Source of the DNA: Candidatus Promineifilum breve
GTDB lineage: Bacteria > Chloroflexota > Anaerolineae > Promineifilales > Promineifilaceae
DNA: 64,000 bases
NCBI RefSeq assembly: GCF_900066015.1
Contig: NZ_LN890656.1
Location: 1-64,000 of the forward strand
Reading direction: 5' to 3'
Shown here: positions 1 through 64,000 of the stretch, piece by piece
How the letters are laid out: the number at the start of each line of letters is the position of its first letter
Numbering within the stretch: the first letter of the stretch is position 1
Position numbers and translations under genes: made by a program
The notes under the pieces: model-generated
What the model was told of the DNA's origin: nothing
Databases searched by the model: none
The model's input: the letters and a program-made list of their open reading frames with translations, nothing else

Positions 1-28
1 ACCGAGTTTTCAAGAAAAAACTCGGTTT
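1..28. repeat. Dispersed hairpin repeat (ACCGAG family), copy 1
   Basis: Bases 1-10 (ACCGAGTTTT) pair with 17-26 (AAAACTCGGT) around a six-base loop. The same hairpin recurs at 7115-7152, 18650-18681 (as ACCGGG) and 25173-25204, always between genes. It may act as a bidirectional stem at gene borders; that role is inferred. Confidence 0.8.
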
Positions 29-50
29 CCCCATTAAAAAGGAGATAAGC

Positions 51-545
51 ATGAACCACACCACGCATCAGGAAGGAGTCAAGAAGCTGGCCGAGTTGAT
101 CAAGGACATCGACATCGCCATGCTGACCACGGTGGACGAGGACGGCACGTTGCGCAGCCGGCCGATGAGCACCCAGGAAGTCGAGTTCGATGGCGACCTC
201 TGGTTCCTCACCTCCGACGACACGGCCAAGGTGGGCGAGATCAGCCGCGAGAATCGGGTGAATGTCAGCTATGCCAAGCTGGACAAGCAGCGCTTCGTGT
301 CGGTGTCGGGCACGGCCGAAATTGTCAATGACAAGGCCAAGATCGAAGAGCTGTGGTCGCCGATCTACAAGGCCTACTTCCCCAAGGGGCTGGATGATCC
401 GTCGCTGCGCCTACTGAAGATCCACGCCGAGAAGGCCGAGTATTGGGAGTCGTCGGGCCTGATTCCGACGGTAATCGCCTTTGTCCAGTCGATGGCCGGC
501 AAGGAAGCCGAAATGGGCGAGAACGAGAAGATTCAATTGGCGTAA
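51..545 (+). CDS. Pyridoxamine 5'-phosphate oxidase-like FMN-binding protein (general stress protein 26 type)
   Basis: A 164-residue cytoplasmic protein with the split-barrel flavin-binding fold of the general stress protein 26 group. Residues 20-60 (AMLTTVDEDGTLRSRPM, then FDGDLWFLT) match the conserved first strands, and SRENRVNVSYAK fits the following strand and helix. Length is usual for the family. Members bind FMN or F420 and are linked to stress; the substrate is unknown. A good ribosome site (AAGGAG at 40-45) lies before the ATG. It stands alone, with a cytochrome gene 82 bases downstream. Confidence 0.85.
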   Translation: MNHTTHQEGVKKLAELIKDIDIAMLTTVDEDGTLRSRPMSTQEVEFDGDLWFLTSDDTAKVGEISRENRVNVSYAKLDKQRFVSVSGTAEIVNDKAKIEELWSPIYKAYFPKGLDDPSLRLLKIHAEKAEYWESSGLIPTVIAFVQSMAGKEAEMGENEKIQLA

Positions 546-627
546 TTTGGTGTCTTGCCCTGACAGCCGGCTGTTCGTACAATTCCAGCCATTCTTTACG
601 GGAGCCGAGCAGCGACGGAGGCATGGC

Positions 628-1035
628 GTGGAATCGATCACCGGATTGTGGTTGGGCCGGAGGTTACGGCTGGTTTGTTTGATATGGCTGGTGCTCATGG
701 CGGCGTGTGGCGGCGGGACGGCCGCGCCGCCACCGCCGCCGACGCTGCCGCCGCAACTGGCCGCGGGGCAAAAGGTGTTCGTCGCCCACTGCGGCGCCTG
801 CCATAGCCCCACGGCCGATACGGTCATCGTCGGCCCCGCGCTGGCCGGCATCGCCGCCCACGGGGCGAGCCGCGTCGATGGCCTGGACGCCCGCGCCTAC
901 GTCTACGCCTCTATCCTGCAACCGTCCGATTTCCTCGTGGCGGGCTTCGACGACCTGATGCCCAAGGATTTAGCCAAGAAGCTGACCGGCGAAGAGCTGG
1001 ATAGCGTGGTGGCCTACGTGTTGGCCTTGCCCTGA
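628..1035 (+). CDS. Small c-type cytochrome lipoprotein
   Basis: A 135-residue exported haem protein. I chose the GTG at 628 because GGAGG at 617-621 is well spaced and because it places a signal peptide directly before the lipobox LMAAC (Cys27), followed by a Pro-rich linker. An upstream ATG at 481 would overlap the previous gene by 65 bases and bury the signal. The haem site CGACH lies about residues 54-58; the Met of DDLMPKD is the likely second axial ligand, and the C-terminal helix EELDSVVAYVLALP is typical of class I cytochrome c. It is probably a membrane-anchored electron carrier; the partner is not visible here. Confidence 0.85.
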   Translation: MESITGLWLGRRLRLVCLIWLVLMAACGGGTAAPPPPPTLPPQLAAGQKVFVAHCGACHSPTADTVIVGPALAGIAAHGASRVDGLDARAYVYASILQPSDFLVAGFDDLMPKDLAKKLTGEELDSVVAYVLALP

Positions 1036-1107
1036 CGGCGGCACGCGGCTACCTGAGCGGCGGCTGAGAAGGGGATATAGAAGCGGGTATATTTGCGGCG
1101 GCGGCGG

Positions 1108-1135
1108 TTGATTTGCCCCTTGCCTCTCTTATAAT
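1108..1135 (+). promoter_or_regulatory. Sigma70-type promoter for the PA14 exoprotein
   Basis: TTGATT at 1108-1113, 16 bases, then a consensus TATAAT at 1130-1135. The start codon is at 1221, giving a leader of roughly 80 bases. The rest of the 185-base gap shows no gene. Confidence 0.6.
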
Positions 1136-1220
1136 GGAAGAGAACAGTCCCGGCGGCGCGCCGTGTTGCCTTTTGTTGTCTCTGATGCGGCGGCGGCCGG
1201 GGTAGGAGAACAGTCAACCC

Positions 1221-2771
1221 ATGAACCGTAAATTTTTCATTCCTTTGGTAGCCCTGATAGGGCTGCTGGCGCTGTGGCTGCTGCCGGTGGCCACGCCCCA
1301 CGCGCGAGCCGCCGATGCCCAATGGCGCGCCCGCTACTGGAACAACCGCAATTTGTCCGGCAATGCTGTCTGGGAGCGCAATGAGGACGCCATCGACCAC
1401 GATTGGGGCGGCGGCAGCCCCAACTCGCCGCTCATCGCCGACGACAACTTCTCGGCCCGCTGGAACCGCGTCGTCAATTTCAACGCCGGCACCTACCGTT
1501 TCTCGGCCACGATGGACGATGGGATGCGGGTGTGGATCGATGACCAACTGCTCATCGACGCCTGGAACGATAGCCAGGTGCGCACCATCACCGCCGACCG
1601 CGCCCTGTCGGCCGGCGACCACAACATCCGCGTGGAGTATTACGAGGCGGGCGGCATGGCCGTCGCCAGGTTCAACTGGATTCAGGTGTCGGGCGGCGGC
1701 GCGCCGGTCATCGGCAACTGGCGCGGCGAATATTTCAACAATATGAACCTGAGCGGCGGCCCGACCGTGGTGCGCGACGACGCGGCCGTCGATTTCAACT
1801 GGGGCGCCGGCTCGCCCGCGCCGGGCATCGCCGCCGACCGCTTCTCGGTGCGCTGGACGCGGTCGCTCAACTTCCCGGCCGGCACCTATCGCTTTGACGT
1901 ATTCAGCGATGACGGCGTGCGGCTGTGGATCAACAACGCGCTGGTCATTGACGAATGGCGCAACCAGACCGACGGGCGCTTCAATGTTAGCGTGGCTCTC
2001 AATGGGGCCACGTCGCTGCGCCTGGAGTACTTCGAGAACGACGGCCGGGCGGCGGTGGCCCTGGGCTGGAACCCGCCGGGCGGCAGTTCCATCCCCGGCG
2101 GCGGCGGCGGCGGCACGGGGGGCATCACCGGCCCATCGGTCACCGGCGCCTGGTTCGGCGAATATTACAACAACATGACCCTCAGCGGCCCGGCGACGGC
2201 CACGCGCATCGATAACGCGGTCGACTTCAACTGGGGCCTGGGCGCGCCCATCGCCGGCGTCGGCGCTGACCGCTTCTCGGTGCGCTGGACGCGGACGGTC
2301 GATTTCCCCAGCGGCACGTACCGCTTCGAGGTCTTCAGCGATGACGGCGTGCGGCTGTGGGCCAACAACGCCATTCTGGTCGACCAATGGCGCGACCAGA
2401 CCGACGGCCGCTTCTTCGCCACCGTGGCCCTGGCCGGGCCGGTGGCAATCGAGATGGAGTATTACGACAACACCGGCCGGGCGGCGGTGGCCCTGGCCTG
2501 GACGGCCGTCTCCGGCGGCGCGGTGACCCCGCCCAGCGGCTCGCCCACGGCCACGGTGACCGGCACGCGCGGCTCGCGGCTGAACATCCGCAGCGCGCCG
2601 GGCGGGCCGCTCGTGGGCCAACTGGCCCCCAACCAGACGGTGGCGCTGACCGGCTTCCAGTCGGCCGACCGGGCCTGGCTGGAGATCTTCCGCCCCACCG
2701 GCGGCACGGGCTGGGTCAGCGCCCGCTACGTGACCACCTCGGTGGCAACGACCAACTTCCCCACGCGGTAA
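1221..2771 (+). CDS. Secreted protein with three PA14-type domains and a C-terminal SH3b domain
   Basis: 516 residues. Residues 1-30 form a signal peptide ending near HARAAD. Three PA14-like domains follow at about 34-155, 164-285 and 309-432, each with the pattern YxNNxxLSG, a D-x-NW core, DRFSVRW, GTYRF, SDDGVRLW and an EYxxxGRAAVAL strand. A Gly-rich linker separates domains two and three. The last 75 residues are a bacterial SH3 (SRLNIRSAPGG, then GWVSARYV). PA14 domains bind carbohydrate and SH3b domains bind wall peptides in other bacteria, so a surface glycan- or envelope-binding role is likely. No enzyme domain is seen. Confidence 0.85.
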   Translation: MNRKFFIPLVALIGLLALWLLPVATPHARAADAQWRARYWNNRNLSGNAVWERNEDAIDHDWGGGSPNSPLIADDNFSARWNRVVNFNAGTYRFSATMDDGMRVWIDDQLLIDAWNDSQVRTITADRALSAGDHNIRVEYYEAGGMAVARFNWIQVSGGGAPVIGNWRGEYFNNMNLSGGPTVVRDDAAVDFNWGAGSPAPGIAADRFSVRWTRSLNFPAGTYRFDVFSDDGVRLWINNALVIDEWRNQTDGRFNVSVALNGATSLRLEYFENDGRAAVALGWNPPGGSSIPGGGGGGTGGITGPSVTGAWFGEYYNNMTLSGPATATRIDNAVDFNWGLGAPIAGVGADRFSVRWTRTVDFPSGTYRFEVFSDDGVRLWANNAILVDQWRDQTDGRFFATVALAGPVAIEMEYYDNTGRAAVALAWTAVSGGAVTPPSGSPTATVTGTRGSRLNIRSAPGGPLVGQLAPNQTVALTGFQSADRAWLEIFRPTGGTGWVSARYVTTSVATTNFPTR

Positions 2772-2783
2772 GAGGGAAAGAGA

Positions 2784-2911
2784 AACCACAGATTACACAG
2801 ATTTCACAGATTTGAAGACAACCTCTTCATCTGTGAAATCTGTGTAATCTGCGTAATCTGTGGTTCTCTTCCTCTTCATTCCTAATTCATAATTCCTAAT
2901 TCATAATTTCC
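2784..2911. repeat. Inverted CACAGATT repeat block plus AATTC repeats
   Basis: 2786-2866 is a long inverted repeat made of tandem CACAGATTT/ACACAGATT units on the left arm and their complement on the right. It is followed to 2911 by tandem TAATTC-type units. It sits between convergent genes and could work as a terminator on both strands; no promoter is seen. Confidence 0.85.
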
Positions 2912-4377
2912 TACGGCGGCGGCATAGTGGGCGCGGCCGTCGGGCGGGGCGGCGTTTGGGTGGGCGGGGTTGTGGGGCGGGGGGTGGGGGGCGTCGGCAG
3001 GGACGATCCGGGGCTAGCAGCGGGCGTGGACACGGCCGCCCGCGTGGCTGTGGCCGGCGGCGTGGGCGAGGCCCCGGCCCAGGCCATTGGCGAACCCGCT
3101 TCGCTGGTGCCCCGCACCTCGTCGCCCATCACGCCCATCGCCACCGGCACGCCGCCCGTGCCGCCGATGACCGTGGCATAGCCGGCATCGATCCACGGCG
3201 AGCCTTGGCCCGGCAGCCGCACCTGATACCACTCGCCGGTGGGGCTGATGGCCCGCAGTTCCAACCGCGCCCCGGCCCGCAGCGTGACCACCACGGGATA
3301 GCCCGCCCCCGGCCCGCGCCGCACGTTGGCCCCGCGGTCGCCGATGAGGACGATGGCCGGGGAGGGAGTGGCGGGGGCGCAGGGGAGCAGGGGAGCAGGG
3401 GTGCAGGGGGGCGAAGAGGCGCAGGGGTGCAGGGGAGCGGGGGTGCAGGGGAGCGGGGATGGCGACGTTTCGGCCGTCGATGGGAGGGCGGCGGTTGTTT
3501 GAGTCGTAGCGCGGGGCGATGGAGGCAATTCGGCCGCCGATTGGAGCACGGTGGGCGTCTCGATCGCATCAACCAGCGACGGCGATCTTTCATCCGTCAA
3601 TTGGAACGCGGGGGGTGTCGCTCGCCGTTCGCCGACCGCCTTCCCCCATTCATAATTCATAATTCCTAATTCATAATTTCCGAATGTTGTCAGCAGCCAC
3701 AGCCCGGCCACCGCCAATACGAAGCCGCCATACGACAGGCGCAGGATGAACGGCGCGGACGCGGCGAACCACGTCTTGAGATTCGCGATGCGGGCTACAA
3801 GATACGAATAAGCTGTTGCCACGGTCGCTGGCAGCCACCGTGCGCCCCTGCTCCCCTGCCCCCCTGCTCCCCTGCTCCCCCGCCCCCCTGCTCCCCTGCG
3901 CCCCCACCCCCCGCGCTCCAAAAACAACTCCCCCACCCGCCCCTCCCGCTCCAGAGCCAGGATCAATTCGCGGGCGCGGCCGGCCTTGCTCTCGCCGGGC
4001 AGGTCGTCGTAATCGAGACCCAGGCGGAAGCAGAGGGTACGCAGGCTATCGAGCGAATGGCGGCGGCAGAGGGCGGTGTGGAGGCGGGCCAGCGTGGCCG
4101 CAGGGTAGGGCAACTCGGCCCAGGGCACGGCCGGGCGGGCGGCGGCCAGCGCGGCCAACAGGTCGGCGGCGCGGCCGGCGCGGGCGGCGGCCGTGATCAG
4201 CGCGGCGGCGCGGGCAGCCGGGGCGTCGGCGACCGGGGCGTCGGCGACCGGGGCGTCGGCGACCGGGGGGACGCCGGGCAACGTGGCCGCGTCGGGCCAA
4301 TCCAGCCCCAGCCCGGCGGCCAGGGCCACGCGGGCGGTCTCATCGAAATGTACAACAATTGCTTCGTCCAGTTTCAT
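2911..4377 (-). CDS. Membrane protein with EAD7-like effector-associated domain(s) and an external SH3b domain
   Basis: 488 residues. Residues 96-156 (SLRTLCFRLGLDYDDLPGE, then KAGRARELILALEREGR) match the EAD7 class of death-fold-like adaptor domains. Residues 1-85 show the same kind of layout in degenerate form (FDETARVALAAGLGLDW, later AARAAALITAAARAGR). One membrane helix lies at about 209-231, then a disordered segment, an SH3b domain at about 342-405 (RGANVRRGPGAGYPVVVTL) and a Pro/Thr tail. EADs link sensors and effectors in bacterial conflict and regulated-death systems; no effector partner is encoded nearby. Three dispersed-repeat inserts lie in frame (residues about 162-181, 234-245 and 308-340), and PVADA is tandemly repeated near 39-54. 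Confidence 0.75.
   Translation of the reverse strand: MKLDEAIVVHFDETARVALAAGLGLDWPDAATLPGVPPVADAPVADAPVADAPAARAAALITAAARAGRAADLLAALAAARPAVPWAELPYPAATLARLHTALCRRHSLDSLRTLCFRLGLDYDDLPGESKAGRARELILALEREGRVGELFLERGGWGRRGAGGRGSRGAGGQGSRGARWLPATVATAYSYLVARIANLKTWFAASAPFILRLSYGGFVLAVAGLWLLTTFGNYELGIMNYEWGKAVGERRATPPAFQLTDERSPSLVDAIETPTVLQSAAELPPSPRATTQTTAALPSTAETSPSPLPCTPAPLHPCASSPPCTPAPLLPCAPATPSPAIVLIGDRGANVRRGPGAGYPVVVTLRAGARLELRAISPTGEWYQVRLPGQGSPWIDAGYATVIGGTGGVPVAMGVMGDEVRGTSEAGSPMAWAGASPTPPATATRAAVSTPAASPGSSLPTPPTPRPTTPPTQTPPRPTAAPTMPPP
3358..3460. repeat. GCAGGGG repeat inserted in frame within the EAD gene
   Basis: Tandem GCAGGGGNG units identical in style to the intergenic blocks at 10226, 16794 and 46446. 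Read on the minus strand they give the Cys/Pro-rich stretch PCTPAPLHPCASSPPCTPAP of the host protein. Confidence 0.75.
3640..3682. repeat. AATTC repeat inserted in frame within the EAD gene
   Basis: Units of the intergenic AATTCATAATTCCTAATTC type, here read in frame on the minus strand as NYELGIMNYEWG just after the membrane helix. Confidence 0.75.
3839..3914. repeat. GCAGGGG repeat inserted in frame, second site
   Basis: Tandem CTCCCCTGC units in the EAD gene, giving Gly/Arg/Ser repeats (GAGGRGSRGAGGQGSRGA) between the EAD7-like domain and the membrane helix. Confidence 0.75.
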
Positions 4378-4465
4378 CGTCCGGTCCTTACAGGCGATAC
4401 GGCTGCCTGCCCGCCGGGCGACGGACTTCCACTTGAACGATAGCGGCCGGGCGTTACAAATTGCC

Positions 4466-6985
4466 TTAAGCGCGGTGGGGGTCCTGGCCGAAGATGGGCA
4501 GGGCGGCCAGTAACGGCAACACCGTCACCACCAACCGCGCTTCTTCATAGGCTTCGCCCAGGGACAACACCAGGATAGAGGCGGCGGCGATGGCGATGAG
4601 CTGGCTCTCCGGCGTCAGGAATGCCGCCCATTGTCGCCGGAAAAGGGCGACGACGGCCCGCACGGACTGCGCCGCCAGCCAGAGAAAGCCGAGCCAACCG
4701 GCGATGCGGTAGATGATCAGCCCCGGCTGAGTGGGCTGAAACTCGTAGGTGGCGGTTTTCATGGACATGAACTCCCGCAGCCGATAGATCACGTGGCGCA
4801 TGGCCGGCACGGGGTTGGCGCGAATGTAGTCCACCACGGCCGCCGTGAGGCGGCGGCTGTTTTCGCTGTGCTCGGCTGTGTTCAGATTGATCCAGCGGCC
4901 GGGGGCCAGCGGCGTGTTGCCGACCTCCTCCACCAGCGGCGGCGGCGTGACCATCGACCAGCCCCGTTGCAGATTGAAGCCGCTGTGGTTGGTCCAGGCC
5001 AGTTGCCCCTGGGTGCGGGCGATGTGGAAATGCCAGCTGCCGGACAGCAGAATGACCGGCAGCAGGAACAACGCCACGCTGCGCCGCCCGCTCGGTCGCA
5101 GGGCCAGACAGGCGAGTATGAGCAACACCGGCAGCAGATAGATGAAATAGGGCCGCGTCAATTCGGCCGACGTCAGGGCCAGGCCGGCCGCGAAGGCCCA
5201 CGCGCCCACCCGCCAATCGGCCGGTTCGCCGCCCGGCGCGGCCGTGCCCACGGGGGTGGCCGTGCCCACGGGGGTGGCCGTGCCCACGGGGGTGGCCGTG
5301 TCCACCGGGCTGGTCGTGTCCACCGGGCTGGCCGTGTCCACCGGGCTGGCCGTGCCCACGGGGGTGGCCGTGCCCACGGGCTTGGCCGTGCCCACGGGCT
5401 TGGCCGTGGCCATAGCTTGCTCCAGGGCCACGATGTAGACCATCACCAGGCAGGCAAAGATCACGTCATAGGTTACGGGATTGCCGGCGTGGACAAGGAG
5501 TAGTCCCCAGACGAAGATGATGGATAGAATGAGCGCCGCCGCCAGCCGCCACCGGACCCGCGACGCCAACCAGAGAGCCGGCACAAAGGCGAAGAAGATG
5601 GCGCCGGCATAGGCCACGCGCGTGGTCACAAACAACTGCCCGGCCAACCCATATTCGAGGATTTCGGCCAGGGAGATGAGGATGGGAATGGGCGCGCGCA
5701 GGGTGGTGACGAAATTGACCACTTGGTCCCAGGTCGCGAAGTCGGCCATGTGGTAGATATTCATCCAGCCCGTGGCCGGCGCGCCACGCGCTGACCATAG
5801 CAGGGGGATGGCGATGATCGAAAACAGGGCGACGGCCGCCCCAAAGAGACGGCGGCGGGCCGGGCCGGTGACGGGATCTGTCAGGGCGGGACGGATGCGG
5901 CGCAGGCTTTCCTCGCCCGTCGTCACTGAATCAGCCAGCCGTCCAGACAGAATGGGCAAGGGATCCAGATCGATCTCAGCCATCCGCCGGCCGTAGATCA
6001 GATCGCGGGGGATGGTGTCGTTCCAGAAGCTATGAGGATATTCGCGGGCGGGCGGGTGGATGGCGTTCAGTTCGGCCAGATGCTCGTCGCTGAGAGTGAA
6101 GTCGAGGGCGGCCAGCGTGTCGGCCAGTTGGGCCGGGCGGCGCGCGCCGAGGATGGGGATGACGTGGGGCGCGCGGCGGCGCACCCACTGGACGGCGATC
6201 TGCGACGGGGAGCGATCGAGTTCGCCGGCCAGGCGGAGGAGCACGTCGGCGGCGGCCAGTTCGGCGGCGTCGGCCCCGGAGGCGCGGGTCGGTTCGCTGG
6301 GGCCGACGGGCTGGTTGAACTTGCCGGTGAGACGGCCGCCGCCCAGCAGATTGAAGGCGGCCACACTGAGACCCAGCGCCCGGCTCATGGGCAGTACGTC
6401 GTTCTCGATGCCCCGTTCCAGCACGTTCCACGCCCCCTGATAGGCGACCGGGGCCGGGTAGCCGCGCCAGGCGGCCAGCGTGTGGGCCTGGGCCACGACC
6501 CAGGCGGGGGTGCCACTGAAGCCGACGTGGAGCACCTTGCCGGCGCGCACCAGGTCGTCGAAGCCGCGCATGACTTCCTCGACCGGCGTGCTGTAGTCCC
6601 ACATGTGCAGGTAGAGCAGGTCGATGTGGTCGGTGTTCAGGCGGCGCAGCGAGTCCTCGACAGTGCGCAGCATGTTCTTGCGGCCGTTGCCGCCGGCGTT
6701 CAGGTCGTCGGGGCGGCTGCCGGGGCGACGCAGGGTGTACTTGGTGGCGATGACCCAGTAGTCGCGCTCGGCGGCCACGAATTCGCCCACGAAGCGTTCG
6801 GCCGTGCCGTTGGTGTAGTTGCTGCTGGTGTCGATGAAGTTGCCGCCGGCGGCGGCGTAGGCGTCGAACATGGCCCGGCTGTCGTCTCGCGACGCGCCCC
6901 AGCCCCAATCTTCGCCGAAGGTCATCGTACCCAGGCTCAGTTCGGACACGCGCAAGCCGGAGCGGCCGAGGGTGGTGTAGCGCAT
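4466..6985 (-). CDS. Aldo/keto reductase fused in frame to a polytopic membrane protein
   Basis: 839 residues. Residues 1-334 are a complete aldo/keto reductase: Asp52 and Tyr57 (FIDTSSNYTNGTAE), Lys82 (IATKY) and His127 (LLYLHMWD) form the catalytic tetrad, so NAD(P)H-dependent carbonyl reduction is expected. The reductase ends normally near DTIPRDLIYGRR, and the same frame runs on, from Met335 (codon at 5981-5983), into about 500 residues with many membrane helices (for example 381-398, 436-475, 482-500 and 595 onward). These resemble a glycosyltransferase-39-like multispan protein without a clear family match. A hydrophilic stretch at about 527-583 is made of six-residue TATPVG-type repeats. 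Either a true fusion or a lost stop. Confidence 0.7.
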   Translation of the reverse strand: MRYTTLGRSGLRVSELSLGTMTFGEDWGWGASRDDSRAMFDAYAAAGGNFIDTSSNYTNGTAERFVGEFVAAERDYWVIATKYTLRRPGSRPDDLNAGGNGRKNMLRTVEDSLRRLNTDHIDLLYLHMWDYSTPVEEVMRGFDDLVRAGKVLHVGFSGTPAWVVAQAHTLAAWRGYPAPVAYQGAWNVLERGIENDVLPMSRALGLSVAAFNLLGGGRLTGKFNQPVGPSEPTRASGADAAELAAADVLLRLAGELDRSPSQIAVQWVRRRAPHVIPILGARRPAQLADTLAALDFTLSDEHLAELNAIHPPAREYPHSFWNDTIPRDLIYGRRMAEIDLDPLPILSGRLADSVTTGEESLRRIRPALTDPVTGPARRRLFGAAVALFSIIAIPLLWSARGAPATGWMNIYHMADFATWDQVVNFVTTLRAPIPILISLAEILEYGLAGQLFVTTRVAYAGAIFFAFVPALWLASRVRWRLAAALILSIIFVWGLLLVHAGNPVTYDVIFACLVMVYIVALEQAMATAKPVGTAKPVGTATPVGTASPVDTASPVDTTSPVDTATPVGTATPVGTATPVGTAAPGGEPADWRVGAWAFAAGLALTSAELTRPYFIYLLPVLLILACLALRPSGRRSVALFLLPVILLSGSWHFHIARTQGQLAWTNHSGFNLQRGWSMVTPPPLVEEVGNTPLAPGRWINLNTAEHSENSRRLTAAVVDYIRANPVPAMRHVIYRLREFMSMKTATYEFQPTQPGLIIYRIAGWLGFLWLAAQSVRAVVALFRRQWAAFLTPESQLIAIAAASILVLSLGEAYEEARLVVTVLPLLAALPIFGQDPHRA
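5241..5411. repeat. 18-bp tandem repeat inside the membrane half of the fusion gene
   Basis: About nine copies of an 18-base unit of the type GTGCCCACGGGGGTGGCC, with GTGTCCACCGGGCTGGCC variants in the middle. They encode TATPVG, TASPVD and TAKPVG hexapeptides in a loop between membrane helices. Unit length is a multiple of three, so copy-number change keeps the frame. Confidence 0.85.
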
Positions 6986-6996
6986 GGGATGCTCCT

Positions 6997-7190
6997 TGGG
7001 AATTACGAATTAGGAATTACGAATTAGGAATTTTAACCGCGGACGGCCGGCCGCGAAGACACGTTTGCCGGGCGGTTCGTCTGAGGTTATTCTATAGGGG
7101 AAAGCAGCTTGTGTCTAGAAACCGAGTTTTTTCTTGAAAACTCGGTTTCTAGTAATTCGTAATTCCTAATTCCTAATTCCTAATTCCTAA
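6997..7190. repeat. Repeat-filled gap with ACCGAG hairpin copy 2
   Basis: AATTACGAATTAGG units at 6997-7032, a hairpin at 7115-7152 (CTAGAAACCGAGTTTT paired with its complement) and AATTCCTAATTC units at 7152-7190 that run straight into the stop codon of the next gene. No ORF or promoter is seen. Confidence 0.8.
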
Positions 7191-9188
7191 TTACTTCCCC
7201 GTCCTTTCCTCCCGCGCCTTCTTCAGCATCTCGCCGGTCATCATATTGCGGTTCACCTCGCCGCCGTTTTGTTTCACTTGCAGCGGCACGATGGTGACGA
7301 CCACCCGCTCCAGCCCGGTCAGCCCCAGATTGAGGATGAGCGAACTGTTCTGGTGCAGTGCCTGGGTGAAGAGCGAATCCATCGACAGGTGGCCCATGAC
7401 GATGTGGACGATGGCCCCCGGGTTTTCTTCCAGCAAGTCGATGACGTATTCGCGGATGGGGGCGAGCAGGTGGCGATAGGGCGAATCGATGATGACCAGG
7501 TTCCCTTCGCCCACGTAGCGATCCCATTTGGCCTGGGTGGTGGCCGCCTTTTCCTGATTGACCCCGACATGGACGGCGTGCCACGGCGCGCCCAACGACT
7601 TGGCGAACTTGACCATCTGCAACGTGCCCTTGTGGACGCCATCGACCAGCAGCATGGTGATCACTTTGTCGGTGACGATCTCCTTGACCGCCGCGTTCTC
7701 CAGACTGAGGGCCTGGGCCACGTCCTTATAGTGGTGGTGGATGCGGAAGAAGATGAACACCAGGATGGGGATGAGCAGCAGGATGAACCACGCGCCGGAG
7801 GTGAATTTGGTGATGGCGAAGATCATCATCACCACGAAGGTGCAGACCGCGCCGAAGCCGCTGACGACCATGTGCAGCCGCCAATGGGGGTCGTACTCCA
7901 GATTGGTCTCCAGCCCCTTGACCACCTCGCCCGGCTGGAGCTTGCCGATCTTGCGCAGGCGTACGACCATGCCCGCCTGCGAGATGGTGAAGCTGAGGAA
8001 GACGCCGATGGCATAGAGCGGGATGAGGGCCGTGGTGCTGGCGCGCATGACCACGACCAGCACCGAGGCGGCGATGGCCAGGGTCATAATGCCCCAGGAG
8101 AAGACCAGACGGCCGCCGCGATAGGTGAGCTGGCGGGGCAGGAAGCCGTCGCCGGCATGGAGCGCGGCCAGCCGGGGGAAGTCGGCGTAGCTGGTGTTGG
8201 CGGCCATGAGCAGGATGAGCGCCGTGCCGGCGATGAGCAGCAGGTAGAAGATGCTGCCGTCGCCATAGACAGTGCGGGCCAGTTGGGAGATGATCGTCTC
8301 GTGGTGGGACGGGATGGCCTCGATGTGGCGCGACAGGAAGGTGATGCCCAGGAACATCGCCACCAGTAGCGTGCTCATGACGACCAGCGTTTTGGCGGCG
8401 TTGCGGCTGCGCGGGTCGCGGAAGGCGGTGATGCCGTTGGAGATGGCCTCGATGCCGGTCAGGGCGGCCGAACCGCTGCTGAAGGCGCGCAGGACGAGGA
8501 ACATGGTCAGCGGCGCGGCGGCCTCGGCGGCGAATTTGACGCCGGTGACGACGCCCAGCGTGCCCGTGGCCCAGCGGTAGAAGCCCACGCCCAGGGTCAG
8601 GAACATCATGCCCAGGAAGAAGTAGGTGGGCACGGAGAAGATGGAGCCGCTTTCCTTGACGCCGCGCAGGTTGATGATGGTGATGAAGCCGATGATGCCC
8701 ACGGCCAGCGGCACGCGCCAGGGGGCGATGTCGGGGAAGGCCGAGACGATCTGGGCCACGCCGGAGGAGATGGACACGGCCACGGTCAGGATGTAGTCGG
8801 TCAGCAGGGCCGCGCCGGCGATCTGGGCCGCCACCTCGCCCAGGTTGTCGCGGGCGACGATGTAGGCCCCACCGCCGTTAGGGTAGGCGTAGATGGTCTG
8901 GCGGTAGGAGATGGTGACGATGATCAGCAGCGCGGCGATGGCGATGGCGATGGGCACGGAGAGGCCCAGGAAGGCGGCCGTGCCGGTCAGGGCCAGGATG
9001 ACCAAAATTTCCTCGGTGGCATAGGCCGTGGAGGACAGGGCATCGGAGGCGAAGACGGCCAGGCCGACCTTGTTGCTGACGACCTGATGAGCCAGCGTGC
9101 GCGTCTCCAGCGGCCGGCCGATGAGCATGTTGGATAGGTTAACCCGGCGCTTGGCGGCCGGCAGGGGTGGGGTGGTTGTTGTGTCCAT
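7191..9188 (-). CDS. kimA: APC-family permease, KimA-like potassium/proton importer
   Basis: 665 residues; about twelve membrane helices in the first 450 residues, then a soluble cytoplasmic domain. Residues 44-60 (AVFASDALSSTAYATEE) and 128-142 (LLTDYILTVAVSISS), with SYRQTIYAYPNGGGAYIV between, closely follow Bacillus KimA; Asp49, Tyr56, Asp131 and Tyr132 correspond to its potassium-site residues as I recall them. KimA takes up potassium with protons and is inhibited by c-di-AMP through its C-terminal domain. A KdpDE-like pair and a Usp-like gene nearby support a potassium role. The stop codon is the first triplet of an AATTC repeat block. A general amino-acid permease is the alternative. 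Confidence 0.7.
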   Translation of the reverse strand: MDTTTTPPLPAAKRRVNLSNMLIGRPLETRTLAHQVVSNKVGLAVFASDALSSTAYATEEILVILALTGTAAFLGLSVPIAIAIAALLIIVTISYRQTIYAYPNGGGAYIVARDNLGEVAAQIAGAALLTDYILTVAVSISSGVAQIVSAFPDIAPWRVPLAVGIIGFITIINLRGVKESGSIFSVPTYFFLGMMFLTLGVGFYRWATGTLGVVTGVKFAAEAAAPLTMFLVLRAFSSGSAALTGIEAISNGITAFRDPRSRNAAKTLVVMSTLLVAMFLGITFLSRHIEAIPSHHETIISQLARTVYGDGSIFYLLLIAGTALILLMAANTSYADFPRLAALHAGDGFLPRQLTYRGGRLVFSWGIMTLAIAASVLVVVMRASTTALIPLYAIGVFLSFTISQAGMVVRLRKIGKLQPGEVVKGLETNLEYDPHWRLHMVVSGFGAVCTFVVMMIFAITKFTSGAWFILLLIPILVFIFFRIHHHYKDVAQALSLENAAVKEIVTDKVITMLLVDGVHKGTLQMVKFAKSLGAPWHAVHVGVNQEKAATTQAKWDRYVGEGNLVIIDSPYRHLLAPIREYVIDLLEENPGAIVHIVMGHLSMDSLFTQALHQNSSLILNLGLTGLERVVVTIVPLQVKQNGGEVNRNMMTGEMLKKAREERTGK

Positions 9189-9192
9189 GTGA

Positions 9193-9541
9193 ATTAGTTG
9201 TTAGTGGATAGTGGATAGTGGATAGTGGATAGTGGATAGTGGATAGTGGATAGTGGGCAGTGGGTCGCAATCGCTATCGCAATCGTTATCGTTATCGCTA
9301 TCGTTCTTTCGTCGTCTGTCGTCCGTCGTCCGCCGTCCGCGGTCCGCCGTCCGTCATTCGTCATTCGCCGTCCCCGGTGGGTTGAGCGGTGGGTTGAAAC
9401 CCACCGCTGGTACACGAAGTGCGTTAAAACGCACTGAAGAGGGCGGCGCTCTCTTCAACCGGCTTCAGCCGGGTTTTGTGTGTCAGCGGCGGGTTTGAAC
9501 CCGCCGTGGATTCGTCATTCGTCATTCGTCATTCGTCGTTA
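9193..9541. repeat. Composite repeat block, no gene
   Basis: In order: eight or so GGATAGT/GTGGGCA units (9197-9260), TATCG/AATCG units (9267-9305), CGTCCGCC-type units (9310-9370), a palindromic GGGTTGAAACCCACC / AACCGGCTTCAGCCGG element (9385-9508), then ATTCGTC units. No ORF or promoter is convincing. Confidence 0.85.
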
Positions 9542-10039
9542 TTATTCCGCCCTCTTCATTCGTAATTCGTAATTCGTCATTCGTAATTCCTCCCCCGTCT
9601 GTCCACTAACCACTGCCCACTGTTCACTTTCTTCAAGGGTATAGAGCGGGCAGCGCAGGGCGCGGCGCAACCACCACAGCCGCAGGCCATCGAGGGCGGC
9701 GAAAGGGCCGGTGGGGCGCGGGGCGAAGACGGCCGCGGCATTCGTTTGCTCAGCGGCGCTCAGCAGGCCGCTGCTGAACCGGGTGTATTCGTACAGTTCC
9801 ACGCCCACGGCCACGCCGTAGCTCTCGACCACGTTGACCAGCGCTTGCAGGGCGTCGAACTCGGCGAAGGGCAGCAGCGCCTCGTTGAGGCCCGCGCCTA
9901 GATCGCTGAGGTGCTCGACCGGGGTCGGCCGCAGGATGAGCACCCCCGCGCCGGTCTCGCGCGCCGTAGCCGCGGCCAGATGGGCGGCGCGCTGCGTCCA
10001 GGTCGTCTCGCCGGTGAAGAGCAAAATTGGGTTGGTCAT
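9542..10039 (-). CDS. Universal stress protein-like protein with a repeat-encoded C-terminus
   Basis: 165 residues. The first 136 show a UspA-like alpha/beta pattern: ILLFTGETTWTQRAAHLAAA, VLILRPTP, a central helix and the strand-helix AAAVFAPRP. The ATP-loop GxxGxxx(S/T) is not clear, so nucleotide binding is doubtful. Residues from about 137 (SEQWAVVSGQ, then LRMTNYELRMK) are translated GTGGGCA and AATTCGT intergenic repeats, including the stop. KdpD sensors normally carry a Usp domain; the KdpD-like kinase at 11594-13093 lacks it, so a separate accessory role is conceivable. Confidence 0.6.
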   Translation of the reverse strand: MTNPILLFTGETTWTQRAAHLAAATARETGAGVLILRPTPVEHLSDLGAGLNEALLPFAEFDALQALVNVVESYGVAVGVELYEYTRFSSGLLSAAEQTNAAAVFAPRPTGPFAALDGLRLWWLRRALRCPLYTLEESEQWAVVSGQTGEELRMTNYELRMKRAE

Positions 10040-10096
10040 GGTCGTTCCTCGGCCGGGAAGCGGCCCGCGTGGGGCAACTGAGTGGGATTGAATGTG

Positions 10097-10122
10097 GGCC
10101 GGAAAGGTATCTCCATCCGGCC
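10097..10122 (-). promoter_or_regulatory. Leader hairpin upstream of the Usp-like gene
   Basis: GGCCGGA at 10097-10103 pairs perfectly with TCCGGCC at 10116-10122, with a possible inner GG/CC pair. It lies 58-83 bases before the Usp start. No known riboswitch signature is seen. Confidence 0.35.
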
Positions 10123-10225
10123 AAATGCCCCTTACCGCTTCCTTACTTGCTAGCAGTGTAGCGCGGCGGGCGTTAAGATTGTGTCAGGGGAAATTGGTGG
10201 GGGCGTAAGGAATGTGTAAAAGACG

Positions 10226-10279
10226 CGGAGGGCAGGAGGGTAGGAGGGCAGGGGGGCAGGGGGGCAGGGGAGCAGGGGC
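10226..10279. repeat. GCAGGGG tandem repeat
   Basis: Tandem GGCAGGGG/GAGCAGGGG units between divergent genes. The remainder of the gap 10123-10310 shows nothing else. Confidence 0.85.
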
Positions 10280-10311
10280 GAAGGTCTTGTATTTCTAGGC
10301 CAACGGCTATG

Positions 10312-10320
10312 TGCTATAAT
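10312..10320 (+). promoter_or_regulatory. Extended -10 promoter
   Basis: TGCTATAAT at 10312-10320, an extended -10 element with no good -35. The expected start near 10327 leaves a leader of about ten bases before the ATG at 10338. Confidence 0.5.
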
Positions 10321-10337
10321 TTTTTGGCGTTGATCAT

Positions 10338-10547
10338 ATGGGTAATAAGCAAGTTCGTTTGGTGATTCAGGGACTACGTGAGCAGATCGATCTTCATCGC
10401 CAGAAGATAGATGATGAACTCCTGAAACCACACCCCAATCGGCGCATCATTCGCCACTGGGAACTGGAGATCGTAGCGTTCTCGCAACGCCTTGATAGGC
10501 TGGAAACGCGATTGGCGGCGAAACGACGACGAGGGAGAAGAGCATGA
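10338..10547 (+). CDS. Small helical protein of unknown function
   Basis: 69 residues, strongly charged, with heptad-like spacing (VIQGLREQIDLHRQKIDDEL, then ELEIVAFSQRLDRLETRL), so a short coiled coil or helical hairpin is likely; the end is Arg-rich (AAKRRRGRRA). I do not recognise a family. It overlaps the next gene by four bases (ATGA at 10544), which argues that both are real and translated together. An extended -10 promoter lies just upstream. Confidence 0.55.
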   Translation: MGNKQVRLVIQGLREQIDLHRQKIDDELLKPHPNRRIIRHWELEIVAFSQRLDRLETRLAAKRRRGRRA

Positions 10548-10819
10548 AAATCGCAACTGAAACCGTCTGGCCCGCCGTCATGGCGGCGATAGGGTTCGAG
10601 GAAAACGCCGATCTGATGGCGATGCACTTCGCCGAGTTCGAGAGTGAATCGGAGAATGTTCTCGAACTACTGACCGCGCTGCGAGCCGATGCGCGGCAAA
10701 CGGATGCCTCATTTGTCCAGGACACGGCCGCGGAATTGGTGGTGGCTCTGGAACATCTGGCCCATCACCTCGATGGGTTATTGTTGCCGCTACAAACAAG
10801 GTTGGGCGTTGAGCCTTAG
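10544..10819 (+). CDS. Small acidic protein of unknown function
   Basis: 91 residues, mostly helical and acidic (FAEFESESENVLELLTAL, then AAELVVALEHLAHHLDGLL). No family recognised. GGGAGAAG at 10532-10539 is a good ribosome site, and the ATGA overlap suggests translational coupling with the small coiled-coil gene before it. The basic upstream partner and this acidic protein could bind each other; that is a guess from charge alone. Confidence 0.55.
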   Translation: MKIATETVWPAVMAAIGFEENADLMAMHFAEFESESENVLELLTALRADARQTDASFVQDTAAELVVALEHLAHHLDGLLLPLQTRLGVEP

Positions 10820-10835
10820 ATCGCTTCGCGCGGTT

Positions 10836-10904
10836 CGTAGGTTGAACATCCCTGTTCAACCTCCCCGCAGGCTAAAGAGGTTGAACAGGGATGTTCAACC
10901 TACG
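10836..10904. repeat. Long GTAGGTTGAAC hairpin that supplies a stop codon
   Basis: CGTAGGTTGAAC at the left pairs with GTTCAACCTACG at 10893-10904; a second inverted pair lies inside. The last codons and TGA stop of the KdpE-like gene (10895) fall within the right arm. Related hairpins lie at 18317-18375 and 59440-59498. It may terminate both convergent genes. Confidence 0.75.
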
Positions 10905-11587
10905 TCTACAAACCGATACCCAACCCCCGGCTCATTCAGAATATACCGCACCCCCGCCGCCGGGTTCTCGCCCAATTTCTTGCGAATCTGGTTGACATAA
11001 ATCCGCACGTAGTGGGTCATGTCGGCGTATTCCGGCCCCCAGACGGCGCTGAGGATGGCCCGATGGGTCATGATCTTGCCCGGATGCGTCGCCAGCAGGC
11101 GCAGGATGTCGTACTCCTGCGGCGTGAAGTGCACCTCATGGCCGGCCACCAGCACCCGCCGGTTCACCAGATCGAGTTCCAGCGCTCCGGCGTGGATGAC
11201 GCTCTCGGCCGCGCCGTCGGGAGCCACCACCGCCCGGCGCATCACCGCCCCGATGCGCGCCCGCAACTCCTCCATGCCGAACGGCTTGGTCAGATAATCG
11301 TCGGCCCCGGCATCGAGGGCGCGCACCTTGGTGGACTCGTCGTCCTTCACCGACAGGATGATGATCGGCACGCGGCTCCATTCGCGCAGCCGCCGGCAGA
11401 CCTCCAGCCCGTCCGGCTCGCGCCCCAGATTCACGTCGAGCACCACCAGGTCGGGCCGGCGCTGGGCCACCAGGGTGATGGCCGCTTCGCCATCGGCGGC
11501 GGTGATGACCTCGTGGCCGTAGCCGCCCAGTCCGGTCGCCAGCAGTTTGCGAATCTGCGGCTCGTCGTCAACGACAAGGATCAACAT
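10895..11587 (-). CDS. OmpR-family response regulator, KdpE-like
   Basis: 230 residues. Receiver domain 1-115 with acidic pair Asp7/Asp8, phospho-acceptor Asp51 (LVVLDVNLG) and Lys in DYLTKPFG; winged-helix DNA-binding domain at about 130-228 (FTPQEYDILRLLATHPGKIM, later HYVRIYVNQIRKKLGE, GVGYRF). Sequence style is that of KdpE. Its kinase partner starts six bases upstream of its ATG, so the two are one operon. Expected targets are potassium-uptake genes, and the KimA-like gene is the only candidate visible; no kdpFABC genes are present in the window. Confidence 0.85.
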   Translation of the reverse strand: MLILVVDDEPQIRKLLATGLGGYGHEVITAADGEAAITLVAQRRPDLVVLDVNLGREPDGLEVCRRLREWSRVPIIILSVKDDESTKVRALDAGADDYLTKPFGMEELRARIGAVMRRAVVAPDGAAESVIHAGALELDLVNRRVLVAGHEVHFTPQEYDILRLLATHPGKIMTHRAILSAVWGPEYADMTHYVRIYVNQIRKKLGENPAAGVRYILNEPGVGYRFVDVG

Positions 11588-11593
11588 AAGGGG

Positions 11594-13093
11594 TCATCCG
11601 GTGGGGGCGATGCGCGAGACGAGTTCAGGACGCGCCGCGCTCGTATCGCGTGGCCCGTACTGCTTATCTAAAGGAAGGGTCAGCACAAACGTGGCCCCAC
11701 CGCCGGGGGTGTCCTCGATGCGGATGTCGCCGTGGTGGGCCTCCAGGATGCCGCGGGCAATAGCCAGCCCCAGCCCCACGCCCCCCTTCTGCGAGCGGCC
11801 GTCGCGCGATTGGTAGAACGGCTCCATCAGCCGGTCGCGCTCCTCGGGGGCCACGCTGGGGCCGTGGTTGACCACCTCCAGCCGCGCCGCGTCGGCCAGC
11901 GCCCGGCCGCGGATGATCACCCGCCGCTCGGCCGGCTCGTGGCGCAGCGAATTTTCGACCACGTTGCCCAACGCCTGGAGCAGCAGGCCGTAGTCGCAGC
12001 GCACCAGCGGCAGGTCGTCGGGGAACTCCAGGGCGATGCGCTCGGCGCGATGGGCGGCATAGGCGCGGGCGGCCACTTCGCCGGCGATCTCCTCCAGCGA
12101 ATTCAACTCCTCATGCAGCACCACCGCCCCGGCCTGAAGGCGCGACAGGTCGAGCAGATTGCCCACCAGCCGGTCAAGTTCGTCGGCCTGGGCCTCGATG
12201 GCGCGGGCCAGTTCGCGCTGCTCGTCCGGCGGCAGGCGGTCGCCCAGCTCGTCCAGATTGGCGGCCGAGGTCTTGATGATGGTGATCGGCGTGCGCAGGT
12301 CGTGGGAAACGGCGTGGAGGATGGCCGTCTTCAGGCGGTCGGCCTCGGCCAGGGTGCGGCCGCGGGCGGCCTGGTTGGTCAGATCGACGCGCTGCAGGGC
12401 CAGGGCGGCCTGCCCGGCGCAGGCCGCCAGCAGGCGGCGGCGGCCGGGGCCGAGCGGCGCGGGGAAAGCGGCGCGCAACGTGCCGTAGACCGTATCGCCC
12501 GCCTCCAGCAACACGAAGACGGCGCTGCCGCCCTCCTCGTGGCGGGCGGCGGCCGGACGGCGGGTGTGGGTCGGTCGCTCGCCGGGCAGAAAATCGACCC
12601 AATCGGCCCCCAGCCGTTCGATGACCACCCGGCGCAGTTCGGCGCGGATGGCCTCCGGCTCGGTCAGCGGGTTCAGGGCGCTGGTCAGGCCGTAGAGAAT
12701 CTCCTGCTGCTCGGCGTTCAGCCCGGCGGCGGCGGCCTGGTCGCGGGCATAGGCCGCCAGTCGCCCGGCCATGAGCGCCGCGGCCAGATAGATGATCAGG
12801 TCCAGCAGTTCGCGCGGGTCGTTGACGGCCAGGGTGTAATAGGGGGCGACGAGGAAGAAATTGAAGCTGAAGAAGCTGAGCACGGCGGCCAGCACCGATG
12901 GCCCCGTGCCCAGCCGCACGGCGATGATCAGCGTCACCAGCAGGTAGAGCAGCGAGGCATTGGCCGTGGTCAGCCGGTCGCGCAAGGCCCACAGAGCCAG
13001 ACTGGTGGCCAGGACGAGGGCCGCGGCCAGGAGGTAGGGGGGCAGGGCGCGGCTGATGGTCTGGGTGCGGGTGGGGCGGGCGGTGGTGGTCAT
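11594..13093 (-). CDS. Sensor histidine kinase, KdpD-like but lacking the N-terminal KdpD/Usp domains
   Basis: 499 residues. Membrane block at about 18-115 is a DUF4118-type four-helix region (SLLYLLVTLIIAVRLG, then VLSFFSFNFFLVAP), as in KdpD. A GAF-like segment follows (about 125-235), then HisKA with His264 (AVSHDLRTPITIIK), and HATPase with the N box NVVENSLRH, a G1 box reduced to NHGPSVAPEER (the usual DxGxG is missing) and G2 GVGLGLAIARG. Full KdpD is near 900 residues; the N-terminal half that senses potassium and c-di-AMP is absent. The start overlaps the stop of a Tex fragment by four bases (13090-13093). Confidence 0.85.
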   Translation of the reverse strand: MTTTARPTRTQTISRALPPYLLAAALVLATSLALWALRDRLTTANASLLYLLVTLIIAVRLGTGPSVLAAVLSFFSFNFFLVAPYYTLAVNDPRELLDLIIYLAAALMAGRLAAYARDQAAAAGLNAEQQEILYGLTSALNPLTEPEAIRAELRRVVIERLGADWVDFLPGERPTHTRRPAAARHEEGGSAVFVLLEAGDTVYGTLRAAFPAPLGPGRRRLLAACAGQAALALQRVDLTNQAARGRTLAEADRLKTAILHAVSHDLRTPITIIKTSAANLDELGDRLPPDEQRELARAIEAQADELDRLVGNLLDLSRLQAGAVVLHEELNSLEEIAGEVAARAYAAHRAERIALEFPDDLPLVRCDYGLLLQALGNVVENSLRHEPAERRVIIRGRALADAARLEVVNHGPSVAPEERDRLMEPFYQSRDGRSQKGGVGLGLAIARGILEAHHGDIRIEDTPGGGATFVLTLPLDKQYGPRDTSAARPELVSRIAPTG

Positions 13094-13587
13094 TCGGGTG
13101 AATAGGCGCTAACCAGCGGCGCGGCGCGGTCGATCTGGTCGCGGTCCCAACTGACCAGCGGCCGGGCCGGTTCGGCGGCCGCTTGGCGCGTGGCGGGCTG
13201 AGCCAGGATGAGGTCGGCCAATGGCCCCAGGCCGCGCTCGCGGGCGATGGTGGCGCGGGTGCGGCGCTTGGGCTTGTAGGGGGCGTAGAGGTCTTCCAGG
13301 GCGTGGAGCGTTTCGGCCGCGGCCAATTGGGCGGCCAGTTCGGGGGTCATGGCTCCCTGCTCGGTGACGGAGGCGATGACCGCCGCGCGCCGCTCATCGA
13401 GGGCGCGCAGCCGGGCGCTCTCGGCCTCGATGTGGCGGATCTGCTCCTCGTCGAGCGAGCCGGTGGCTTCCTTGCGGTAGCGGGCGATGAAGGGCAGGGT
13501 GGCCCCGCCGTCGAGCAGGGCGATGACGGCCGCGACCTGGGTGGGGCGGACGTTTAATTGGGCGCTAATGCGTTCTTCGTGGGACAT
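13090..13587 (-). pseudogene. Truncated Tex (RNA-binding transcription accessory protein) N-terminal fragment
   Basis: 165 residues matching only the N-terminal helical region of Tex (about 780 residues in full). LNVRPTQVAAVIALLDGGAT, PFIARYRKEATGSLDEEQI and LYAPYKPKRRTRATIARERG are typical. After about residue 137 the match fades and the frame stops in SAYSPE, so the YqgF-like, HhH and S1 RNA-binding domains are missing. It overlaps the kinase start by ATGA, so ribosomes ending here could restart on the kinase. It may be a decayed gene kept as a coupling leader, or a working short protein. Confidence 0.75.
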
Positions 13588-13597
13588 AAAGAGAATC

Positions 13598-13624
13598 CAC
13601 AGATTTCACAGAATTCACAGATTA
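13598..13624. repeat. CACAGATT tandem repeat
   Basis: Short run of TTCACAGA units between divergent genes; one arm only. Confidence 0.7.
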
Positions 13625-13704
13625 TAAGTGATGATCCGCAGATTGGGCAGATGGCGAGTGAATATCTGTAGTAGAATAAGGAATACTGCACCCATCAAAT
13701 CAAA

Positions 13705-14487
13705 ATGATTCCAACGACAATCCGCGCCAAAATAATTGACCGCCTGCGCGCGGCCGAAGCGACGCACGGCGTCCGCGTCCTGCTGGCCGTGGAGTCCGGC
13801 AGCCGCGCCTGGGGTTTTGCGTCGGCCGATAGCGACTTCGACGTGCGCTTCATCTACGCCCGACCGCAAGAGTGGTATCTCTCGGTCGGTCTCGAGGAAC
13901 AGAGGGACGTGATCGAACAGGCCATTGTGGACGACATCGACCTCAGCGGCTGGGATGTGCGCAAGGCGTTGCGCCTCTTCTGGAAATCCAACCCGCCCTT
14001 CGCGGAGTGGCTGCAATCGCCCATCGTCTACGTCGAGTCCGGCGACTTCGCCGCGCAATGCCGGGCGTTGCTGCCGCGCGTCTACTCCTCGGCCGCCGGA
14101 TTCCACCACTATCGCAACACCGCCCGCACCAACGCGGCCGGCAGCCTGGTGGATGGACACGTCTCGCTGAAGAAGAGTTTTTACGCCTTGCGGGCGCTGT
14201 TGGCCATCCGGTGGCTGGAACAGTACGACAGCGCCCCGCCGATGGAATTTGGCGGGCTGCTCCCCCTGATTGGCGATAACGCGCCGTTGTCGGCCGCCAT
14301 CGAAGCGCTGCTCGAACGCAAGCGCCGGACGAACGAGAGCGATCAGGAACCGCTGGACGAAACCGTCGCCGCCTTTATCAGAAGCGAACTGCGCCGCGTG
14401 GACGGCCTGACGCCGGCGACAGCCCCGCGCGAGGATGTATTGCCGCTGCTCGATGGGGTTTTTCGGGCCGTCTTGCGCGAAACATAG
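13705..14487 (+). CDS. RlaP/YcgL-type nucleotidyltransferase
   Basis: 260 residues. Residues 28-50 carry the Pol-beta nucleotidyltransferase signature (ESGSRAWGFASADSDFDVRF): the GS motif, then DxD about ten residues on. WDVRKALRLFWKSNPPFAEW, later NTARTNAAGSLV and HVSLKKSFYALRALLAIRWL follow the RNA-repair-linked RlaP family, which often sits near RNA ligases; none is seen here. It probably transfers a nucleotide to RNA or protein; the substrate is unknown. It stands alone between repeat blocks. Confidence 0.85.
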   Translation: MIPTTIRAKIIDRLRAAEATHGVRVLLAVESGSRAWGFASADSDFDVRFIYARPQEWYLSVGLEEQRDVIEQAIVDDIDLSGWDVRKALRLFWKSNPPFAEWLQSPIVYVESGDFAAQCRALLPRVYSSAAGFHHYRNTARTNAAGSLVDGHVSLKKSFYALRALLAIRWLEQYDSAPPMEFGGLLPLIGDNAPLSAAIEALLERKRRTNESDQEPLDETVAAFIRSELRRVDGLTPATAPREDVLPLLDGVFRAVLRET

Positions 14488-14566
14488 TATCCAACTGAAG
14501 AGATCAAATCCTGTTCATCCTGTGAATCCTGTCGAAAACTCTTGCGTTCCGACGACTGAAAGCCCT

Positions 14567-14640
14567 GCGATTAACATGGATTGGACGGATGGTACCGGAT
14601 GTAGATAATTAAATCCGTCTAATCCGTCTGATCCGTGTTT
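14567..14640. repeat. Inverted CGGATTAA repeat block
   Basis: Arms of ATGGATTGGACGGAT and TAATCCGTCTAATCCGTCT style facing each other. This family is also present at 18452, 21907, 42821 and 48593. Confidence 0.75.
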
Positions 14641-14679
14641 AATTTTTAGCTCTTCTGTCGGTCGGCCGAACGAACAACT

Positions 14680-15405
14680 ATGGCCTCTACCATCCTACTA
14701 GTCGAAGACGACCCCACCCTCCGCGAAACCGTCGAGTATAACCTCCGCCACCAGGGCTACGACGTGACCACCGCCGCCGACGGCCAGGCCGCCCTGGTCG
14801 CTGCCCGCCGCGAGCAGCCCGACCTGCTGCTGCTCGACGTGATGCTGCCCGGCCTCGATGGCTTCGAGGTCTGCCGCATCCTGCGCCGCGAGATGAACGT
14901 GCCCATCCTGATGCTCACCGCCCGCTCGGATGAGATCGACCGCGTGCTGGGGCTGGAGATGGGCGCCGACGACTACCTGACCAAGCCGTTCTCCATGCGC
15001 GAACTGCTGGCCCGCGTCAAGGCGTTGTTGCGCCGGGTGGAGCTGATTCGCGAGGAGATGGCCGTCCGCCCCGACGCCGCCCCGGTCGAGCTGGAGATGA
15101 ACGCCGAAACGCTGACCTTCGGCGACCTGGAGATCGACCGCCGCCGCCGCGAGGTGCGCCTCCATGGCGCGCCGGTGCGCCTGAAGCCCAAGGAGTTCGA
15201 CCTGCTGCTCTTCCTGGCCCGCAACCGGGGCGTGGCCCTGTCGCGCGATCTGCTGCTGGAGCGCGTCTGGGGCTGGACGTTCGACGGCAACAGCCGCACC
15301 GTCGATGTCCACGTCCGCTGGCTGCGCGAGAAGATCGAACCCGACCCGGCCGACCCGGCGCGCATCATCACCGTGCGCGCCGTGGGCTACCGCTTTGACG
15401 GCTGA
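14680..15405 (+). CDS. PhoB-like OmpR-family response regulator
   Basis: 241 residues. Receiver with Asp10/Asp11, phospho-acceptor Asp53 ([14 protein letters not shown]) and Lys in DDYLTKPFS; winged helix at about 145-240 ([18 protein letters not shown], then [15 protein letters not shown] and VGYRF). It is followed five bases later by a PhoR-like kinase and then by pstSCAB-phoU, so it is very likely the phosphate regulator and the protein that reads the 11-bp repeats at 16897-16946. Promoter not clear; the gap upstream is filled by repeats. Confidence 0.85.
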
Positions 15406-15409
15406 GGCC

Positions 15410-16786
15410 ATGGGCAACCGGGTCTATTGGCGCATCGCTCTACCGTTTTTGGGCCTGACCCTGGTCATGGCCCTGGTCAGCTATCTCTTCCTGACGCGCA
15501 CCAGCTGTATGGGCGATCCCGGCTGTGTCCGCCGGGCGGCGCTGGCTGCCGCCGGGCTGGGCGTGGTGGGCACGCTGCTGGCCGCCTGGGTGGTCAGCGA
15601 GCGGCTGGCCCGGCCGGTGCGCGACGTGACGGTCGTGGCCCGCCGCGCCGCCGCCGGCGACGATTCGGCCCGCGTGCTGTCCGACCGCGAGGACGAACTG
15701 GGCGACCTGGTGCGCGCCTTCGGCGATATGACCGAGCGCCACCGGGCGCAGGCCGCCGCCCTGACCCAGGACAAGCTGCGTCTGGCGACCGTGCTCGATC
15801 AGATGGCCGACGGCGTGCTCATCACCGACGACGACGGCCACGTGGAACTGATCAACCCCGCCGCCTGCCGCCTGCTGCACACGACGACCGCGGCCGCGCT
15901 GGGCCGCTCGTTCGCCGCCGTGGCCCGCCACCACGCCCTCATCGACCTCTGGCAGCGCTGCCATGAGCGGGGCAGCGAGCAGGTGGAGGCGGTGGAGATC
16001 AGCCCCAAGCTGTTTTTACAGGGCGTCGCCACCCCCTTCCGCCGGGGCGAAGCGGCGGGCATCGTGGTCATCTTCCAGGACCTGACCCAGGTGCGGCGGC
16101 TCCAGGTGATGCGCCGCGACTTCATCAGCAACCTGTCCCACGAGTTGCGTTCGCCGCTGGCCGGGCTGCGGGCGCTCATCGAGACGCTGCAAGAGGGGGC
16201 GCTCGATGACCCGGCGGCGGCCGAGCGCTTTCTGGGCCGCGCCGCGGGCGAAGTGAACACCATGAGCCAGATGGTGGAGGAATTGACCGAACTGTCGCAG
16301 ATCGAATCGGGCCAGGTGCGCTTGCGGTTGGCCCCGGTGAGCGTGGAGGCATTGCTGGAGGGGCCGCTGCAACGCTTGTGGCCCGAGGCCGAGGCCGCCG
16401 CGCTGGAAATCAGTGTCGAACTGCCGCCCGAACTGCCGCCGGTGCTGGTCGATGCCGACCGCATCCGGCAGGTCATCGGCAACCTGCTCCACAACGCCAT
16501 CAAGTTCACCCCGCCCGGCGGCCACATCACCCTCAGCGCGGCGGCCGAGGCGGACGAGGTCATCATCGAGGTGCGCGACACGGGCATCGGCATCGCCAAG
16601 GCCGAGCTGTCGCGGGTGTTCGAGCGCTTCTACAAGAGCGACCGCGCCCGCACCCGCGGCCGGGGCGGCACGGGGCTGGGCCTGGCCATCGCCCGCCACA
16701 TCGTGGAGGCCCACGGCGGCCGCATCTGGGTGAAGAGCAAAGAGGGGAAGGGGAGTGGCTTTTTCTTTAGCTTGCCGCGGGCGTGA
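15410..16786 (+). CDS. PhoR-like sensor histidine kinase
   Basis: 458 residues starting at ATG 15410. Two membrane helices (about 8-28 and 43-63) flank a very short external loop with two Cys (TSCMGDPGC). Then come HAMP (64-116), PAS (about 122-228; DQMADGVLITDDDGHVELIN), HisKA with His244 (NLSHELRSPLAGL), and HATPase with NLLHNAIKFTPPGG, VRDTGIGI, FERFYKSDRAR and GTGLGLAIARHIVEAHGG. The short external loop fits PhoR, which reads the Pst/PhoU state rather than a ligand. Operon with the PhoB-like gene. Confidence 0.88.
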   Translation: MGNRVYWRIALPFLGLTLVMALVSYLFLTRTSCMGDPGCVRRAALAAAGLGVVGTLLAAWVVSERLARPVRDVTVVARRAAAGDDSARVLSDREDELGDLVRAFGDMTERHRAQAAALTQDKLRLATVLDQMADGVLITDDDGHVELINPAACRLLHTTTAAALGRSFAAVARHHALIDLWQRCHERGSEQVEAVEISPKLFLQGVATPFRRGEAAGIVVIFQDLTQVRRLQVMRRDFISNLSHELRSPLAGLRALIETLQEGALDDPAAAERFLGRAAGEVNTMSQMVEELTELSQIESGQVRLRLAPVSVEALLEGPLQRLWPEAEAAALEISVELPPELPPVLVDADRIRQVIGNLLHNAIKFTPPGGHITLSAAAEADEVIIEVRDTGIGIAKAELSRVFERFYKSDRARTRGRGGTGLGLAIARHIVEAHGGRIWVKSKEGKGSGFFFSLPRA

Positions 16787-16793
16787 GGGTGGG

Positions 16794-16893
16794 CGCAGGG
16801 GAGCAGGGGCGCAGGGGGGCAGGGGGGCAGGGGATCGCCGCCGTCCCGGCGGCTCTTCATCACCCCTGCTCCCCCGCTCCCCTGCCCCCCTGC
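16794..16893. repeat. Inverted GCAGGGG repeat block
   Basis: Left arm of GAGCAGGGG units and right arm of CCCCTGCTCCC units around GGATCGCCGCCGTCCCGGCG; forms a long stem after phoR. An almost identical block lies at 46446-46576. Confidence 0.85.
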
Positions 16894-16896
16894 CTT

Positions 16897-16946
16897 CTTA
16901 ACCCCCGTTAACATCCCGTTAAACGAACCTTAGCCCACTCTTAACC
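16897..16946 (+). promoter_or_regulatory. Pho box: direct repeats at about 11-bp spacing upstream of pstS
   Basis: TTAAC-type half-sites begin at 16898 (CTTAACC), 16908 (GTTAACA), 16919 (GTTAAAC), 16930 (CTTAGC, weaker) and 16941 (CTTAACC). Successive starts are 10, 11, 11 and 11 bases apart, that is, one turn of DNA, as in known PhoB/PhoP boxes of TTAACA or CTGTCA repeats. A possible extended -10 (TGCTATCCT, 16975-16983) lies 29 bases downstream. Confidence 0.75.
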
Positions 16947-17110
16947 GGATCCTGCTTCCTCCTTCACAAGCGTGTGCTATCCTCCATTTCAAGTTCGTCA
17001 CCCTTTCCAACGGCGATTTGCCGCGCGGAGCCTGCCCCCCCTTCAACGCCTTTCACCATGCCCGGCGGGCGAGAACGAACATATAACCATTCTCTATGGA
17101 GGAGAAGACC

Positions 17111-18166
17111 ATGCGGACGAAAGTAATTGCTTTATTGATGTTGGTTGCCTTGCTGGCCGTCGCTTGCGGCGGGCAGGCCGAAACCGCGGTAGAAGAAGCC
17201 GCCGCGACCGTTGAAACCGTCGCCACGACCGTGGCCGAAGAGCCGACAGCCGAACCAGTTGCCGAAGAAGCAACGGCCGAACCGGCCACCACCGGCGAGG
17301 GCGAAATGCCCATGGCCGACCCCCTGGCCGTCAGCGGCGACATCGTCACCGCCGGCAGCTCGACCGTCTTCCCGCTCAGCGAGCGCATGGCCGAACGCTA
17401 TAGCAGCGAAGGCTTCGCCGGTCAGGTGACCATCGACAGCATCGGCACGGGCGCGGGCTTCGAGCGCTTCTGCACCGCGGGCGAGACCGACGTCGCCAAC
17501 GCCAGCCGGGCCATTAAGGAAGACGAAGCCGCCGCCTGCGAAGCCATCGGCCGCACGCCGGTCGAGTTCCGCGTGGGCACCGACGCCCTGGCGATCGTCG
17601 TGAACCCGGCCAACGACTTCGTGACCAACCTGACGCTGGAGCAGTTGGCGCTGGCCTTCAGCACGGCCGAGACCTGGGCCGACGTGGACCCGTCCTTCCC
17701 GGCCGAGCCGATCGCCCGCTACAGCCCCGGCACCGATAGCGGCACGTTCGACTACTTCGTCGAGGCCGTCTTCGACGACGACGCCACCCTGATCCAGGAA
17801 TCGGCCAACACCCAGTTCAGCGAGGACGACAACGTGCTGGTGCAGGGCGTCGAGGGCGACACCTACGCCATCGGCTACTTCGGCTACGCCTACTACCTGG
17901 AGAACGCCGACCTGCTGACCATCATCAGCATCGACGGCGTGGCCCCCACGGCCGAAACGGCCGAGGATGGCACCTACCCGCTCTCCCGCCCGCTGTTCAT
18001 CTACAGCGACGCGGCCATCATGCAGGAAAAGGCGCAGGTCGCCGACTTCATCAACTTCTACCTGACCTACGTCAACGAAGAGATCACCGACGTGGGCTAC
18101 TTCCCGGCCAGCGACGACGCCCTGAACGCGGCGCGCGCCAACTGGCTGGCGGCCATGGGGCAGTAA
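17111..18166 (+). CDS. pstS: Phosphate ABC transporter substrate-binding lipoprotein PstS
   Basis: 351 residues. I start at ATG 17111 since GGAGGAG at 17098-17104 is ideally spaced; an ATG at 17096 overlaps that site. Signal peptide with lipobox LAVAC (Cys near 19), then an acidic Thr/Glu/Pro linker and the periplasmic-binding domain. GSSTVFPLSERMAERY, DSIGTGAGFERFC, DVANASRAIKEDE and SPGTDSGTFDYF are the phosphate-binding loops of PstS. It is first in the pst operon, behind the Pho box. The last codons and TAA stop (GGGCAGTAA) belong to a GTGGGCA repeat. Confidence 0.93.
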   Translation: MRTKVIALLMLVALLAVACGGQAETAVEEAAATVETVATTVAEEPTAEPVAEEATAEPATTGEGEMPMADPLAVSGDIVTAGSSTVFPLSERMAERYSSEGFAGQVTIDSIGTGAGFERFCTAGETDVANASRAIKEDEAAACEAIGRTPVEFRVGTDALAIVVNPANDFVTNLTLEQLALAFSTAETWADVDPSFPAEPIARYSPGTDSGTFDYFVEAVFDDDATLIQESANTQFSEDDNVLVQGVEGDTYAIGYFGYAYYLENADLLTIISIDGVAPTAETAEDGTYPLSRPLFIYSDAAIMQEKAQVADFINFYLTYVNEEITDVGYFPASDDALNAARANWLAAMGQ

Positions 18167-18697
18167 GACAGTGAACAGTGGGTAGTGGGCAGTGGGCAGT
18201 AAGACTGCCCACTGCCCACTAACCACTATTAAAAAACCTTGTTACACTTGGGACACTTGGGAACCGAGCATCCGGCGGGTTCATGCGTTTTGACAAATAA
18301 ATACGGATATAGGCTCGTAGGTGGAGCTTCCAGCTCCACTTCCCCCTAGCGGGTGGAACTGGAAGTTCCACCTACATGGGTATCCGAATTGACAGGATTG
18401 AACCCACGGGATTTCACCACGCGATTGAACCCACGGGTTTGAACCCGCCCCGGCGTATCCGTCCAATCCGTGGATATCCGTGTAATCCGTGTCAATCCGT
18501 GGTTAATTCATTCCTCTACAGCGCGAAGCGAGACAGACTGGCGAGGAATACAGAAATCGGGTTTTCAAAGTTTGTAGTAAGCAACTTTAGTTGCGTTCTT
18601 AAGAGTCGGCGCTAAAGCGCCTGACTACGAACAAAGTGTGGGCAGTACAGAAACCGGGTTTTCAAGAAAAAACCCGGTTTCATGAGCGAGCAAGCCT
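18167..18697. repeat. 531-base repeat-filled gap between pstS and pstC
   Basis: In order: inverted GTGGGCA units (18171-18229), a GTAGGTGGA hairpin (18317-18375), a GAACCCACGGG element (18398-18452), AATCCGTG units (18452-18514), an inverted element around AACTTTAGTTGC and GCGCTAAAGCGC (18565-18633) and the ACCGGG hairpin (18650-18681). No ORF is seen. The stems may lower transcription into pstC, so that PstS is made in excess. Confidence 0.8.
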
Positions 18698-19663
18698 ATG
18701 AGCAGTGAGGCTTTAGTGAATCAATCGGCGCGAGCAGCGAAAAACGAAGAGATCGACGTCGCCGCCCAACTCGCCAGGCGCCCCCGCGTCGGCGAGCGCA
18801 TCATCGAGGGCCTTCTCTTCGCCGCCGGGGTCATCTCTATTCTGACCACGGCCGGCATCGTCCTGGTCCTCTTCCGCGACGCCATCGACTTCTTCCTGCT
18901 GGACGAAGTGACCCTGACCGAATTCCTGACCGGCACGCGCTGGCTGCCCCAGGGCGGCGCGTTCGGCATCTGGCCGCTGTTGACCTCGACCCTGGTCGTC
19001 AGCGCCATCGCCATGCTGGTCGGCATCCCGTTGGGCTTCTTCACGGCCATCTATTTGAGCGAGTACGCCTCGCCCCGCTTCCGCGCCATGCTGAAGCCGG
19101 TGCTGGAAATCCTGGCCGGCATCCCCACCGTGGTGCTGGGCTACTTCGCCCTGACCTTCGTCACCCCCTTCCTGCGCTCCATTTTCGGCGATGAGGTGGT
19201 GAAAATCTATAACATGGCCTCGGCCGGCATCGTCGTCGGCATCCTGACCGTGCCGCTCATCGCCAGCCTCAGCGAGGACGCGCTCCACGCCGTGCCCGAT
19301 TCGCTGCGGCAGGCGGCCTATGGCCTGGGGGCGACGCGCATGGAGGCCAGCCTGAAAGTCGTGGCGCCCGCGGCGCTGTCGGGCATCTCGGCCGCCGTGG
19401 TCGTGGCCGCCTCGCGCGCCGTGGGCGAGACGATGATCGTGGCCCTGGCCGCCGGGGCGGGGCCGAACTTCACCCTCAACCCGTTCGAGTCGGCCGAGAC
19501 GATGACCGGCTACATGGTGCGCATCAGCGGCGGCGATTTGAGCTACGGCTCCATCGATTACCAGAGCATCTTCGCCATCGGCCTGGTCGTCTTCCTGCTC
19601 ACGCTGCTGCTCAACATCGTCAGCCAGCGCGTCGTCAAGCGCTTCCGCGAGGTGTACGAATGA
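18698..19663 (+). CDS. pstC: Phosphate ABC transporter permease PstC
   Basis: 321 residues with about six membrane helices. A cytoplasmic N-terminal tail of about 35 residues precedes helix 1 ([20 protein letters not shown]). The permease core has [36 protein letters not shown] and the EAA loop ([20 protein letters not shown]) that docks the ATPase. The gene overlaps pstA by four bases (ATGA). No Shine-Dalgarno is obvious before the ATG, which lies soon after a hairpin repeat. Confidence 0.93.
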
Positions 19664-21057
19664 TCGGCGGCAACAACATCGCCCATCGGGTGCGGGCCGA
19701 TCTCTACCCCGAGGGCGAGGAAGTCAACGCCCTGATCCACAAGCGCCGCCGCACCGGCATGATCTGGCGCAACATCTTTCGCGGGGCCACGCTGGCGGCG
19801 ATTGTCATCCTGTCCATCCTGCTGATCAAGATCCTCAACGACACGGTGGGGCTGGTGGCCGAGGAGAGCGTCGTCAGCGAGAGCGCTCTGCTGGCCGCCT
19901 GGGCCGAATCGAGCGGCACAACCCCCGTCGCGGCGCTGGGCGATCTGGCCTATGACGACCTGGTGGCCCTCTATGCCGCCAACGTCAGCCGCGGCCGCTG
20001 CCGGGCCGTGGAGCGCGAGCAGCGCTTCTTCGCCGATTCATTCGCCTGCGAAGACCCCGACCTCTTCGCCCAGGTCTGTGCCTCGGACACGCCGGCCGCC
20101 GCCTGCGCCCTGGGGCCGCGCGACGCCGCCGGTGTGCAGCAGCTCATCCGCGCCGACGTCATCCAGCCGACCGTGGTGGCGACGTGGAACGGCATCGAGT
20201 CGATCTTCAACCGCGAGGCCATCATGGCCGAGGCCGCCGCGCAATATCCCGCGGCCACGGTCTACTTCAAGTCGTGGCTGTCGTGGTCGTTCATCACCAG
20301 CCCGCAATCGAGCTACGCCGAGACGGCCGGCATCCGCACGGCCATCCTGGGTACGCTGTGGGTGGTGGGCATCGCCGTGCTGTTCAGCTTTCCGCTGGGC
20401 GTGGGCGCGGCCGTCTATCTGGAAGAGTACGCCGACAAGCGCAACCGCCTGACGGGCATCATCCAGACCAACATCAACAATCTGGCCGGTGTGCCGTCGA
20501 TTATCTACGGCCTGCTGGGGCTGGCGGTGTTCGTGCGCCTGCTGGAGCCGCTGACCAGCGGCGCGCTGTTCGGCGTGACCACCGACGCGGCCTCGGCCAA
20601 CGGCCGCACCGTGCTGTCGGCCGGGCTGACGCTGGGCTTGCTGGGGCTGCCGGTCATCATCATCAGCGCCCAGGAAGCCATCCGCGCCGTGCCCGGTTCG
20701 CTGCGCCAGGCCAGCTACGGCCTGGGGGCCACGCGCTGGCAGACGGTGCGTAGCCACGTCTTGCCCAACGCCATCGGCGGCATCCTGACCGGCGTCATCC
20801 TGTCCATGTCGCGCATCATCGGCGAGACGGCCCCGCTGGTGGTCATCGGCGCCTCGACCTATATCACCGCCGACCCCACCGGCCCGTTCTCCAAATTCAC
20901 CACCCTGCCGTCGCAAATTTACCAATGGACGGCCCGGCCGCAGGAAACCTTCCGCGACCTGGCGGCGGCGACCATCGTTGTGTTGCTGCTGCTGCTATTG
21001 ATGCTGAATGCCACGGCCATCTATTTGCGCGACCGCTATAGCCGGCGGTTGGGTTAA
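19660..21057 (+). CDS. pstA: Phosphate ABC transporter permease PstA with a long external insertion
   Basis: 465 residues against about 290 in Escherichia coli. The permease core is intact: [39 protein letters not shown] and the EAA loop ([19 protein letters not shown]). The extra length is one block of about 160 residues between helix 1 (about 37-60) and helix 2 (about 225), predicted outside the membrane. It holds four Cys (RGRCRAV, SFACEDP, AQVCASD, AAACALG) that could make two disulfides. It overlaps pstC by ATGA. The block may dock PstS; that is inference. Confidence 0.9.
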
Positions 21058-21062
21058 TCCGG

Positions 21063-21103
21063 CTTAGACCTCTGAGGTCTCAGAAGACCTCAGAGGTCTG
21101 GAG
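21063..21103. repeat. GACCTCTGAGGTC double palindrome between pstA and pstB
   Basis: AGACCTCTGAGGTCT, itself a palindrome, is followed six bases later by AGACCTCAGAGGTCT. Each folds alone or the two fold together. It sits in a 52-base gap inside the operon and may modulate RNA stability between the permease and ATPase genes. Confidence 0.75.
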
Positions 21104-21109
21104 ATTGAA

Positions 21110-21901
21110 ATGACGACTCATCCTAATGGCGATTTCGCCATCGAGGCCCGCGATCTGAACATCTTCTACGGCCAGTTCCGGGCTGTGAAGAATATCGACC
21201 TGCAATTTCGGCCGCGGCAGATCACGGCCCTCATTGGCCCGTCGGGCTGCGGCAAGAGCACCGTGCTGCGGGCCTTCAACCGCATGAACGATCTCATCCC
21301 GTCGGCCCGCGCCGAGGGGGAGATCCTTTTCCACGGCAAGAACATCTACGACGACGACGTCGATCCGGTCGAAGTGCGCCGCCGGGTGGGCATGGTCTTC
21401 CAGAAGCCCAACCCGTTTCCCAAGACCATCTACGAAAATGTGGCCTGGGGGGCGCGCATCAACGGCTTCAAGGGCAACAAGGCCGACATGGACGCGCTGG
21501 TGGAGCAGACCTTGCGCGACGCGGCGGTGTGGGACGAGGTGAAGGACAAGCTGGGCCAGAGCGGCCTGTCGCTGTCGGGCGGCCAGCAGCAGCGGCTGTG
21601 CATCGCCCGCACCATCGCCATCCGGCCGGAGATCATCCTGATGGACGAGCCGGCCTCGGCCCTCGACCCCATCTCCACCCTGCGTATTGAGGAGCTGATC
21701 CAGGAGTTGAAGCAGAACTACACCATCCTGATCGTCACCCACAACATGCAGCAGGCGGCACGGGCCTCGGACTTCACCGCCTTTTTCAACATGGACAGCG
21801 ACCGCGCCGGCTATCTGGTGGAGTATGGCCCCACCAGCGACTTGTTCACCAACCCGAAGAATGAACTGACCGAGCAATATATTACCGGGCGATTCGGATA
21901 A
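21110..21901 (+). CDS. pstB: Phosphate ABC transporter ATPase PstB
   Basis: 263 residues. Walker [11 protein letters not shown] loop [19 protein letters not shown], signature LSGGQQQR, Walker [14 protein letters not shown] and the H-loop His ([10 protein letters not shown]) are all present, with the PstB-specific [14 protein letters not shown] start and [20 protein letters not shown] end. Length is as usual. Its ATG is 52 bases after pstA, across a double palindrome, in the same operon. Confidence 0.95.
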
Positions 21902-21906
21902 GAATT

Positions 21907-22047
21907 GGCCACGGATTTAGACGGATGGTACGGATTAATACGGAAAAGAATAACCGTAACCATCATTAAGAAATGGCGACGGATTACACGGAACATACGG
22001 ATCAGAACGGAAAAGAAAATCCGTTTTTTCCGTCTTAATCCGTAGCC
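21907..22047. repeat. CGGATTAA/ATACGG repeat block between pstB and phoU
   Basis: Left-arm units (ATTTAGACGGATGGTACGGA, GATTACACGGA) face right-arm units (TTTCCGTCTTAATCCGT). No ORF or promoter is seen. Confidence 0.75.
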
Positions 22048-22077
22048 AATTCTGGAGCCAATTCTGGAGCAGCAACT

Positions 22078-22758
22078 ATGCGCCAAACATTCGACCGCGA
22101 TCTACAACGCCTGCAAGACGAGGTCTTGCGGATGGGCAGCGAGGTGGAGGAGCATCTGGTCACCGTGACCAACGCCTTCCTGGCCCGCGACGCCGTGACT
22201 GCCCAGCGCATGATCGACGCCGACAAGTCGATCAACGAGCGCCGGGTGCAGGTCGGCCTCGACGCGCTGACCCTCATCGCCATCCAGTCGCCCATGGCCC
22301 GGGACATGCGCCTCATCGCCGCCATCCTGGAGATCGTCGGCGAACTGGAGCGCATCCATGATTATGTCAAGGGAATCGGCAAGATCAGCCTCAGCCTGGG
22401 GCGCGAGCCGATCCCCGCGCCGCTGGCCCGCGACCTGCCGGAGATGGCGGAGATCGCCCGCGAGATGCTCTTCCAGGCGCTGAAGGCCTTCGCCAACCGG
22501 GACGAGACGCTGGCCCGGCGCGTGCCGGCCATGGACGATCGCGTGGACGAGTTGTTCAACCATCTCTACGGCGAGATCGTGGCCCTGGTGACGGCCGACG
22601 CGACCCAGATTCACCGCGCCAACCAACTGGAGTGGGCGCTGCACAATATGGAGCGCTCGGCCGACCGGACGATCAACATCTGCGAGTGGGTAGTCTACAT
22701 GGTAACCGGCGTCTACTCGGAGATGAGCATGGGCGAGTATGAGGCCCCGCCGGGATAA
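22078..22758 (+). CDS. phoU: Phosphate transport regulator PhoU
   Basis: 226 residues, two PhoU repeats of three helices: RDLQRLQDEVLRMGSEVEEH and, near 120, RDLPEMAEIAREMLFQALKA. The metal-site pattern E/DxxxD is visible in DADKSINERRVQV and ELERIHDYVKGI. PhoU restrains the Pst transporter and keeps PhoR in its phosphatase state when phosphate is ample. Last gene of the pst operon; some CGGATTAA repeat units lie just upstream. Confidence 0.93.
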   Translation: MRQTFDRDLQRLQDEVLRMGSEVEEHLVTVTNAFLARDAVTAQRMIDADKSINERRVQVGLDALTLIAIQSPMARDMRLIAAILEIVGELERIHDYVKGIGKISLSLGREPIPAPLARDLPEMAEIAREMLFQALKAFANRDETLARRVPAMDDRVDELFNHLYGEIVALVTADATQIHRANQLEWALHNMERSADRTINICEWVVYMVTGVYSEMSMGEYEAPPG

Positions 22759-22771
22759 GAGAACAGAAGAG

Positions 22772-22990
22772 AATCCACAGATTTCACAGATTGCACAGAT
22801 TGAAGAGAGAGAATCCGCAGATTGGGCAGATTAGGCAGATTTCAAGAGGTTGAATCCGCAGATTTCGCAGATTACGCAGATTTTGCCGAGGCATCAACCG
22901 CGAGTCACGCCGATGACAATTCAATGGTCAGCGGCGCTCGTCATTCGTCATTCGTCATTCGTCATTCGTAATTCGTAATTCGTAATTCCT
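22772..22990. repeat. CACAGATT, GCAGATTGGGC and ATTCGTC repeat block
   Basis: Tandem ATTTCACAGATTGCACAGA units (22772-22803), a GCAGATTGGGCAGATT variant (to 22885) and ATTCGTC/AATTCGT units (22937-22990) running right up to the next ATG. No ORF is seen. Confidence 0.8.
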
Positions 22991-23353
22991 ATGACTGCAA
23001 CCATCGAAATATTCAAGTACGAAAAGAATGTGGCCGAATTCGCCGCCGGGGCAGCGGTATTCTCTCTGGGCGATGCCGGCGATCTGATGTACGTCATCCA
23101 GAGTGGCGAGGTCGAGGTCAGCGTCAACGGCCGCGTCATCGACACGCTGGGGCCGGGCGGCGTGTTCGGCGAGATGGCCCTCATCGACCACGCGCCGCGC
23201 ACGGCCACCGTGACGGCCAAGACCGATTGCCGCCTGGTGCCCATCGACGAGCCGCGCTTCCTGAACCACGTCCACCGCACGCCGTTCTTTGCCCTACAGG
23301 TGATGCGCATTATGAACGAGCGGCTGCGGCGGCGGATGAGTGATGCTGGATAA
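22991..23353 (+). CDS. Stand-alone cyclic-nucleotide-binding domain protein
   Basis: 120 residues, a single Crp/Fnr-type cNMP-binding beta barrel with no DNA-binding or catalytic partner domain. The phosphate-binding cassette FGEMALIDHAPRTATVTA, with the Glu and Arg that contact cyclic nucleotide, lies about residues 61-78; GDAGDLMYVIQSGEVEVSVN precedes it. Single-domain members act as adaptors or in protein complexes. It follows phoU with a 232-base repeat-filled gap, so a link to phosphate control is unproven. No ribosome site is visible because AATTCGT repeats abut the ATG. Confidence 0.85.
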   Translation: MTATIEIFKYEKNVAEFAAGAAVFSLGDAGDLMYVIQSGEVEVSVNGRVIDTLGPGGVFGEMALIDHAPRTATVTAKTDCRLVPIDEPRFLNHVHRTPFFALQVMRIMNERLRRRMSDAG

Positions 23354-23361
23354 TGAGAGTA

Positions 23362-23492
23362 ACACATAGGAACACAGAGGGACACAGAGGAACACAGAGG
23401 GACACAGAGTAACACAGAGCAACAGAGAGAATAAATCGGTCTCTTACTCTCTGTGCTCTCTGTGTCCGCCCTCCGTGCTCTCTGTGTACTCT
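23362..23492. repeat. Inverted ACACAGAGG repeat block
   Basis: Left arm of GGAACACAGAGGGACACAGA units and right arm of CTCTGTGT units; forms a long imperfect stem. The family recurs at 44078, 45937 and 52476. Confidence 0.85.
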
Positions 23493-23502
23493 TAATTTGA
23501 GC

Positions 23503-24597
23503 ATGAATGCCTTTTGGCTTTGTTGTTGGCTAATCATGGCAACGTTGGCGGTGGGCTGCACCAGCCCCGCGGCCGACGCGCCGGCGATCCTCTTCCTGCG
23601 CCCGCCCGACGACGGCGGCGCGGGCCAACTGTTCGTGCAACCCCTCGGCGGCGACGCCCGCCAACTGACCGGCACGGCTGACCCTAGCGCGCCGGAAGTC
23701 ATCGACTACGCCCCCGCGCCCGACGGCGAGCGGATTGTCTACGCCACACAGGCCGGAAGCGACACGGCCCTGCGGCTGGTTGAACCGGACGGCGGCGGCG
23801 ACCGGCTGCTGCTGGAATGCCCGGCGGCCGAATGTGCCGCGCCGGTCTGGTCGCTCGACGGCCTGCGGCTGCTGTTCGAGCGGCGGCCACTGGACGACGG
23901 CCTGCCCGGCCAGCCGCGCCTTGTCTGGCTCGACCCGGACACGGGCGCGACCCAGCCGCTGATCACCGGCGCCCCCCCGGCCCAGGGCGCGCGCTTCTCG
24001 CCGGGCGGCGACTGGCTCAGCTACGTCTCGCCGGGCGACGCGGGCATCGTTCTCTACCGGTTGGCCGATGGCGCGCAACGGCTGCTGCCCAGCCGGGCCG
24101 GCGCGCCCGCGGCCTGGAGTCCCGACGGCGCGGCCGTGGTCTATGGCGACCTCGTGCCCACCGCCCACGCGGGCGACGCGGCCGGCGCGCCGCCGCTGGA
24201 GACGGCCGGGGTCTACCTCTATCGCACCTTGTTGGCCGAAGAGGGGTCGCGCCAACGGCTCAGCCCGGAAGCGGCCGTCAGCGACAGCGCGGCGGCCTTC
24301 GCGCCCGACGGCCAATGGCTGGCCTTCACCCGCGCCCCGGCCGAGACGGACGCCGCCCGGCAGCTGTGGCTGATGCGCCCCGACGGCAGCGAGGCGCGGG
24401 CGCTGACGGCCGACGCCGCGATCAGCCACGGCCCGCCGCGCTGGTCGGCCGATGGGCGGACGCTGCTCTACCAGCGGCTGGACGCCTCCCCCGAAACCAC
24501 CTCCACACCTCGCCCCTCAATCTGGCAACTCGACATAGCTACAGGCGCGGCGACGCTGGTGGTAGAGGATGGATATTTGCCGGTGTGGTTGCCGTAG
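23503..24597 (+). CDS. Lipoprotein with TolB/PD40-type beta-propeller
   Basis: 364 residues from ATG 23503 (a TTG lies six bases earlier). Signal peptide with lipobox LAVGC (Cys19). The body is a string of PD40-like blades: PAPDGERIVYATQAGS, APVWSLDGLRLLFERRP, ARFSPGGDWLSYVSPG, AAWSPDGAAVVYGD, AAFAPDGQWLAFTRAP and PRWSADGRTLLYQRL. The fold usually mediates protein or ligand binding at the cell surface. No enzyme motif is seen. No clear neighbour function. Confidence 0.85.
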   Translation: MNAFWLCCWLIMATLAVGCTSPAADAPAILFLRPPDDGGAGQLFVQPLGGDARQLTGTADPSAPEVIDYAPAPDGERIVYATQAGSDTALRLVEPDGGGDRLLLECPAAECAAPVWSLDGLRLLFERRPLDDGLPGQPRLVWLDPDTGATQPLITGAPPAQGARFSPGGDWLSYVSPGDAGIVLYRLADGAQRLLPSRAGAPAAWSPDGAAVVYGDLVPTAHAGDAAGAPPLETAGVYLYRTLLAEEGSRQRLSPEAAVSDSAAAFAPDGQWLAFTRAPAETDAARQLWLMRPDGSEARALTADAAISHGPPRWSADGRTLLYQRLDASPETTSTPRPSIWQLDIATGAATLVVEDGYLPVWLP

Positions 24598-24607
24598 AGA
24601 AGATTAG

Positions 24608-24613
24608 TATAAT
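24608..24613 (+). promoter_or_regulatory. -10 element just before the DUF4160 gene
   Basis: TATAAT at 24608-24613 with the ATG at 24624, so the predicted RNA would start about four bases before the codon, a nearly leaderless message. No convincing -35. Confidence 0.45.
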
Positions 24614-24623
24614 AGTCAGCGTT

Positions 24624-24857
24624 ATGCCCACAGTTCTTCGAGAAGGTCGTTATCGGTTCGCCTTTTTTAGCAATGAAAATCGCGAACCGCCGCATGTGCA
24701 TGTAAAAGTTGGTGATGACCAGGCTAAATTCTGGCTCGATCCGGTTGAATTGGCCGTCAATTATGGGTTTAAGGCCCATGAGTTAAACGAGATGGAGCGC
24801 ATTATCAATCGGCATCAAGCCGATTTCCTGGAGGCATGGTATGAGCACTTTAGCTGA
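24624..24857 (+). CDS. DUF4160 protein
   Basis: 77 residues. FAFFSNENREPPHVHVKVGD followed by AKFWLDPVELAVNYGFKAHE and ELNEMERIINRHQADFLEAW are the DUF4160 signature; the PPHVHV histidines are conserved in the family. The gene overlaps a DUF2442 gene by 17 bases. The two DUFs are very often paired and have been suggested as a toxin-antitoxin-like unit, DUF4160 first; no activity can be read from the sequence. Confidence 0.85.
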   Translation: MPTVLREGRYRFAFFSNENREPPHVHVKVGDDQAKFWLDPVELAVNYGFKAHELNEMERIINRHQADFLEAWYEHFS

Positions 24858-25140
24858 GACGAATCTCACCATTAAACGAACATTCCGCCGCGCCTACGTG
24901 CCCCAGACGGCGCTCGCCCAATCCATCGAATTTGCCGACGACTTGATGCAAGTATCTTTGACGGACGGCCGCATCATCAGTGTGCCGGTCATCTGGTTTC
25001 CATTGCTTCACGAGGCCACGCCCGAACAGCGAACGCGCTACGAGATCGGCGGCGGCGGGGTCAGTTTGCACTGGCCGGAGATAGACGAAGACCTGTCAGT
25101 GGCCAGTTTGCTGGCTGGTGGGGATTGGCAATCGGCATAA
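24841..25140 (+). CDS. DUF2442 protein
   Basis: 99 residues. The DUF2442 core runs from about residue 28: SIEFADDLMQVSLTDGRIIS, VPVIWFPLLHEATPEQRTRY and GVSLHWPEIDEDLSVASLLA. The first 25 residues are an extra N-terminal stretch compared with the minimal domain. It overlaps and follows the DUF4160 gene, so the two are translated together; the pair resembles a candidate antitoxin/toxin arrangement. Confidence 0.85.
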   Translation: MSTLAETNLTIKRTFRRAYVPQTALAQSIEFADDLMQVSLTDGRIISVPVIWFPLLHEATPEQRTRYEIGGGGVSLHWPEIDEDLSVASLLAGGDWQSA

Positions 25141-25172
25141 AGTGCGTTCGATTTTCCCCCTAGAAACCGATA

Positions 25173-25204
25173 GAAACCGAGTTTTCAAGAAAAAACTCGG
25201 TTTC
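25173..25204. repeat. ACCGAG hairpin repeat, copy 4
   Basis: GAAACCGAGTTTT (25173-25185) pairs with AAAACTCGGTTTC (25192-25204). It is followed by a small GGCGGGAT/ATCCCGCC inverted repeat at 25208-25226. Likely the terminator of the DUF4160/DUF2442 operon. Confidence 0.8.
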
Positions 25205-25240
25205 GGGGGCGGGATACCATCCCGCCCTACAACTCGCCGG

Positions 25241-25268
25241 TTGACATGTCCCCCACCGGGCCTATACT
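25241..25268 (+). promoter_or_regulatory. Strong sigma70-type promoter for the propeller exoprotein
   Basis: Consensus TTGACA at 25241-25246, 16 bases, TATACT at 25263-25268. The leader to the ATG at 25455 is about 180 bases and contains no ORF; AGGAGG at 25444-25449 is the ribosome site. Confidence 0.75.
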
Positions 25269-25454
25269 GTACTGTGCAGGTAGAAGCAGGCCAACCGTTC
25301 CTTCCCATCCTCACCCGTCGGCCGTCTGCCTGGTTTGATCACCCTTTTTTCCGGCGCGCGGCGGCCGATGCGGTCGCCCTGACTCACTGATCCCGGCTGC
25401 GGATCAGCCTTTCCGCGTAAGAGTCGTCTATTCCCCCACCTCCAGGAGGTTCCC

Positions 25455-28400
25455 ATGTCCCTCATATCCGTCAATCGGTCGCGCACGGCCCGCGTGCTGT
25501 TGTTCGTCGTGCTGTTGGCCGGCGTCTCGCTGCTGTCGGCCGCGCCGCAAGCCTACTACAAGCTGAGCACCAACGGCCCGCTGCCCATCGGCGGCGACGT
25601 CGGCGATTTTCTCATCAGCGCCGACGGCCAAACCACCGTCTACCGCGCCGGGCAGGAGGTGGACAACCGGCGCGATCTCTATGCCGTCCCCACCGACGGC
25701 AGCGGCGACCCGGTCAGGCTCAGCGCTCTGCCGGACAGCGGCCGCAACGTGGACTTTTTCGCCATCAGCCCCGACAACGCCCACGCCGTCTATCTGGCCG
25801 ACCAGGATACCAACGGCCTGGTCGAATTGTACAGCGTGCCCCTCGACGGTGGGCCGCCGGTCAAACTCAACGGGCCGCTGGTCGAGGACGGCGAGGTCGA
25901 TTGGTTCCAGATCAGCCCCGACGGCAGCCGGGTGGTCTACCGCGCCGAGGCGGACAGCGCCAATGTCACCGAATTGTTCAGCGCCCCCATCGCCGGCGGC
26001 GCGGCGGCCGTCAAGCTGAACGCTCCCCTGCCGCCCGACGGCGCGGCCTATAACTTCGCCATCTCGCCCGACAGCCTCTACGTGGTCTATGTCGGCGACC
26101 AGACCACGACCGACGTGGGCGAACTGTATCGCGTGCCCATCGGCGGCGGCGAGCCGGCCAAACTGAATGACCCCCTGCCGCCCGGCGGCAGCGTCTACGA
26201 CTTCAAGATCAGCCCCGACAGCGCCACCGTCCTCTATCTGGCCGACCAGGACAGTAATGATGTGACCGAGCTATACGCCGTGCCCCTGGTGGACGACGTG
26301 GCCGCGTCGCAAAAGATCAATGGCCCGCTGACGCCGGGCGGCAACGTGGGCTTCGGCAGCACGTTCTACATCAGCCCCGACAGCCAACGCGTGATCTATC
26401 TGGCCGATCAGGACACCTATAACGTCTTCGAACTGTATAGCGCGCCCATCAGCGGCGGCTCGTGGATCAAGCTGAACGGGCCGCTGACCCCCGGCGGCGG
26501 CGTGAACTGGATCTGGCCGCCGCTGATCAGCCCCGACGGCAACCACGTCGTCTATAACGCCGACCAGGATACCAACAACGTCGATGAGATTTTCAGCGTA
26601 CCCATCGCCGGCGGGCCGCCGGTCAAGCTCAACGGGCCGTTGCTGGCGTTTTTGATCTACGACTTCGCCATCAGCCCCGACAGCAGCCGCGTCGTCTATC
26701 GCGCCTATCAGAGCAGCGCCCAGACCAATGAGCTGTATAGCGTGCCGCTGACCGGGGGGTCGTCGGTGAAGCTTAACTCCACGGTCTACTCCGGCGGCCA
26801 CGTGAACGATTTCGAGATCAGCGCCGACAGCAGCCGCGTGGTCTACATGGCCGATAGCGGTCTGTCGGGCGGCAACCAACTCTTTCGCGTGCCGCTGGCC
26901 GGCGGCGGCGTGACGACGGTCAACGGCGCCATGACCGCCGGCGGTGCGGTGGATAGCTACGCCCTGGCCCCGGCCGGCAACAGCATCGTCTACGTGGCCG
27001 ACCAGACGACCGATGACGTGCGCGAGATCTTCCGCGCCCCGCTGGCCTCGTCCGGCGCGGTGGTGCGCCTCAATGAGACGCTGGCCATCGGCGCGGACAT
27101 CTGGGATTACGAGATCACCTCCGATAGCCAATACGTCTTCTATCTGGCCGACCACGACCGGCCGGAGCGCAACGACCTCTACCGGGCACGGCTGGACGGC
27201 AGCGACGACCCCAGCCGCCTGACCGCGATGTTTGCCGGGGCCTACACGATTAGCGACCTGAAAATCACCGACGACGCGACCCGGCTGGCCTTTCGGGTGG
27301 ACACCAGCGGCGAACCGGAAGCGCTCTATAGCCTGCCGGTGGCCGGCGGCGCGCCGATCAAGCTGAATGGCGACCAGGAGCGGTTCCATTACTACGACCT
27401 CAGCGCCGACAGCGAGACGGCCGTCTGGCGCGGGGTCGAGCTGTCCGGCGGCCCGTATGAGGCGTTCAGCGCGCCGCTGGACGGCAGCGCCCCGCCCCAG
27501 CGGCTGAACGGCCCGCTGACCCCCGGCGGCGAGGTTGACGACGTCTACATCAGCCGCAGCGGCAACCGTGTGGCCTACACCGCCGACCAGGACATGGACG
27601 ATGTGGTTGAACTGTATAGCGCCCCCAGCGGCGGCGGCGCGTGGGTCAAGCTGAGCCGCCCGCTGGTGGCCGGCGGCGACGTGGAGTTCTACGACTTCAC
27701 CGGCGACGGCCAATGGGTCGCCTACGTGGCCGATGGGGACACGGATGAGGTGAGCGAACTCTACCTCGTGCCCAGCGACGGCAGCGCGGCGGCGGTGAAG
27801 GTCAACGCCCCGCTGGTCAACAACGGCGACGTGAATTGGTTCCAGTTCAGCCCCGACGGCGGCCGGCTGTTTTACTCCGCCGACGGCGACGTGGATGATC
27901 GCAACGAGCTATATGGCATCGCCCTGCCCAACCCCGGCGCGCCCTACAAGATCAACGGCCCGCTGGGGGCCAACAACACCGTCTACGATTTCGATTTCAG
28001 CTCCGACGGGGCGCTGGTGGCCTATATGACCCTTAACCAGAGTAGCGGGCAGGTCCAACTCTATAGCGTGGTCTTACCGGATGGCGCGCCGCTGAAGCTC
28101 AACGGCCCGCTGGCGGCCGATGAATCGGTGGGCTTTTTCGGCTTCAGCCCCGACGACAGCTATGTGGCCTTCACGATCTATCGCGGCGACTACGAGGACG
28201 CCATTCTCTATCGCGCCGACCCGTTGAGCGGCAACCGGCAACTGCTGGTTGACCCGCCGACCGGTGGCGTCAGCGACTTCCTGTTTACGCCGGACAGCGC
28301 CCGGCTGATCTATTCGGTCTACGAAGATGAGTATACCCACCGGGAACTGTGGGTCGTGGCGGCCGCGGGCGGGGCGGCGGCCAGGGTGAACGGCCCCATG

Positions 28401-28565
28401 GTGGCCGGCGGCGGCGTGGAGCGCTACGACCTCAGCCCCGACGGCCAACGCGTGGTCTACTCCGCCGACCAGGAGATCGACCAGGTGGATGAGCTGTACG
28501 CGGCGACCCTCCCCGACGAACCGGCGGCGGAGATGGCCGTCTACCTGCCGGTGGCAATGCGGTAG
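25455..28565 (+). CDS. Giant secreted beta-propeller repeat protein
   Basis: 1036 residues. Signal peptide about 1-31 (VLLFVVLLAGVSLLSAAPQA). The rest is about twenty near-identical PD40-like blades of roughly 45-50 residues, each reading ISPDSxRVVYxADQD, then ELYSVPxxGG and VKLNGPL. Many blades share long DNA identity, so slippage or recombination among them is likely. It ends in VYLPVAMR, a short hydrophobic-Leu-Pro tail that may be a surface sorting signal in this phylum (from memory). A strong promoter and AGGAGG suggest high expression. Likely a surface ligand-binding or structural protein; no enzyme motif. Confidence 0.85.
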   Translation: MSLISVNRSRTARVLLFVVLLAGVSLLSAAPQAYYKLSTNGPLPIGGDVGDFLISADGQTTVYRAGQEVDNRRDLYAVPTDGSGDPVRLSALPDSGRNVDFFAISPDNAHAVYLADQDTNGLVELYSVPLDGGPPVKLNGPLVEDGEVDWFQISPDGSRVVYRAEADSANVTELFSAPIAGGAAAVKLNAPLPPDGAAYNFAISPDSLYVVYVGDQTTTDVGELYRVPIGGGEPAKLNDPLPPGGSVYDFKISPDSATVLYLADQDSNDVTELYAVPLVDDVAASQKINGPLTPGGNVGFGSTFYISPDSQRVIYLADQDTYNVFELYSAPISGGSWIKLNGPLTPGGGVNWIWPPLISPDGNHVVYNADQDTNNVDEIFSVPIAGGPPVKLNGPLLAFLIYDFAISPDSSRVVYRAYQSSAQTNELYSVPLTGGSSVKLNSTVYSGGHVNDFEISADSSRVVYMADSGLSGGNQLFRVPLAGGGVTTVNGAMTAGGAVDSYALAPAGNSIVYVADQTTDDVREIFRAPLASSGAVVRLNETLAIGADIWDYEITSDSQYVFYLADHDRPERNDLYRARLDGSDDPSRLTAMFAGAYTISDLKITDDATRLAFRVDTSGEPEALYSLPVAGGAPIKLNGDQERFHYYDLSADSETAVWRGVELSGGPYEAFSAPLDGSAPPQRLNGPLTPGGEVDDVYISRSGNRVAYTADQDMDDVVELYSAPSGGGAWVKLSRPLVAGGDVEFYDFTGDGQWVAYVADGDTDEVSELYLVPSDGSAAAVKVNAPLVNNGDVNWFQFSPDGGRLFYSADGDVDDRNELYGIALPNPGAPYKINGPLGANNTVYDFDFSSDGALVAYMTLNQSSGQVQLYSVVLPDGAPLKLNGPLAADESVGFFGFSPDDSYVAFTIYRGDYEDAILYRADPLSGNRQLLVDPPTGGVSDFLFTPDSARLIYSVYEDEYTHRELWVVAAAGGAAARVNGPMVAGGGVERYDLSPDGQRVVYSADQEIDQVDELYAATLPDEPAAEMAVYLPVAMR

Positions 28566-28678
28566 GGGGTCAGTGGGCAGTGGGCAGTGGGCAGTGGGCA
28601 GAACTGTCCACTGCCCACTACCTACTATCCACTGTCCACTATTGAAAATCTGTGAAATCTGTGTAATCTGTGGTTTCT
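28566..28678. repeat. Inverted GTGGGCA block plus CACAGATT units
   Basis: GTGGGCA units face CCACTGCCCACTAC units (28568-28640), then ATCTGTGAAATCTGTGTAA units to 28678 immediately before the ATP-grasp ribosome site. Confidence 0.85.
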
Positions 28679-28693
28679 ATCTGGAGAAACCAC

Positions 28694-29890
28694 ATGAACG
28701 ACCGACCGATCACCATTCTCTGCCTGGCCGGCTATGTCAAGGGGACGCGCTTCCTGACGGCCGCCAAAGACCTGGGCGCGACGGTGCTGCTGCTGACGAA
28801 GGAGAAGCTGGCCGCTGAAGAGTGGCCGCGCGAGAGCATCGACGAGCTGCTGTTGATGCCCGACATCCACAAGCGGCCCGACATCATCCACGCCGTCAGC
28901 TATCTGGCCCGCGGCCGGCAAATCGACGCCATCGTCCCCCTCGACGACTACGAGGTGGAGACGGCGGCCATGCTGCGCGAGCATCTGCGGCTGCCCGGCC
29001 TGGGCGAGACGGCCGCCCGCTACTTCCGCGACAAGCTGGCCATGCGCACCCAGGCCCGCGCCGCCGGCATCCCCGTGCCCGCTTTCTCGCCCACCTTCAG
29101 CTATGAGCGGCTGGCCGAGTTCATGGAGCGCACGCCGCCGCCCTGGGTGCTGAAGCCGCGCTCCGAGGCCGGGGCGATGGGCATCAAGAAGCTCCACACG
29201 CCGGGCGAGGTGTGGGATTGGCTGGGGCGGCTGGGCGATGAGCAATCGTTTTTCCACCTGGAGCAGTTCATCCCCGGCGACATCTACCACGTCGATTCGC
29301 TGGTCTACGACGGGCAGGTGCTCTATGCCCAGCCCCACAAGTACGCCCGCCCGCCGATGACCGTGGCCCATGACGGCGGCGTGTTCGTCAGCCGCACGCT
29401 GCCCGACGGGGAAGAGGCGCGGGCCATCCTCGAACTGAACGAGCGGCTGCTGACCGCCTTCGGGCTGGAGCGCGGGGCGACCCATGCCGAGTTCATCCGC
29501 GGCCGTGATGGGCAATTCTACTTCCTGGAGGTGGCGGCGCGGGTGGGCGGGGCCAATATCGAAGACCTGGTGGCGGCGGCCGGCGGGCTGAACCTGTGGG
29601 AGGAGTGGGCGCGGATGGAGATAGCCCACGCCCAGGGGCAACCCTACACCGTGGCCCCCACGCGCCACGCCTACGCCGGCATCCTCGTCTGTCTGGCCCG
29701 CCAGGAGTGGCCCAACACCTGGGGCTACGACGACCCGGAGGTGGTCTACCGCGTGGACAAGAAGCACCACGCCGGGCTGGTGGTGGCCTCGGCCGATGCG
29801 GGGCGGGTAGAGTGGCTGCTCGACTCGTATGCCCGGCGCTTTGCCGATGATTTTTTGGCGGTGTTGCCGGCGTTGGATAAGCCGGAGTAA
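28694..29890 (+). CDS. ATP-grasp domain ligase/carboxylase-like enzyme
   Basis: 398 residues, starting at ATG 28694 behind GGAG. Residues 1-110 form a pre-ATP-grasp alpha/beta domain ([20 protein letters not shown]). The ATP-grasp core follows: [38 protein letters not shown] (ATP-binding Lys and Gly-rich loop), [18 protein letters not shown], and the metal-binding segment [17 protein letters not shown]. It should join a carboxylate to an amine or thiol using ATP; the substrate is not predictable. No biosynthetic partners flank it, so peptide-like or metabolite ligation remains open. Confidence 0.85.
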
Positions 29891-29898
29891 GAAAGGTT

Positions 29899-29957
29899 TT
29901 AGGTGCTAGGTGCTAGGTGCTAGGGGAAGAGCGCTCTTCCCCTAGCACCTGGCACCT
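29899..29957. repeat. Inverted TAGGTGC repeat block
   Basis: TAGGTGC units, then GGGGAAGAGCGCTCTTCCCC at the centre and CTAGCACC units on the right arm. The TAG stop of hepT is the first triplet of the block read from that gene. Confidence 0.85.
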
Positions 29958-30306
29958 ACTCCTCGGACAATTGCTGAATAAGTTGGTCTACCGCCCGCAA
30001 TAGTGGGGGCAAGTCGTGGGTGATGGTATCCCACAGGATGTCATGATCGACGCTATCGTAGCCGTGGATGAGCCGATTACGCATGGCGACTACATCCGAC
30101 CAGGGTATATCCGGCAATTGCGCTCGCGTATCGGACGAAATGCGGCCGGCAGCCTCGCCGATGACTTCCATGAGGCGAATGAGGGCGAGTTCCAATAAGC
30201 GATCGGTCGTGAGGTCGTCACGCTCCTTACCGTTTGAGATAGCGATCGCTTCGGCGGTGAAGTCGCGCATGTGACGGAGGCGGATGAGTTCGTCATGGCG
30301 CGACAT
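29956..30306 (-). CDS. hepT: HepT-family toxin (HEPN/DUF86 RNase-type)
   Basis: 116 residues, start at 30306 inside the upstream gene. The HEPN motif RNRLIHGY (Arg-x4-His-x-Tyr) is present at about residues 76-83, with the usual LRHMRDFTAEAIAISNGKER start and the RLMEVIGEAAGRISSDTRAQ helix. HepT toxins cleave RNA ends or tRNA and are silenced by AMP groups that MntA adds to the motif Tyr. Its start overlaps the mntA gene by 14 bases. This is a complete HEPN/MNT pair. Confidence 0.9.
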   Translation of the reverse strand: MSRHDELIRLRHMRDFTAEAIAISNGKERDDLTTDRLLELALIRLMEVIGEAAGRISSDTRAQLPDIPWSDVVAMRNRLIHGYDSVDHDILWDTITHDLPPLLRAVDQLIQQLSEE

Positions 30307-30613
30307 ACAGATCCTCCGCTTCGGCCAACACTTCATCGCGGAAGTAGGGGCTGAGGAAACCCGGCGTATTGAGATCGACCTCGCGGCCGATCAGTTCGGT
30401 TAATTCGCGTTGGAGGGCGAAAAAGCGCAAGCCAACGCGTGTATCCGGCTCAAATTCCACCAATATATCCAGATCGCTATCGGGTCGAAAGTCATCGCGC
30501 AGGGCTGAGCCAAAGACGGCCAGCCGGCGAATGTGGTGGCGGCGGCTGAATTCGGCCAGCGCTTCGCGCGGAAGCGGGACGTGGGCCGACGCCTGAGAAG
30601 ATGGTTTCTTCAT
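30293..30613 (-). CDS. mntA: MntA-family antitoxin nucleotidyltransferase
   Basis: 106 residues from ATG 30613. The minimal nucleotidyltransferase signature is intact: VFGSALRDDFRPDSDLDILV, that is GS, about ten residues, then DxD. It ends GREVDLNTPGFLSPYFRDEV, typical of MNT antitoxins that follow DUF86 toxins. It should transfer AMP to HepT. A TATACT box ends six bases before the ATG, so the message probably begins at the start codon itself. Confidence 0.9.
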   Translation of the reverse strand: MKKPSSQASAHVPLPREALAEFSRRHHIRRLAVFGSALRDDFRPDSDLDILVEFEPDTRVGLRFFALQRELTELIGREVDLNTPGFLSPYFRDEVLAEAEDLYVAP

Positions 30614-30619
30614 GGCCTT

Positions 30620-30625
30620 AGTATA
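30620..30625 (-). promoter_or_regulatory. -10 element of the mntA-hepT operon (leaderless)
   Basis: Read on the minus strand: TATACT at 30625-30620, six bases, then ATG at 30613. The predicted first RNA base coincides with the start codon. No clear -35 is seen. Confidence 0.5.
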
Positions 30626-30688
30626 GCGCAAATGGGGAAAGAGCGTGATATGCTGTTGCCGCCGCTGGAATAAGCGTCCATGTCATAA

Positions 30689-30793
30689 AGGTGCTAGGTG
30701 CTGGGTGCTAGGTGCTAGGTGCTAGGTGCTAGGTGCTAGGTTCTAGGGAAGAGCGCTCTTCCCCTAGAACCTAGAACCTAACACCTAGAACCT
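30689..30793. repeat. Inverted TAGGTGC repeat block
   Basis: GTGCTAGGTGCTGGGTGC units face CTAGAACCTAACACC units around GAAGAGCGCTCTTCC. Supplies the TAG stop of brnA at 30792-30794. Confidence 0.85.
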
Positions 30794-31082
30794 ATTCCCA
30801 CGTCTGCAACTCCTCGCGCACCACGCGGCGCAGGGTGTCCACCAGCGCCTCGCGCTCGACGGCCTGGCGCAAGGTCTCGTTGATCAGGGTTTGGTAGCCG
30901 CGCTCGCCGGCCTGGGTCTTGAAATATTCGATCAGACCGGTATCCAACATGATCGTGACCCGTTGTTTACGCGGCGCGGGCCGGCGGCCGACGCGAAACG
31001 TGGCCCGATCCAGATCGGCCTGGGTCACCGGCCCGTAGTCGTCGGGATCGTCAAAGGTTGGAGAAGAAGTGACGTTGCTCAT
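30792..31082 (-). CDS. brnA: BrnA-family antitoxin
   Basis: 96 residues. RVTIMLDTGLIEYFKTQAGE, then GYQTLINETLRQAVERE, is the ribbon-helix-helix DNA-binding domain of BrnA, preceded by the DYGPVTQADLDRATFRVGRR segment that wraps the toxin. It overlaps brnT by 32 bases. BrnA binds and blocks BrnT and represses the operon; a 27-base palindrome over the promoter is the likely operator. The TAG stop is the first triplet of a TAGGTTC repeat. Confidence 0.9.
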   Translation of the reverse strand: MSNVTSSPTFDDPDDYGPVTQADLDRATFRVGRRPAPRKQRVTIMLDTGLIEYFKTQAGERGYQTLINETLRQAVEREALVDTLRRVVREELQTWE

Positions 31083-31323
31083 CTTTTTCGGCCTCGCGTA
31101 GGGAGATAATCCTGATCTCGTCTTCCGTCTCGGTGTGGACTATCACGACGACCTTGTCGCGCATGAGTCCAATGGTTACCCAGCGTTGCTCGCCGTAATC
31201 TCGCCGGTCGTCCTCAAATGTGAACGTCGGGCCTTCGAAGACCAGTTCAGCATCGGCGAAGTCCAGGCCGCGCTTCTCCAGCGTCAGGAGCCGTTTGGGT
31301 TCATGCCAAGTGAAGCGCATCAT
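31051..31323 (-). CDS. brnT: BrnT-family ribonuclease toxin
   Basis: 90 residues; two adjacent ATGs (31323 and 31320) are both possible. FTWHEPKRLLTLEKRGLDFA, AELVFEGPTFTFEDDRRDYG, ERWVTIG-like QRWVTIGLM and IRIISLREAEKDEQRHFF match BrnT, a RelE-fold ribonuclease that arrests growth. The toxin gene comes first and the antitoxin second, the normal order for this family. The promoter overlaps the start codon region, giving a leaderless message. Confidence 0.9.
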   Translation of the reverse strand: MMRFTWHEPKRLLTLEKRGLDFADAELVFEGPTFTFEDDRRDYGEQRWVTIGLMRDKVVVIVHTETEDEIRIISLREAEKDEQRHFFSNL

Positions 31324-31355
31324 ACATTATATGCATAATGATATGTATTCGTCAA
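31321..31355 (-). promoter_or_regulatory. brnTA promoter with palindromic operator
   Basis: Minus strand: TTGACG at 31355-31350, 18 bases, TATAAT at 31331-31326. A near-palindrome, ATACAT at one end and ATGTAT at the other around TATGCATA, spans 31322-31348 and covers the spacer and -10. It is the expected BrnA site. The predicted RNA start falls on the first or second ATG of brnT. Confidence 0.7.
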
Positions 31356-31367
31356 ATGAGTAGCTAA

Positions 31368-31437
31368 CCACCCCTGCACCCCTGCACCCCTGCACCCCTG
31401 CACCCCTGCACCCCTGCACCCCTGCACCCCTGCGCCT
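31368..31437. repeat. 8-bp tandem repeat ACCCCTGC
   Basis: About eight perfect copies of an eight-base unit immediately after the Uma2 gene, the purest tandem array in the window. Belongs to the GCAGGGG family. Confidence 0.9.
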
Positions 31438-32123
31438 TAAGAAAGCAACCGCGCCATCTCTCGATAGACCGTCCGCAACTCAGCGGACAGGCCCGGCGCG
31501 TCGGCCAGCATCCCGGCCAATGCGCGCTGGACGTTGACCGCGTCCGGCTGCCACAGCCAGGCGATTTGCAGGCGAAAGCCGGGCAGGAGGGTGGCGGTGT
31601 AGATGCCTTCGTCGCTGATGTCGATGGGGGTGAAGAGGCCCTGATCGTCGCGGACGTAGAAGTCGGCTTGCTGCTTTTGATGGCGCGGGTCGATGATCCA
31701 GTATTCGCCCACGCCGGCCCGCTCGTATTCGCGGAACTTGTCGACGCGGTCGATGGTGACGCTGCCGGGGGAGACGATTTCCACCACGAGATCGGGCGCG
31801 CCGTTAAAGCGCCGGTCGTCGATTTGCGCCAGCTTTTCATGGCCGACAAAGAGGATGTCCGGCTCGCGCGATGGGCCGCCGGGCCATAGTTTGACCTCCA
31901 CCGGGGCTGTTAATACACGGCCCAAGGCCAAATGACCGACAAAAAACCGCATCAAAGCGCTGATCAATACGGATATGTCTTGATGGATAGGCACTGTCGG
32001 CACGTGAAAGATGGCCTCCCCCTCGACCCACTCCACGATCCCCCCTTCGGGCAGGGCCAGATACGCCTCGTAGGACATGCCCTTGCGGCGCGGGGCGGTT
32101 TCTACAATCGTCGGCGCTTCCAT
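31437..32123 (-). CDS. Uma2-family (DUF820) PD-(D/E)XK nuclease-fold protein
   Basis: 228 residues. The family core is plain: EEYLALPE-like YEAYLALPEGGIVEWVEGEA, GRVLTAPVEVKLWPG, SREPDILFVG (metal Asp), APDLVVEIVSPGS (metal Glu) and DKFREYERAGVGEYWIIDP. Members are abundant in Chloroflexota and cyanobacteria; a mobile-element or defence role is suspected but unproven. Ribosome site GGAGG and an extended -10 precede it. Neighbours are two toxin-antitoxin pairs and a restriction-modification gene. Confidence 0.88.
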   Translation of the reverse strand: MEAPTIVETAPRRKGMSYEAYLALPEGGIVEWVEGEAIFHVPTVPIHQDISVLISALMRFFVGHLALGRVLTAPVEVKLWPGGPSREPDILFVGHEKLAQIDDRRFNGAPDLVVEIVSPGSVTIDRVDKFREYERAGVGEYWIIDPRHQKQQADFYVRDDQGLFTPIDISDEGIYTATLLPGFRLQIAWLWQPDAVNVQRALAGMLADAPGLSAELRTVYREMARLLS

Positions 32124-32152
32124 AGGCGGGCCTCCAGCGTGAATACGATTGT

Positions 32153-32161
32153 ATTATACCA
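32153..32161 (-). promoter_or_regulatory. Extended -10 promoter for the Uma2 gene
   Basis: Minus strand TGGTATAAT at 32161-32153, an extended -10 element, about 30 bases before the ATG at 32123. Confidence 0.5.
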
Positions 32162-32224
32162 TACAGGCGGGTTCTTGCCGTTTTACAAAATAATCAAGGG
32201 TAGGGATAGGGATCACGGCCGCTG

Positions 32225-32350
32225 ACCACGCCGGGTTCAAACCCGGCGCTGATAAACGAAACCCGGCTAAAGCCGGTTAAGGAGGTCGGTTCCCTCTTCA
32301 ACCGGCTTCAGCCGGGTTTTGTGTACCAGCGGCGGGTTTGAACCCGCCGG
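32225..32350. repeat. Palindromic CGGGTTTGAACCCG / AACCGGCTTCAGCCGG element
   Basis: Two palindromic modules: GCCGGGTTCAAACCCGGC at the left and GCGGGTTTGAACCCGC at the right, with ACCCGGCTAAAGCCGG and AACCGGCTTCAGCCGG between. No ORF in the 312-base gap 32124-32435. Confidence 0.8.
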
Positions 32351-32435
32351 GCGTCCACCGTATACGGCATTAATTTGTAAATGTTCAAAAACCCGCCTCT
32401 GGCAGGCAAAACCGGATCCCACTGCCCAGCAATCC

Positions 32436-35400
32436 CTACTTCATCGGCCATTCGCCAACAACCGCGTCAATCTCCGCCATGAGGGCCATCGTGCGTTGCA
32501 GGGCAACGACGACGCGCTGGTAGTGGGTCAGGTCGTCGTACGCTAGCTGCCGGCCGCGGCGATCCTTCAGCCACTTATCGAGCACCTGATAGCCGCCGAC
32601 GTGGAACTCCCAAACGTCTTGGGGCACGCCGTCGAAGTATTGGGTGTTGTTCAGATGGACGCGGCCGGCCGGTTCGCTCGCGACGCGGGTGTATTTGGGA
32701 TAGCCCGCCTCGACCCGGTTGTCGCCGGGGATGGGGTAGCGGGTGATCAGCGTATTGAGGGCGGGCGACTCCAACAGATGCAGGGCCACCAGTTCGCGGC
32801 CGAGCGCGGCCAAGGCCCGGAACAGCGCCGGGTCGCCGGTCAGCGGCACGCGCGGGAAATCGATCTTCAGGAATTCGGCGTAGCGGGCACGGTAGGTGGG
32901 GCTGTGCAGCACGGCGTATATGTAATGGAACACGTCTTCCGGGCCGAACTCGCTTTCTTCGGCCGCCCGCTGGATGGGCTGGAAGCGCAAGTTGAGTTTG
33001 GCTTCCAGGTCGGCGATGAAGGTGGGGGAGAGGTTGGGGGTGCGGTTGTGCCTTTCGTCAATCTCCCAAGGTGAAGAACTGAACAAATTATTTTGCTTGG
33101 TGATTGTCGATTTGGGTTTGATAAATAAGGGAAATACAAACCCATTGTTTGATGTCTTGGGTGACATACAAATGACTTCGACGATGTTCTTGCTTACTTG
33201 GGTGTGCTGATAGGTTTCGCCTTTTGTTAGTCGTGAAGTTATAAGAGCCAAGTTGTTTCCATCCCGCATGTTGTCCATTACTTCAGGTCGTGGCATGCAG
33301 ATGAAGCCTCTCGAACGGCCAGTGTAGTATGTATATCGAATATCAAATGGTCGATATAGAACGGGAGAAATTCCCTCAATTGATGGCCCGGTTTCCTGAA
33401 CATCTGCTTGAGCAAGGTAAACTTTCCAGTCTCTCGCATCTCGCCCAAGTTTGTATTGTTCCCTAGCATTCTCAGTTGGTAACTGCGAAAAATCCGATAC
33501 GGTTTTCCACATATCCTCACGAGTCCATTGAATTGCCAATTTATCTCGTGCAGTTACAAGTCCGACCGAACTAACGGGAAATATTTCAGTAATCTTCCAA
33601 CCTTCCTCGTACTCGGCAAGAAGATCAGTTGCAAATGGAATAAAAAAATAGAAAGGTGATTGTGGTTCTATTTTTTGAAACGACATTGCTTCTATTGGCT
33701 CGTCAAGAAGGCGCTCGTATTTGCGTGCTCGACTACCCCATAAATCATCATAATATATTATCTTTGTTCCTGCCTTCCCCGGTTCTTTGACAAAGATTCC
33801 AATAGTAACACCCTGACGGATGTCAAAAACGTTTTCGTCCTTACTGCCATCTGGTGATTGATCCTTTTTCAGCGCATTTCCGTGAAGGTTCAAAATATAG
33901 ATGTCGGAAAATGATTGTAGAAGCGATTGTCGCATTCCCCGGAACGTCGGGTTATCCAGATAGCCGTTGTTGCTGATGAAGGCCAGTATCCCCTGCCCGC
34001 TCTGCTCGATGCGCCATTGGGCGAAGCGGATGAACTTCACGTAATCGTCCTGCAACCACTTTGGGTTTCTTTCGCCGAGCGGTTGGCCGTCCACCTCGTA
34101 GTAGTTGGCCGTCTTGCCGCCGTCGGGCAGCTTGCCGCGCAGGAGATTGGCGATCCATTCCCCCTTGTTCGACGAGTGGCCCGAATACGGCGGATTGCCC
34201 ATCACCACCAAGACAGGCAAATTCATCTTGATATCACTGGCGGCATTACTCTCAGCCGCCAATCCCGCCAGCAGAGGCAAGTCAGAATATTCGTGGATGC
34301 CTTCCAGTGTATTGGTCAGATACACCCCCAACCGCTCGCCCGTTTCCGGCGTATAGGCCCATTTATCCCTGATGTTCTCCGGCAGGTCGCGCCCGGCCAG
34401 TTGCAGGCTCAGCTTGAAGTGAGCCACGGCGTAGGGGGCCATCAGCAGTTCAAAGCCGAACAGGCGCGGCAGCAGGTGGTCGCGCACGTAGCCCGGCCAC
34501 AGCCCGGCGTCGCCGCGCTCCATGAATTGGGCGCGGATGTGGTCGATGACCGCGTAGAGAAACGTGCCCGTGCCCGTGGCCGGGTCCAGCACCAGCACGC
34601 GGTGGCTTTCATCCGTCTTGCGGGCGACGTTCTTGCCCTGAACGCGCTTGCCGGGGTCGCGATTGGGAATGGTGACCTTGCTGGTGTCGGCCAGCCCGCC
34701 CGGCAGGTTGAAGCGCGTCTTCAGCAGATGATCGACCGAGCGCACGATGTAGCTGACCACCGGCTCCGGCGTGTAATAGACGCCGCGCGACTCGCGCAGC
34801 TTGGGATCATAGGCGGCCAGGAACGTCTCGTAGAAGTGGACGACCGGGTCTTCCTGTCGCGTGCGCTTGCCGAATTCGGCCAGGACGCGATCCATGTCGG
34901 TGTGGGCCAGCGTGTTCACCAGGTCGTCGACGAAGACGCCAAACGGCTCATCGTCCAGTTGCGGGCCGCTGATCTGGTAAAAGAAGTCGCGCAGGAACGG
35001 GTTGGTATTGGGGATGAGCGATTGCGCCTCCTGCCGGGTGAAGGTCTTGGGCGTGGTATCCATGACGCGGGCGGTGAACAGGCCATAGGCCAGCGTCTGG
35101 GCGAACATATCGGCGAACTCCGGCGTCTTCTCCGGTAGATTGAGGTCGGCGATGAGGACGCGGGCGAAGGCGTCGCGCCAGCCGCGCAGCAGCCCCGAGG
35201 CGTTGTCGGTCTGGAACGCTTCGATGATGACGTCGCGGATGATGTGGGTCAGGCGGGCCATGCGCTCGGCCAGTTCGCGGGGCGTGGTGATGTCCTCGGG
35301 GCGGTGGGCCATGAACAGGCCGATGAGCGCGGCCAGCGCCTCCGGGCCGCCCTTTTGCGGCGTCAATTTGCCCCCTTCCCAGCGGCCGACCGTCACTGTT

Positions 35401-35744
35401 TCCCGCCATTGGCCGTCCACGTACCAGCGGAACTCTAGTTGGTCGGTCAGCAAGAGATTACCCAGGGCGCGGCGGTAGCGCTTCAGTTGCTCGCCCCGTT
35501 CTACTTCGCCTAACGGCTTGCCCACGTCCTTGGCCTCGACGTAGCCGACGGTGAAGCCGCCGCGGTCGATGACGAAATCCGGGGCGCCACAGGCGATGCG
35601 CTTCGGTTCGTTGGTGGCCGTCACGCCCGATGCTAACGCTTCTAGAAGGGTTTTTAGCGCCGGGCGAAAGGTGTGTTCGGTGGCGTTGCCCGCCCGCAGG
35701 GCATCTTCAACTTGCTTGAGGTAGGTTTTAACTGGTGTTGACAT
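32436..35744 (-). CDS. Type ISP/IIG restriction-modification enzyme (N6-adenine methylase fused to nuclease)
   Basis: 1102 residues from ATG 35744 (MSTPVKTYLKQVEDALRAGN is the usual family start). The N-terminal nuclease domain has the PD-(D/E)XK pattern ACGAPDFVIDRGGFTVGYVE, with YVEAK. Methylase motif I (VLDPATGTGTFLYAVIDH, about 384) and motif IV (NPPYSG, about 515) follow. Residues about 595-900 (33050-33960) are AT-rich and poorly conserved, where the target-recognition part should lie; the C-terminus returns to high GC (EDVFHYIYAVLHSPTYRARY). One chain should both methylate and cut DNA, so no separate modification gene is needed. Confidence 0.85.
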   Translation of the reverse strand: MSTPVKTYLKQVEDALRAGNATEHTFRPALKTLLEALASGVTATNEPKRIACGAPDFVIDRGGFTVGYVEAKDVGKPLGEVERGEQLKRYRRALGNLLLTDQLEFRWYVDGQWRETVTVGRWEGGKLTPQKGGPEALAALIGLFMAHRPEDITTPRELAERMARLTHIIRDVIIEAFQTDNASGLLRGWRDAFARVLIADLNLPEKTPEFADMFAQTLAYGLFTARVMDTTPKTFTRQEAQSLIPNTNPFLRDFFYQISGPQLDDEPFGVFVDDLVNTLAHTDMDRVLAEFGKRTRQEDPVVHFYETFLAAYDPKLRESRGVYYTPEPVVSYIVRSVDHLLKTRFNLPGGLADTSKVTIPNRDPGKRVQGKNVARKTDESHRVLVLDPATGTGTFLYAVIDHIRAQFMERGDAGLWPGYVRDHLLPRLFGFELLMAPYAVAHFKLSLQLAGRDLPENIRDKWAYTPETGERLGVYLTNTLEGIHEYSDLPLLAGLAAESNAASDIKMNLPVLVVMGNPPYSGHSSNKGEWIANLLRGKLPDGGKTANYYEVDGQPLGERNPKWLQDDYVKFIRFAQWRIEQSGQGILAFISNNGYLDNPTFRGMRQSLLQSFSDIYILNLHGNALKKDQSPDGSKDENVFDIRQGVTIGIFVKEPGKAGTKIIYYDDLWGSRARKYERLLDEPIEAMSFQKIEPQSPFYFFIPFATDLLAEYEEGWKITEIFPVSSVGLVTARDKLAIQWTREDMWKTVSDFSQLPTENAREQYKLGRDARDWKVYLAQADVQETGPSIEGISPVLYRPFDIRYTYYTGRSRGFICMPRPEVMDNMRDGNNLALITSRLTKGETYQHTQVSKNIVEVICMSPKTSNNGFVFPLFIKPKSTITKQNNLFSSSPWEIDERHNRTPNLSPTFIADLEAKLNLRFQPIQRAAEESEFGPEDVFHYIYAVLHSPTYRARYAEFLKIDFPRVPLTGDPALFRALAALGRELVALHLLESPALNTLITRYPIPGDNRVEAGYPKYTRVASEPAGRVHLNNTQYFDGVPQDVWEFHVGGYQVLDKWLKDRRGRQLAYDDLTHYQRVVVALQRTMALMAEIDAVVGEWPMK

Positions 35745-35849
35745 GGCAATGGGGCCAATGCTACCCGCGTTCAGCCGGCGGGGCAAAGAGCGACCCACTT
35801 GGTTTCGGGAAGCAAGCTCATACCGCCAATACGTTGCTTGAGGGAATAG

Positions 35850-35928
35850 GTTCTAGGGGCTAGGTGCTAGGTTCCAGGGAAAGAGCGCTCTGCCCCTGGA
35901 ACCTAGCACCTAAAACCTAGCCCCTAGA
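35850..35928. repeat. Inverted TAGGTTC/TAGGGGC repeat block
   Basis: TAGGTTCTAGGGGCTAGG units face CCTAGCACCTAAAACCTAG units around AGAGCGCTCT. It lies 100 bases upstream of the restriction-modification gene start. Confidence 0.85.
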
Positions 35929-35931
35929 TTA

Positions 35932-35960
35932 TTGTCTAATCCATAACACGATGGTATCAT
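35932..35960 (+). promoter_or_regulatory. Promoter driving a structured leader or small RNA
   Basis: TTGTCT at 35932-35937, 17 bases, TATCAT at 35955-35960 with an extended TGG before it. The expected RNA start near 35967 is just ahead of the folded region 35971-36047. Confidence 0.6.
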
Positions 35961-35970
35961 TATAGCAATT

Positions 35971-36047
35971 GGTCTAATCGGTATGTATCTCCGATTGATA
36001 CTAAGCAAGGGAGCCAACGCTTAGTACCCTGTGTTGCCTCTGAGACC
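35971..36047 (+). ncRNA. Candidate structured RNA (riboswitch-like or small RNA)
   Basis: Pairings seen: GGTCT 35971-35975 with AGACC 36043-36047 (closing stem); AATCGG 35976-35981 with CCGATT 35991-35996; TACTAAGC 35999-36006 with GCTTAGTA 36019-36026, loop AAGGGAGCCAAC; and loop bases GAGCCAAC (36011-36018) with GTTGCCTC (36033-36040), seven of eight pairs, as a pseudoknot. I do not recognise a known riboswitch class. The next gene on this strand is the beta-helix exoprotein at 36303. Confidence 0.4.
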
Positions 36048-36302
36048 GGCATCATGACCGCACCATCGCGCGCGCCTGCCTGGGGCGTGGGCGGATGGGC
36101 ACTATCGCTTTACTCCGGTTTTTACGGGTCGCGGGGGGATGAAGAATTAAACACGGATAGGACACGGATTAAACGGATGCGACGGATTGAATTCGGCCGC
36201 CGATCCAGTCATCTGTTCAACCCGTGTTTGGCTGTGTTAAAATCATTCAGCCCCCATACGATTCGATAAAGCGCCACAATCTTTTAATATAGGAGAACTG
36301 TA

Positions 36303-38126
36303 ATGTCCCACGTCAAATCGATCGGTTTGCTGTCGTTGCTGATCCTGTTGCTGACGTTGGCGCTGGGGGGCAGCGCGGCCGCCGCGCCGGCCTCTCCGCC
36401 CGATCTGGGCCCCAACGTGATCATCTTCGACCCCAGCATGACCACGGCCGAAATCCAGGCCGCGGCCGATGCCATCTACGCCCAGCAGGTGGACGACGAG
36501 ATGGGCCCCAACCGCTACGCCCTGCTGTTCATGCCCGGCACGTATGGCAGCGCGGCGACGCCTCTGCTGCTCAAGGTTGGCTACTACACCGAAGTGGCCG
36601 GCCTGGGCCTGTTGCCGAGCGATGTGGTCATCAACGGCCACGTCGACGTCTACAACCGCTGCCTGGAGCCTAACGGCGGTAACTGCCTGGCCCTGGTCAA
36701 CTTCTGGCGCTCGCTGAGTAACCTGACCATCCAGGTGCAGAGCGCCGGGATGGACGGCTGCCGCGCCTCGGCCAATTTCTGGGCCGTGTCGCAGGCCTCG
36801 CCCATGCGCCGGGTCAATATCACCGGGGGCAATCTGTCGTTGATGGATTACTGCACCGGCGGCCCGCAATATGCCAGCGGCGGCTTCATCGCCGACTCGG
36901 ATACCACCTTCGTCGTCAACGGCTCGCAACAGCAGTTTATGGTGCGCGATAGCATCATCGACGGCTGGTCGAACGCCGTCTGGAATCAGGTCTTCTCCGG
37001 CGTCATCGGCGCGCCGGCCAATTCGTTCGGTTCCACGCCCTACGACCCACCGCCCTACACGACGCTGGACGAAAGCCCCATCACCCGCGAGAAGCCGTTC
37101 CTCTACGTCGATGGCGACGGCGCGTTCAACGTCTTCGTGCCCGCGCCGCGCACCGATTCGTCGGGCACGACGTGGAGCGCCCGCCCCACGTCCGGCCGGT
37201 CGATCCCCCTGGCCGACTTCTTCCTGGCCCAGCCGGGCGATAGCGTCAAGGAGATCAATCAGGCCCTGCGCCGGGGCAAGCATCTGCTGTTCACCCCCGG
37301 GGTCTATGACATTGACAGCAAAATCCTGGTCAACCGCAAGGACACGGTGGTGCTGGGTATGGGTCTGGCAACGCTGACGCCGACGAAGGGCAATCTGGTG
37401 ATGCGGCTGGCCGACGCGCCGCGCATCACCGTGGCCGGGCTGATGTTCGATGCCGGCCCGCAGAACTCCTACGCGCTGCTCCAGGTGGGCACGCGCGGCG
37501 TGTCCAACGGCCGCAGCGACCCGGCCTACCCGACGCTGCTGGCCGACGTCTTCTTCCGCATCGGCGGCCCGCACGTGGGCAAGGCCACGACCAGCCTGCT
37601 GGTGAATAGTGACGACGTGATCCTCGATCACATCTGGGCCTGGCGCGCCGACCACGGCATCGGTGTGAGCTGGACGGACAACACGGCCGACACCGGCGTG
37701 ATCGTCAATGGCGACCGCGTGACGGCCTATGGCCTGTTCGTGGAGCATTACCAGAAGTACGAGACGATCTGGAATGGCGAATACGGCCGGACGATCTTCT
37801 TCCAGAACGAACTGCCCTATGACCCGCCCAGCCAGGCCGCCTGGCAGCACGACGGCGTCAACGGCTATGCCGCCTACAAGGTGGGCGAGGCCGTGGAGCA
37901 CCACGAGGCGTGGGGGTTGGGCAGCTATAGCTACTTCAACCAGGGCGTGGACATCCACGCCGAGCGGGCCTTCGAGGTGCCGGTCACGCCCGGGGTGAAG
38001 TTCCACAGCCTCGTGACCGTCTACCTCAACGGCAGCGGCGGCATTGATCACGTCATCAACGACACCGGCGCGCCGGTATTCAACTTTACCACGAACCAGG
38101 TGTCGAATGTGGTGAGCTACCCCTAA
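36303..38126 (+). CDS. Secreted right-handed beta-helix protein (pectate-lyase-like fold)
   Basis: 607 residues. Signal peptide to about 28. VIIFDPSMTTAEIQAAADAI, FMPGTYG, NFWRSLSNLTIQV, VSQASPMRRVNI, TGGPQYASGGFIADS and SLLVNSDDVILDHIWAWRAD, then NGDRVTAYGLFVEHYQKYE, match a conserved exoprotein family often labelled adenylyl cyclase or coagulation factor 5/8 type in actinobacteria (from memory; those names are not supported by function). The fold is a parallel beta-helix like pectate lyases and glycan hydrolases. It likely acts on or binds polysaccharide outside the cell. AGGAG at 36292-36296 is the ribosome site. Confidence 0.8.
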   Translation: MSHVKSIGLLSLLILLLTLALGGSAAAAPASPPDLGPNVIIFDPSMTTAEIQAAADAIYAQQVDDEMGPNRYALLFMPGTYGSAATPLLLKVGYYTEVAGLGLLPSDVVINGHVDVYNRCLEPNGGNCLALVNFWRSLSNLTIQVQSAGMDGCRASANFWAVSQASPMRRVNITGGNLSLMDYCTGGPQYASGGFIADSDTTFVVNGSQQQFMVRDSIIDGWSNAVWNQVFSGVIGAPANSFGSTPYDPPPYTTLDESPITREKPFLYVDGDGAFNVFVPAPRTDSSGTTWSARPTSGRSIPLADFFLAQPGDSVKEINQALRRGKHLLFTPGVYDIDSKILVNRKDTVVLGMGLATLTPTKGNLVMRLADAPRITVAGLMFDAGPQNSYALLQVGTRGVSNGRSDPAYPTLLADVFFRIGGPHVGKATTSLLVNSDDVILDHIWAWRADHGIGVSWTDNTADTGVIVNGDRVTAYGLFVEHYQKYETIWNGEYGRTIFFQNELPYDPPSQAAWQHDGVNGYAAYKVGEAVEHHEAWGLGSYSYFNQGVDIHAERAFEVPVTPGVKFHSLVTVYLNGSGGIDHVINDTGAPVFNFTTNQVSNVVSYP

Positions 38127-38272
38127 TGCGTAGCGAGTGGCGTGTGGCGGGTGGCGCGTGCAGAGCGTGCTTCAATGCGTTGCTCGTCACTCGTCGATGA
38201 TCGACAAAGAGTGGCGGGTGGCGAGTGGCGGATGCAGAATGCTCTGTACTCGCCACTCGCCACTCGCCACTA
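38127..38272. repeat. Inverted GTGGCGAGTGGCG repeat block
   Basis: GCGAGTGGCGTGTGGCGGGT units face ACTCGCCACTCGCCACT units between convergent genes. A fragment of the same family lies at 45371-45400. Confidence 0.8.
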
Positions 38273-39361
38273 GAGCTGGTTTTGCGCCCGGTAATCGGCA
38301 ATCTGCTGGCGCAGGCCGCGGCGGCTGTCGAGGGCGGCGCGGGCGGGGGCGGCCAGTTGGGCCTCGTAGACGGCGGCCACGGCGTGGGCCTGATCAACGG
38401 TGGTGCGGGCGCGGCCGATGACCTCATCGCGCAACGGCCGCACGAGGGTACGCGTCAGTGCCGGCTCGCCGTCGATGCGGGCCAGCCAGACGTCCAGCGG
38501 CTGGGCCAGATTGGTGTCCAGCCCGGCCAGCGTGCCCGGCGTCTCGGCCAGCAGCGACGTGAGGGCGCTCATCACGTTGGCCGCCTTCTCGCCCGCGCCG
38601 AAGGGCAGCCATTTGCGCAGCCCCTCGAACCACTCCGCCAGTAGGGCCAGGAAATCGCCCACGCGCTCCACGGCCGCTTGCAGGCGGGTCTCAATGTCGC
38701 CATAGAAGCCGCGCAGCTTGGCCGCCTGGGCATCGAGCCAGGAGCGGCCGTTATCGAGCAGGGGGATGTGGGCCTCCACCGCGCCGAGGGCCAGTTGCCC
38801 GGCGTCCAGCCCCAGGGCCAGGGCGGGCGTGCCGCCGACTAGCTCGCCGATCTTCTCGCCCACCGCGCCCAGACCACTCTCCAGCAGGCCGCCCACGTCG
38901 CTGTCGTCGAGCTGCTGGTAGAGGGCCACCAGCCCGCCGAGGATGCCCAATTGATTGCGCGCGCCGTCCAGTTCCAGCGACAGGGTATCGCGACCGGCGC
39001 GTGCTTCGCCCTCGGCCGATTGCAGCGCGGCCAAATCGCGCATGAGTTGATCGTTGCTGGCCCGCAGTTGCATGACCTCGGCCTGCGAGGCGGCCAGCGC
39101 GACCACCGGATCGCCGCCGGCCACGGCGGCCGGTATCGTCGGGATAATGTCGCTGACGATAGGGACAACCGTGCCATAGGGCGGAGCCGTCGGATAGACC
39201 GGCGCGCCGGCCCCGGTGTTGATGACCGTGGGCAGGTCGCCGATGCCGGTCTGGCGTAGCAGGGCCGCGCCGCCGCCGGTAGCCGCCGCGGCCACGGCGG
39301 TGAGGCCGGCAAAGCGCAGGAAGTTGCGTCGCGAGACGCCGTCGGGTTGTTGATTTCTCAT
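38270..39361 (-). CDS. Tat-exported helical protein of unknown function
   Basis: 363 residues. The N-terminus has a twin-arginine signal, SRRNFLRFAGLTAVAAAA, so export in folded form is expected. Residues about 85-150 are a coiled coil (VVALAASQAEVMQLRASNDQ, then LMRDLAALQSAEGEARAGRD). The remainder is helical with Ala-rich heptads (FYGDIETRLQAAVERVGDF, WFEGLRKWLPFGAGEKAANV). No cofactor or enzyme motif is seen. I do not recognise a family. It may be a structural or scaffold protein of the envelope. Confidence 0.65.
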   Translation of the reverse strand: MRNQQPDGVSRRNFLRFAGLTAVAAAATGGGAALLRQTGIGDLPTVINTGAGAPVYPTAPPYGTVVPIVSDIIPTIPAAVAGGDPVVALAASQAEVMQLRASNDQLMRDLAALQSAEGEARAGRDTLSLELDGARNQLGILGGLVALYQQLDDSDVGGLLESGLGAVGEKIGELVGGTPALALGLDAGQLALGAVEAHIPLLDNGRSWLDAQAAKLRGFYGDIETRLQAAVERVGDFLALLAEWFEGLRKWLPFGAGEKAANVMSALTSLLAETPGTLAGLDTNLAQPLDVWLARIDGEPALTRTLVRPLRDEVIGRARTTVDQAHAVAAVYEAQLAAPARAALDSRRGLRQQIADYRAQNQL

Positions 39362-39719
39362 TTTGTTTTACTGGTGGGCGCGGTTCTGAGCCGGGTGGGG
39401 GGCGTGGCTGTGGTCGCTCCCGAACGCGCGCCTGATAAATGGATACCGGTAAGCTATACGGACAATAGCACGAATTGTTTTAACGCCGCGTGTTTTTGCG
39501 TAATGATTAATGATTGCAGGGTTGCCACGGGTTGAAACCCGCGGCGGCCGGTGTTCACGCCGCCACAATCTCACCGCGGGTTGAAACCCGCGGCTGGCAC
39601 ACCAAACCGGCTAAAGCCGGTTGCAGAGGGGGCGCGCCTCTTCCAGTGCGTTTTAACGTACTTTGTGTATCAGCGGTGGGTTTCAACCCACCGCTATGCT
39701 GATTCATCCCGATCTCCGC
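39362..39719. repeat. 358-base gap with palindromic GGGTTGAAACCCGC element
   Basis: 39527-39695 holds two GGGTTGAAACCCGCGGC modules, AACCGGCTAAAGCCGGTT, GTGCGTTTTAACG and GGTGGGTTTCAACCCACCG. Nothing gene-like is seen in 39362-39526. Confidence 0.8.
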
Positions 39720-40676
39720 TTACTCCTTCATCCACTCGTCGCTATATCCCAACTGCTTCAACGCATTCTTATCCCGCCGCCAATCCTTCTGCACCTTCAC
39801 CCATAGCTCCAAGAAGACCTTCCCCCCCGCCAATTGCTCGATCTCGCGGCGGGCGGCGGCGCCGATGGCCTTGAGTTGCGCGCCGTTGGCCCCGATGACG
39901 ATGCTCTTGTGGCTTTCGCGCTCCACGAAGATGTCGGCGCTGACATAGGTGTCGCCGTTGGCCCGCTCCTTGTAATCGCGCACGCGGACGGCCGCGCCAT
40001 AGGGGATCTCGTCGCGCAGTTGCAGCATGATCTGCTCGCGAATCAGTTCGGCGGCGATGGCCCGCTCGTAGGCGTCGGTGATCTGGTCGGCCGGGTAGTA
40101 GCGCGGCCCCTCGGGCAGGGCATCGATCAGCCGGGTGAGCAGTTCGCCCACGCCGTCGCCGGTCAGGGCCGACAGGTGCAGCCATTCGACCGCATCCGGC
40201 GCGGGTGCGGCCGGCCGCAGCAGGGCCACGTAGGCCTCGGTGTGGCGCAGCGCGTCGGCCGGGCCGATGATATCGACCTTGTTGAGGGCCAGGATGACCC
40301 GGCGTTCGCCCTCGGTCAGCCGCGCGGCGATCTGGCGGTCGCCCTCGCCCGGCGGCTCGTTGAGATCGACCAGCCACAGCACCACGTCGGCGTCGTCGAG
40401 CGTCTCCAGCGCGGCCTGCATCATGTACTCGTCCAGCTCGTGGCGCGGGTCGCGGATGAGGCCGGGGGTGTCGATGAAGATGATCTGATAGCCGGGTTCG
40501 GTGATGATGCCCAGTTGGCGGGCGCGGGTGGTCTGCGGCCGATGGGTGACGGCGGCGATCTTCTGGCCCATGAAGGCGTTGATGAGGGTGCTCTTGCCGA
40601 CATTGGGGCGGCCGGCGAGGGCGACAAAGCCCGATTTATGTTCGGGTTGGGTTTCGTATAGTTGTTGGTCGTCCAT
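39720..40676 (-). CDS. era: GTPase Era
   Basis: 318 residues from ATG 40676 (a GTG 18 bases earlier lies in a repeat). G1 GRPNVGKST, G2 THRPQTTRARQLGI, G3 DTPGLI, G4 NKVD and G5 SALTG are in order, and the C-terminal KH domain has SADIFVERESHKSIVIGANG with VFLELWVKVQKDWRRDKNAL. Era binds the 3' end of 16S rRNA and is needed for 30S assembly. CACAGATT repeats run up to the start, so no Shine-Dalgarno is seen. Confidence 0.95.
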   Translation of the reverse strand: MDDQQLYETQPEHKSGFVALAGRPNVGKSTLINAFMGQKIAAVTHRPQTTRARQLGIITEPGYQIIFIDTPGLIRDPRHELDEYMMQAALETLDDADVVLWLVDLNEPPGEGDRQIAARLTEGERRVILALNKVDIIGPADALRHTEAYVALLRPAAPAPDAVEWLHLSALTGDGVGELLTRLIDALPEGPRYYPADQITDAYERAIAAELIREQIMLQLRDEIPYGAAVRVRDYKERANGDTYVSADIFVERESHKSIVIGANGAQLKAIGAAARREIEQLAGGKVFLELWVKVQKDWRRDKNALKQLGYSDEWMKE

Positions 40677-40684
40677 AGGAAGAA

Positions 40685-40867
40685 GAGAATCCACAGATTA
40701 CACAGATTTCACAGATTGGTAATAGTAGTTAGTGGTCAGTGGTCAGTGGGCAGTTTGGATGCTGACCGACAGGTGTTGGTTTATGTTGCTGGAAGAACCA
40801 TAATTTTGCCACGATCCACAGCACTAGATGCTCTTCAATCGGTGAAATCTGTGAAATCTGTGGATTC
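40685..40867. repeat. CACAGATT arms flanking a GTGGTCAGTGG block
   Basis: CACAGATTACACAGATTTC units at 40685-40716, GTGGTCAGTGGGCAG units at 40729-40758, then reverse-complement GAAATCTGTGAAATCTGTG units at 40834-40867, which encode the tail and stop of the next gene. Confidence 0.85.
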
Positions 40868-41713
40868 TTCTTCCTTCTCTAATATTCGCCTCAACTCGCG
40901 GGCGACGAGGGCGGGGCGCTCGTCGCGCAGCAGGGGCAGGGCGCGGCGGGCCGGGCCGAGGGCGGCGGTGTCGATGCCGCCCACGACAAGGGCGGGCAAA
41001 TCGCGCGGCCCTTCGCAGAGCAGCGCGGCGTCGGGGCCGAAGATAGTCGAGCCGCCCCAGTAGCGGCCGCCGTCGTCGGCCCCCACGCGGTTGGCGTGGA
41101 TGACGAAGGTGGTGAATTGCAGGGCGTAGGCGCGGTTCATGGCCAGCACCTTGTCGGCCGTGGTCAGGGCGTCCCCCTGGCCGTGCTCCACCGAGGCCGA
41201 GAGCAGCAACAGTGTGTCGGCCCCGTCCTGCCACAGCAGATAGGGCAGCGAGGCGTGCCAGAAATCCTCGCAGATGAGTAGGCCCATGCGGCCGAAGCGG
41301 GTGTCGAAGGCGCGGGCCGTCTGGCCGGGGGTGAACACCCGCCCCTCGGCCCACTGGCCATAGTTGGGCAGGTAGACTTTGCGGTGCAGATGGACGAGAC
41401 GGCCGCCGGAGAGATAGGCGGCGCTGATAGTGTGGCGGTGGCGGGCGTCAACCTCGACGAAGCTGACCACCAGATCGACCTGATCGCTGGCCCCTAGCAG
41501 CGCGGCGAAGGTCGGGTCATCGGCCGTGGCGCGGATGGCGACGTCGTAGGCCATCTCGCCCAGCCGGTAGCCGGTCAGCGACAGCTCGGGGAAGATGAGC
41601 AGGTCGATGCCGCCGGCCCGCGCCTGCCCGGCGGCGGCCAGATGGGTAGCGAGGTTGGCCGCCACGTCGCCCAGGACAGGGTCAATCTGGGCGATGCCGA
41701 TGGTGATATTCAT
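40835..41713 (-). CDS. Carbon-nitrogen hydrolase (nitrilase superfamily)
   Basis: 292 residues. The catalytic triad is visible: Glu in LLIFPELSLTGY, Lys in HRKVYLPNYGQW and Cys in GLLICEDFWHA. The pattern resembles the glutaminase-type amidase domain of NAD synthetases, but no synthetase domain follows, so it is a free amidase of unknown substrate. The last ten residues, ESTDFTDFTD, and the stop are translated CACAGATT repeat and are not part of the fold. It is followed downstream by era on the same strand. Confidence 0.85.
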   Translation of the reverse strand: MNITIGIAQIDPVLGDVAANLATHLAAAGQARAGGIDLLIFPELSLTGYRLGEMAYDVAIRATADDPTFAALLGASDQVDLVVSFVEVDARHRHTISAAYLSGGRLVHLHRKVYLPNYGQWAEGRVFTPGQTARAFDTRFGRMGLLICEDFWHASLPYLLWQDGADTLLLLSASVEHGQGDALTTADKVLAMNRAYALQFTTFVIHANRVGADDGGRYWGGSTIFGPDAALLCEGPRDLPALVVGGIDTAALGPARRALPLLRDERPALVARELRRILEKEEESTDFTDFTD

Positions 41714-41714
41714 G

Positions 41715-42701
41715 TTATTGTTTTTCGACTTTAACGGTCATATCGGCGCCTTGTACCGGGACATAGGCTCTCAACATGCCATAAAATGGTTTTCCTGTGG
41801 GAATTCCATTCAGACCCTCGCCATCCGGGCTAAGCGTGATGGTATAGGTGCCATCATCATTCTGTTGCGAAGAGTAGGTGGTCCGGTCGTAGACCTTTTG
41901 CTCGTTGGGGATCAGTAACTTGTTATCGGCGCCATAGACGGTCACAGAATAGTAACCGTCATCATGGACGATCCCGGCGGGGACGGTGACAATATAGGTG
42001 GCACTGCCGTTCAACGGCTCGCCATTACCGTCAACCAAAATCGGCAGATAGCGTACCGTATCGGCCGGCGTGCCCAACTGGCCTATCTTCACGCCGGCGG
42101 CATGCGTAATGTCACCCACATCGCCCGATTTCTTGCCAAAGGCAATATCCGGATCGGCATAGCCTATCGCGACATCGATGATGGCCTGCGCTGCCTTCTC
42201 TATTTCAGGGGAAAACCGTTGTACATCCCTGTGCATGTCACCGTTACCACCCTGCATGGTGATTGATCGGCTAAGCTCGCGTACCTCTGCCATGTTGTCA
42301 ATCACAACCATCCGCGTAAAAACCAGACCCTGATCCGTTTCCAGGTAAACGACGTGGTAGGTTCCTTCGGTAATAGGCTGACCGGGACGAACGATCAGGA
42401 TCGGCTTGTCGGGATTAACGATGACGGCCGGTATGTTATGTTTCATATCAAAAATGGACACCGAGAAAAAATATTTGTACTGGGGTGTGTCCACGATGGC
42501 GGGGCCGTCCGACAAGCTGAACCAATTGTAACCGTAATCGACCGTCGCCTGAGGTGTTACGACCGTGGCGTCAGTCGGATCAACCAGTCCGGTAAACGTA
42601 AACGTGCCTGGTTCATTTTCAGTCAGCCAGGCTTTCATCATTTTTACCTGTTCCTGATTCGGGTATTCTTTTATGTAATTCTCGATCGAATCTTGTAACA
42701 T
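41715..42701 (-). CDS. DUF1214/DUF1254-type protein
   Basis: 328 residues from ATG 42701, preceded by AGGAGAG. The C-terminal half has the DUF1214 signature: YYSVTVYGADNKLLIPNEQK, TYTITLSPDGEGLNG and PFYGMLRAYVP. The N-terminal half (YNWFSLSDGPAIVDTPQYKY, YLETDQGLVFTRMVVIDN) fits DUF1254. No signal peptide is seen, unlike many relatives. The DNA is poorer in GC than its neighbours (a sampled row at 42421 has 21 G+C of 60, against 47 of 60 at 43201), which suggests recent acquisition. Function unknown. Confidence 0.8.
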   Translation of the reverse strand: MLQDSIENYIKEYPNQEQVKMMKAWLTENEPGTFTFTGLVDPTDATVVTPQATVDYGYNWFSLSDGPAIVDTPQYKYFFSVSIFDMKHNIPAVIVNPDKPILIVRPGQPITEGTYHVVYLETDQGLVFTRMVVIDNMAEVRELSRSITMQGGNGDMHRDVQRFSPEIEKAAQAIIDVAIGYADPDIAFGKKSGDVGDITHAAGVKIGQLGTPADTVRYLPILVDGNGEPLNGSATYIVTVPAGIVHDDGYYSVTVYGADNKLLIPNEQKVYDRTTYSSQQNDDGTYTITLSPDGEGLNGIPTGKPFYGMLRAYVPVQGADMTVKVEKQ

Positions 42702-42820
42702 TGTTGTCTCTCCTAGCGGGATAAAACCCTGGCATGGTAATGGATTCAAATTATCGTTCAGATTTGAACCTAGTCAATACGGGCTTGCGCAATCGCCGGC
42801 CTAGACACGGGGAAGAATAG

Positions 42821-42915
42821 AACACGGATGACACGGATTTACGCGGCTAATAGGGGAATACCGTTACGCCCCTGCTTATCCGTGAAAATCCGTGCTATCC
42901 GTGTCAATCCGTGGT
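42821..42915. repeat. Inverted ACGGATT repeat block
   Basis: ACACGGATGACACGGATT units face TATCCGTGAAAATCCGTG units. The right arm supplies the stop and last residues (NEFTTD) of the adjacent gene at 42904. Confidence 0.8.
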
Positions 42916-43944
42916 GAATTCATTGATCCGCAAGGCGCGCATCGTCACCCACTTGTTGGGCGCGCCCAGGCGGCCGAAGGCGACGCCGGGCCACATCTTG
43001 CCGTTGTAGTGATACTCCAGCGGCCAGCGGCCGTCGGCGTCGGCCTTGGCGGCGATGAGGGCCAGCGTGGGAGCCAGGCGCGGGTCGTCGCCATAGCCCA
43101 CGGCCAGCAGCGCCTCGGCCACTTGCAACAGATCGGCCACGTAGAAGACGGGGAAGCCGAACTTCCACCAGTTGCCGCTGGGCGCGGCGGCGTAGCCGTT
43201 GGGCCAGGGGGCCGTGGCCGGCTCACCGGCCAGCAGGAATTCCGCGCCCTGGCGGATGGCCTCATCGATCAGCGGCGTGCGCCGGCCGGGCGGCAGCTTG
43301 CCGAAGGCCAGCATAACCTTGGCCGCCCCCCAGGCGCAGGACAGGTTGTTGTTGGCCCCGCAGCGAAAGAGCGGGCCGGATTTGTAGGCGGTGTAGCGGC
43401 GCTCGGCGTTGCACCGCGCGGCGTTGGCGGAACTGCCAGTTCCGCGCGGGGCGATGCCTTCGCCGGTCACGGTGCGCGCCATCCAGTCGTAGGCCCCGTC
43501 GAGGCGGGGATCATCGACACCCAGATCGAGCAGGGCGGTCAGCAGGTTGCCTTGCAGGCAGTCGAACGTGCCCGCCGGGCGGCCGTTGTAGGCGAACTGG
43601 CCGCCGGGGCACAGGGCCTGGTCGAGCAGATAGGCTCCGGCGCGGGCCACGCGCTCGTCGTCGGCGGCCGACGCGCCCAGTTGCCCCAGGGCGATCATGG
43701 CCCAGACGGTGGAGCGATACTTGGGGCCATAGCCGGGGCCGGGCTTGCCCCAGTGGCCGTCGTCGGCCATGTCGGCCAGGATGGCGGCGATGGGGCCGTC
43801 GCGGTGGGCGGCGGCGCGGGCGGCAACCAGTTCGGGGTCGTCGGCCGGGCGGTGGAGCAGGTCGCGCAAGGCCAGATAGCGCGGGCCGGGATCGGTGGGG
43901 TCGAGCAACCAGGTCAGCAGTTCGGGCGGGTGGGATGGGTTCAT
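42904..43944 (-). CDS. Alpha/alpha-toroid (terpenoid cyclase/prenyltransferase-like fold) protein
   Basis: 346 residues of helical repeats like squalene-hopene cyclase barrels: RYLALRDLLHRPADDPELVA, STVWAMIALGQLG, GGQFAYNGRPAGTFDCLQGN and WKFGFPVFYVADLLQVAEAL. Relatives are often labelled nitrogen fixation protein NifH by error. Cyclase catalytic motifs (DxDD, QW repeats) are not seen, so the reaction is unknown. The last residues, NEFTTD, and the stop come from an ACGGATT repeat. Alone on its strand. Confidence 0.75.
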   Translation of the reverse strand: MNPSHPPELLTWLLDPTDPGPRYLALRDLLHRPADDPELVAARAAAHRDGPIAAILADMADDGHWGKPGPGYGPKYRSTVWAMIALGQLGASAADDERVARAGAYLLDQALCPGGQFAYNGRPAGTFDCLQGNLLTALLDLGVDDPRLDGAYDWMARTVTGEGIAPRGTGSSANAARCNAERRYTAYKSGPLFRCGANNNLSCAWGAAKVMLAFGKLPPGRRTPLIDEAIRQGAEFLLAGEPATAPWPNGYAAAPSGNWWKFGFPVFYVADLLQVAEALLAVGYGDDPRLAPTLALIAAKADADGRWPLEYHYNGKMWPGVAFGRLGAPNKWVTMRALRINEFTTD

Positions 43945-44245
43945 GGTGACTCCTCGGCCGCCCGTGGGGTTGGCTCAGCCGCATGGGCGACCCTTTCCTC
44001 ATTATACCACAAGACGCGGTTCGGTGGGCGGAGGCTTGGGTGGCAAGAAGGGCTTTTCCAAAGTCGGGCTAAGGAGCAGAGAACACAGAGTTCACAGAGC
44101 GCAGACACAGAGGGCGCGGAGAGTAAGAAGAGGAAGCAGAGGATGCAGCGTGCGCCGCGAAACCGATGGCAGCGCACAAAGCGCTTTCTCTGAAATCTCT
44201 GTGAATCTCTGTGTGCCTCCGTGTGCTCTGTGTAACTCTTTGATA
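43945..44245. repeat. 301-base gap with inverted ACACAGAG block
   Basis: 44078-44240 holds AGAACACAGAGTTCACAGAG units facing CTCTGTGAATCTCTGTG units. The remaining part (43945-44077) shows only a TATAC-type AT patch near 44004 and no ORF. Confidence 0.8.
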
Positions 44246-45013
44246 CTACAAGGCCCGACCTTCTCGGCCGGTCATCCAGAGCACCACGACCGCCGCCACC
44301 AGGGAGACGACCAGCAAGCCCACATCCACGAGCAAATCCAGCCGCCAGCCGCCAACCACCACCGCCGCATCCCCCCGCCCCAGCGCCACCACCACCCGCC
44401 CCAGCGCCAGCCCGCCCAGCGTGAGCCAGAACAGCAGCCCCGGCCGCAGCCGCCCAGTGCCGGCCCAGGCCAAGACGAACACCCCCAGCGCCGCCAGCAT
44501 CCCGAAGGCCTGCGTCCGATAGCGCACGGCGAACACGCCCAGGTCGTCGGGTAGGTTGGCGGCCAACAGACCCGGCGTGGCCGCCCGGCCATAGGCGCAG
44601 CCCTCGACGCCGCAGGCCGCCCAGCCGAAGGCGCTGAGCAGGGCCAGCCCCGGCGCGAACAGCCCGGCGTAGCGGAGGAACGGCCGCCCGCTCAGCCGCG
44701 CCCACAGCCACAGCCCGGCCAACCCGCCCAGCAGCGCGCCGTGGTAGTTCAGCCCGCCCAGTTGCAATTGCCACGCCTCGGCCGGGTTCTCGGCGAAGTA
44801 GGCGGCGTTGAGCCAGACGAAGACCGCCCGCCCGCCCAGCAAGGCCCCGGCGGCCGCGGCCAAGGCGCCGTCGAGCCAGCCGTCAAGCTCGCCGCCCGCA
44901 TCGCGCCGGGCCAGCGCGGCCGTGAGACCCAACGCCAGGGCAAGGCCCAGACCGAGGACGACGGTGTAGGTGTAGAGGAAGTAGGGGCCGTAGCGGGCGA
45001 GGATGTCAGTCAT
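44246..45013 (-). CDS. Lgt-like (prolipoprotein diacylglyceryl transferase family) membrane protein
   Basis: 255 residues with about seven membrane helices. The family layout is present: TYTVVLGLGLALALGL, LLGGRAVFVWLN (in place of the Lgt GxRxxYV), QLGGLNYHGALLGGL (the HG motif region) and a late RTQAFGMLAALGVFVLAW helix. The diagnostic GRxGNFxNxE loop is replaced by GVEGCAYGRAATPG, so I cannot say that it modifies lipoproteins; it may be a divergent paralogue. Confidence 0.7.
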   Translation of the reverse strand: MTDILARYGPYFLYTYTVVLGLGLALALGLTAALARRDAGGELDGWLDGALAAAAGALLGGRAVFVWLNAAYFAENPAEAWQLQLGGLNYHGALLGGLAGLWLWARLSGRPFLRYAGLFAPGLALLSAFGWAACGVEGCAYGRAATPGLLAANLPDDLGVFAVRYRTQAFGMLAALGVFVLAWAGTGRLRPGLLFWLTLGGLALGRVVVALGRGDAAVVVGGWRLDLLVDVGLLVVSLVAAVVVLWMTGREGRAL

Positions 45014-45398
45014 CTACGGCGGATGATAGCAGACATGATCGGTGGGTGGCTAGACTACGGTGGGTTGAAATCAGCCGCTGAGAAACGACGCCGACCACGG
45101 CGGGTTGTTGACGTTTAACCAATAAAATAGACATATTCACCCGATGGATGAATCCATCGGCTGGTACACAAAACCGCGTTAAAACGCGTTGCCGGAGCCT
45201 CTGCAACCGGCTTCAGCCGGGTTTTGTGTAGCAGGCGCGGGTTTGAACCCGCGCTGAGAATTTCAACCGGCTTTAACCGGTTTCGTTTGCCAGCGGCGGG
45301 TTTCAACCCGCCGTGATAAACCCGCCGCGACACACCCGCCGCGACGCCCGCCGCGACACCCCCGCCGCGTCCATGCGCCACCCGCCACCCGCTACTCG
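45014..45398. repeat. 385-base gap with palindromic GGGTTTGAACCCGC element
   Basis: 45057-45318 carries GGTGGGTTGAAATC, AAACCGCGTTAAAACGCG, AACCGGCTTCAGCCGG, GCGGGTTTGAACCCGCGC and AACCGGCTTTAACCGG modules, then GACACCCGCCGC units to about 45370 and GCCACCCGCCACCCGC units to 45400. No ORF. Confidence 0.8.
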
Positions 45399-45878
45399 CT
45401 ACTTCCCAATCCCATCCCGAAACACCATAATCTGCGCCGCATGTTCCCGCTTATGCCCGTAGTAGGAGTAGACGATGAAGTCCTCCAGGTCATACTCCAG
45501 GCCATAGGCGGGCAGGAAGCCGGTGTTGATGAACAGATTGGGCGGCAGGGCGGCGGCCAGTTCCAGCGTGCGCCGGTGGGCGGCTTCGTATTCGGCCAGC
45601 GTCTCGGCCACCGACAGGCCCAGCCGGGCCATGACCTGCTTGTCGTTGAATGCCTGGCCGTCGCGCAGCTTTTCGGCCAGCGTGGGGCCAATCGGTCCGC
45701 CCCGGGCCACGGCAAACGCCTCGACCAGGGCCAGCTCGAACGAGGCCAGATGGGCGATGATCTCGCGCGCCGACCACACGCCGCACACGCCCGGCGCGCG
45801 CCACTCGTCTTCGGTCAGGTCGCGCACGGCGTAGAGTAGCGTCCGGTTGGCATAGCGGAGTACGTCGCTTGGGTGCAT
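45399..45878 (-). CDS. DinB-like four-helix metal-binding protein
   Basis: 159 residues. RYANRTLLYAVRDLTEDEWR, VWSAREIIAHLASFELALVE and YYGHKREHAAQIMVFRD give the three-His pattern (His of AHLAS and the two His near GHKREH) of the DinB/maleylpyruvate isomerase fold. Members are thiol transferases or damage-response proteins. Ribosome site GGAAGAGGAGAG lies before the ATG. No neighbour points to a substrate. Confidence 0.8.
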   Translation of the reverse strand: MHPSDVLRYANRTLLYAVRDLTEDEWRAPGVCGVWSAREIIAHLASFELALVEAFAVARGGPIGPTLAEKLRDGQAFNDKQVMARLGLSVAETLAEYEAAHRRTLELAAALPPNLFINTGFLPAYGLEYDLEDFIVYSYYGHKREHAAQIMVFRDGIGK

Positions 45879-45936
45879 GGCTCTCTCCTCTTCCTGCTAA
45901 TTAGAGTGGTAGCATATCATAAGAATGGAAAAGAGG

Positions 45937-46042
45937 AGAAGTACACAGAGGGCGCAGAGGGAAGACACAGAGACCACAGAGAGAAGCAAAAGCCAGATTC
46001 TCCGTGTCTGCTTTCTGCGTCCTCTGTGTCATCTGCCTTGAG
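45937..46042. repeat. Inverted ACACAGAGG repeat block
   Basis: ACACAGAGGGCGCAGAGGG units face TTCTGCGTCCTCTGTGTC. Upstream of the nuclease-like gene. Confidence 0.8.
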
Positions 46043-46072
46043 AATATAGAACTAATGTGCTACGATACGGCC

Positions 46073-46447
46073 ATGAAATTCAAGAGCGGCCGTCGCCCGG
46101 CCCCCTCGGCGCGCACCAACTGGAACACCGTCCTGCTGGAGCAAATCCGCCTCAACGGCCTGCCGGAGCCGGTGCGCGAGTACGTCTTCCACGCCAATCG
46201 CAACTGGCGCTTCGATTTTTGCTGGCGCGAGGGCGGGCTGCTGGTGGCCTGCGAGGTCGAGGGCGGTATCTGGATGCAGACCGAGACCGGCCGCAGCAAG
46301 GGCCACGCCCACCCGGAGCGCTTCGAGCAGGATTGCGAGAAGTACAACGAGGCCGCCCTCTATGGCTGGACGCTCATCCGCGTCACTCCGGATATGATTC
46401 GCGACGGGCGGGCGATTGATTGGTTGGATCGGGCGCTTAGGGTTTGA
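46073..46447 (+). CDS. PD-(D/E)XK-like endonuclease of small phage/Vsr type
   Basis: 124 residues from ATG 46073 (earlier ATGs at 46058 and 46004 fall in or near repeats). EYVFHANRNWRFDFCWREGG gives the metal Asp, VACEVEGGIWM the ExE pair, and GHAHPERFEQDCEKYNEAAL, then GWTLIRVTPDMIRDGRAIDW, complete the pattern seen in small phage nucleases and resolvase-like proteins. It probably binds and nicks DNA. Isolated here; possibly a remnant of a mobile element. Confidence 0.75.
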   Translation: MKFKSGRRPAPSARTNWNTVLLEQIRLNGLPEPVREYVFHANRNWRFDFCWREGGLLVACEVEGGIWMQTETGRSKGHAHPERFEQDCEKYNEAALYGWTLIRVTPDMIRDGRAIDWLDRALRV

Positions 46448-46576
46448 AGCGCGGGGGAGCGGGGGAGCAGGGGAGCAGGGGAGCAGGGGAGCGGGGGAGC
46501 GGGGGAGCAGGGGAGCGCCGCCGGGACGGCGGCTCTTCCTCACCCCTGCTCCCCTGCCCCCCTGCTCCCCTGCGCT
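46446..46576. repeat. Inverted GCAGGGG repeat block
   Basis: GGGAGCAGGGGAGC units face CTGCTCCCCTGCCCC units around GCGCCGCCGGGACGGCGGC. Nearly the same block as 16794-16893, between convergent genes. Confidence 0.85.
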
Positions 46577-46591
46577 TAATCTAAGCAACGA

Positions 46592-48508
46592 CTACTCCCC
46601 CACCACATCCGGCCGCCGAATCGCCTCCAGATCGCCCAGCAGCAGCGTGCCGCTCGGCGACTGGTCGAACAGCAGGGCGATCTCGGTCACGTCGGCCAGG
46701 TTGACCCCGCCGAAACCGGCCAGCGGCAGGCGGAGGGTCGTCAGCGGGGCGCGGCCGGTGAAGGTGGGGCCGAAGAAGCCATCCTCGAAGATGTCGCCCA
46801 CCGGGTAGCGCAGCGCCGGCTCGTCGTCGCCGGTGGTGACCACGGCCACCGCGCCCGCGCCATCGGTTAGCCGCATGCTGAGGCGCTGGTTGGCCCCGGC
46901 GGCGTTCAGGGGCGACAGCGGATCGACGACTGCCCGCAAGCTGAGGGCGTCGTAGCGGCTCAGGTCGCGTTGGCCTTCGGGCAGTTCAAAGCGCAACGCC
47001 CCGCCCGGCGCGGCCCAATCGACCACGGCCATGGTGGGGTTGCCGGGCACGGTCAGGGTGGGGCGGCGGCACGGTTCGGAGCCGGGCACGTCGGCCGGCA
47101 GAAAGTAACCCTCGCGGCAGAAGAGGGTCGTCAGCCCCTCGGCGGCGATGGCCCCGCCCAGGCGGTTGGTGGTCATGTCGGCTTCGGTGGCCGGCGTCCA
47201 GATGGGCAACCGGTCGGCCGCGGCGGGGATGACCGACAGGCGGGCCGGGCGGCCGAGGATGTCATCCGGCGCGGCGGCCAGAGGATCCATGCCCAGCCGG
47301 GCGGCGGCGGCCAGGCGCGCGGCCGGGTCGCTGTGGAAGAGCGACGTCAGGAAGTCGGCGGCGTAATCGACCAGAAAGCTCTGTTGTTCGGCCGGGGTCA
47401 GCAACGGGCGGCAATCTTCCCGGTCGTCCATGGTGACCATATCGCCGCTGAGTTGGCTGTTGAAGCCGTTGTGGTTGGCTCGCTCCAGGAAGACCGACGT
47501 GGCCGGCGCATTGGGTCGCGCCGCCGTGGCCGACCACTCGCCCAGGCGCACCGCCTCATAGAACAATTGCCCGGCCTGATCGACCACGTCGCCATCGCAG
47601 GCGGGCAGGATGACAGCCAGGGGCACGTTGGTGCCGTTGGTGCCCACAAACGACAGCGCCGGGGCCACCAGCAGCAGCCCGCGCACCGGCCCATAGCCGC
47701 GCTCGGCCGAGGCCGCGTCCTGGTCGAGGCCGACGTCGTTCGCCAGCCAGTTGGCCCCCTCGCCGCCGCGCGAATGGCCCATGAGCACCAGCCGGCTCAC
47801 GTCGGCCACGCCGGCCAGCTCGACGCCGAAGTTGTTCTCGCCGCCGGCGGCGGCCGCGGCCAGGGCCGACAGGTGCAGATCGACGATCTGCCGCAGCCGC
47901 TCGCCGGGAAACGGCTCGCCGAAGCCGAAGGAGTTCTCGGCGTTGATGTTGATCGACAGGGCGACGTAGCCGCGAGCGGCCAACTCGCGCACCAGATATT
48001 CGAAGCCGGCGTAGTTGCGCTGCTCGGCGTCGCCGCAGGGCCAGACGTCGACACCGCCATCGTTGACCGGGCAGCCGGGGTGGGCGCCGTGCAGGAACAC
48101 GACCACGGGGTACGGGCCGTCGCCGCTGTCGGGCACGGCCATTACCCCGTTGAGTTGCACCGGCATCTGGCGGAAGCGGCTGTCCTCGGGGAAGTTTTCC
48201 TGGATGATGATCGCCTCGCCCAGGTCGTAGAAGACGCCGGCGGGCAGGGGTGGGGCGTCGGGTTCGGGCAACGGTTCGGCGGTGGGCGGCACGGTGGCGA
48301 CGACGGCCGCGGTGGGTTCGGCCGTCGGCTCGGCGGTGATCGTGGCGATTGGTAGCCGCGTCGGCCCGGCGGCCGTCGGCTCGGTGATGGCCGGCACGGT
48401 GGCGATGGCGGCCGCGGTGGGCAATACGTCGGGGTTGGCCGGGCGGCAGGCGGTGCTGAGCAGCAGGGCCAACAGCGACAGACCTAGCATAGTGAATCGA
48501 ATACGCAT
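46592..48508 (-). CDS. Alpha/beta-hydrolase lipoprotein
   Basis: 638 residues. Signal peptide with lipobox LLSTAC (Cys21), then a Thr/Pro/Glu linker to about 90. The hydrolase core has PYPVVVFLHGAHPGC (oxyanion region), AARGYVALSININAEN and the nucleophile elbow VLMGHSRGGEGANW; the acid and His are probably in ILPACDGDVVDQ and ERANHNGFNSQL. A C-terminal jelly-roll-like domain (RYDALSLRAVVDPLSPLN) may bind sugar. The likely role is esterase or lipase/PET-hydrolase-like activity at the cell surface. Confidence 0.85.
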   Translation of the reverse strand: MRIRFTMLGLSLLALLLSTACRPANPDVLPTAAAIATVPAITEPTAAGPTRLPIATITAEPTAEPTAAVVATVPPTAEPLPEPDAPPLPAGVFYDLGEAIIIQENFPEDSRFRQMPVQLNGVMAVPDSGDGPYPVVVFLHGAHPGCPVNDGGVDVWPCGDAEQRNYAGFEYLVRELAARGYVALSININAENSFGFGEPFPGERLRQIVDLHLSALAAAAAGGENNFGVELAGVADVSRLVLMGHSRGGEGANWLANDVGLDQDAASAERGYGPVRGLLLVAPALSFVGTNGTNVPLAVILPACDGDVVDQAGQLFYEAVRLGEWSATAARPNAPATSVFLERANHNGFNSQLSGDMVTMDDREDCRPLLTPAEQQSFLVDYAADFLTSLFHSDPAARLAAAARLGMDPLAAAPDDILGRPARLSVIPAAADRLPIWTPATEADMTTNRLGGAIAAEGLTTLFCREGYFLPADVPGSEPCRRPTLTVPGNPTMAVVDWAAPGGALRFELPEGQRDLSRYDALSLRAVVDPLSPLNAAGANQRLSMRLTDGAGAVAVVTTGDDEPALRYPVGDIFEDGFFGPTFTGRAPLTTLRLPLAGFGGVNLADVTEIALLFDQSPSGTLLLGDLEAIRRPDVVGE

Positions 48509-48592
48509 CGTAATTCTCCCCTGGAGCGCCGCGTGTAGGTGGGCGCTCGTCGGCGGTGGTTTGGTTTGCCGGGCGGGATTATAGCATGGATT

Positions 48593-48716
48593 AGAACGCG
48601 GGTGACACGGACTTATTTAGAGATAGAACGCGGATGACACGGATTTACGCGGATTGACGCGGATTGGAAGCTTTCTTATCCGCGTCAATCCGTGTAAATC
48701 CGCGTCATCCGCGTTC
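48593..48716. repeat. Inverted ACGGATT repeat block
   Basis: GGATGACACGGATTTACGCG units face CGCGTCAATCCGTGTAAATC units, a long stem between divergent genes. Confidence 0.85.
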
Positions 48717-48724
48717 CATTCCCC

Positions 48725-48730
48725 TATAAT
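48725..48730 (+). promoter_or_regulatory. -10 element of the nucleosidase gene (leaderless)
   Basis: Consensus TATAAT at 48725-48730, seven bases, then ATG at 48738. The predicted RNA start is at or next to the start codon. No clear -35 because the repeat arm occupies that place. Confidence 0.55.
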
Positions 48731-48737
48731 CCCACAT

Positions 48738-49475
48738 ATGACCACACCACCCGACGCCGTAATCCTCATCTCGGCCAACGCCGAATGGCAACCCGTCCGC
48801 GCCCGCTATCCCGATGCCGCTATCGAGCCGACGCCCTATGGCGAATGTTTCACCGCCTCGCTGCCGTTGACGGACGGCCGCCGGTCGCCGGTGGTCTTCT
48901 TCCACGGCGGCTGGGGCAAGATCGACGCCGCGGCCGGCACGCAGTACGCCATCGACCGCTGGCGGCCGGCGCTGCTCATCAATCTGGGCACGTGTGGCGG
49001 CTTTGCCGGGGACATCGCCGCCGGGGAGGTGCTGCTGGTCGATTTCACCCTGGTCTACGACATCGTGGAGCAGATGGGCGACCCCGACGAGGCGCTGGCC
49101 CACTATGCCACGGCCATCGATCTGTCATGGCTGGGGCGGCCGTGGCCGTTGGCGGCGCGGCAAGAGCTGCTGGTGTCGGCCGACCGCGACATTGTGGCCG
49201 GCGAGGTGGCCGATCTGCGCGCCCGCTATGGGGCCATCGCCGCCGATTGGGAGAGCGGGGCCATTGCCCACGTCTGCGGCCGCAACGGCACGCGCTGCCT
49301 CATCCTGCGCGCCGTCACCGACCTGGTGAGCCACGAGACGGGCGAGGCGTATGGCCGGCTCGATCTCTTCGCCGCCCGTGCCGCCGAGGTGATGGGCCGC
49401 CTGGTCGATTCGCTGCCCGGCTGGCTGGAGATGCAGAGAAGAGAATCCACAGATTACACAGATTCCACAGATTGA
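48738..49475 (+). CDS. Nucleoside phosphorylase/MTA-SAH-nucleosidase-like protein
   Basis: 245 residues from ATG 48738. GKIDAAAGTQYAIDRWRPA, LLINLGTCGGFAGDIAAGEV and the substrate-binding DWESGAIAHVCGRNGTRCL, then ILRAVTDLV, match the PNP/UDP family, with Asp of AVTD as the likely catalytic acid. It may act on methylthioadenosine, S-adenosylhomocysteine or futalosine. The C-terminal ESTDYTDSTD and the stop are encoded by CACAGATT repeat. A TATAAT box seven bases before the ATG suggests a leaderless message. Confidence 0.85.
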   Translation: MTTPPDAVILISANAEWQPVRARYPDAAIEPTPYGECFTASLPLTDGRRSPVVFFHGGWGKIDAAAGTQYAIDRWRPALLINLGTCGGFAGDIAAGEVLLVDFTLVYDIVEQMGDPDEALAHYATAIDLSWLGRPWPLAARQELLVSADRDIVAGEVADLRARYGAIAADWESGAIAHVCGRNGTRCLILRAVTDLVSHETGEAYGRLDLFAARAAEVMGRLVDSLPGWLEMQRRESTDYTDSTD

Positions 49476-49528
49476 AGAAGGATAATCCTCTTAAAAATCT
49501 GTGAAATCTGTGTAATCTGTGGATTCTC
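49439..49528. repeat. Inverted CACAGATT block forming the nucleosidase tail
   Basis: AATCCACAGATTACACAGA units (including the last ten codons and stop of the nucleosidase gene) face AAATCTGTGTAATCTGTGG units up to the protease stop region. Confidence 0.85.
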
Positions 49529-50815
49529 TTATTCTTCAGATAGTAGTTCTAGCCCGCGCAGGACCTGGGTGTCCTCGATGGCCGGCAGCGTCTCGGCCGT
49601 CAGCTCGTCGGCCGTTTCGGGCACGGTCAATTGCACCGGGCCGCTCAGCTCCACCACCTCATCGGGCACAATGCCCTGCCGCCAGATGACCCGGCCCTCG
49701 GGCGTCAGCCATTGCTCGGTCGCCAGCAGGATGGCCGAGCCGTCGGACAGGCCGAACTCGTTGAGCACCGTGCCCGTGCCGAAGGTCGTCTCGCCCACCA
49801 GCGTGGCCCGGCCGTGGTCTTGCAGCGCGCCGGAGACGATCTCGCTGGCGCTGGCCGTGCCCTGATTGATGAGCACGACCACCGGCAGCGTCGTGGGGTT
49901 GTCATTGCTGGTGCGTTCATCGCGCACGTCGCCCTGGGCGTCCTGGCGCAGCACCACGACCGTGTCGGCCGGCAGGAATTGCCCGGCCACCTTCACGGCC
50001 TCGTCCAGCAGGCCGCCGGGATTGTTGCGCAGGTCGAAGAGGATGCTGGTGGCGCCGGCGGCGGTGGCCTCGGCGATGGCCGCGCCCAGTTCGTCGCCCA
50101 CGCCGCGGCTGAACTCGGCGATGCGGACGTGGGCCGTGGGGCCGGGAGCGGCCGTCGTGCCCGGCAGCATGGCCCAGGTGACGTTCTCCAATTCGATGCG
50201 CGCCCGCTCGATGGTCAGCACCACCTCTTCGCTCGTCTCGGGGTCGAAGAAGGTGATGGTCACTTCGGTGCCCGCCGGGCCGATGATGCGGTCGATGACC
50301 TCTTGCAGGGTCAGGCCGGCCATGTCCTGGCCGTCCACTTCCAGGACGATGAAGCCGGAGCGCACGCCGGCGGCCTGGGCCGGGGAGTTGTCGATGGGCG
50401 AGACGACGGTCACGAAGCCGTCGCGCATTTCGACGTAGGCGCCGATGCCCTCGAATTCGCCGGCGGTGCGGTTGTGCTGGTCGGTGACCATGCGGGGGGT
50501 CATAAAGCGGCTGTGGCCGGTGTCGCCCAGGCTATCGACCATGCCGGCCAGCGCGCCGTCCTGCAATTGGGCGGTGGTGGCCGCGTCCTGATCGACGAAA
50601 TTCTCCTGGATGATGACGCGGGCCTCGTCCAGCAGGGCGTCGTTCAGCCCCACTTCGTCGGCCGCGCCGCCGCCGCCGAGCAGGTTGCCGCGCAAGACGG
50701 TCCGGTCGAACAAAATGCCGCCCACGAAAAAGGCGGCCACCAGGATCAAAACGAGCGCCCCGGTCAGGCAACCTGATGGGCGCTTGGGTGGTGTATAGGG
50801 TTGATAGTCTGCCAT
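49529..50815 (-). CDS. S41 carboxy-terminal-processing-protease-like protein (CtpA type)
   Basis: 428 residues from ATG 50815 (an ATG 15 bases upstream is possible). One membrane helix at about 17-38, then a helical segment, PDZ domain (about 105-190; GIGAYVEMRDGFVTVVSPID) and tail-protease domain. RNNPGGLLDEAVKVAGQFLP and the nucleophile in NQGTASASEIVSGAL are clear. The segment that normally carries the catalytic Lys (FGKG) reads GETTFGTGTVLNEF, with Thr instead. It may use another base, or be inactive and bind substrates only. Confidence 0.85.
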   Translation of the reverse strand: MADYQPYTPPKRPSGCLTGALVLILVAAFFVGGILFDRTVLRGNLLGGGGAADEVGLNDALLDEARVIIQENFVDQDAATTAQLQDGALAGMVDSLGDTGHSRFMTPRMVTDQHNRTAGEFEGIGAYVEMRDGFVTVVSPIDNSPAQAAGVRSGFIVLEVDGQDMAGLTLQEVIDRIIGPAGTEVTITFFDPETSEEVVLTIERARIELENVTWAMLPGTTAAPGPTAHVRIAEFSRGVGDELGAAIAEATAAGATSILFDLRNNPGGLLDEAVKVAGQFLPADTVVVLRQDAQGDVRDERTSNDNPTTLPVVVLINQGTASASEIVSGALQDHGRATLVGETTFGTGTVLNEFGLSDGSAILLATEQWLTPEGRVIWRQGIVPDEVVELSGPVQLTVPETADELTAETLPAIEDTQVLRGLELLSEE

Positions 50816-51009
50816 CGTCAACTCATCCATTCCTTCCGTAAAAAGTCAAAATCCGGGGCAGGGGTCAGGCGATGAACAAAGGGTCAGTCAACAGGCAAAA
50901 GGAGTTGGATGGGAAAGCCTGCCCCGGACTTTGTGAATCAACGCCCACAGGATAGCACGGCCGCGCGCGTTTGGTCTTTAAGGCAATATTGGCGCTACCT
51001 TATGCGGAA

Positions 51010-51110
51010 CTTAAGGAAAGGATGAAGTATGAAGGATGAATTATGAATCGGCGGCGCCTTCTTCCTTCATAATTCATCCTTCATACTTCATCCTTTCCAA
51101 TTCATCCTTC
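51010..51110. repeat. Inverted ATGAAGG/TTCATCC repeat block
   Basis: AAAGGATGAAGTATGAAGGATG units face CTTCATAATTCATCCTTCA units between two same-strand genes. (Shown as pieces of no more than 20 bases: GGATGAAGTATGAAGG and TAATTCATCCTTCATAC.). Confidence 0.8.
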
Positions 51111-51389
51111 CTACTCCATGCCTAATGAGAACATGCTCTCCAAATCATGGCGCGAGAAGGCGCGGAAGGCGATGAGCGTCTCCGAATAGGTGACGCCCTC
51201 GACCTTGAGCATGTGCTCGGTCACCAGCGCGGCCAGCGCCTCATTGTCGCGCACGCGCAGGATGGCGACCAGATCGTATTGGCCGCCGACGGAGTAGACC
51301 TCGGCCACGCCGTTCAACTCGGCCAGCGCTTCGGCCACTTCGTTGACCAGCCCGCGGCCGACCCTGAGCAAGACTACTGAATTTACCAT
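51111..51389 (-). CDS. Stand-alone AsnC/Lrp ligand-binding (RAM) domain protein
   Basis: 92 residues covering only the RAM domain: SVVLLRVGRGLVNEVAEALA, VAEVYSVGGQYDLVAILRV and VEGVTYSETLIAFRAFS. The DNA-binding HTH of AsnC/Lrp is absent. Such single-domain proteins assemble into octamers, bind amino acids and may modulate other regulators. Repeats fill the gaps on both sides. Confidence 0.88.
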   Translation of the reverse strand: MVNSVVLLRVGRGLVNEVAEALAELNGVAEVYSVGGQYDLVAILRVRDNEALAALVTEHMLKVEGVTYSETLIAFRAFSRHDLESMFSLGME

Positions 51390-51404
51390 CGCACGTCCTT
51401 GAGA

Positions 51405-51482
51405 AAATTAGGAATTAGGAATTAGGAATTAGGGGAGCGCGTTCTTCATTCCTAATTCCTAATTCCTAATTCGTAATTATTA
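51405..51482. repeat. Inverted AATTAGG/CCTAATT repeat block
   Basis: GAATTAGGAATTAGG units face CCTAATTCCTAATTCG units. Contains the TAA stop of the PPK2 gene at 51480-51482. Confidence 0.85.
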
Positions 51483-52415
51483 GAACCTATCCGGCACAAA
51501 CGTCTGTTGATCCATCGGCGGCCGAATGTAGCCGCTGGCCGGTTTGCGGGGCGGCAGTTCCATCGGCGGCGGCAGGATGTTCTCGTAGGGGATTTGGCTC
51601 AGGATGTGGCTGATGCAGTTGAGCCGCGCCCGCTTCTTGTCGTCGGCGTTCACCACGTACCAGGGCGATTGCTTGGTGTCGGTGAAGTCGAACATGCGAT
51701 CCTTGGCCTGGGAATAGGCCACCCACATATCGCGCGATTTCATGTCCATCGGGCTGAGCTTCCAGCGCCGCTTGGGGTCGGCCGCGCGCTGCTGGAAGCG
51801 GCGCTCCTGCTCCTCGTCGCTGACCGAGAACCAGTATTTGAGCAGGATCATGCCGGAGCGCATGAGCATCCGCTCGAACTGGGGGCAGGAGGCCAGGAAC
51901 TCGCGGTACTGTTCCTCGGAGCAGAAGCCGTGGACGTATTCGGTGATGGCCCGCGTGTACCAACTGCGGTCGAACAGGCACACCTCGCCGGCGGCGGGCA
52001 GCTCGGCCACCCAGCGCTGGAAGTACCATTGCGACTTCTCGCGGTCGCTGGGGATGCCCAGGGCGACGATGCGGATGACGCGCGGGTTGGTGGTCTCGGT
52101 GATGCGCTTGATGACGCCGCCCTTGCCGGCCGCGTCGCGCCCCTCGAAGACAATGCCGATGCGCAGCCCCTTGTCCTTCACCCAATACTGAAGCTTGACC
52201 AGTTCTTCCTGGAGCTTCAGCATCTCCGCCTCGTAGAACGCTTCCTTCAGCTTGCCGGCCGAGGTGTAGCGTTCGTCGTCGGCAGCGGCCGAGCCGCTGG
52301 GGGCGGTGTTGGCCCAGCGGCCGTCGGGCACGGTCTCCAGCGCGGCCTGATCAGCCTGGGCCGCCGGTTCGGCAGATTCCTTGTCCTTGCTGTTTTTCTT
52401 GTCTTTTTTGGCCAT
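51480..52415 (-). CDS. ppk2: Polyphosphate kinase 2
   Basis: 311 residues. PPK2 motifs: Walker A FEGRDAAGKGGVIKRIT, Walker B-like LFDRSWYTRAITEYVHGFC, lid VSDEEQERRFQQRAADPKRR and KLSPMDMKSRDMWVAYSQAK. It transfers phosphate between polyphosphate and nucleotides (GDP or ADP). The N-terminal 55 residues are a charged Lys/Glu-rich and Ala-rich tail. It fits with the phosphate-uptake operon at 17-22.8 kb, though far from it. No Pho box is evident upstream. Confidence 0.92.
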   Translation of the reverse strand: MAKKDKKNSKDKESAEPAAQADQAALETVPDGRWANTAPSGSAAADDERYTSAGKLKEAFYEAEMLKLQEELVKLQYWVKDKGLRIGIVFEGRDAAGKGGVIKRITETTNPRVIRIVALGIPSDREKSQWYFQRWVAELPAAGEVCLFDRSWYTRAITEYVHGFCSEEQYREFLASCPQFERMLMRSGMILLKYWFSVSDEEQERRFQQRAADPKRRWKLSPMDMKSRDMWVAYSQAKDRMFDFTDTKQSPWYVVNADDKKRARLNCISHILSQIPYENILPPPMELPPRKPASGYIRPPMDQQTFVPDRF

Positions 52416-52475
52416 GTTGCTCCTGCGGGTGATGGGGTAGTTTTATCCTAATTGCGCCGGTTCTGCCATAGTGAA

Positions 52476-52605
52476 GAGGGACACAGAGGACACGGAGGAG
52501 TCACAGAGTTACACAGAGAAATTAGGACAACTCATCATTTACTCTGTGCTCTCTGTGACTCCTCTGTGTCCTCTGTGTCTCCTCTTTTCTCTCTGTGTTT
52601 TTCCC
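52476..52605. repeat. Inverted ACACAGAGG repeat block
   Basis: GACACAGAGGACACGGAGG units face CTCCTCTGTGTCCTCTGTG units. Separates divergent ppk2 and the slyD-like operon; nothing gene-like in the gap. Confidence 0.85.
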
Positions 52606-52628
52606 CAAAAAATAGTTAAAAATACCGT

Positions 52629-52657
52629 TTGACATCAGCTTGACACTTCGCTATAGT
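52629..52657 (+). promoter_or_regulatory. Strong sigma70-type promoter of the SlyD-RRM operon
   Basis: Consensus TTGACA at 52629-52634, 17 bases, TATAGT at 52652-52657. A second TTGACA at 52640-52645 has no -10 at proper spacing. Start expected near 52664. Confidence 0.75.
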
Positions 52658-52698
52658 AGATATTGACTGGTGTGAGTAGTTGCTCGGACGGGTACGTG

Positions 52699-52735
52699 GC
52701 CGCCAGGACTTATAAAAGTCGCAGGCGGCTTTTTT
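52699..52735 (+). terminator. Intrinsic terminator inside the SlyD leader
   Basis: GCCGCC 52699-52704 pairs with GGCGGC 52724-52729 and inner GACTT 52707-52711 with AAGTC 52716-52720, loop ATAA, followed by six Ts. It lies about 70 bases after the predicted start and 70 bases before the gene, so it should end a short RNA or act as an attenuator. Confidence 0.75.
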
Positions 52736-52805
52736 GTTAGGCCCCGACCGGCCCGGGCCGCGCAGGCCCATGATTTACCGGCAGCACACTGGGCTAGGAG
52801 ATTGT

Positions 52806-53315
52806 TTGACGAAGGAATTTGAGCAGGACTCCGCCGTAGCCGACGGCATGGTTGTCAGCCTGGCGTACACACTGCGCCTTGATGACGGTGAGGAAGTCGA
52901 TTCGGCCGCCAGCGACGACCCCCTTGTTTATTTGCACGGCGCCCAAAACATCATCCCCGGATTGGAGCAAGCCCTGACGGGCCTGAAGGTCGGCGACAAT
53001 CGCCGCGTCAGCGTCAATTCGGTCGATGCCTACGGCGACTTTGATGAAGAAGCGTTTGAGTTGGTGCCCTATGACGCCTTCCCGGCCGACGTCGACCTGG
53101 AAGAGGGCATGGGCCTACGGATGGTTGAGAGTGGCACGGGCCGCCAGGTGGAGGCCACGATTGCGGAACTGCGCGATGAGGGCGCGCTCCTCGATCTGAA
53201 TCACCCCCTGGCCGGAGAAACCCTGCACTTCGACGTTGCGATCGTTGGTTTACGCCGGGCGACAACGGATGAAATCGCCCACGGGCACGCCCATAGTGCC
53301 GATCACACACACTAG
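52806..53315 (+). CDS. SlyD-like FKBP peptidyl-prolyl isomerase
   Basis: 169 residues if started at TTG 52806, which has AGGAG five bases upstream; ATG 52848 is an alternative. VVSLAYTLRLDDGEEVDSAA, PLVYLHGAQNIIPGLEQALT and DNRRVSVNSVDAYGDFDEEA match SlyD, a fold with a chaperone insert (YDAFPADVDLEEGMGLRM). The end GHAHSADHTH is a short His-rich metal-binding tail. It folds proteins and can bind nickel. It sits behind a leader with its own terminator and before an RRM gene, probably one operon. Confidence 0.85.
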   Translation: MTKEFEQDSAVADGMVVSLAYTLRLDDGEEVDSAASDDPLVYLHGAQNIIPGLEQALTGLKVGDNRRVSVNSVDAYGDFDEEAFELVPYDAFPADVDLEEGMGLRMVESGTGRQVEATIAELRDEGALLDLNHPLAGETLHFDVAIVGLRRATTDEIAHGHAHSADHTH

Positions 53316-53342
53316 TAATACTTTGGGGTTTGAAAAAGGAAG

Positions 53343-53735
53343 ATGAAAAAGCTTTACGTTGGTAACTTGCCGTTTGACACGGATGAAGAGCAGATTCGCG
53401 AACTGTTTTCCACCTATGGTGAGGTACGTTCGGTCGATATGATCAACGACCGCGACACGGGCCGTTTCCGCGGCTTCTGCTTCGTAGCGATGGACAACTC
53501 CGAGGCGGACGCGGCCACAGCGGCATTGAACGGGTATTCCTTCGGCGGTCGCCCGCTGAAGGTGAATGAGGCCAAGCCGCGCGAAGAGCGGCCGGCCGGC
53601 GCGGGCGGCGGCAATCGCGGTGGTTACGGTGGCAGTCGCCCCGATAACCGCGGCGGCGGCGGCGGCAATCGCGGCGGCTACAATCAGAATCGCGGCGGCG
53701 ATCGCGATCGCGACCGCGACCGGAATCGGTGGTAG
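53343..53735 (+). CDS. RRM RNA-binding protein with Gly/Arg-rich tail
   Basis: 130 residues. RNP2 LYVGNL and RNP1 RGFCFVAM are intact, with NDRDTGRFRG before RNP1, so single-stranded RNA binding is expected. Residues 85-130 are Gly/Arg/Asn repeats (GGGNRGGYGGSR, then DRDRDRDRNRW). These proteins are cold-induced RNA chaperones in cyanobacteria and relatives. GGAAG at 53338-53342 is the ribosome site. A terminator follows directly. Confidence 0.93.
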   Translation: MKKLYVGNLPFDTDEEQIRELFSTYGEVRSVDMINDRDTGRFRGFCFVAMDNSEADAATAALNGYSFGGRPLKVNEAKPREERPAGAGGGNRGGYGGSRPDNRGGGGGNRGGYNQNRGGDRDRDRDRNRW

Positions 53736-53771
53736 GATAAACTGTCAGACGGCGTAGACCATAGCATCCAG

Positions 53772-53809
53772 ACGGCGGTTGTCGGGTTTTCCGGCAGCCG
53801 CCGTTTTTT
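53772..53809 (+). terminator. Intrinsic terminator after the RRM gene
   Basis: ACGGCGG 53772-53778 pairs with CCGCCGT 53798-53804; the T-run is 53804-53809. Like the leader terminator at 52699, it is followed by GTTAGG. Confidence 0.8.
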
Positions 53810-53836
53810 GTTAGGGGCTGGCGTAGACCGCAATGA

Positions 53837-55690
53837 TTACGGCAGACAGTAATTGACCGCCACCTCATCGACGTACAGCCCCGTCACCCCACCCGTCCCA
53901 TTGTTGAACACCCCAAAATAGAGCGTCACCGCCTGGCCGCGGAAGGCGCTCAGATCGGCCGTGTGCTGCTGCCAGGCGCTATACCATTGGCGCTGGAAGA
54001 GCAGCACGTGCTGTTGACCGGCGCTGTCGAACAGCAGCACCATCTGCACGTCGTCGGTCAGTTGCGCCCGATCCAGCGGCGAGGTGGGCACGATGGCCGG
54101 CGGCGTCAGCTTGGCCCGCGTCCCGGTCGTCGTGGCGAAGAGCTGATAGCGCAACGTCACTGCCGCCGGCCCGGCGGGGATGGTGATCGTCTGCTGGGCC
54201 GATGAGTAGCTGTAGACGTTGTGCGGCGGGTGGACGATGCCCGCCCGCAAGGCCCGCGCCCCGCTGTAGACCGGGAAGGTGACGAAGCCGGCCGGGTAGA
54301 CCGTGTTGTTGATCTGCCAGGCGGCGTCACTCTCGAAGCCGCCGTTGGCGATCAGGTTGACGCAGCCGGGTGGGCGCGTGGGCGACGCCGTGGGCGTCGC
54401 GGTGGGCCAGGGCGTCGCGGTGGCCGGCGGGCGGGTAGGCGTCGCGGTCATTGGCGGGCGTGTGGGCGTGGACGACGCCGTGGGCGACGCCGTGGCCGTG
54501 GCGGTTGTTGTCGCTGTCGCCGTCGCCGTGGCCGTGGCCGTCGGCGTATTGGTCGGCGTGGGCGAAGGGGACGGGCCGTACATGAGCGCCGGCAGATAGA
54601 GCGGCCCGGCGGTGGGCGTCATCGTCGGCGTGGCCGTGGCGGTCGGCGTCATGGTGGGCGTGTCGCTGGCCGTCGCGGTGGCGGTGGCGGTCGGCGTGGT
54701 GGTCGTCGTCGGCGTGGCCGTCGTCGTCGGCGTGGCCGTGGGCGTGGGCGTATTGGTTGGCGTGGGCAGTGTGCCGGTGACGGTGGGCGTGGGCGTGGCG
54801 TCATCGGTGGCGGTGGCGGTGGGTGTGTCGGTTGCCGTGGCGGTCGGTGTGTCGGTTGCCGTGGCGGTCATTGTCGGCGTATCGGTCGGCGTAGACGTCG
54901 CGGTCGGCGTGGACGTCGCGGTCGGCGTGGACGTCGCGGTCGCCGTGGACGTCGCGGTCGGCGTGGGCGTCGCGGTTGGCGTGGACGTCGCGGTCGCCGT
55001 GGGCGTGGTGGTGGCGGTGGGCGAATGGGTCGGCGTGGGCGTGTTGGTCCTGGTCGGCGTGATGGTGGGCGTGCGGCTGGGCGTGGGCGTGCGGGTGGGG
55101 GTGGCCGTCGCCGTGGGGAACTGGTCCACCGAGACCGAGCCGTTGACGAAATCGCCGGCCACGACCATATCGTGGATGTCGGCGAAGAAGGGCGCGGGGG
55201 CGCTGAGGAAGTCGACGTCGCTGACCTGGAGTTCGGGAATCCAGGCCACGCCGAAATCGATGTCCAGCAGCCGGCCGGTGGGCAGCCGCTTATCCTCGGA
55301 ATCCTCGTTATAGATCAGCGTCTGGATGCGCCCTTCGTTGCTGACGATGGTGACATCAACCACGGCGCGATAGCCGGCGGGCAGATGGAACAGCAGGTCA
55401 TCGGGCACGCCGTCGCCGTCGTCGTCGTCGGGGTTGAGCATGAGCACCGTGGCGTCGTAGGCCAGCACGAAGAAGATGGTGTCGATGGCGTTGCCGCCGC
55501 TGACGAAATCGAGGGGCATGTTGACCCGGCCGCCGGCCACGGCCGGCACCATTTCGGCCGCCGTCAGGCTGGGCGCGGCATAGGGCGCGGCCAGCGCGCG
55601 GCCCGCTGTTGTGTCAATGGATGTCCCGTAAATCAGCCCCCCGATGAACGCGACCGCCAGAAAGAAGAAAATAGTTGCCCGTGCGGCCAT
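53837..55690 (-). CDS. Secreted protein with cohesin-like domain, Thr/Pro linker and C-terminal jelly-roll
   Basis: 617 residues from ATG 55690. Signal peptide or anchor helix at about 1-35. A cohesin-like beta domain at about 40-185 ([20 protein letters not shown], then [17 protein letters not shown]). Residues about 190-430 are a low-complexity Thr/Pro/Ala linker of TATPTPT type, with LYLPALMYG in the middle. The C-terminal 150 residues look like a carbohydrate-binding jelly-roll ([20 protein letters not shown], ends [12 protein letters not shown]). A cell-surface glycan-binding role is likely. A TATAAT box 11 bases upstream suggests a very short leader. Confidence 0.75.
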
Positions 55691-55701
55691 GATTAGGGCC
55701 A

Positions 55702-55707
55702 ATTATA
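55702..55707 (-). promoter_or_regulatory. -10 element close to the start codon
   Basis: Minus-strand TATAAT at 55707-55702, eleven bases before the ATG at 55690, so the leader would be about five bases. Confidence 0.45.
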
Positions 55708-55747
55708 CGAGGTGGGGCGGTGGGGGGCAGGGAAGAAGACGTGAAAT

Positions 55748-55932
55748 GAATGACGAATGACGAATGACGAATGACGAATGACGAATGATGCACGGATGCC
55801 GACGCCGGTTCCGGCGGTCGATGTCCATCTCGCTATCGCTATCGCTGTCGCAATCGCTGTCGCAATCGCAATCGAAAGGCGAAGATCGATTACGATAACG
55901 ATTGCGATTGCGACAGCGATAACGATCGCGGC
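55748..55932. repeat. ATGACGA units and TATCGCTATCG inverted block
   Basis: GACGAATGACGAATGACGA units at 55748-55790, then CTATCGCTATCGCTGTCGC units facing GATTGCGATTGCGACAGC units to 55932. The same TATCG family is at 9267-9305. The 239-base gap has no ORF. Confidence 0.85.
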
Positions 55933-55941
55933 CCCACTGCC

Positions 55942-58900
55942 TTACTGCCCCAACGTCCACGGCTGCCGATATACTTCCATATTTCCCCCCCGGGTCGACT
56001 GAAACATCAACCACTGCCCATCGGGCGAGATGATCGGGAAATAATTGTCGCCGTCGCTGTCGGTCAGCCGGGTCGTCTCGCCGCCCTCGAACGGCATGGC
56101 ATAGATCTCGTAACGGCCGCCGCGCTCGCTCTCGAAGACTACCCAGCGGCCGTCGGGCGAAAAGGACGGGCTGGCATCGCGCCCCGCGCTGATCGTCAGC
56201 CGGCGCGGGTTGCCGCCGTCAATGTCCATGACGTAGATCTCATGGTCGCCCTCGCGGTTCGAGTAGAAGGCGATGTATTGCCCATCGGCCGAAGGCGTGG
56301 CAAAGCCGTCATATGTCCCGTCGTCGGTCAGTTGCGTTCGCCGCCCGTCCAGCGTCATCAGAAAAATCTCGTCGTTGTCCGATCCTTCGTCGTCGGCCGA
56401 ATAGATGAAGCTCTCCCCGTCGGGCAACCAGCGTGGATGATAGTCGAGGGCGTGATCGTTGGTCAATTGTTGCAGCATCTCGCCGGTGGCGGCGTCGAAC
56501 AGGTAAATGTCGCCGTCGCCGTCCCGGTTGGCCGAGGTGAGGAAAGAGCGGCCGTCGGGCGATAAGGCCGCCTGATAATGGTCATAAGGGCCGCTTGTCA
56601 ACTGCCGTCCCAGCCCGCCGCCGTTGGGGTCAGCCTCGAAGACCTGCCAGTCGTCGCCCATCTCCACCGACATGAGGATGCGCGACTGATCGGGGGCGAA
56701 GACGGCCGTGTAGTGGGACGTATGGGCCTCGTCGACGAACGTCAGTTGCACCAGCCCGTCGCCGCTCAGCGGGATCGGCGGGGCGGCCAGGCGGAGGCCC
56801 CCGCCGCGCGTCTGGCCCGTCCTGCCGTCCAGCGTCACCCGCACCGTCAGCGATCCGTCGTTATCGGCCGGGTTGTCGTCGTTCGGCCCCAGCCATAGCT
56901 CGCCATCCGCGGCGGCGGTGAAGGCCAGCCGCTCGCCCACGGCGAAGGGCGCGCCGCCACCGACCCCGCCGACCAGGGTCATGATCGGCCGGTCGGGCAC
57001 GGGGAAGGCCGGCTTCGAGGCCACCTGCGGGTCGCCGCCGCCGCCCACGGCCGGCCATTCGTCCCCCGCCCCGGCCCGCCAGCCGCCGCCGGCGACCTCG
57101 ATGACCACCGGCTGCCCGGCGCTGAGCATCAGGCCGGTGCTGGTGCGGGCGGTCGTGGCGCTGATGGTGATCTCGCCGTCGGGCGAGAGCGTGCCGGCCG
57201 CCCACGAGGGGTAGCCGCCACGCTCCGTCACCAGGCCAGGCTCCCCACCGCCGGCATCCATGATGTAGATGTTAGCTGTACCATCTGGTTGGTCGATGGT
57301 AAAAATGATCTGTGTGCCGTCAGCCGACCACGATGCGCCCCATTCCTCGGTTGGGCCGTTGTAGAGCAGCCGCGCATCGCTGCCATCGGCATTCATACTA
57401 TACAGGCCTGAGTTCGTACTGTTGCCGCGTTCAGAGATGAACAAAATTCTCGTGCCGTCAGGCGACCACTGAGGCGAATACTCATCGATCTGACTGTTAG
57501 TAATCTGTTGCCCGTTGCTCATATCGGCGTGGGACGTATAGATCTGAAAGAAATCCTCGCCTGGGACAGTGCCGTTAAACACCAATCGCCCGGTGCTGGA
57601 CCAGTCCGCGTGGGCTTCGTTGATTGCCGTTTCGGTCAACCGCTGCGGTTCGCCGCCACCGACATCGATAACGAAAAGGTCAGAACTATCCGTATTCGCT
57701 CCTAGCCAGGAATTGAAGAGAATCTCACGGCCGTCTGGTGACCAACTCGGCAATTCGTCCAGGGACTCGGCCGAGGTTAAGCGGGTCAGGTCGGTGCCGT
57801 CGCGATTCATCACGTAGATGTCGGTATTGTCATTGGCGCGCGACTGAAAAACGATGTGCTGACCGTCGGGCGAGACACGAGGGTATCTGTCCTCGGCCGT
57901 ATTGGAAGTCAATTGGCGCTGGTCTGAGCCGTCGACGTTCATGATGAAGATCTCATAGTCGCCGTCGCGGTTCGATTGGAAGACGATCTCATCCGGCAGG
58001 GGAGGAAGGACGACCGGCGCCGACCGATCGTCGACTGTCGGTTCCGGGGCGACGGTCGGCGGCACTTCGGTCACAGCCGCCACGGTCGACGTCGGATCCG
58101 GCGCGTTGCTCGTGGCGGTCGGCACTTGGACAACAGGCGTCGCCTCGTTGGCGGTCGAACCAGTCGGCCGCAACAGCGCAAACGCGGCCACCGCCAGCGC
58201 GACGACGGCCACAATGGCCCACAGCCAGGTCATCCGGCCGGACGGCGTACCGCCCGGCGTGGGAGTGGGGGTCGGGCGCGGCGTCGGCGACCGGGGCGGG
58301 GTCGCCACCCGCTGCCCGGTGAGGGCGCGCTGCAAATCGGCCACCAGCGCCGCGCCGGTCGGGTAGCGGTCATCGCGCCGCTTGGCCAGGGCGCGCCCCA
58401 TGACCGCCGACAGCCCCGGCGGCAAATCGGGCCGGCGGCTGCGGATGTCGGGGACGGGGGCCGAAATATGCTGGGCGGCCACCAGCAAGCCCGACTCGGC
58501 CCGGTAGGGCACGTCGCCGGTCAGCATCTCGAACAGGACGACGGCCAGCGAGTAGAGGTCGGCCCGGCCGTCAAGGTCGCGGATGCCCTGGGCCTGTTCG
58601 GGGCTGATGTAGTCGAACGTGCCGCGCACCGTGCCGGTGGCCGTCAGCCGGTTACTCTCGCCGGCGGCGGCCATCCAGGCGATGCCGAAATCGGACAGGT
58701 AGGCGTTGTCCTTGTCGTCGAAGAGGATGTTGGCCGATTTGACGTCGCGGTGGATGACGCCGCGGCCGTGGGCGTAGTCGAGAGCGGCGGCGATGCGCTC
58801 CAGGATGGGCAGGGCCGCCGCCGGGTGCATGGGCCGGTGGGCGATACGGTCATCCAACGCGCCGCCGGTCAGATAGCGCATGACCATGTAGGGCATCTGG

Positions 58901-59133
58901 CCCTGGTCGTTGTAGTCGTAGATGGGGACGATGGCGAAATGTTCCAGCGTGGCCGCGGCGCGGGCCTCGCGGGCAAAGCGGGCGCGCCCCTCGCCGCTGA
59001 AGAATTCGGGATGGGGGGCCTTGATAGCCACCTGGCGGCCGAGCGACGGGTCGTGGGCCAGATAGACATCGGCCATGCCCCCGGAACCGAGCGAGCGGAT
59101 GACGGTATAGTGGCCGAAGGCCGTGGGGGTCAT
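55942..59133 (-). CDS. Serine/threonine protein kinase with external PD40 beta-propeller
   Basis: 1063 residues, start at ATG 59133 with AGGAGG upstream. Kinase domain 1-270: GSGGMADVYLAHDPSLG, Lys38 (VAIKAP), HRDVKSANIL, DFGIAW, SPEQAQGIRDLDGRADLYSL. One membrane helix near 300-320, then a Thr/Pro linker, then about 700 residues of PD40 blades (LPDEIVFQSNRDGDYEIFIM and VSPDGQHIVFQSRANDNTD). The propeller probably senses an external ligand; the kinase signals inside. The TAA stop is in GGGCAGTAA, a GTGGGCA repeat unit, as in PstS. Confidence 0.9.
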   Translation of the reverse strand: MTPTAFGHYTVIRSLGSGGMADVYLAHDPSLGRQVAIKAPHPEFFSGEGRARFAREARAAATLEHFAIVPIYDYNDQGQMPYMVMRYLTGGALDDRIAHRPMHPAAALPILERIAAALDYAHGRGVIHRDVKSANILFDDKDNAYLSDFGIAWMAAAGESNRLTATGTVRGTFDYISPEQAQGIRDLDGRADLYSLAVVLFEMLTGDVPYRAESGLLVAAQHISAPVPDIRSRRPDLPPGLSAVMGRALAKRRDDRYPTGAALVADLQRALTGQRVATPPRSPTPRPTPTPTPGGTPSGRMTWLWAIVAVVALAVAAFALLRPTGSTANEATPVVQVPTATSNAPDPTSTVAAVTEVPPTVAPEPTVDDRSAPVVLPPLPDEIVFQSNRDGDYEIFIMNVDGSDQRQLTSNTAEDRYPRVSPDGQHIVFQSRANDNTDIYVMNRDGTDLTRLTSAESLDELPSWSPDGREILFNSWLGANTDSSDLFVIDVGGGEPQRLTETAINEAHADWSSTGRLVFNGTVPGEDFFQIYTSHADMSNGQQITNSQIDEYSPQWSPDGTRILFISERGNSTNSGLYSMNADGSDARLLYNGPTEEWGASWSADGTQIIFTIDQPDGTANIYIMDAGGGEPGLVTERGGYPSWAAGTLSPDGEITISATTARTSTGLMLSAGQPVVIEVAGGGWRAGAGDEWPAVGGGGDPQVASKPAFPVPDRPIMTLVGGVGGGAPFAVGERLAFTAAADGELWLGPNDDNPADNDGSLTVRVTLDGRTGQTRGGGLRLAAPPIPLSGDGLVQLTFVDEAHTSHYTAVFAPDQSRILMSVEMGDDWQVFEADPNGGGLGRQLTSGPYDHYQAALSPDGRSFLTSANRDGDGDIYLFDAATGEMLQQLTNDHALDYHPRWLPDGESFIYSADDEGSDNDEIFLMTLDGRRTQLTDDGTYDGFATPSADGQYIAFYSNREGDHEIYVMDIDGGNPRRLTISAGRDASPSFSPDGRWVVFESERGGRYEIYAMPFEGGETTRLTDSDGDNYFPIISPDGQWLMFQSTRGGNMEVYRQPWTLGQ

Positions 59134-59583
59134 GCGTCTGCCTCCTGATCTGGAACTGCGCCACGAGAGACAAACCGGGTTCGGGCGGCTGCCCCGGGGT
59201 AACTCACGCTCGCCCGGAACCCATCGCTAACGGGCCGGCCATCGCCAACCGGCCGGCCGCGGGCAAGGACACCCGGTCATTGTAGGATAATAATCCCTGC
59301 CCCGGTCGCTTGTCATGTGATGATTGTAATCGGTTACAGGTGCAATTACTCACCTTTTTGGGCGTCAAGCTCTCCTGTTTCTCCCCTGGCGGCCGTCGGC
59401 GCTCCCGGTACGGGCAGCCCCATCCCACCCAACCCACTCGTAGGTGGAGCTTCCAGCTCCACGTTGGCCCAGAGGGCGGAACTGGAAGTTCCGCCTACAG
59501 CGCGGCCGTTATCTTCTTCGCAAGGATATTATGGTAAAATAAATTAGGGTGTGTTCCAGAGTGAGCAGCGACAGGTGACGGGG
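59134..59583. other. 450-base gap between divergent kinase genes
   Basis: Holds a GTAGGTGGAGCTTCCAGCTC/GTTCCGCCTAC hairpin repeat at 59440-59498. TAAAAT at 59535-59540 is a weak -10 for the plus-strand kinase. The rest (59134-59439) shows no ORF or recognisable site. Confidence 0.65.
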
Positions 59584-61194
59584 ATGGCCGACATAAAATC
59601 CATCGGGCGCTACGAGGTACGGGGTATTATCGGCCGCGGCGGCATGGCTACGGTCTACCGCGCCGCCGATCCGGCCGGCGGGCCTGAGGTCGCCGTCAAG
59701 CTCATGTCGGGCGAGCTGGCCCTGGATGAGCAGTTCCACAAGCGCTTCCGCCGCGAGGCCGACGTGCTGCGCCGCCTGCAACACCCCGGCATCGTCGGCG
59801 TCCTCGACATCGGCGAGCACGACGGCCGCCCCTATCTGGTGATGCCCTATCTGAGCGGCGGCACGCTGGCCGACCGGCTGGAGCGCGGCCCCCTGCCCCC
59901 GGCCGAGATCGCCGCCCTGCTGCCGCCGCTGGCCGCCGCACTCGATCATGCCCACCGCCACGGCGTCATCCACCGCGACGTGAAGCCGTCCAACGTCCTC
60001 TTCGACGCCGCCGGCCGCCCCCTGCTGACCGATTTCGGCATTGTCAAGGTGCTGGGCGAGATGCAAACGCTCACCCGGCAGAGCGTGTTACTGGGCACGC
60101 CCGGCTACATCAGCCCCGAACAGTTGAGCGGGCTGGAAAAGCTGGACGGCCGCAGCGATGTCTACGCCCTGGGCGTCGTCGTCTTCGAGATGCTGACCGG
60201 CCGGCTGCCCTTCGCCGCCGACCATCCCATGGCCGTGGCCCTGCAACAGCTATCGGCCACGCCGCCCCGCCTGCGCAAGATCGACCCGGCCCTGGCCGCC
60301 GGCTGGCAGCCGGTCATCGACAAGGCGCTGGCCAAGAAACGGGATGACCGCTATCCCACGGCGGCCCATCTGGCCGCGGCCGTCGTGGCTGTGGCCGCCC
60401 CGCCGGCCACGGCCCACCGCCCGGCGACCGCGCGGCCGGCGCTGGCCCTGCTGGTCGTGGTGCTCATCGGCGGCGCTTTCCTGCTGTGGGCGATCAATCG
60501 CACGGCGGCCGAAGAGCCGCGGCCCACGCCGGCCGTGGCCCAGTCCACGACGACTGCCCCGGCGGCCCAGCCGACCTCGACCCTGGCCGCGCCGGTCGCC
60601 GCGCCCACCGGCAACGGCACGTTGATGGCCGTGGTCGCCCCGGTCACGGTGACGACCTCCGCGACCGACGCCCCGGCCGGGCCGCCCCGCGCGCGCCTGA
60701 CGACGGCCACCACCTTGCGCGCCGGGCCGGGCACGGTCTATGACCCGGTGGCCCAACTGGTCGCCGGCGACGAGGCCACGGTGATCGGCCGGGATACGGT
60801 GTGGGCCTGGTTTGCCCTGCGGCTGAATGACGGCCGCGAAGGCTGGGCGCCGCGCACCGCGCTGGAGCTGCTCGACGACGCCACGGCCGAAATCGCCGTC
60901 GCCGCCACCATCCCCGCCCCGCCGGCCTCGGCCACCGCGCCGCCCACCGCCGCGGTGCCCACCGCCCTCACCCTGCCGACGACCGCCTTCGCCACGGCCA
61001 TCATTCCGCCGACCCTACGCCCGACCACCCTGCCGCCGACGGCCGCGCCGCAACCGACCTCGCCGCCGCAACCGCCCACCGACGAGCCGCCGACCCAGCC
61101 GCCACCAACGCCTGTCCCGCCCACAGTGGCCGTGCCGCCCACGGTGGCCGTGCCGCCGACGGTGACGGCGCAGCCGACCGTGGCTGTCCCCTGA
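59584..61194 (+). CDS. Serine/threonine protein kinase with external SH3b domain
   Basis: 536 residues from ATG 59584 (a GTG at 59551 is possible). Kinase domain 1-270: IIGRGGMATVYRAAD, Lys39 (VAVKL), HRDVKPSNVLFDAAGRP, DFGIVK, LGTPGYISPEQLSGLEKLDG. Membrane helix at about 285-305, a Thr/Pro linker, then an SH3b domain at about 365-430 (ARLTTATTLRAGPGTVYDPV) and a long Pro/Thr tail. The kinase domain resembles the divergent neighbour but the sensor differs, wall-binding instead of propeller. Confidence 0.9.
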   Translation: MADIKSIGRYEVRGIIGRGGMATVYRAADPAGGPEVAVKLMSGELALDEQFHKRFRREADVLRRLQHPGIVGVLDIGEHDGRPYLVMPYLSGGTLADRLERGPLPPAEIAALLPPLAAALDHAHRHGVIHRDVKPSNVLFDAAGRPLLTDFGIVKVLGEMQTLTRQSVLLGTPGYISPEQLSGLEKLDGRSDVYALGVVVFEMLTGRLPFAADHPMAVALQQLSATPPRLRKIDPALAAGWQPVIDKALAKKRDDRYPTAAHLAAAVVAVAAPPATAHRPATARPALALLVVVLIGGAFLLWAINRTAAEEPRPTPAVAQSTTTAPAAQPTSTLAAPVAAPTGNGTLMAVVAPVTVTTSATDAPAGPPRARLTTATTLRAGPGTVYDPVAQLVAGDEATVIGRDTVWAWFALRLNDGREGWAPRTALELLDDATAEIAVAATIPAPPASATAPPTAAVPTALTLPTTAFATAIIPPTLRPTTLPPTAAPQPTSPPQPPTDEPPTQPPPTPVPPTVAVPPTVAVPPTVTAQPTVAVP

Positions 61195-61347
61195 GTAGGG
61201 GCTAGGTTCTAGGTGCTAGGGGCTAGGGAAGAGCGTTCTGCTTCCTAGGGGCTAGAGGCTAGGGAAGAGCGCTCTGCCCCTAGTCCCTAGAACCTAGCCC
61301 CTAGAACCTAGCCCCTAGAACCTAGAAACTAGCCCCTAGCCCCTACT
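61195..61347. repeat. Inverted TAGGGGC/TAGGTTC repeat block
   Basis: The longest block of this family: GGGGCTAGGTTCTAGGTGC units face CCCTAGAACCTAGCCCC units around GAAGAGCG elements. Confidence 0.85.
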
Positions 61348-61357
61348 ACGCCACCTA

Positions 61358-61366
61358 TGCTATAAT
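61358..61366 (+). promoter_or_regulatory. Extended -10 promoter of the receiver-PP2C gene
   Basis: TGCTATAAT at 61358-61366, an extended -10; start codon at 61389, so the leader is about 16 bases. Confidence 0.55.
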
Positions 61367-61388
61367 CCCCCCGCAACACGGGTAACCC

Positions 61389-62753
61389 ATGACCATTCGC
61401 ATCATTATCGCCGACGACCACAGCGTGGTGCGCCAGGGGCTGCGCATGTTCCTCGGCCTCGACCCCGACCTGCAAGTGGTCGGCGAGGCGGTCAATGGGG
61501 CCGAGGCGGTGGAGCGCGCCGCCGCGCTGCGGCCCGACGTGGTGTTGATGGACCTGATCATGCCGGTGATGAGCGGGCTGGAGGCCACGGCCGAAATTCG
61601 CCGCCGCGGCCTGCCGTCGCAGGTCATCGTCGTCACCAGCGTCATCGAGGAAGCGGCGGTCACGGCCGTCATCAAGGCCGGGGCCATCGGTTATCTGCTG
61701 AAGGACACCGAGGCCGACGAATTGGGCCGGGCCATCAAGGCCGCCGCCGCCGGTCGCGCCCAACTGTCGCCCCAAATCGCCGCCCGCCTGCTGGTGGAGA
61801 CGCAGAGCGCCGCCGGCCCCGACAGCCTGAGCGACCGCGAGAACGAGGTGTTGCGCCTGGCGGCCGAGGGCCTCAGCGATGAGCAGATCGCCCTGCGCCT
61901 GCTGGTCAGTGAGCCGGTCGTCCATTCCCACGTGGCCGGCATCGTCGAGAAGCTGCGCCTGACGAACCAATCCCCAGACCAGCCGGAGCGCGTGGAAAGC
62001 CAGGGCCAACGCACGGAGCGCGAGCTTCAACAGGCGCGCCGCATCCAGATGAGCCTGCTGCCCGACCATTACCCGGCCGCCCCCGGCTGGGAGTTCGCCG
62101 CCGGCTATGAAGCGGCGCGCGAGATCGGCGGCGACGACCTGTATGACTTCATCGACTGGCCCGACGCGCCGCAACGGGTGGGGTTGCTCATCGCCGACGT
62201 ATCGGGCAAGGGCACGGCCGCGGCCCTGTTCATGGCCCACAGCCGGGCCATGATTCGCGGCGCGGCCCAGACCCCGGCCGGCCCGGCGGCCACGCTGGCC
62301 CAGGCCAACGGCCACATCGCCCGCGACAACCAGGCCATGCTGTTCGTCAGTGCCTTCTACGCCGTGCTGGACACGGGCGACGGCCGCCTGACCTACGCCA
62401 ACGCCGGCCACAACGTGCCCATTTTGCGCCGCGCCGACGGATCGACGGCCGAGGTGACGAGCCGCGGCATGGTGCTGGGCATCATGGACGACATGACTTA
62501 TGACGAGGATGAGATCGTTTTGGCCCCCGGCGATCTGCTGCTACTCTACACCGACGGCATCACCGAGGCCACGAACCCGGCCGCCGAACTCTTCGGCCTG
62601 GCGCGGCTGATGGCCGCCATCCCCCCCAGCCCGGCCACGGCCCAGGAGGTCGTCGCCGCCATCATCGCCGCTGTCAACGCGTTTGGCGGCGATACGGCGC
62701 AGGCGGATGATTTGACGGTGGTAGCTGTGAAGAGAATGACGAATTACGAATGA
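61389..62753 (+). CDS. Receiver-LuxR-type HTH-PP2C (SpoIIE/RsbU) fusion
   Basis: 454 residues. Receiver 1-120 with Asp9/Asp10 and phospho-acceptor Asp55 (VVLMDLIMPVMSG). A GerE-type HTH at about 147-195 (LSDRENEVLRLAAEGLSDEQ, then VVHSHVAGIVEKLRL). A short coiled linker (TERELQQARRIQMSLLPDHY) and a PP2C domain at about 225-450 with metal motifs GGDDLYDF, DVSGKG, YANAGHN, TDGITEA and DDLTVV. It can in principle bind DNA, receive phosphate and remove phosphate from Ser/Thr proteins, such as the kinases upstream or an anti-sigma partner. The C-terminal MTNYE and stop are ATTACGA repeat. Confidence 0.9.
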   Translation: MTIRIIIADDHSVVRQGLRMFLGLDPDLQVVGEAVNGAEAVERAAALRPDVVLMDLIMPVMSGLEATAEIRRRGLPSQVIVVTSVIEEAAVTAVIKAGAIGYLLKDTEADELGRAIKAAAAGRAQLSPQIAARLLVETQSAAGPDSLSDRENEVLRLAAEGLSDEQIALRLLVSEPVVHSHVAGIVEKLRLTNQSPDQPERVESQGQRTERELQQARRIQMSLLPDHYPAAPGWEFAAGYEAAREIGGDDLYDFIDWPDAPQRVGLLIADVSGKGTAAALFMAHSRAMIRGAAQTPAGPAATLAQANGHIARDNQAMLFVSAFYAVLDTGDGRLTYANAGHNVPILRRADGSTAEVTSRGMVLGIMDDMTYDEDEIVLAPGDLLLLYTDGITEATNPAAELFGLARLMAAIPPSPATAQEVVAAIIAAVNAFGGDTAQADDLTVVAVKRMTNYE

Positions 62754-62817
62754 CGAATGACGAATAAAGAGCGCGCTCTTCATTCGTCATTCGTCATTCG
62801 TCATTCGTAATTAGGTA
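62739..62817. repeat. Inverted ATTACGA/ATTCGTC repeat block
   Basis: AATGACGAATTACGAATGACG units (given in shorter form: ATGACGAATTACGAATG) face CATTCGTCATTCGTCATTC units; includes the stop of the PP2C gene. Confidence 0.85.
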
Positions 62818-62820
62818 TTT

Positions 62821-63465
62821 ATGTCAATTAGCGTCTTACTGGTAGATGACCATGCCGTCGTATTGAACGGCCTGACCATGTTCCTGGGGTTGGACCCGGA
62901 ACTGGCAATTGTCGGCCGGGCGGCCAACGGGGCCGAGGCGGTGCGGCTGGCCCATGAGCTGCTGCCCGACGTGGTGCTGATGGACCTGCTCATGCCGGTC
63001 ATGGATGGCATCACGGCCACGACCATCATCCGCCGCGAGCTGCCGGAGGTGGAGGTCGTGGCCCTGACCAGCGTCCTCGACGACGACAAGGTGATCGGGG
63101 CCATCCGCGCCGGGGCCATCGGCTACCTGCTGAAGGACACCGAGGCCGACGAGTTGCGCCGGGCGATCAAGGCCGCCGCCGCCGGGCAGGTGCAACTGTC
63201 GCCGCAGGTCGTGGAGCGGCTGCTGCGCGAAGTGAAAACGCCCGACAGCCCGCGCCTGGGCGACTACGAGCAGGAGATTTTGCGGCTGGTGGCCCGCGGC
63301 CGTTCCAATGGCGAGATCGCCCAGGAACTGAAAGTGGGCGAGAAGGCGGTCAAGAATCTGGTGGGCGGCATCCTGAGCAAGTTGGGCGTGCCCAGCCGGA
63401 CGCAGGCGGCGCTGTATGCGCTGCGGACGGGGTTGGTGACGTTGGAAGAGACGGCGTTGAATTAA
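62821..63465 (+). CDS. NarL/LuxR-family response regulator
   Basis: 214 residues. Receiver with Asp9/Asp10 and Asp55 (VVLMDLLMPVMDG) and a GerE HTH at about 145-205 (LGDYEQEILRLVARGRSNGE, then KAVKNLVGGILSKLGVPSR). The receiver is very close to that of the fusion gene before it (AIGYLLKDTEADEL, RAIKAAAAG and QLSPQ in both), so the two arose by tandem duplication. No histidine kinase is adjacent; the donor may be elsewhere or the Ser/Thr kinases may act on it. Confidence 0.9.
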   Translation: MSISVLLVDDHAVVLNGLTMFLGLDPELAIVGRAANGAEAVRLAHELLPDVVLMDLLMPVMDGITATTIIRRELPEVEVVALTSVLDDDKVIGAIRAGAIGYLLKDTEADELRRAIKAAAAGQVQLSPQVVERLLREVKTPDSPRLGDYEQEILRLVARGRSNGEIAQELKVGEKAVKNLVGGILSKLGVPSRTQAALYALRTGLVTLEETALN

Positions 63466-63497
63466 TTACGAATTAGGAATTAGGAATTACGAATTGC
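63462..63497. repeat. AATTACG/AATTAGG repeat units
   Basis: TTAATTACGAATTAGGAATTA-type units (shorter: TTACGAATTAGGAATTAGG) begin at the stop codon of the NarL-type gene. Confidence 0.8.
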
Positions 63498-63507
63498 GAA
63501 GGTAAGT

Positions 63508-64000
63508 ATGAAGCGAGTTGTGCCTTTTTTGTTGTTGCTATTGGCTGCCTGTAGCCCCAACGGCGCGGCCGACCCTGATGCCGCCCGCGAGGCGGACACG
63601 GCCCCGGCGGCTGAGACGGTTCCACCGGCCGAACCGGCCACCGACGGCGAAATCGTCCAGCTCGTCTATCAGGATTGGCGCACCGACTGGTTTCCCGGCA
63701 TGGCCCAGGCGATGCTCGACGAGTTCCACCGGCTGCACCCCAACATCCGCGTCTTCTATACCCCCGACCCCGAAGACGTGCCCGGCGAAATGCCGGCCAT
63801 GTTCACCGCCGGCACCGCGCCGGACGTGATCAATGGCTGCTGCGACTTCTTCCCCGCCTGGGCCCAGGCCGGCTACCTGCTCGACCTGCGCCCCTATGCC
63901 GCCCGCGACCTGGACGCCGCCACCATCGCCGAATGGGACGAGGCCCAATACAACTCGTTCTTCACCGCCGACGGCCTGCATTACGCCCTGCCCAAATACC
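63508..64000 (+). CDS. Extracellular solute-binding lipoprotein (partial)
   Basis: First 164 codons of a gene cut by the window end. Signal peptide with lipobox LLAAC (Cys15), a short acidic linker and the start of a type-1 solute-binding fold: IVQLVYQDWRTDWFPGMAQA, MLDEFHRLHPNIRVFYTPD, GEMPAMFTAGTAPDVINGC and LLDLRPYAARDLDAATIAEW. It probably belongs to a sugar ABC transporter whose permease genes lie beyond 64000. Ribosome site GAAGG at 63498-63502. Confidence 0.85.
   Translation, partial: MKRVVPFLLLLLAACSPNGAADPDAAREADTAPAAETVPPAEPATDGEIVQLVYQDWRTDWFPGMAQAMLDEFHRLHPNIRVFYTPDPEDVPGEMPAMFTAGTAPDVINGCCDFFPAWAQAGYLLDLRPYAARDLDAATIAEWDEAQYNSFFTADGLHYALPKY

Follow-up and report, generated by a model that had tools for sequence, protein, structure and literature searches.

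Palindromic arrays of short tandem repeats favour the 3' ends of genes in Candidatus Promineifilum breve and occasionally supply C-terminal residues

Results and Discussion

The window, i.e. the whole stretch of 64,000 nucleotides that was analysed, corresponds to C2:1-64000 of the 5.03 Mb genome of Candidatus Promineifilum breve (Anaerolineae, Chloroflexota; three contigs; G000 below). A CN-hydrolase gene is located at 40835-41713 on the minus strand and re-reading of its 3' end showed that it closes with KEEESTDFTDFTD followed by the stop codon. Its last ~10 residues, ESTDFTDFTD, are read from one arm (40836-40868) of a 9-mer array of the CAGATT type, whose own TGA closes the frame. The inverted partner of this arm, 94% complementary to it, lies at 40686-40718 immediately 5' of the following codirectional gene, and the loop of the resulting palindrome (40686-40868) contains a 7-mer array of the AGTGGNN family (40731-40754). 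A similar situation is found at the nucleosidase/phosphorylase gene (PNP_UDP_1) on the plus strand at 48738-49475, for which 48738 is a likelier start than 48654. Its 3' end is RRESTDYTDSTD followed by the stop, giving the tail ESTDYTDSTD, and coincides with a CAGATT palindrome at 49439-49530 with 97% complementary arms (49439-49473 and 49496-49530). Where a comparison was possible the Pfam domains stop before the tails, namely at residue 257 of 292 for CN_hydrolase and at 225 of 245 for the phosphorylase.

Further gene ends in the window are built from other repeats. The toroid-like gene at 42904-43944 on the minus strand receives its ending NEFTTD and stop from one arm of an ACGGATT-type hairpin (42819-42918), and the receiver-LuxR-SpoIIE (SpoIIE/PP2C) fusion gene at 61389-62753 on the plus strand ends with MTNYE and a stop from a GAATKAS 7-mer array belonging to a palindrome (62735-62812) with 39-nt arms, 92% complementary and without spacer, across the stop. 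The kimA-like gene (7191-9188, minus strand) is followed by a GAATTAG array (7154-7196, partner arm at 6996-7032) that starts at its stop. In two TAGGTNC palindromes (29894-29958 and 30716-30794) the first TAG is the stop of hepT (29956) and brnA (30792), respectively, a GAATTAG palindrome at 51441-51482 touches the stop of ppk2 (51480), and a GAATTAG array at 63463-63496 starts within the stop of the NarL-type gene (63465). The sequence GGGCAGTAA is located at 18158 and 55942. Altogether 23 of the 47 predicted genes of the window have an array edge in the interval from -40 to +15 nt relative to their stop. The HepT and BrnA-type toxin-antitoxin genes form one cluster (29956-31323) with TAGGTNC palindromes between them. 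A second, non-tandem class of hairpins (CGGCGGGTTCAAACCCGCCG; AGAAACCGAGTTTT..AAAACTCGGTTTCT; GTAGGTGGAACTTCCAGTTCCACC) was observed at 32229-32349 and at similar sites, often just 3' of stops.

An earlier note had described these repeat-derived tails and repeat-borne stops, and all the 3' ends that it named proved to be real, including the five stops that coincide with the first triplet of a repeat or touch one. Two cases need a correction of detail. About 25-29 C-terminal residues of the Usp-like protein (gene at 9542-10039, minus strand) are indeed derived from GAATKAS arrays together with an AGTGGNN stretch (9510-9599), but its stop at 9542 is located between arrays and not within one; the gene has 498 nt here and its orthologue in the relative G038 has 426 nt. 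Likewise, the KdpE-like gene (10895, minus strand) ends inside the GTAGGTTGAAC hairpin as described, but this hairpin (10836-10904) is not a tandem array.

At the genomic scale we used a sample of 1.664 Mb, a third of the genome, in which 1,211 genes were predicted by a home-made finder (codon-phase Markov model and dynamic programming) and tandem arrays were called at periods of 6-12 nt. We found 553 intergenic arrays in 1.66 Mb (1.9 per kb), mostly with periods of 7, 8 and 9; intergenic densities of 1.9-3.3 per kb compare with 0-0.03 per kb in shuffled intergenic sequence, and the density is about nine times lower in coding DNA. The units, 6-10 nt long and mostly 7-, 8- and 9-mers, belong to about ten unrelated families, the main ones being GAATKAS, AGTGGNN, GGCG(A/G)GT, TAGGTNC, CACAGATTN, GCAGGGGA, ACGGATT, CGCTATC and GGATGAA. 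A core or head GAAGAGCGCTCTTC common to all of them was considered and rejected, as it occurs only in TAGGTNC and some GAATKAS palindromes.

Most arrays are part of a palindrome. An inverted partner is present in 203 of the 273 array-bearing gaps of 25-400 nt, with a median arm of 31 nt and a median loop of 13 nt, and the usual layout is an array, a short loop and the mirrored inverted array with ~70 nt in total. The order of unit variants is mirrored between the arms (152 palindromes lay above and 8 below the shuffled order, with the best register allowed), and therefore the arms are inverted copies rather than independent expansions. Upkeep of the stems at the RNA level was rejected, as mismatches on the transcribed strand show no excess of G-U over A-C (G.T 94, A.C 112); we infer instead that the arms have been kept alike through copying at the DNA level, as in template switching. 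More than ten loci carry a concentric composite in which AGTGGNN arms are enclosed by CAGATT arms (e.g. C2:332755-332846 and C2:734942-735108; the palindrome at 40686-40868 of the window is one version of it, D+ C+ C- D-) and the reverse order was not seen.

Among the 1,211 stops, 98 are located inside an array and 222 at a distance of at most 10 nt, while the corresponding numbers for starts are 5 and 34. As a null model each array was shifted to uniformly distributed positions within its gap, with the in-gap rule left unchanged (500 shuffles). Stops within 10 nt of an array were observed 210 times against 124±8 expected, a number reached in 0 of 500 shuffles, so the preference for gene ends suggested in the earlier note holds. 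Codirectional gaps have 136 arrays close to the stop, compared to a mirror-image count of 28. The share of arrays with the stop-side edge at most 15 nt from the stop is 66% in gaps of 120-200 nt, 63% in gaps of 200-400 nt and 50% in gaps of 400-1500 nt, where 37%, 22% and 16% were expected; as the pile-up is also seen in gaps of 200-1500 nt it is not due to lack of room. Overlap with the stop itself behaves differently from proximity: 93 stops are overlapped against 92.2±7.4 under the null, and arrays intruding at least 6 nt past the stop into the gene number 34 against 64±7, i.e. half of chance. An early count of 51 of 605 stops overlapped against 4 starts had looked like evidence for targeting, which vanishes under this null. 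Thus, the arrays favour the spot just behind the stop without any preference for overlapping it.

This result bears directly on the model of the earlier note, in which the elements enter at or grow from native stops and replace them. In favour of such stop-directed insertion or expansion, the 5' edges of the arrays pile up at -5 to +10 of the stop and in 29 of 173 genes the stop immediately before an array is the triplet obtained by extrapolating the unit backwards (13.3±2.7 expected). Furthermore, TAG accounts for 61% of the overlapped stops and 32% elsewhere (P=1e-8, partly circular), and the stop type varies with the array family (chi2 P=7e-4), from which it follows that a minority of stops is truly owned by the array. 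However, most adjoining stops do not match the unit and are therefore native, overlap is exactly what uniform placement gives with deep overlap at half of that, and the position is common to many unrelated units so that there is no single target site. The proteins with tails also argue against it, as they are unchanged or shorter as often as longer: for the seven tail genes with an orthologue in G038, three proteins are longer by 7-12 residues, three are equal within one residue and one is shorter by 17. Preferential replacement of native stops could therefore not be upheld, and we regard stop-directed insertion as improbable. Arrays extend at least 9 nt upstream of the stop codon in 32 genes, a few of which (C2:361800-363098, C1 sample 61348-61710) may have ordinary coding ends of low complexity.

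Starts are overlapped by only 3 arrays against 64±7 expected under the placement null. This strong avoidance of starts, together with that of coding DNA, would fit a purely neutral filter, according to which repeats land anywhere and are tolerated only where nothing breaks. Purging and tolerance alone, however, predict uniform placement in long gaps and therefore a positive factor, either a function or an insertion bias, is needed; the stop-side pile-up in gaps of 200-1500 nt despite ample neutral room weakens the neutral filter, as does the mirror-image control. We consider it an unlikely explanation if taken on its own.

One possible function would be that of the organism's transcription terminators, which would account for the position of the arrays. 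Their enrichment at 3' ends, their scarcity in divergent gaps (0.9 arrays per kb, compared to 2.1 in convergent and 2.3 in codirectional gaps) and the presence of hairpins at 85% of array-bearing convergent ends all agree with this idea. In contrast, only 4% of the array hairpins have at least 6 T in the next 10 nt, so that the hairpin followed by a T-run of an intrinsic terminator is generally missing, and separate canonical hairpin-plus-T-run terminators do exist, some of them 10-50 nt 3' of stops. Arrays are also found inside the nuo (complex I) operon (C1:2005446-2020233) and in other tight codirectional gaps, and the stem mismatches lack any RNA-strand asymmetry. It is thus unlikely that most arrays are ordinary terminators, and we attach little weight to this explanation.

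Comparison with relatives points to a rapid gain and exchange of the repeats. Family copy numbers vary between same-genus species, with the caveat that the relatives are fragmented MAGs built from short reads, whose assemblies may be missing repeats. AGTGG has 229 matches here against 1 in G035, which alone represents the genus among the relatives of that sample. For GAATKAS the numbers are 251 here, 157 in G035 and 69 in G038, and for CAGATT 92 here, 65 in G039 and 0 in G038. About 150 array matches of AGTGGNC were also detected in G219, a member of another family of the phylum, with none in 197 of 200 other genomes sampled from the phylum, and this patchy distribution suggests horizontal spread or repeated origin.

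The nearest sampled relative has orthologues that are ~73% identical in protein, and at this distance neither a polymorphic empty site nor a target-site duplication of the kind expected for a MITE was seen. As the earlier note had proposed as a check, we looked for the T-D tail of the CN-hydrolase in its relatives, where it was found in none of 100 homologues (20 of the family and 80 named ones from Anaerolineae/Chloroflexota). Where only G000 has an array in a syntenic gap, the median gap length is 125 nt compared to 66 nt in G038 (Wilcoxon P=0.004); the median difference is 75 nt, while array-free control gaps differ by 1 nt. The absence of the tail and the shorter gaps without array together indicate that the arrays are gained segments of DNA with a fast turnover. 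The possibility that the hairpin replaces a native spacer was also examined: in 13 of 19 cases the gap remaining after subtraction of the hairpin falls below the length of the G038 gap, which is not significant (P=0.38).

Families are exchanged at one and the same gene end. At the nucleosidase end the 9-mer type is present in G000 and G033, the stop in G038 is the TAG of an 8-mer array and G035 has no array. Two orthologues with 77% identity (C1 sample 674898-676526) each close with an array, of one family in the first and of another in the second, giving MTTDH and MTNDE as the last residues before the stop. The paralogues C2:128513-131659 and C2:174272-177502 share 95% identity over their last 523 nt and diverge exactly inside the array (AGTGGGT in one, GAATTAG in the other), so that arrays may act as break points of duplication or recombination. 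In the nuo operon most intercistronic gaps of G000 hold a palindromic hairpin, from several unrelated families, between the stop and the next ribosome-binding site, and in the comparable gaps of G038 the hairpin is absent or shorter and diverged. Conservation of presence at orthologous ends is suggestive only, with an odds ratio of 2.9 (P=0.12) for arrays and 3.4 (P=0.03) for any hairpin.

From these data we propose that the arrays are probably palindromic 3'-end hairpins resembling the STRR and REP elements, which are gained, turn over fast and are placed mainly by selection, with the protein tails as by-products. The palindromes would be gained as extra segments of DNA and purged wherever they fall on starts or in coding sequence, and copies would be retained mainly right 3' of stops and before the ribosome-binding site of the next gene, also within operons. 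We infer that this purging elsewhere, combined with tolerance of or even benefit from a stop-proximal 3' hairpin, sets the position rather than stop-directed insertion; both a function and a mobility of the repeats are presumed here. Where an array happens to lie across the stop, the protein would either gain a few residues, the frame staying open as far as a stop in the unit or at the border of the array, or end slightly early at a stop in the unit. Judged from the unit lengths, 7- and 8-mers cycle through all frames and stop-carrying units should therefore end the protein within ~21-24 nt, and 9-mers would keep the frame up to the array border, where ..GATTGA would close ESTDFTDFTD. Tails and truncations would then be tolerated by-products of occasional overlaps and not a targeting rule. 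It is also possible, although we put this forward only tentatively, that hairpins close to stops form a functional class, with an effect on the terminating ribosome or a protective role for the 3' side of each cistron, and that the lineage keeps refilling the same gene ends with unrelated families. If so, the structure and position of a hairpin would outlast its repeat sequence.

Several known repeat systems resemble the arrays in part. Like STRR and heptameric SSR, they comprise many dispersed intergenic arrays of 6-9-nt units that prefer the 3' side of ORFs and avoid divergent gaps, as was reported for the heptameric GGGAATC and GGGGA(T/C)T repeats of Xanthomonas and Nostoc, which form inverted pairs and lie very close to stops or overlap them (PMC4692102). 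Those repeats are one G-rich family studied for G-quadruplexes (PMC4692102), whereas the arrays described here comprise about ten families, form mirrored palindromes and in some overlaps encode protein tails. The TAACTGA heptamers of Beggiatoaceae and cyanobacteria are intergenic, 13 of them overlap stops and copies within ORFs are mainly at protein ends, which has been attributed to the unit having a stop in every frame (PMC4679880); they are mostly located just upstream of starts and show no particular hairpin (PMC4679880), in contrast to the 3' ends and palindromes described here.

The REP/BIME elements of E. coli are located no more than 15 nt from stops (review PMC12306157, after an earlier study in E. 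coli) and share with the arrays that they are short extragenic palindromes in many copies, a large share of them 1-20 nt behind an ORF (PMC12306157). The arrays, too, are multicopy extragenic palindromes, as shown by the inverted partners. However, REPs are sequence families with a GTAG/CGTC-type tag (PMC3733652), and neither this tag nor any other common head or core was found among the unrelated unit families here. No link to a Y1 (TnpA_REP) transposase was seen; the genome has three Y1_Tnp genes with few arrays nearby that do not flank them as pairs. Rickettsia palindromic elements add residues to unrelated proteins (review PMC2229807) and do so in frame inside conserved proteins (PMC2229807), whereas only the last few residues are concerned here: the protein copies examined are C-terminal, with the Pfam domains ending earlier, and arrays are rare in coding DNA. 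Among open-access papers we found no earlier description of so many unrelated families at one position, of the mirrored arms, of the filling of gaps inside operons or of a measured lack of stop preference. Overall we seem to be dealing with a rich form of repeat families known from other bacteria and not with a new stop-replacing system.

Conclusion

In Candidatus Promineifilum breve the spread of repeats edits protein C-termini (~3% of the sampled genes) and stop-codon usage, which provides a case at the genome scale. Predicted C-termini and stop codons in such genomes may be repeat-derived and should be read with this in mind. As about ten unrelated families occupy one position, effects of position (ribosome, mRNA, selection) can be separated from effects of sequence, which is not so in single-family systems such as REP.

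Follow-up and report, generated by a model that had tools for sequence, protein, structure and literature searches.

A class-wide conserved leader, and candidate transcription attenuator, ahead of cold-shock-type genes in Candidatus Promineifilum breve and its relatives

In Candidatus Promineifilum breve, the DNA between a sigma-70-type promoter and an operon for a SlyD-type prolyl isomerase and an RRM protein has the features of a cis-acting leader of a cold-shock-type operon. We think it fairly probable that this leader represents a class-wide transcription attenuator, and that RNA which reads through its terminator refolds by a long-range pairing, P1. Comparison among genomes establishes the element, its predicted terminator stem and P1; we infer termination itself, and a rise in read-through when RNA-chaperone capacity is needed, as in the cold. 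The window, by which we mean the whole stretch of 64,000 nucleotides that was analysed, is positions 1-64,000 of NZ_LN890656.1 (assembly GCF_900066015.1; own genome, label G000). The features concerned are these.

52629..52657, + strand: sigma-70-type promoter, TTGACA-17-TATAGT (sequence, scan, conservation)
52664..52735, + strand: predicted short (terminated) leader RNA, about 72 nt (placed from the -10 position and the U tract)
52667..52674, + strand: P1 5' arm, CTGGTGTG (identical in 6/6 congeners; class-wide swap test)
52672..52677, + strand: leader arm GTGAGT (class consensus GUAAGU), overlapping the P1 arm by 3 nt (alignment, pairing tests)
52680..52688, + strand: conserved segment TTGCTCGGA (class consensus CUGUUUCGGA; alignments A2 and A4)
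52698..52735, + strand: predicted intrinsic terminator hairpin and U6 tract (fold z -3.19, stem covariation)
52708..52713, + strand: ACTTAT, 5' apical side of the terminator, complementary to the leader arm GTGAGT (alignment, pairing tests)
52785..52792, + strand: P1 3' arm, CACACTGG, 3 nt 5' of the Shine-Dalgarno sequence (congener alignment)
52796..52800, + strand: Shine-Dalgarno sequence AGGAG (sequence)
52806..53315, + strand: gene for a SlyD-type FKBP prolyl isomerase, TTG start, 169 aa (Pfam FKBP_C, E 9.4e-13)
53343..53735, + strand: gene for a single-RRM RNA-binding protein with a Gly/Arg-rich tail, 130 aa (Pfam RRM_1, E 5.2e-23)
53770..53811, + strand: operon terminator (scan)

The promoter named in the original prediction is present, with TTGACA at 52629-52634, a spacer of 17 nt and TATAGT at 52652-52657, both in the sequence and in a scan. 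By consensus alone it is close to chance expectation (1 seen vs 1.4 expected in a 6-kb scan). TTGACA together with TATAGT or TATATT is kept in 6/6 aligned congeners, and of the 61 class-wide copies whose upstream DNA is long enough to judge, 57 have a sigma-70-type promoter directly 5'; in base-shuffled controls the rate is 3.4%. A second promoter 3' of 52735 had been named as a finding that would count against the proposal, and the scan shows no promoter-like site 3' of the leader terminator. As read from the sequence, the terminator sits between promoter and slyD on one predicted transcript, which is the placement of an attenuator. The claims made for the genes agree with what we find: the operon encodes a folding helper and an RRM protein, as the Pfam matches above indicate, and the start at 52806, 5 nt 3' of AGGAG, aligns with a TTG start in 6/6 congeners. 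The Shine-Dalgarno sequence itself is AGGAG in five of the six and CAGAG in G002.

Within the genus, slyD was found in six of eight genomes, own included; the two that lack it are 71% and 68% complete. The region upstream of slyD can be aligned in all six congeners, and promoter, leader, terminator, P1 arms and TTG start are kept in every one of them. TGACTGGTGTG lies directly 3' of the expected RNA start in the six, which also have in common the arrangement GGCCGCC..ACTTA..GGCGG followed by a U tract. The post-terminator stretch is poorly conserved, except for a block beside the Shine-Dalgarno sequence. When relatives were searched with the DNA, matches better than E 0.02 were confined to the genus, and outside it there were weak matches only (best E 0.022).

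A terminator ending at 52735 had likewise been claimed, and folding, conservation and covariation all speak for it. Its outer stem (GGCCGCC/GGCGGCU) and apical stem (GACUU/AAGUC) are followed by U6; this GC-rich hairpin directly before a U-rich tract has the form of an intrinsic terminator. The segment 52664-52740 folds at -31.3 kcal/mol (z -3.19), with 1 of 200 shuffles as good; extended to 52830, the stretch is of ordinary stability (z -1.19, 27/200 shuffles as good). A simple terminator scan did not return the 52735 hairpin, and it was assessed by folding and conservation. All six congeners retain the hairpin and the U tract. Across the 71 rows of alignment A4, all 12 stem pairs have changed on both sides, and 87.2% of terminator cells are paired, against 79.8% in shuffled alignments and 43-46% when slid by one column; at least five T occur in an 8-base window at the element end in 62/62 copies ahead of cold-type genes. 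By these comparative measures, the predicted terminator stem covaries across the class. A further claim, that leader and operon terminators have a T6-GTTAGG border in common, is true of the window; the border is not conserved in the other five congeners and is probably a coincidence.

The element extends well beyond the genus. Upstream of slyD in other genera, and of csp genes that precede slyD, many loci follow the same plan, namely a promoter, GUAAGU with a UUCUGUUUCGGA-like stretch, a spacer, a terminator that has ACUUAC close to its loop, and a start codon; the plan is absent in other loci read by eye, such as most of L107-L163. Relatives with names among the closest matches are mostly Anaerolineae and other Chloroflexi records. 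A covariance model, R1, made from 21 sequences with 8 terminator pairs, matches 88 of 298 class genomes at E up to 0.05, and also matches the window at 52663-52736, a copy which is itself one of the 21 building sequences. In the own genome this site is the sole strong match (E 3.6e-9; the next has E 0.11).

Gene context was judged for the best 71 R1 places, all with E up to 0.0029, by means of short protein patterns and, in five cases (L172, L208, L210, L233, L234), by eye. Two places have no downstream DNA (L213 and L216, the former still a row of A4). Among the 69 that could be judged, 62 lie directly 5' of a gene for a cold-shock-domain protein (48), a SlyD-type protein (13) or an RRM protein (1). 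The other seven, in L217, L221, L223, L226, L228 and L229 and at a second place in L231, are not before cold-type genes and look like chance terminators. Eleven of the 62 copies are R1 seed sequences; when the seeds are left out, 51 of 58 places precede cold-type genes (46 csp, 4 slyD, 1 rrm). Because R1 contains no coding sequence, gene context is an independent check for these 51 non-seed copies. A conserved leader before cold-shock-type genes across the class strongly supports the attenuator-type layout that the window alone had suggested. With a second model, R2, 10 of 400 phylum genomes were matched at E up to 0.001; all ten, own genome and genus included, belong to the window's own class, whose share of the 400 is not given, and the element was seen in sampled genomes of one class only.

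Individual loci depart from this picture in various ways. L105 has two leader copies (559-632 and 1122-1194), apparently one per csp gene. The csp gene of the own genome (L244:1290-1425; G000:C1 near 1400520) has no R1 match, and its leader differs, with a promoter-like TTGACC..TATGAT, a stem CCGTAGC..GCTACGG and then a hairpin AAAGCACCATTTCC..GGAATGGTGCTTT. The slyD leaders of L097 (Thermoflexus) and L052 have another hairpin, whose loop CCGTAAGCC could pair with an upstream GGGGCTT.

The gene context also bears on what might act on the leader. Autoregulation by an RRM protein that binds it, which had been put forward from the window, would suit the RRM gene of the window operon and the 24 copies, out of 62, that have an RRM pattern in the 1.1 kb downstream (for three of the 62, the stretch was under 1 kb). 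However, 38 of the 62 have no RRM pattern in the examined stretch (shorter than 1 kb in two of them) and 48 precede a cold-shock-domain gene. As a general rule the idea is not supported, an RRM protein alone is on these counts an unlikely general regulator, and we regard RRM autoregulation of the leader as highly improbable. A search for a conserved leader in related RRM operons had also been proposed. Across the class, the leader was found before csp and slyD genes and before one rrm gene; at the 24 RRM loci outside the genus (L060-L083), no copy was recognised by eye in the 260 nt upstream. One of these loci, L082, sits behind a csp gene that carries one element copy (L227). The RRM genes of the 24 loci start with TTG in 20 cases, ATG in two and GTG in two, and this start codon, conserved and rare as it is, may be a point of control in its own right. 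In the pairs L060/L061 and L063/L064, RRM loci of different genomes have a near-identical upstream stretch, in which no terminator was seen.

A riboswitch, in which a small ligand at the conserved CUGUUUCGGA region controls termination or translation, would account for conserved bases lying between paired parts and for a terminator that resembles an expression platform. It is nevertheless very unlikely: the first genes of the 62 copies encode RNA chaperones or a prolyl isomerase, with no evident shared metabolite, and there is no Rfam riboswitch match at the window leader. In Rfam searches, the whole window gave no match at gathering score and the window leader a single, chance-level match (E 0.41).

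P1 is a long-range pairing across the terminator. In the window RNA, CUGGUGUG (52667-52674) can pair with CACACUGG (52785-52792). Within the genus the 5' arm is invariant and changes are confined to the 3' side, where the arm reads CACACTGG in G000, G002 and G007, CACACCGG in G003 and G004, and TGCACCAG in G005; each of the three versions can form 8 pairs with CTGGTGTG, G-U included, and in 6/6 congeners the arm ends 3 nt before the Shine-Dalgarno position. Across the class, a column-based count was given up because MAFFT put the 3' arms out of register. The first 16 leader nt were paired with their own or with swapped downstream segments at 57 recognised places, 40 of them non-redundant. Native pairings averaged -11.9 kcal/mol, against -9.2 kcal/mol for swapped ones (40 loci; z -7.7, 0/20000). 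When each of 22 families contributed a single locus (30 draws), z had a median of -5.57, and in none of the draws did any of 2000 permutations reach the native value; a control leader segment gave a median z of +0.9. It is the first 40 nt 3' of the element that carry the signal (z -8.1; beyond them, z -1.65), and control segments at leader positions 17-36 and 29-44 gave z -2.3 and +0.4. The window copy, redundant with that of congener G003, was left out of these 40-locus tests and of the 48-locus tests below. On this comparative evidence, we take P1 to be firm across the class.

Energy gives a different view of P1 in the window. In folds ending at 52805, 52810 or 52830, from 10 to 50 C, its in-register probability is about 0.01-0.24, and among the best folds at 25, 37 and 50 C only those of the longest stretch contain it. 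Shorter stretches at those temperatures favour CUGGU 52667-52671 with GCUAG 52793-52797, which touches the Shine-Dalgarno sequence, and at 10 C the competitor is a hairpin inside the leader. Since P1 is mostly not favoured by window energy, the case for it in the window is conservation.

These results can be set against the alternative that an ordinary partial terminator sets a fixed low expression and that the leader is conserved only as promoter plus terminator, without regulation. Promoter and terminator are indeed the most conserved parts, the window hairpin is very stable and P1 is not energetically favoured in most window folds. Such an arrangement would, however, need neither a conserved leader between promoter and hairpin nor a conserved long-range P1, and we judge it unlikely. 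P1 can form only with the polymerase past the terminator, and its conservation therefore points to read-through RNA that is produced and has a role. It is distinctly unlikely, in our estimation, that the terminated RNA of about 72 nt is instead a functional small RNA that acts in trans by pairing, close to the ribosome binding site, with the P1 3' arm on its own or a sister mRNA. The P1 5' arm does lie inside the terminated RNA, with its partner 3 nt from the Shine-Dalgarno sequence in 6/6 congeners, but each locus's leader is specifically complementary to its own downstream segment, and cis pairing is favoured by the presence of both arms on a single read-through RNA. An RNA of about 70 bases could still arise as a by-product or product.

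A second pairing may link the leader arm to the terminator loop. In 48 of the 71 A4 rows, leader positions 1-21 pair with the apical terminator better than expected (z -3.67, 5/20000), two controls being near 0. In fixed columns, 80.3% are paired vs 77.5% when shuffled (0/500), and the number of pairs changed on both sides is not unusual, 83 of 500 shuffles being as high; swapped rows give z 2.9 (91/20000). With one locus per family, for which a family label was available in 67 of 71 A4 rows, the median z is -2.1, with p up to 0.15. Forcing the pairing in the window gives -18.2 kcal/mol, against -31.3 kcal/mol, and the leader-apical pairing is compatible with the lower terminator stem. We conclude that the leader-loop pairing is probably conserved, though weaker than P1. 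In nascent-length folds to 52723, the leader's partner at 10 and 25 C is the apical segment 52708-52714. When the temperature is set to 37 or 50 C, CGCCAG 52701-52706 on the terminator 5' side takes that place and is paired with CUGGUG 52667-52672; the CGCCAG sequence is not kept in G002, G004 and G007. These modelled, temperature-dependent pairings are hints only.

Taken as an attenuator, the leader might work as follows. RNA would start near 52664; many polymerases would stop at 52735 and free an RNA of about 72 nt, and a fraction would read through. Read-through RNA would then refold, 52667-52674 pairing with 52785-52792 and enclosing the terminator hairpin and the CUGUUUCGGA-type segment. 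The leader strand would have two partners, as the pairing of GUGAGU 52672-52677 with ACUUAU 52708-52713 overlaps the P1 arm. Since P1 requires read-through, it can have no part in deciding termination; the only means of tuning this step would be those present once the polymerase is at 52735, namely leader, terminator and bound factors. Read-through may rise in the cold if the terminator is hindered by Csp or RRM chaperones, proteins of the types encoded in these operons; alternatively, the leader-loop pairing may last longer in the cold. Cold- or chaperone-dependent attenuation with P1 refolding is favoured because the operons make Csp and RRM RNA-binding proteins and a prolyl isomerase, because E. 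coli Csps can lower termination and because an RRM protein of Synechocystis, Rbp1, is tied to cold adaptability. The trigger would be cold, Csp or RRM, and a temperature or RNA-chaperone response seems the most natural one. We advance tentatively, as possible rather than probable, a two-step cold-shock switch in an RNA family unmatched in Rfam 15: the 5' strand would first touch the terminator loop, biasing termination, and after read-through would swap to the partner beside the ribosome binding site and set translation, while sister mRNAs could be further targets, in trans, of the 72-nt RNA set free at the terminator.

To our knowledge, cold-shock control by leader RNA has been worked out in detail in few bacteria, and the E. 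coli cspA leader has no intrinsic terminator. The cspA mRNA is described as a thermosensor, a structured cold-shock mRNA with temperature-dependent folding (PMC9947658, PMC6386945). Window-type leaders precede the same kind of gene, but the window leader has no match to the cspA thermosensor model (RF01766) at E up to 5. Of ten csp loci compared with RF01766, nine gave matches, all short of the gathering score of 78 bits (the best reached 62); these matches span 288-423 bases and include the csp coding region. In accounts of E. coli, CspA, CspC, CspE and CspD can lower intrinsic termination, and metY-rpsO is given as a case of Csp-dependent antitermination (Bae et al., 2000, as told in PMC9765468, PMC4347634, PMC11648934). 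A hairpin-U-tract terminator is common to both systems, and here it stands before csp genes; however, the E. coli terminator lies in other operons, whereas ours would be the conserved leader of the chaperone operon itself. In the TRAP, PyrR and Bgl/Sac attenuators, as reviewed in PMC4347634, a leader terminator is combined with an alternative leader-strand pairing. The window leader also has a terminator and an alternative leader-strand partner, but the best supported such partner lies 3' of the terminator. Among RRM systems, Rbp1 is reported to be required for cold adaptability in Synechocystis (PMC9333190), and the Chlorobi-RRM motif (RF01697) is listed as a candidate RNA motif of another phylum, named after RRM genes (PMC2864571). 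Covariance-model search gave no match to the latter in the whole window at gathering score and none at 52550-52900 at E up to 5. The accessible Anaerolineae and Chloroflexi literature on cold shock, leaders, terminators, attenuators and RNA motifs, largely outside the subscription journals, yielded no description of the element, and we regard it as a new family among leaders of an established type, the cold-shock leader or attenuator.

If this is true, a poorly studied class gains a defined cold-shock regulon of csp, slyD and rrm genes, and Csp antitermination, shown on other E. coli operons, would be tied to the chaperones' own genes. The proposal predicts that the RNA has two 3' ends, that compensatory mutations in P1 achieve rescue and that read-through depends on chaperones.

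Three further observations concern DNA outside the leader. Between ppk2 and the promoter, 52480-52579 holds a near-perfect inverted repeat of 29 nt (97% complementary), and this palindrome is a dispersed repeat with 78 matches over the two strands of the own genome at E up to 1e-5. On the - strand, 53837-55702 is a long open frame whose middle has extended Thr/Pro/Ala-rich repeats of the TPTATATPT type. At L198:1023-1220, downstream of csp and rrm patterns, there is a match to the Moco (molybdenum/tungsten) riboswitch, at 59 bits against a cut-off of 36.
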